Of a DNA stretch of 13,518 nt, positions 1 through 13,518 are shown piece after piece. Under the pieces are notes generated by a model that did not search any database, was not told the DNA's origin, and saw only the letters and a program-made list of their open reading frames with translations. Source of the stretch: Planctomycetota bacterium (GTDB lineage Bacteria; Planctomycetota; Phycisphaerae; UBA1845; PWPN01); contig JACQVT010000420.1 of the NCBI GenBank assembly GCA_016209665.1, forward strand, positions 1 to 13,518, given 5' to 3'. Within the stretch, counting starts at the first letter, position 1; each line of letters starts with the position of its first letter. A program made the position numbers and the translations under genes.

Positions 1-2726
1 ACCGGCCTCGGCATTGACGGGGAAGCGAATCTCCAGCGGCAGGCGGAACTCCTGGCCGGGCTGCAAGGCGAAGGTGGCCCGCGACGGGCGGATGTCCCAG
101 TTCTCCGGCCCGACGATCCGCAGGGTGCCGCTGATCGGCTCGCGGTAGGTGTTGGTGAAGACCTGGTCGCGCGTATCCGTCGAGAAGCTGGCCTCCACGA
201 GCGAGGGGGACAAGCGGAACCGCCGGCGAAACTCCATCAGCCAGGTCGGCGTGTTCACGACGAACGACGGCGTGGGGCCGACGCGCAGCACCTGCCGATC
301 GCCCACGGTCTCGATGCGCGTGCGGCGGCCCCAGACGTCCACCTGCTCGGCGTCCTCGCCGAGGTAGAGAACATGGTCGCGGCCTTCGGGCGGGGCGTAG
401 TCGTCCCAGACGAACAGGACGGCCTCGCCGTTGCGGTCGAACACCAGGCACTCGGCCTGCCCGTCGATGTTGGTGCGCGAGACGGGCACGGTGTTGCCCA
501 GCAGGTCGGCCACGGTCCGCAGGATGAGGTACTCCTCGCGGGGGTTGACCTGGGTGGTCGCCAAGTCGGCCTGCACGTCCCACGGAGCGGCCACGAAGAC
601 CGCGCCGGGATTGAGGAAGTAGGTGCCCGCCAGTCGGCGGGCGTAGTCGGCCAGGCGCACCGGGCGCGGGTAGTCGGCCTCGCCGAGCGAATCCAGCGTG
701 ATCCAGGTACGACTAGAAACGGGAAACTCGAAACTAGAAACTAGAGGCCGTCTCCTGTTTCCTGTCTCCTGCCCCGGGCCCCGGGCCTTGTTGTCCATCA
801 GCGGGCCCACGTGCCGGGGGATCTCGTCCGCGGTGACCGAGGCCGGAACGCGGACCGACCGGTAGTCTCCGAAGGCCTCGGTCGCGGGCGGATAGAGCGT
901 GGAGGTGGGGGCGGCCAGCATCGGCTCGCTCATCAGCGGCGCCATCTCGTGCCGGAGCGTGGCGAGCAGGCGGGGCAGCCGGTGGTCGAGATAGATCGAG
1001 TCGTCGCCGTCGGCCCCCACCTGCCAGACGTGGATCAGTCCGGTGTAGCGCGACCACGTGCCGGCGATCAGCGGCTTCCAGGCCAGCGGCGACTCGCTGA
1101 GCAGGTCGATCATCGAACGCATCGAGCCCCGGGCCTCGGGACCCGGCAATCGGGATCCGGGAATCGGCAATCGGGAATCGGCAATCGGGAATCGACCGCC
1201 GATCGCCGATTCCCGATTCCCGATTCCCGAACCGCGTTCTTGGAGCTTGCCGACGGGGTCGCCGCCGGATTCGACGATCGCCTGAAGGTAGCCGTCGACC
1301 GCCTGGGTCACCTCGAAGGTCTCGCCGGTGATCGCCCGTTGTGCGTACCAGACGGGGAGCTTGACCAGTTCGGGCCGCACGCGGCCCAGCAGCGCGCGTT
1401 GGCCGGGCAGGGCGGCGGGAGCGATGTCGTCGAGCACGACGCCGAAGCCGCGTCCCGCCGACTGCGGCGGCGAGAAGGCCTCCGGCACTCGGGCAAACCG
1501 CAGCGTTCGCCAGACCAGCGGCACGTCCTGCGTGCTCGCCTCGAGCCGCACGTCGTACAGGCCCACCGGCAGGCCGTCGATGACGGCCGGCTCGGGCCCC
1601 GATGCGCCGGTGAGGATGGGCACCCCCCGCTCGTCGCTGAACGCGCCATCGGCGGATCGCACGGTGAGCTTGGCCGACAGGTTCAGCCCGTCCGGGTCGG
1701 TAATCTCGGGGTACAGAACAACCGGCTCGTTCTCGCCGAAGACATTGCCCGGACTCGCGGATTTCAGGGCGATCCGGGGCAGCCGATAGACGGTGATGTC
1801 GTCGAACCAGGCGGTGGCCCGGACGTCTTCGCGCTGGATGCTGTGCGGCGTCGGCGGGCGATGGTCCCACACCCGCTGCTGGGTAAGCCAGACTGCCAGG
1901 CCCATGTAGCGGGCGTCGGGCACGTCGCCCAGCATTCCGATCTGGATCGGCCGCCAGGCCGTTGCGGGCTCGTCCCCCGCCAGGGTGGTCGGGGCGGCCG
2001 TGCTGCGCCCAAGGGCTACGCCGTGGCGAGTCGAATCGCCCATGCCGCCGACCCTTGACGCGCCGGCGATGCGAAGCGTCGGGCCTTCGGCCCCCGAGCG
2101 CAGCTCGCCCGGTGTGTCAAGGGCGACCAGCTCGCTGGTCCGTTCGGTGCCGGCCAGACGGTTCCCGTTGCGGTCGAGGAAGAACACCGTGAGGTAGGCC
2201 CGGGCTCCGCTCAGGTGGGCCGTCTTCACCCAGGCCACGACGAGATAGTCGCTGTTCGGCCGAACGGCGATGTCGTTGCCCTCGTATTGGTAGGCCAGCG
2301 ATCCGCCGTCCAGGTCGAGGCGGAAACTCGGCGCGGAGGCGTGACCCACCTGCGGATCGAATCGCCCTTCCGGTAGGCCGGGAAGCCCTCGGCCCGCAGC
2401 GGCCGCCAGTTCGTGGGCACCGTGCCCACGTTGTTGAGCGGGCGTTCGTTGAAGTCGAAGTGCTTGATGATCCGCCGGCCCGAGATGGGCTCGCGAACAT
2501 CCAGCTTCGCCTCGCTCTCGCCAGGGCGCAGCCCTTGGGCGAAGCCTGGCGGCCGTGACAAGTCCGCGGGCTGCGATGACTGGCCCGGCAGATTCAGCGC
2601 CGGCAGCAGCGCCAGGGCCAACGCCGAGCAGACAATCCTGCCCCATGCCGGTGTCGTGACCGCTCCCTTACGGTCGCGGCTCGTGCATCGCCAACGGTCG
2701 CGGGGCGTCCGTCGCATACTGGGCAT
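1..2726 (-). CDS. Secreted multidomain protein, carbohydrate-binding and hydrolase-like, C-terminus off the left edge, one frameshift
   Basis: I joined two reading frames by eye. The first runs from the ATG at 2726 down to about 2365; the second continues without a stop from about 2364 to position 1, about 909 codons in all. The start is supported by GGGAGAAGG just upstream on the minus strand. A hydrophobic stretch at residues 31-46 looks like a signal peptide after an unusually long basic leader. Residues about 85-320 form a beta-sandwich-like, CBM-type region ending in WFDDITVYRLPRI. The middle, about 320-830, resembles a glycoside-hydrolase barrel plus sandwich (for example VLFVWDDYAPPEG), but I cannot assign a family or catalytic residues. 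The last visible part, with ISGTLRIVGPENWDI, resembles a NEW3-type sandwich. At least five repeat elements lie inside the frame, most of them adding residues without stops. A single missing base near 2363 breaks the gene: either a real pseudogene or a sequence error. Function unknown; probably an exported carbohydrate-active protein. Confidence 0.7.
713..778. repeat. Heptad-phased repeat inside the secreted protein gene
   Basis: On the plus strand the sequence is made of seven-base units: CTAGAAA, CGGGAAA, CTCGAAA, CTAGAAA, CTAGAGG (713-747), then after CCG, TCTCCTG, TTTCCTG, TCTCCTG and CCCCGGG (751-778). The second half read in reverse (CAGGAGA, CAGGAAA) resembles the first half, so the element is an imperfect inverted repeat. 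The host reading frame passes through it without a stop, adding about 22 low-complexity residues between ...MDNKAR and RTWITLD. Confidence 0.7.
1145..1228. repeat. 84-bp heptad-phased hairpin element inside the secreted protein gene
   Basis: Twelve consecutive seven-base units make this element. Seven are variants of GGGAATC/GGCAATC (1145-1193), one is a spacer GACCGCC (1194-1200), then GATCGCC and three GATTCCC (1201-1228). The GATTCCC arm is the reverse complement of GGGAATC, so about 28 bases can pair on each side of a short loop. The length is exactly 84 bp, or 28 codons, and the host frame on the minus strand stays open across it. Confidence 0.85.
2006..2030 (+). repeat. 25-bp dispersed repeat, copy 2 (plus orientation)
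   Basis: The sequence CGCCCAAGGGCT-R-CGCC-S-TGGCGAG matches the reverse complement of 2517-2541 at 23 of 25 positions. It lies immediately next to the cloverleaf-like element at 2047-2128 and is read within the same host gene, in the antisense direction relative to copy 1. Confidence 0.6.
2047..2128. mobile_element. Cloverleaf-forming palindromic element, inserted in frame (MITE/REP-like)
   Basis: Outer arms 2052-2066 and 2109-2123 pair over 15 bp with two G-T wobbles; they begin CCCTTGAC and end GTCAAGGG. Between them are three small hairpins, each with a three-base loop: 2067-2081 (loop GAA), 2082-2092 (loop TTC) and 2095-2107 (loop GCA). Together they draw a four-way junction. A near-perfect 7-bp direct repeat (GCCGACC at 2047-2053, GGCGACC at 2122-2128) flanks the element, and its period of 75 bp equals 25 codons, so the host frame is kept. 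The arms resemble those of the element at 8757-8829. Confidence 0.75.
2356..2370 (-). other. Frameshift point in the left-edge secreted protein gene
   Basis: On the minus strand, coding sense changes frame here. Upstream the protein reads ...AEGFPAYRKG. Downstream the sensible frame is RFDPQVGHASAPSFRLDLDG, which needs one extra base (AAG GGG CGA TTC instead of AAG GGC GAT TC). The site is a short C run on the plus strand (2365-2367), so a one-base undercall is plausible. Downstream, 788 codons remain open in the new frame with sensible protein composition, which argues for a recent change or a sequencing error rather than an old pseudogene. Confidence 0.75.
2517..2541 (-). repeat. 25-bp dispersed repeat, copy 1 (minus orientation)
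   Basis: On the minus strand this reads CGCCCAAGGGCTGCGCCCTGGCGAG in pieces CGCCCAAGGGCT and CGCCCTGGCGAG. It matches 2006-2030 at 23 of 25 positions in opposite orientation. It lies in a local inverted repeat, CGCCAGG (2519-2525) with CCTGGCG (2545-2551). In the host protein it encodes the segment PPGFAQGLRPGESEAK between the signal peptide and the first folded domain. Confidence 0.6.
2655..2703. repeat. Palindrome and 10-bp direct repeat in the leader of the secreted protein
   Basis: CGTGACCG (2655-2662) pairs with CGGTCGCG (2671-2678) over 8 bp with one wobble, loop CTCCCTTA. ACGGTCGCGG occurs at 2670-2679 and again at 2694-2703. In the host protein this gives a basic stretch (RDRWRCTSRDRKG) ahead of the hydrophobic signal core, which explains the unusually long leader. 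I recall closely similar GACCGTAAGGGAGCGGTC palindromes from planctomycete genomes, but cannot verify that here. Confidence 0.5.
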
Positions 2727-2761
2727 ACCTTCTCCCGGCCAAGACGACGCTTGGTTGCTAA

Positions 2762-2775
2762 CCCGCTGTGGCGGG
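2762..2775. repeat. Small inverted repeat in the divergent intergenic region
   Basis: CCCGC and GCGGG (2762-2766 and 2771-2775) flank TGTG. The site lies about 35 bp upstream of the minus-strand start at 2726 and well upstream of nadB. It may be a repeat remnant or part of a control region; nothing in the sequence decides between these. Confidence 0.35.
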
Positions 2776-2886
2776 CACTTAAGCCTATGGGTTTATCGGT
2801 TGTCCGGCGGGAGCCCATCAGTCCGACGAGTCGCCTGTTGGGGGGCATGACTTGGACCTCTTCTCGAGCCGGCGTCAATCGAAGAA

Positions 2887-2906
2887 GGCGGGCAGGGATG
2901 TCCGCC
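2887..2906. repeat. 8-bp palindrome GGCGGGCA...TGTCCGCC upstream of nadB
   Basis: GGCGGGCA (2887-2894) pairs with TGTCCGCC (2899-2906) with one wobble, loop GGGA. It lies about 50 bp before the chosen nadB start. It overlaps an alternative in-frame ATG at 2898, which makes that ATG a less likely start. Confidence 0.45.
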
Positions 2907-2954
2907 CCCCAAGAGTTGAACCCACAGGGCGGCGGACCTACCATATCCGTCGTT

Positions 2955-4592
2955 ATGTCCGAGCTTTACGACACGAGACGGTACCTGACGCGGTTCCACG
3001 TCCAGCGGCTGCCCAGCCTGTTTACGGACTTTCTGGTCATCGGCAGCGGGGTGGCCGGCCTGCGAGCGGCGATCGAGGCCGCCCGGCACGGCTCGACGCT
3101 GCTGGTCACCAAGAGCCGCATCGACGACTCCAACACCGCCTGGGCGCAGGGGGGCATCGCGGCGGTCATGTCGCCGACCGACAACGTGGAGGCCCATATC
3201 GAGGACACGCTGCGGGTTGGCTGCGGCCTGTGCGAGCGGCCCGCGGTCGAGCGGCTGATCCGCGAGGGTCCGGGTCGTGTCCGTGAACTGATGGAGTGGG
3301 GGGCCATCTTCGACAAGCGCAAGCAGGAGCTGCTGCTGGGGCTGGAGGGGGGCCATTCCGCCCCGCGCATCGTTCATGCCCAGGGCGACGCCACCGGCCG
3401 CGAGGTCTCGGATACGCTGGTCCGCGTTGCCCGCGGCACGGACCAGCTTCGGGTGTTCGAGGAGTGTTTCGTCATCGACCTGATTGTCGTGGACGGACGG
3501 TGCCGCGGGGCGACCACCTACCATCGGCACTTCGGCCACCAGATTTTCTGGGCCAAGCAGACGATACTGGCCACCGGCGGCTGCGGGCAGATCTACCGCG
3601 AGACGACCAACCCCGAGGTGGCCACGGGCGACGGCCACGCGCTCGCCTTCCGGGCCGGGCTGGCGCTTCGGGACATGGAGATGGTGCAGTTTCACCCGAC
3701 GACGCTGTACGTCGCAGGAGCGACGCGGGCCCTCATCAGCGAGGCGGTCCGCGGCGAGGGGGCTCATCTCGTCGATCGGCACGGCGAGCGGTTCATGCCT
3801 CGTTACCATCCCGACGCCGAGTTGGCCCCCCGCGACGTGGTCAGCCGGGCCATCCTGGCCGAGATGGCCAAGCAGGACGCCACCTGCATGTACCTGTCGG
3901 TGGCGCACCTGAACATCGACAAGTTCCGCAAGCGGTTCCCGTCGATCAGCCGGCTCTGCGAGCAGTTCGACATCGACCTGTCGCGGGAGGCCATCCCGGT
4001 GCGGCCCGCCGCCCACTACATGGTCGGCGGCGTCAAGGTCGATTCGGAGGCCCGCACGGGCATGCCCGGGTTGTTCGCGTGCGGGGAGGCGGCGAGCAGC
4101 GGCGTGCACGGGGCCAACCGGCTGGCGAGCAACTCGCTGCTGGAGGGGCTGGTGTTCGGCGCCGTCGCCGGCCGCAACGCCGCCGAAGCAGCCAGCGGCG
4201 AGCCCGGTCCGATGCAGGCCGTCCATGTGGTCAGCGACATCGAGCCGTCGGTCCGCACGACGCTCGATTTGCCCGACATCCGCAACTCGCTCCGCAGCGT
4301 CATGTGGCGCAACGTCGGCATCGAGCGGCACGGTCCGCACCTCGGCGAGACCGTCGAGATCGTCGGCTTCTGGGGCCGGTTCGTGATGGACAAACTGTTC
4401 GACGACCCGGCCGGCTGGGAGACGCAGAATCTGCTGAGCGTGGCCCGTCTGATCGCCATCGCCGCCCGCGAGCGCAAGGAATCCCGCGGCGTGCACGCAC
4501 GTTCGGATTTCCCGAACACCGACCCCGGCCTCGATGGCCGCCACCTGGTGCTTCAGTGCGTCGACGGCAAACTCGACATTCGGCTGGAGTAG
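2955..4592 (+). CDS. nadB: L-aspartate oxidase
   Basis: A 545-residue flavoprotein that oxidises L-aspartate to iminoaspartate, the first step of de novo NAD synthesis in the cytoplasm, feeding quinolinate synthase (NadA). Visible signatures: the FAD-binding GSGVAG at residues 30-35, HAQGDATGREV, MEMVQFHPTTLY, the RGEGAHLVDRHGERF segment followed by LAPRDVVSRAI, and AAHYMVGGVKVD followed by GLFACGEAASSGVHGANRLASNS. A typical C-terminal helical domain follows. The length is normal for the family. I chose the ATG at 2955 because MSELYDTRRYL with the downstream RLPSLFTDFLVIG is where the homologous region starts. The frame is open further upstream (TTG 2751, ATG 2898), but that extension is repeat-like and basic. 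No strong ribosome binding site is seen. nadA and nadC are not in the window. Confidence 0.95.
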   Translation: MSELYDTRRYLTRFHVQRLPSLFTDFLVIGSGVAGLRAAIEAARHGSTLLVTKSRIDDSNTAWAQGGIAAVMSPTDNVEAHIEDTLRVGCGLCERPAVERLIREGPGRVRELMEWGAIFDKRKQELLLGLEGGHSAPRIVHAQGDATGREVSDTLVRVARGTDQLRVFEECFVIDLIVVDGRCRGATTYHRHFGHQIFWAKQTILATGGCGQIYRETTNPEVATGDGHALAFRAGLALRDMEMVQFHPTTLYVAGATRALISEAVRGEGAHLVDRHGERFMPRYHPDAELAPRDVVSRAILAEMAKQDATCMYLSVAHLNIDKFRKRFPSISRLCEQFDIDLSREAIPVRPAAHYMVGGVKVDSEARTGMPGLFACGEAASSGVHGANRLASNSLLEGLVFGAVAGRNAAEAASGEPGPMQAVHVVSDIEPSVRTTLDLPDIRNSLRSVMWRNVGIERHGPHLGETVEIVGFWGRFVMDKLFDDPAGWETQNLLSVARLIAIAARERKESRGVHARSDFPNTDPGLDGRHLVLQCVDGKLDIRLE

Positions 4593-4654
4593 GCGGCACG
4601 AGCCCCCCGTGGCTACATCCCCGTTTTCGTGGCGATGCCTGCTGGCAGCCGTCT

Positions 4655-4742
4655 GAGAAAGTGCAAAAGTGAGAGGGTGAGAACGAACGACGGGTCAGGT
4701 TTCGCCGTTCTCACTTTGCCACTTTCACACTTTTCTCACTTC
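4655..4742. repeat. Octad-phased inverted repeat between nadB and the DUF2961 gene
   Basis: The left arm consists of eight-base units GAGAAAGT, GCAAAAGT, GAGAGGGT and GAGAACGA (4655-4686). The right arm consists of CTCACTTT, GCCACTTT, CACACTTT (4710-4733) and CTCACTTC (4735-4742). GTGAGAACG (4677-4685) pairs perfectly with CGTTCTCAC (4706-4714) around a 20-base loop, and pairing continues imperfectly outward. It could also end nadB transcription, but there is no terminal T run. The rest of the gap from 4593 to 4886 shows nothing else clear. Confidence 0.75.
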
Positions 4743-4886
4743 CAGGGCGTGCGGACTGCGCCCCGATTGGGTGGACGAACCCACCCCTCGTGGCCGCGCT
4801 CGGGCCGGCCTTGCCAATTCCGGCGGGACGTGGACAATACGGGCCGGATCTGACATTCCTGACCCCCCTGAAGAAGGAGCCTGACC

Positions 4887-6977
4887 ATGAGGCGACGCGC
4901 AACAGCCATCGGAACCGCTGTCATAATGGTGCCGGGGACGATCCTCGGCCTGATCGCGCTGGCCGCGGGAGGCTGCGGCGGCGAGGCCGGGCCTGGCCGC
5001 AGCGAGGGGCCTTCGCTGTTCGGGCCGCTGGCCGCCAAGCCCGCCGACGCGACGATCACGCTGGATACGCTGCTGGACGAGCTGGTTGACCTGCGGCGGC
5101 TGACCAAGCTGCCGCAGCCCGCCTATACCACCAAGCAGTTCTCGAGCTACGATCGCAAGTCCAAGTCGCCGAGCGAGGAGTGGTTCGCCAACGGCGACGC
5201 CAACCAGTACCTGCGGGAGGAGCAGAACGACGGCCGGCGGGAATGGGTGATGGCCGACGTGGACGGTCCCGGGGCGATCGTCCGGATCTGGTCGGCGAAC
5301 CCCAAGGGCAACATCCGCATCTATCTTGACGGCAACCCCGCGCCGGCGATCGAGGCTCCGATGGGGGGCCTGCTCGGCGGGACGGTCGAGGGCTTCCCCA
5401 AGCCCCTGGCCGGCGAGCGTTCGCGGGGATGGAACCTCTATTTCCCGATCCCCTACGCCAAGCACTGCAAGGTCACGAGCGACGAGAGGGGCTTTTACTA
5501 CCACGTGAATTACCGCACGTATGCGGCGGGCACGAAGGTGACCACGTTCACGATGGCCGACGCACTTCGGCTGCGACAGAAGGTGTTCACCATGGCGTCG
5601 AAGCTGCTGGCCCCGCGTGAGGACGTACCGCCCCCGGCCGACCGCGTGCGCAAGCCGTTCAGCGCGATGCTGACCCCGGACAAGGAAGAGACCATCTACG
5701 AGGCGAGCGGCGCCAAAGCCATCTGCGGGTTCCTGACGCACATCACGGCCGAGGACATCGAGGCCGCCGCCCGCGGTGTCGTGTTGTACATGACGTTCGA
5801 CGGCGAGAAGACGGTCGAGTGCCCGATCGGCGACTTCTACGGGACGGCGCCGGGGCTGACGCCGTACGCCTCGCTGCCGCTGGGCATCAGCGAGGGCGAT
5901 CCGCCCGACCTGTGGTGCCACTGGTGGATGCCGTTCGCGAAGAGCGCCGTCATCCGGGTGCGGAACCTGAGCGACCAGGACGTGCAGCTCAGCGGGGGCG
6001 TATCGACGGTGCCCTACAACTGGGACGATCGCAGCCTGCACTTCCATGCCGGGTGGCGTCAGGAGAAGCAGGTGCCCACGCGGCCGTTCACCGACTGGGC
6101 CCACCTGGAATGCAGCGGCCGGGGCCGGTTCGTCGGCGGGGCCCTGCACATCCAGAACCCCGTCCGCGGCTGGTGGGGCGAGGGCGACGAGAAGATCTAC
6201 GTCGACGGCGAGACGTTCCCCAGCCACTTCGGCACGGGCACCGAGGACTACTACGGGTACGCCTGGTGCTGCCCCGAGCGGTTCGTGCACGCCTACCACA
6301 GCCAGCCGCGGTGCGACGGGCCGAACAACTACGGCAACACCTCGGTGAACCGGCTGCACATCATCGACGACATTCCGTTCACGACGCAGTTCAAGTTCGA
6401 CATCGAGAACTGGCACTCGAACGACCGCAGCTACACGAACCGGGCGGCGGTGAACTACTGGTACGCGCGGCCGGGCGGCAAGGACTTTTTCCAGCCGATC
6501 ACCGAGGCCCACGTCAAGCTCGAGGTCATCCCGGCGATCAAGGTGTTCAAGGCCGCAGGTGCCCAGGAAGGCGAGCGGCTGAAGGTGCTGAACAAGACCG
6601 CCGGCCGCACGGAACGGCAGGAGATGACGGGGTTCGACGGGCAATGGAGCGACGGCCGTCATTTGTGGTGGATCGAAGCCAAGCCCGACGACAAGCTCAC
6701 GCTGGGTTTCGACGGCGGGACGGGCGGCAAGAAGAACGTGGTCGTCGCCCTGACCAAGGCCCCGGATTACGGGATCGTGCAGTTGTACATCAACGATCAG
6801 AAGGTCGGCGAGCCGGTGGACCTGTACGCTGGGGGCGTGACGCCGACGGGGCCGATCGACCTCGGTGAGGTCGAGCTGACCCAGGGCGAGAACAAGCTGA
6901 CCGCCGAGATCGTCGGCGCGAACGATGCTGCGGCCAAGGCTTACATGTTTGGTCTGGATTACATCCTGCTGAAGTGA
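4887..6977 (+). CDS. DUF2961 / glycoside hydrolase family 172 protein, exported
   Basis: A 696-residue exported protein. The N-terminus is basic, then hydrophobic, ending in LAAGGC (Cys30), a loose lipobox, so it may be a lipoprotein. The DUF2961 core spans roughly residues 75-500. It includes ADVDGPGAIVRIWSANPKG and the family hallmark GTGTEDYYGYAW at 449-460, which carries a conserved acidic pair, followed by AYHSQPRCDGPNN. DUF2961 is CAZy GH172, whose characterised members cleave or rearrange fructofuranosyl or arabinofuranosyl linkages; the substrate here cannot be read from sequence. The C-terminal 130 or so residues look like an added beta-sandwich ending FGLDYILLK. AAGGAG at 4874-4879 lies 7 bases before the ATG. 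The next gene starts 15 bp downstream, so the two are probably co-transcribed. Confidence 0.85.
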   Translation: MRRRATAIGTAVIMVPGTILGLIALAAGGCGGEAGPGRSEGPSLFGPLAAKPADATITLDTLLDELVDLRRLTKLPQPAYTTKQFSSYDRKSKSPSEEWFANGDANQYLREEQNDGRREWVMADVDGPGAIVRIWSANPKGNIRIYLDGNPAPAIEAPMGGLLGGTVEGFPKPLAGERSRGWNLYFPIPYAKHCKVTSDERGFYYHVNYRTYAAGTKVTTFTMADALRLRQKVFTMASKLLAPREDVPPPADRVRKPFSAMLTPDKEETIYEASGAKAICGFLTHITAEDIEAAARGVVLYMTFDGEKTVECPIGDFYGTAPGLTPYASLPLGISEGDPPDLWCHWWMPFAKSAVIRVRNLSDQDVQLSGGVSTVPYNWDDRSLHFHAGWRQEKQVPTRPFTDWAHLECSGRGRFVGGALHIQNPVRGWWGEGDEKIYVDGETFPSHFGTGTEDYYGYAWCCPERFVHAYHSQPRCDGPNNYGNTSVNRLHIIDDIPFTTQFKFDIENWHSNDRSYTNRAAVNYWYARPGGKDFFQPITEAHVKLEVIPAIKVFKAAGAQEGERLKVLNKTAGRTERQEMTGFDGQWSDGRHLWWIEAKPDDKLTLGFDGGTGGKKNVVVALTKAPDYGIVQLYINDQKVGEPVDLYAGGVTPTGPIDLGEVELTQGENKLTAEIVGANDAAAKAYMFGLDYILLK

Positions 6978-6992
6978 CTCCAAGGTGATGTC

Positions 6993-8240
6993 ATGGATCG
7001 ACGGTTCTGTCCGGCAGCCTCGGCTGTCCTGGTGTGCGCGAGTATCCTGCCGACCACTGGTTGTGCGGCGAGGCCCGTCGTTCAGACCGGGATCGACGTG
7101 CTGGTGGCCGAGGGTTTCGGGCCGCTGAAGGGCAAGCGGGTCGGGCTGATCACCAATCCGACCGGCGTCACGTGGGACCTGCGGAGCACGGCCGACGTGT
7201 TGCACGCCGCCGGGGACGTGAGGCTGGCGGCGCTGTACGGTCCCGAGCACGGCATCCGGGGGGACGTGTTCGCGGGCGAGAAGGTGGGCGACAGCCGTGA
7301 TGAGCGGACCGGCGTGCCGGTGCACTCGCTGTACGGCAAGACGCGTAAGCCGACGCCCGAGATGCTCGCCGGGCTGGACGTGCTGGTCTATGACATCCAG
7401 GACATCGGCAGCCGGTCGTACACGTACATCAGCACGATGGCCGTCGCGATGGAGGCGGCGGCCGAGAACAAGGTCGCGTTCATGGTGCTCGACCGGCCGA
7501 ACCCGCTGACGGGCAACCGCGTCGAGGGGCGGCCGCTCGACCTGAAGTACAAGTCGTTCGTCGGGTACTTCCCGATTCCCTACGTGTACGGCATGACCTG
7601 CGGCGAGCTGGCCCGGATGATCAACGGCGAGGGTTGGCTGGCCGGCGGCATCCAATGCGACCTGACGGTCGTGCCCATGAAGGGGTGGAAGCGGGCGATG
7701 TGGTTCGACGAGACTCACCTGCCGTGGGTGCCGACGTCGCCGCACGTGCCGCGGCGCGATTCGGCACTGTTCTACGCGGCCACCGGCATCATGGGCGAGC
7801 TGCAAGTGCTCAGCGAGGGCGTGGGGTACACGCTGCCCTTCGAGCTGGCGGGGGCTCCGTTCGCCAAGCCGGACGAGGTCGCGCGGGCATTGAACAACCG
7901 GCGTCTGCCCGGCGTGTGGTTCCGGCCGTTGTCGTGGAAGCACTACTACCTGCGGGACAAGGACGCGGCCTACGGCGGCGTGCAGGTGCACATCACGGAC
8001 CGCGACGCGGTGGACCTGACCGCGATTCAGTTCCACGTGATGGGCGTCTTCCAGCGGTTGTATCCCGACGAGCCGTTCTTCGGCGGCAAGCGCGACGAGA
8101 TGTTTGACAAGGTCTGCGGCACGGACCGCATCCGGCGGATGTTCCTGGATCACGCGCCGGCGGACCAGATCGTGAAATACTGGAATGAGGGGCGCGAGGA
8201 GTTCATGACGAAGCGAACTAAGTATCTGATCTACAGGTAA
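6993..8240 (+). CDS. DUF1343 / GH171 family protein, NamZ-like exo-beta-N-acetylmuramidase candidate
   Basis: A 415-residue exported protein with a hydrophobic N-terminus and Cys24 in PTTGC, a weak lipobox. Family signatures are GLITNPTGV (51-59), LYGPEHGIRGD (81-91), LVYDIQDIGSRSYTYIS (131-147) and LDRPNPLTG (166-174), covering the DUF1343 fold at full length. DUF1343 is CAZy GH171; its founding member, Bacillus subtilis NamZ, removes N-acetylmuramic acid from the non-reducing ends of peptidoglycan fragments. Function by family is therefore cell-wall glycan breakdown or recycling, at the envelope or outside, but planctomycete members are numerous and may differ in substrate. AAGGTG at 6982-6987 precedes the ATG, 15 bp after the previous stop, which indicates an operon. 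The gene symbol namZ is not assigned because orthology is unproven. Confidence 0.85.
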   Translation: MDRRFCPAASAVLVCASILPTTGCAARPVVQTGIDVLVAEGFGPLKGKRVGLITNPTGVTWDLRSTADVLHAAGDVRLAALYGPEHGIRGDVFAGEKVGDSRDERTGVPVHSLYGKTRKPTPEMLAGLDVLVYDIQDIGSRSYTYISTMAVAMEAAAENKVAFMVLDRPNPLTGNRVEGRPLDLKYKSFVGYFPIPYVYGMTCGELARMINGEGWLAGGIQCDLTVVPMKGWKRAMWFDETHLPWVPTSPHVPRRDSALFYAATGIMGELQVLSEGVGYTLPFELAGAPFAKPDEVARALNNRRLPGVWFRPLSWKHYYLRDKDAAYGGVQVHITDRDAVDLTAIQFHVMGVFQRLYPDEPFFGGKRDEMFDKVCGTDRIRRMFLDHAPADQIVKYWNEGREEFMTKRTKYLIYR

Positions 8241-8249
8241 CGCATGACG

Positions 8250-8294
8250 CGGGCTGCGCCCGGAACGCAACGACGCGGCGACGCGGCGACGCGG
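8250..8294. repeat. Triloop hairpin and three tandem octads CGACGCGG
   Basis: Just after the DUF1343 gene, CGGGC-TGC-GCCCG (8250-8262) forms a 5-bp stem with a three-base loop. It is followed by three exact tandem copies of CGACGCGG (8271-8294), preceded by a related unit GAACGCAA. The eight-base period matches that of the element at 4655-4742, though the sequence differs. Confidence 0.6.
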
Positions 8295-8372
8295 GGAAGG
8301 GCAACAATAGCTCCGAGCATCTGGGCGGCGGGCGAAGACTCTGTGGGAAGCTGTGCAACATGACCGTCGGCG

Positions 8373-8390
8373 CACCGGACGCAGCCGGTG
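8373..8390. repeat. Inverted repeat CACCGG...CCGGTG before the heparinase-like gene
   Basis: CACCGG (8373-8378) pairs with CCGGTG (8385-8390) around six bases; the arms extend to nine with one mismatch. It lies about 35 bp before the ATG at 8424. It may be another repeat remnant or an RNA hairpin in the leader. No T run follows, so it is not a classic terminator. Confidence 0.4.
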
Positions 8391-8423
8391 GGCCTGGCGA
8401 TCGGGAATTTCGGGTGATGCACC

Positions 8424-10328
8424 ATGAGAGTTGATCGACGTATGCTGTTGTGCGTTCTGATCTGTACACCGACGTGGGCGCAGAGTGGCGGCCCACCCGC
8501 TGATGCGGACGTCCTGCGTACGCTCAGGTCGGGTCATCCGCGGCTGCTGGTGCTCGACGAGGACTTTGCCCGCGTCCGGGAGCTGATCGAGACGAACGCC
8601 GACGCGCGGCGGCTGCATGAGGGTCTCGTCAAGTACGCCACGCGGGTGCTGGACGACGAGCCCGTGGTGCACCGGCTGATCGGGCCGCGTTTGCTCGACC
8701 AGAGCCGCACGTGCCTGCACCGCGTCAGCACGCTGGCCGCTTTGTACCGGCTGGACGGCGACCCTTTACACGCGACGGGACGCGAAGCGTCCAAGAGCGA
8801 CGAAGTCGCGTCGCGTGTAAAGGGCGACCGGCGGTTCGCGGACCGGGCGATCAAGGAGATGCTGACCGCGGCGGCGTTCCCCGACTGGAATCCCAGGCAT
8901 TTCCTTGACACGGCGGAGATGGCCAACGCCCTGGGCATCGGCTACGACTGGCTGTATGACGTGCTGTCCGCGGAGCAGCGCCGGGCCATTCGCACCGCCA
9001 TCGTCGAGAAGGGGCTCACGCCCGGCCTGGCCGTCTATCGCAAGGGCGGCTGGTGGGCGGACGCCGTCCACAACTGGAACCAGGTCTGTAACGGCGGCAT
9101 GACCGTCGGGGCGCTGGCCATCGCCGACGAGGAGCGTGCCATCGCCGCCGAGGTGATCGGTTTCGCCCGCCGGTCGATTCCCCGGGCAATGGCCACGTTC
9201 GCACCGGACGGCGGCTGGCCTGAAGGCCCGGGCTATTGGAACTACGCGACGCGCTACACCGCGTACTACTGGGCGGCGCTCAATACGGCGCTGGACAACG
9301 ACTTCGACCTGAAATCGATGCCAGGCTTTGCCGACACCGGTTTGTTCCGGATTCACTGCGAGGGTCCGACGGGGCTGGCGTTCAACTACGCCGACGGGGG
9401 CAGTACGGTCGGCGGGTCGGGCCAGATGATGTACTTCGCTCGCCTGTTCGATCGACCCGTGTATGCCGCCTATGCCCGCGAGCATCGGTCGGACACCGGC
9501 GTGTTCGACCTGCTGTGGTACGACGCCCGCGGGACGGCCGCGGACATCGACAAGCTGCCGGCCGCGGCGTGGTTCCGGGGGATCGACGTGGCGTTCCTGC
9601 GGAGCAAGTGGCACGATCCGGCGGCCACGTTCGTGGGGTTCAAGGGCGGAGACAACCGGGCCAATCACAGCCACCTCGATCTGGGCACGTTCGTGCTGGA
9701 CGGGCAGGGCGAGCGGTGGGCGGTCGAACTCGGCGCCGACGACTACAACATGCCCGGCTACTTCGGGTCGCAGCGATGGACCTACTATCGCCTGCGGACC
9801 GAGGGCCAGAACACGCTGGTCATCAACGGCGAGAACCAGGACCCCAAGGCCAAGGCCCCGATCGTGGCGTTCGATTCGTCGTCCGATCGGTCGTTCGCGG
9901 TCGCCGATCTTTCGGCGGCGTATGCCAAGCACGCCCGGCGCGTGCAACGGGGCGTGGCCCTGCTGGATAGCCAGGCGGTGCTGATCCAGGACGAGATCGA
10001 CGCGGCATCGCCGGTCGAGGTGGCGTGGTCGATGCACACCACGGCCGCGGCGGAACCCGATGGCCGAGACGTTATTATGACACTCAACGGCAAGACGATG
10101 CGGGCTCGCGTGCTCGAGCCGGCCAGCGCCGCCTGGACGGTGGAAGAGGTCAAGCTCGATCCGCCGCTAAAGCCGTTGCGGGACACGCGCAAGCTGATGC
10201 TGGGGCTGCGGACGGAGGGCGCGGCATCTCGGATCGTGGTGCTCATGTCGCCGGGGGCGGCTTCGGCGGCCGCGGATGCGCCTGTGGTCAGGCCGCTGGC
10301 CCAGTGGTTGCAGCCGGTGGGCGGCTGA
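8424..10328 (+). CDS. Heparinase II/III-like exported protein (putative polysaccharide lyase)
   Basis: A 634-residue protein with a signal peptide (residues 1-19, likely cut after TWA). An alpha-helical toroid-like region follows, to about residue 380, with HNWNQVCNGG at 216-225. Next is a beta-sandwich with the heparinase II/III signature NHSHLDLGTF at 414-423 and GQNTLVING. Relatives cleave uronate-containing polysaccharides by beta-elimination; the substrate is not predictable here. Residues 114-135 are not part of the fold: they are encoded by an inserted palindromic element, and removing them restores LYRLDGD-RRFADRAIKEM. The gene lies 183 bp after the DUF1343 gene in the same direction, with repeats between, so co-transcription is possible but not certain. 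Only a weak ribosome-binding sequence (GGGTGATG) is seen before the ATG. Confidence 0.85.
   Translation: MRVDRRMLLCVLICTPTWAQSGGPPADADVLRTLRSGHPRLLVLDEDFARVRELIETNADARRLHEGLVKYATRVLDDEPVVHRLIGPRLLDQSRTCLHRVSTLAALYRLDGDPLHATGREASKSDEVASRVKGDRRFADRAIKEMLTAAAFPDWNPRHFLDTAEMANALGIGYDWLYDVLSAEQRRAIRTAIVEKGLTPGLAVYRKGGWWADAVHNWNQVCNGGMTVGALAIADEERAIAAEVIGFARRSIPRAMATFAPDGGWPEGPGYWNYATRYTAYYWAALNTALDNDFDLKSMPGFADTGLFRIHCEGPTGLAFNYADGGSTVGGSGQMMYFARLFDRPVYAAYAREHRSDTGVFDLLWYDARGTAADIDKLPAAAWFRGIDVAFLRSKWHDPAATFVGFKGGDNRANHSHLDLGTFVLDGQGERWAVELGADDYNMPGYFGSQRWTYYRLRTEGQNTLVINGENQDPKAKAPIVAFDSSSDRSFAVADLSAAYAKHARRVQRGVALLDSQAVLIQDEIDAASPVEVAWSMHTTAAAEPDGRDVIMTLNGKTMRARVLEPASAAWTVEEVKLDPPLKPLRDTRKLMLGLRTEGAASRIVVLMSPGAASAAADAPVVRPLAQWLQPVGG
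8757..8829. mobile_element. 66-bp palindromic element inserted in frame in the heparinase-like gene
   Basis: Perfect 16-bp arms, 8762-8777 (CCCTTTACACGCGACG) and 8809-8824, enclose two small hairpins with GAA loops: GGACGC/GCGTCC (8778-8792) and GCGAC/GTCGC (8797-8809, overlapping the right arm by one base). This draws a three-way junction. The direct repeat GGCGACC (8757-8763 and 8823-8829) flanks it and looks like a target duplication. The period is 66 bp, or 22 codons, with no stop. Precise removal leaves an uninterrupted, sensible protein. It is a non-autonomous MITE- or REP-like element; no transposase is nearby. Confidence 0.85.
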
Positions 10329-10637
10329 CGGACCGTGCCCGAACGGCATCGCCGGCGACAGGTTCGCTTCCGGTGGTCGGGCTGGGTCTGTTCCCGTGGG
10401 CATGGATTGTAAGTGCTGAGCTGGACGGAAGTTGTGCGTAGGCGCGGAGCGACCGGCGCAGGTTGGTTCGTGCAGGTTTTTTTCGCGGGCACGTCTTCTC
10501 TCCCCGCGATGGGTGGACTCGCGTATTGCCTTGTCACGCCACCCCCGGTATGAACAGAATCAGCGTGCCGAGGCAGTCACTTCGGGCGGCGCGGCGTCGA
10601 GCGTGCATGTCTTAGAACGGGAGAAGGAGCGATCGGC
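10329..10637. other. Intergenic region after the heparinase-like gene
   Basis: 309 bp without a convincing gene. Short open frames here have arginine- and cysteine-rich shadow composition. No clear terminator hairpin follows the stop; a run of seven T at 10477-10483 has no stem before it. The only readable signals are a possible promoter at 10526-10554 and the strong ribosome binding site at 10624-10629. Confidence 0.6.
10526..10554 (+). promoter_or_regulatory. Possible promoter for the 10638 gene
   Basis: TTGCCT (10526-10531), a 17-base spacer and TATGAA (10549-10554) match the sigma70 consensus at 4 of 6 positions in each box. The distance to the GTG start is about 84 bp. Weak by itself. 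Confidence 0.3.
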
Positions 10638-11072
10638 GTGCTCACGGAAATCTTCGCGGCGACGGAGTCGGAACTCAAGGGCATGGACCTCGGTTTGAGC
10701 CCGCTGGGGCGCTTTCCCACCCTGGAGTCCTGGGGGGTGCAGCCGCTCATGATCGCCCAGCTCCAGGCAATCCTGGAGGAGAGCGATCTGAAGGACACGG
10801 ATTGCGTTCTGGAACGTACGGCCGAGCCGCTTCGCGTGGCGGGCGATGAGGGGCCGTGGGTCTATCCGGTGCCGACATCGATGCGCGATGCTCTGGCGGG
10901 GGCGGATGTGGATGGCATCCGGCCCGTGGCCGACCAGTGGTTCGCGACCGAGGAGTGGCGACTTGAGGATTGGCCGCGGGAGGCCTTCGACGAATGGCTG
11001 GACGAACTGCTCGAACTGGCGGAGGAGGCGATCGAGGCCGACCGGCAGTTGTACCTGTGGGTGTGCCAGTGA
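10638..11072 (+). CDS. Small cytoplasmic protein of unknown function, 144 residues
   Basis: A GTG start at 10638 is chosen because AAGGAG (10624-10629) lies 8 bases before it. The product is acidic with no signal peptide or membrane segment. The C-terminal half has VADQWFATEEWRLEDW (97-112), then an acidic amphipathic helix and a terminal LYLWV. I recall small bacterial proteins with the same W-A-x-T-E-E and terminal YLW pattern, annotated as hypothetical, and know no function for them. It is separated by 309 bp from the gene before and 181 bp from the gene after, so it is probably a single-gene unit. A small immunity-type or stress protein is possible, but nothing shows it. Confidence 0.75.
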   Translation: MLTEIFAATESELKGMDLGLSPLGRFPTLESWGVQPLMIAQLQAILEESDLKDTDCVLERTAEPLRVAGDEGPWVYPVPTSMRDALAGADVDGIRPVADQWFATEEWRLEDWPREAFDEWLDELLELAEEAIEADRQLYLWVCQ

Positions 11073-11136
11073 GCGCTCAAGCCGCGGGGGCCAGAGTTTC
11101 CGACCATACCGTCTGTCCTCGCTATGTCGAACGATA

Positions 11137-11169
11137 GTCATAAGATGCTGACTCAGCGTTGTTTATGAC
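11137..11169. promoter_or_regulatory. Candidate operator dyad 1 (GTCATAA...TTATGAC)
   Basis: GTCATAA (11137-11143) and TTATGAC (11163-11169) form a perfect 7-bp inverted repeat spaced by 19 bases. Nested at almost the same centre is a second dyad, GCTGA-C-TCAGC (11147-11157). It lies 38 bp upstream of the -35 box of the following operon. Because the operon encodes an Xre-type regulator, autoregulatory binding here is a reasonable inference. Confidence 0.5.
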
Positions 11170-11206
11170 CACAGATAAGGAGGGCGGTGTTGTGTTGTAT
11201 GCAAGC

Positions 11207-11235
11207 TTGACGTTGATGTCATAGTAGACTAGAAT
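11207..11235 (+). promoter_or_regulatory. Promoter of the nucleotidyltransferase/Xre operon
   Basis: TTGACG (11207-11212), a 17-base spacer and TAGAAT (11230-11235) each match the sigma70 consensus at 5 of 6 positions. Transcription would start near 11242, giving a leader of only about 12 bases before the ATG at 11254. Confidence 0.6.
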
Positions 11236-11238
11236 GAC
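11218..11238. promoter_or_regulatory. Candidate operator dyad 2 (GTCAT...ATGAC) over the -10 box
   Basis: GTCAT (11218-11222) and ATGAC (11234-11238) are inverted around 11 bases and overlap the -10 box. The half-site is the same GTCAT as in dyad 1. The centres are about 75 bp apart, close to seven helical turns. A repressor bound here would block the promoter. Confidence 0.5.
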
Positions 11239-11253
11239 AAGGATCGTTGCTCG

Positions 11254-11814
11254 ATGCGACGGCTACCGGGCTTCGGCGAAGATGGGCTCCTACCGCCGGG
11301 AGACTATGTCCTGACGATCACCGAGCTTCGAGACTCGATGCTCGTCCATGGCCCCGAGCCGCTGGTCGACCAGCCCGGATGGGACGTGGAGTGGCGCGGG
11401 ATGCTGGTGGACAACCTAGCCATCCTGGTCGGAGAACTGCATCAAGTCGGGATCAGCGAGATATTCATCGATGGGTCGTTCGTCGAAGACAAGGGACATC
11501 CGAACGACGTGGACGGCTACTTTGTCTGTGATCTCATGGAATTGGCGAGCGGCAGACTTGAGCGGGAACTCAATCTGCTTGATCCCTACAAAATCTGGAC
11601 CTGGGATCCCGCGAGTCGCCGACCGTATCGCGGTTATCCGAAGAAGCAGTTGCCCATGTGGCATCAGTACCGCGTCGAGTTGTACCCGCACTATGGGCAG
11701 TTGTGCGGCGTTGTGGATGCTCGGGGCAACGAGCTGGAGTTCCCGTCGGCGTTCCGGCAATCGCGACGAGACGGCAAGCCTCGCGGCATCATCAAGATCG
11801 GGGATGAGTCATGA
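11254..11814 (+). CDS. DUF6932-type nucleotidyltransferase-like protein, first gene of a two-gene module
   Basis: 186 residues, cytoplasmic. The N-terminus has LPPGDYVLTITEL. Residues 71-90 hold FIDGSFVEDKGHPNDVDGYF, the hG[GS] plus DxD pattern of minimal nucleotidyltransferases (Gly74-Ser75, Asp85, Asp87); Glu142 in RVELYP could be the third carboxylate. The C-terminal FRQSRRDGKPRGIIKI is what I recall as typical of DUF6932. By fold it may transfer a nucleotide to a protein or RNA, but no reaction is known to me for this family. AAGGA at 11239-11243 precedes the ATG by 10 bases. The stop overlaps the start of the Xre gene by 4 bp (ATGA), so translation is probably coupled. It resembles the effector half of a toxin-antitoxin pair; that is inference. 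Confidence 0.75.
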   Translation: MRRLPGFGEDGLLPPGDYVLTITELRDSMLVHGPEPLVDQPGWDVEWRGMLVDNLAILVGELHQVGISEIFIDGSFVEDKGHPNDVDGYFVCDLMELASGRLERELNLLDPYKIWTWDPASRRPYRGYPKKQLPMWHQYRVELYPHYGQLCGVVDARGNELEFPSAFRQSRRDGKPRGIIKIGDES

Positions 11815-12257
11815 TTCGCACCGAGCTGGAATACCGTGAAGCCAGCAAGCGGCTCGCCGAGGAGAAAGCCCGCCTGGATCAACAGGAGGCGAAGCTCAGG
11901 GAGATGAAGCTTGCCCCTGACGAGATCAAGCGCGCGATGGACCCCATGCGATCCTTCCACATGCAGCTTGCGGAGGAGATCGCCAGCTATGAGCGTCTCA
12001 AACGCGGCGAGTTCGACGAGGTGCGGAACCTGCAAGGTCTTGGCAATCTGCTCGTGGGTCTTCGGATCGCCCGGGGCGTCAGCCAGCGCGAGCTGGCCAG
12101 CCGGCTCGGCGTTCACGAGTCGCAAATCTCGCGGGACGAGCGCAACGAGTATCGGAACGTCACGCTCGAGCGGGCCGCCCGCATTCTCGCCGCCCTAGGC
12201 GTGGAGGCTCGGACCACGGTCGAGTTGACGGGGCGGTACGAACTGCAGCCCGTGTGA
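11811..12257 (+). CDS. Xre-family HTH regulator with N-terminal coiled coil, likely partner of the DUF6932 protein
   Basis: 148 residues. Residues 8-36 are a charged heptad-like helix (REASKRLAEEKARLDQQEAKL), a probable coiled coil. A linker with RAMDPMRSFHMQLAEEI follows, and residues 75-130 are a Cro/C1-type helix-turn-helix with SQRELASRLGVHESQISRDE as the recognition region. The start overlaps the preceding stop by 4 bp. Architecture and coupling fit an antitoxin-type regulator that binds both its partner protein and the operon promoter, where GTCAT dyads occur. An ordinary transcription regulator is also possible. The following gene is convergent. Confidence 0.85.
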   Translation: MIRTELEYREASKRLAEEKARLDQQEAKLREMKLAPDEIKRAMDPMRSFHMQLAEEIASYERLKRGEFDEVRNLQGLGNLLVGLRIARGVSQRELASRLGVHESQISRDERNEYRNVTLERAARILAALGVEARTTVELTGRYELQPV

Positions 12258-12261
12258 GAGA

Positions 12262-12393
12262 TCACAAGAACTTCACGAGCTTGTCATGCACCAGCCGGGT
12301 GTAAAGGCGAGGGATCATATCTTGCATTCCGGGAATCCAATCCCAATTTGCAAAGGGCTGCCGAGGGGACGTCGACCCGGGGCCCGGAGCCGG
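12262..12393 (-). other. In-frame protein-like tail after the membrane protein stop
   Basis: Reading on in the same frame past the TAG at 12394-12396 gives about 43 codons to a TGA at 12262-12264, ending FANWDWIPGMQDMIPRL then YTRLVHDKLVKFL. The composition is protein-like rather than shadow-like. It may be the remnant of another gene, a read-through extension, or chance. No start codon with a ribosome binding site is seen for it alone. Confidence 0.3.
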
Positions 12394-13115
12394 CTATGGT
12401 TTCGATGATGGCCGGGCGTCGCGGGCCGCGCCACCCTCCATCAGGCCCTGGAGAACCTGAGCTGGATTTCCAGGCACGACGTCTTCCCGTTCCGACCAGA
12501 CGAAGTCCCCGTTGAGCCTCTCCATGTGGAGTCTCTGCGACGGGACCAGCGGCTGCCCCGATGCGAGGATGCCGAGCCACATCTCGCCGTCTACACTGCG
12601 AACGATATCAAAGGTAGACGCAGGCCAAGGCATGTCGTCATCGATGGGGAAGTACCGCTGTCCTTTGAGGAGGAGGCTCTTACCATCTCCGATGTCGAAG
12701 ATGTAGCCGGAGCCCTCATCCTCGTATTCCTCGATCTCGATGACGTTGAAGGCGGTGACATGTTTTGCGGAAACCCTGCCCTGTCGCAGGATGCCCTCGA
12801 TCCGCGGTTTCGTGTGCCGCTGAAACTCCCTGAAGTAGCCGCGCCGCGCCAGCGGAAGTAGCCCGAGAGTACCGCGATCAGCGCATAGAGGCAGATGATC
12901 CCGAAGAGAATGAGAATCGCGGCTGGGACAGCGAGCAGTATGGGGCTGAGGGCGATGAGTCCAGTGGCCAGACCGGCGGACAGAACCAGGCCTCCCGTCC
13001 AGAGGACCGCCCACTTTGCGGCACGAACGGCTGACGGAGGCGATGCGTTATCCAGCCACCGAAAGAGGTAGTATCGTTCCTCGCCGGTCATGTCGCGCAC
13101 GGATTCGTGGTACAT
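12394..13115 (-). pseudogene. Two-helix membrane protein, frameshifted
   Basis: The N-terminal part reads from ATG 13115 in one frame: MYHESVRDMTGEERYYLFRW, then two hydrophobic segments at about residues 36-57 and 58-83, ending GYFRWR. The C-terminal part continues in another frame from about 12844 (RGYFREFQRHTKPRIEG) to the stop at 12394. It contains VIEIEEYEDEGSGYIFDIGDG, then LLLKGQRYFP and LASGQPLVPSQ. One missing base (or two extra) in the GC-only tract 12841-12850 explains the break; the joined protein is about 240 residues. The C-terminal domain looks cytoplasmic, beta-rich and full length, so either a recent mutation or a sequence error is possible. Function unknown. A weak ribosome binding site makes the start uncertain (a TTG directly precedes the ATG). 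Confidence 0.7.
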
Positions 13116-13131
13116 CAACGTCAGTTTCTCA

Positions 13132-13150
13132 GGCAGGTCGTTGACCTGCC
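13132..13150. terminator. GGCAGGTC hairpin between two minus-strand genes
   Basis: GGCAGGTC (13132-13139) and GACCTGCC (13143-13150) form a perfect 8-bp stem with a GTT loop, 20 bp after the stop of the right-edge gene in its reading direction. No T run follows on the minus strand. It could be a weak terminator, an RNA-stabilising hairpin or another of the triloop palindromes common in this window. Confidence 0.4.
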
Positions 13151-13170
13151 CTACGTGGTTGCGTACGGAT

Positions 13171-13518
13171 TCACTGGGGGGCCACCCACTCGATGATCGA
13201 GATCACGGCGTTGCCGTTGAGGTTGGTTGCGCGGATGGGGAGTCGGCCGTCGGCGGTCATGTCGGCGGTCACGTCGGTTTCGATCCATCGGCCCTGGTGG
13301 AAGTCGGCGAACTGACCGAGGTCGCGGCTGCCCACGACGATCCGCTGGCGGCGGCCGCCCTTGAACACGTCGGGGTCGATGATGTAGAGCCGCAGCCTGC
13401 CCACGGCGCCGTTCGGGACAACGAGGTCTATCTGCAACTCCTTGTCGTCCGCCCGGCAGTGATAGACCGGGGGCGGCCAGCCGCTGTAGGCGTAGCCCTG
13501 TTTGACCTCGGCGGCGAA
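13171..13518 (-). CDS. C-terminal end of a secreted or carbohydrate-binding-like protein, N-terminus off the right edge
   Basis: The frame is open from the right edge (codons FAAEVKQGYAYSGWPPP) to a TGA at 13171, giving 115 visible residues. The alternating pattern ELQIDLVVPNGAVGRLRLYI, then RIVVGSRDLGQF and NGNAVISIIEWVAPQ, is that of a beta-sandwich domain, as found at the C-termini of planctomycete secreted hydrolases. The catalytic or main domain is outside the window, so no function can be given. It could be an operon partner of the membrane protein gene 55 bp downstream. Confidence 0.7.
   Translation of the reverse strand, partial: FAAEVKQGYAYSGWPPPVYHCRADDKELQIDLVVPNGAVGRLRLYIIDPDVFKGGRRQRIVVGSRDLGQFADFHQGRWIETDVTADMTADGRLPIRATNLNGNAVISIIEWVAPQ

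Follow-up and report, generated by a model that had tools for sequence, protein, structure and literature searches.

Palindromic elements inserted in frame in planctomycete genes share their ends with putative autonomous elements encoding a small GIY-YIG nuclease

Small palindromes that lie in frame within protein genes as well as between genes are described for Rickettsia as RPEs, which measure 105–146 bp and can leave the translated product of the gene active; the available part of the review lists their target duplication as unknown, and states that experimental support for the movement of small elements by transposases is absent (PMC2229807). REP and REPIN elements comprise a GTAG or CGTC tag beside a 20–40-bp palindrome (PMC3733652, available part). 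In the rRNA genes of CPR bacteria, small GIY-YIG insertions occur that belong to neither the group I nor the group II introns and seem to stand outside homing, and CPR rRNA insertions of all kinds lie mostly at the top or base of a stem-loop; the available main text mentions neither inverted repeats nor duplications for them, with 0 occurrences of either term (PMC11270868). As to what moves protein-coding palindromes, the present analysis links them to a candidate engine other than a transposase through shared ends, target duplication and joint occurrence in genomes. Among the matches listed in the open-access literature, none concerned GIY-YIG elements of bacteria that possess terminal repeats together with miniature derivatives.

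The palindromes described here resemble RPEs in occurring both in frame within genes and between genes (25 and 10 of 61 copies, respectively). By description they are set apart from RPEs, as the first-pass annotation of this DNA had proposed for their design, by a length of 62–81 bp (62–77 bp in the own genome), several hairpins, exact 3–4-bp duplications and a candidate engine. The likeness to RPEs drawn in that annotation was apt and incomplete, since the nearest kin by ends and duplication are small GIY-YIG nuclease elements. With bacterial MITEs they share a short length, terminal inverted repeats, the lack of a gene, target duplications and ends common to a coding element, namely putative autonomous GIY-YIG elements found in 3 genomes other than their own; unlike in MITEs, that coding element encodes a GIY-YIG nuclease in place of a transposase, and the inner hairpins are strong. 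Mitochondrial double-hairpin elements, compared by description, are likewise small mobile double hairpins, but organellar. REP/REPIN elements have in common with them short palindromes and single-stranded DNA folding, but the present elements end in CCC..GGG with variable duplications in place of a GTAG or CGTC tag, and no association with PF01797 was found, including flanking of RAYT genes at the 4 RAYT loci read. Homing endonuclease elements are copied by homology into a single cognate site, whereas the sites here are dispersed and carry short duplications. Nucleases of the UPF0213/Slx1 type have the same fold and domain as the enzyme discussed below, but belong to chromosomal genes of repair type or unknown role and are not described between terminal repeats in the available part of their report (PMC1564403). 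The palindrome alone is a variant form of a known kind, the protein-coding palindromic MITE, and the novelty lies in the proposed class of GIY-YIG elements.

The window, the whole stretch of 13,518 nucleotides of planctomycete DNA that was analysed, contains a gene for a 634-residue heparinase II/III-like protein with Hepar_II_III_C and DUF4962 domains. The first-pass annotation had read an in-frame palindromic element with a target duplication in this gene, and the sequence anatomy and the empty sites in homologues bear this out. The features are as follows.

8424–10328, plus strand: host gene, heparinase II/III-like; the insert forms residues 114–135
8757–8763, plus strand: left direct repeat GGCGACC, unambiguous core CGA at 8759–8761
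8762–8824, plus strand: palindromic element of 63 bp, CCC..GGG, three-way junction; net gain, duplication included, 66 bp
8762–8776, plus strand: left outer arm CCCTTTACACGCGAC, with TTTAC where the family consensus has TTGAC
8778–8792, plus strand: inner hairpin A, GGACGC-GAA-GCGTCC, GAA triloop
8797–8809, plus strand: inner hairpin B, GCGAC-GAA-GTCGC, GAA triloop
8810–8824, plus strand: right outer arm GTCGCGTGTAAAGGG
8823–8829, plus strand: right direct repeat GGCGACC, unambiguous core CGA at 8825–8827

The outer arms pair perfectly over 15 bp, or over 16 if position 8777 pairs with 8809, which otherwise closes hairpin B, and the two inner hairpins are separated by the spacer AAGA. Because the CC and GG of GGCGACC overlap the element ends, only CGA is unambiguously duplicated; the palindrome with two GAA hairpins noted earlier therefore stands, while its size is corrected from 66 bp to 63 bp with a 3-bp core duplication. 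The net gain of 66 bp corresponds to 22 residues (114–135). DNA folds of the 63-bp element gave z = −8.4 and −8.5 for the two strands, with 0 of 200 shuffles in each case, and the RNA fold of 8740–8850 gave z = −4.6. A known RNA family was considered and rejected, a search of 8600–9000 against Rfam returning two weak matches far below the gathering scores.

The 22 residues are absent from 8 of 8 aligned heparinase orthologues of related genomes (8 of 11 loci were taken into the alignment), and from all 119 other homologues among the best 120 of 4973 listed. The orthologue L097 carries the empty site TACCGGCTGGAGGGCGACCGACGGTTCGC with a single GGCGACC, so that the site before insertion can be reconstructed exactly, as had been anticipated, and the predicted lack of the residues in close relatives is confirmed. 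The predicted structure places the insert between helices 91–111 and 136–150, with a block pLDDT of 51–59 (residues 111–130) at the insert and a mean of 92 for the whole model; the heparinase probably folds around a low-confidence insert loop. An identical peptide is inserted in another ORF, C781, which matches the heparinase at residues 112–135 only (a looser alignment spans 84–137 at 61%). A conserved or chance protein segment that is not mobile is hardly conceivable, given that the residues occur in 0 of 119 homologues and that about 60 copies exist in the genome, one of them encoding the identical peptide in C781.

A blastn search of the own genome with the heparinase element returned 32 matches at E ≤ 1e-10, the query itself included. 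After exclusion of L027, L030 and one of two L004 copies, 29 of the 32 oriented elements were aligned and used to build a covariance model, which gave 101 matches over both strands at about 60 distinct places. With opposite-strand duplicates and three partial hits left out, 63 places were obtained, of which 61 copies were read, two in C230 being set aside. Further copies are thus present in the own genome, as the first-pass annotation had supposed, with more in related genomes, and neither of the outcomes that it took to speak against mobility, homologues sharing the residues or the lack of a second copy, was seen. Both sides had changed in 9 of 26 base pairs, against a shuffle mean of 2.5 and at most 3 in slid controls; the covariation and the roughly 60 copies rule out a chance palindrome.

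The own-genome copies are 62–77 bp long and contain no gene, and arms are present in all 61 by construction of the search. The heparinase element belongs to a broader group whose members have two or three inner hairpins. Two hairpin loops are predicted in 37 of 47 copies of 62–64 bp with RNA parameters (41 of 47 with DNA parameters), and three in 8 of 13 copies of 69–77 bp. Three loops are also predicted in all 8 copies of 80–81 bp with the same ends (L258–L264), which lie on seven IMG/VR contigs classed as viral; their duplications measure 4 bp in five and 3 bp in one, and the two copies without duplication may represent one insertion because their flanks are mirrored. Phage records contained no match to 8740–8850. 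Across 397 genomes of the class Phycisphaerae, a gapped palindrome pattern was detected in 19, all of the same order, and the reversed control gave 0. The related genome G002 had 50 palindrome matches.

With the element boundary fixed at CCC..GGG, an exact duplication was scored in 49 of 61 copies, of 3 bp in 34 and 4 bp in 15; the other 12 lack one, some showing near-matches. The heparinase copy belongs to the 3-bp class, and sister copies of 62 bp have 4-bp duplications. CGA, TCG, TGG and CCA account for 25 of the 34 3-bp duplications and CTGG for 8 of the 15 4-bp duplications, and the targets are preceded by G in 36 of 49 and followed by C in 39 of 49. Two composites of 129 bp (C835, C631) consist of one copy within another (63 + 66 bp), and some copies in the relatives G002, G005 and G010 sit, by reading, in the TTC or GAA hairpin loop of other repeats. 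Hairpin-loop targets were considered for ordinary genes as well and rejected, as pairing beside the duplication was about that expected from column composition. As a separate observation, L107–L133 of G002 are palindromes of 64 or 66 bp with common flanking sequence, which points to multiplication of larger repeats containing a nested copy. At L137 (G010:C110, 119–839), near a contig start, four element sites lie within about 720 bp, including a copy that sits within another one's TTC loop.

Gene context was counted with a self-trained hexamer model, which replaced a weaker codon-usage frame caller. Among the 61 copies, 25 lie in genes with the frame kept, 1 causes an apparent frameshift, 25 lie at gene edges and 10 between genes. 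The earlier description as a coding-region element therefore applies to the 25 copies within genes and not to the family as a whole, which is not purely of that kind. The host frame is free of stops in all 25 coding copies. Length and duplication together are divisible by three in 45 of 49 copies, comprising 23 of 63 + 3, 12 of 62 + 4, 4 of 69 + 3, 4 of 72 + 3, and one each of 71 + 4 and 74 + 4; the exceptions are three of 62 + 3 and one of 64 + 4. The rule holds for 22 of 26 copies outside genes versus 23 of 23 in genes (Fisher p 0.11), and since copies outside genes follow it too, it seems to reflect the mobile lineages themselves more than survival at individual sites. It is broken in some copies of relatives (64 + 3, 62 + 3, 75 + 4, 72 + 4).

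By reading, four of the six phases of the consensus are open, and on each strand one phase of the end CCCTTGAC runs into a TGA. Of the 18 coding copies with canonical ends, none uses this closed phase (7e-4 if phases are equally likely). In the two coding copies that do use it, those of the heparinase gene and C781, both ends read TTTAC/GTAAA, so that the stop is gone and the phase open; in the heparinase reading phase, it is the change of TTGAC to TTTAC in the left arm that removes TGA. C725, a truncated copy with TTTAC, shares this phase but was counted among the gene-edge copies. Net lengths divisible by three, phases free of stops and the two-sided change of TTGAC to TTTAC offer a testable case of a mobile element turning harmless to genes.

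In G010, paired ends 336 bp apart, with CTGG on both sides, enclose a single ORF for a stand-alone GIY-YIG nuclease (PF01541, E 4e-14), which lacks its stop and reads on into the host gene. It has 453 relatives and no NCBIfam match. With 13 candidates scored per genome, close homologues (E ≤ 5e-48) were found in 3 of the 397 class genomes, from three families, and all three lie between 15-bp CC(C/A)TTGACACGCGGC repeats, one with a mismatch. The elements of G010, G052 and G018 measure 336, 334 and 333 bp, have the GIY-YIG gene as their sole gene, and are flanked by CTGG or CCAG duplications, as are the 62-bp sister palindromes. From their sequences, they are taken to be putative autonomous members of the palindrome family. 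All three genomes are among the 19 of 397 bearing palindromes (p is roughly 1e-4 under independence of the genomes, an assumption that does not hold). In each element, the left end pairs exactly with coding sequence around the start codon over 11 bp (12 bp in G010) to form a hairpin, and G052 shows two compensatory differences; 11 bp was reached in 0 of 900 shuffles. The three elements read in this family do not have lengths in threes, and their 4-bp duplications, shared with the 62-mers, differ from those of the 3-bp class of the heparinase copy. Internally the palindromes consist of hairpins with no discernible trace of the nuclease gene, and the link is made by the ends. The own genome (77.6% complete) showed no close GIY-YIG gene, its only match being a UvrC-sized protein of 498 aa, and plasmid records held 7 entries with GIY-YIG proteins, all below 60% identity. 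By reading, the flanks of L196, a distant relative in viral contigs, are without such ends. A decayed GIY-YIG fragment at L213 (G051:C103, about 1550–1663) adjoins an GTCAAGGG end and is apparently a remnant of an element of this family.

A scan of 54 GIY-YIG loci for an inverted repeat combined with a duplication found no such combination in 47, and two of the loci, L233 and L238, led to a second family. Here, GIY-YIG genes lie between TCCMGTTARACC ends in other families of the class, with the end pattern TCC(A/C)GTTA(A/G)ACC, different from that of the first family, and derivatives of about 100 bp (L265–L284, L229, L233, L238). These ends are strongly enriched in 4 of 10 genomes, with 26, 16, 13 and 7 sites versus 0, 2, 0 and 1 in the reversed control; of the other six, two had one or two sites, with controls as high, and four had none. 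Exact 4-bp duplications, mostly TTCA/TGAA, flank 18 of 23 elements picked for two facing ends at short distance, including 2 of the 3 with a GIY-YIG gene (L265 being the exception). A GIY-YIG-like peptide (E ≤ 0.001) was detected in 7 of 19 short elements, versus 9 of 380 shuffles, so that some of these look, from their sequence, like internal-deletion derivatives. L214 and L216, also GIY-YIG loci, have other inverted repeats with short duplications, which may be chance hits or further families.

The nuclease has about 91 residues and is of UPF0213/Slx1 type. Residues Y6, Y16, R26, H30 and E62, which we take to be catalytic, are invariant or nearly so in 44 sequences. Its model has a pLDDT of 90, and the nearest solved structures are UPF0213 1zg2 (E 7e-5) and 1ywl (E 0.0017), both termed bacterial members of the Slx1 family in the available part of the report (PMC1564403). 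Slx1 structures, whose entry titles mention branched DNA, are weaker matches (E 0.02–0.2).

We consider it quite probable that the palindromes are MITE-like and are moved by a GIY-YIG nuclease of the Slx1 type that acts on DNA in folded form. We infer both the role of the nuclease and each catalytic step. In the proposed pathway, the element ends and inner triloop hairpins would fold, as an extruded cruciform or as a single strand, into a branched structure, which the nuclease would cut at the boundary of ends and flank. The nuclease would also make a staggered cut at a short target, G-(3–4 nt)-C, and host repair would join and fill the ends, giving the 3–4-bp duplication. The palindrome would be a non-autonomous miniature element inserting with that duplication, and with net lengths mostly in threes and four open phases, insertions in genes could survive as extra loops. 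By analogy, the position of CPR insertions would fit the folded-DNA scheme. On balance, and with a little more reserve, we favour a new class of transposable element whose sole enzyme, a stand-alone GIY-YIG nuclease (Slx1-type, about 90 residues), would move its own 265–336-bp element and a swarm of miniatures, many of them multi-hairpin, via branched folded DNA; in one lineage, the miniatures would have settled on frame-sparing lengths and spread as new peptide loops in proteins. If true, some stand-alone GIY-YIG genes found in metagenomes, one of which has 453 relatives, would be tiny mobile elements under names such as 'putative endonuclease'.

It is unlikely that a conventional transposase not captured in the draft genomes moves both palindromes and GIY-YIG elements, with the nuclease as passenger or helper. 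DDE elements typically combine terminal repeats with short duplications of fixed length, the genome assemblies are drafts in fragments, and in 16 of the 19 genomes with palindromes no close GIY-YIG gene was seen among the 13 candidates scored in each. However, the non-palindrome CCCTTGACNCGC sites read in three genomes, with five unpaired sites (three in G005, two in G010) left out, yielded one long pair, the GIY-YIG element, and in two families whose ends differ no gene other than GIY-YIG is present. An insertion sequence with the same ends was also sought at the sites read, the same five apart, and none was seen.

Spread of an RPE-like palindrome independently of GIY-YIG, for example by template switching at folded DNA, with GIY-YIG genes captured between the ends, is decidedly improbable. 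It would accord with in-frame and intergenic copies, as described for RPEs (PMC2229807, available part), and with the nested copies of G002, G005 and G010, which occupy hairpin loops of other repeats, but the exact duplications and narrow target preference suggest a dedicated cutting enzyme, and the GIY-YIG remnants in short elements of the second family also argue against it. Very improbable indeed are REP/REPIN elements moved by a RAYT (Y1 HUH) transposase: PF01797 genes are present (4 in G000, 8 in G005 and 15 in G010), but G002 has none matching despite its many copies, the 4 RAYT loci read out of 27 matches lack paired CCCTTGAC ends (a single end occurs in two), the ends bear no tag of the REP/REPIN type, and duplications are present, which are not expected for the RAYT mechanism.

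The window contains a second copy of the element, located as follows.

1–2646, minus strand: host ORF of the second copy, running off the window
2052–2123, minus strand (orientation from the host ORF): second copy, 72 bp, with CGA/TCG duplication at 2049–2051 and 2124–2126

The net gain of 75 bp corresponds to residues 175–199 of the ORF, and these 25 residues are exactly absent from 6 of 6 aligned orthologues. The lowest-energy DNA fold of this copy is a long imperfect hairpin. Two other stretches of the same ORF drew attention. A further in-frame insert, 23–24 residues long and missing from all 6 orthologues aligned, is located at about 1963–2031. It coincides in part with an inverted repeat that pairs with 2517–2559, seems to contain triloop hairpins, and is perhaps another palindromic family. 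Not found in 6 of 6 aligned orthologues either, GGGAATCGGCAATCGG-type palindromic repeats at about 1144–1245 form an in-frame insert of roughly 26 residues.
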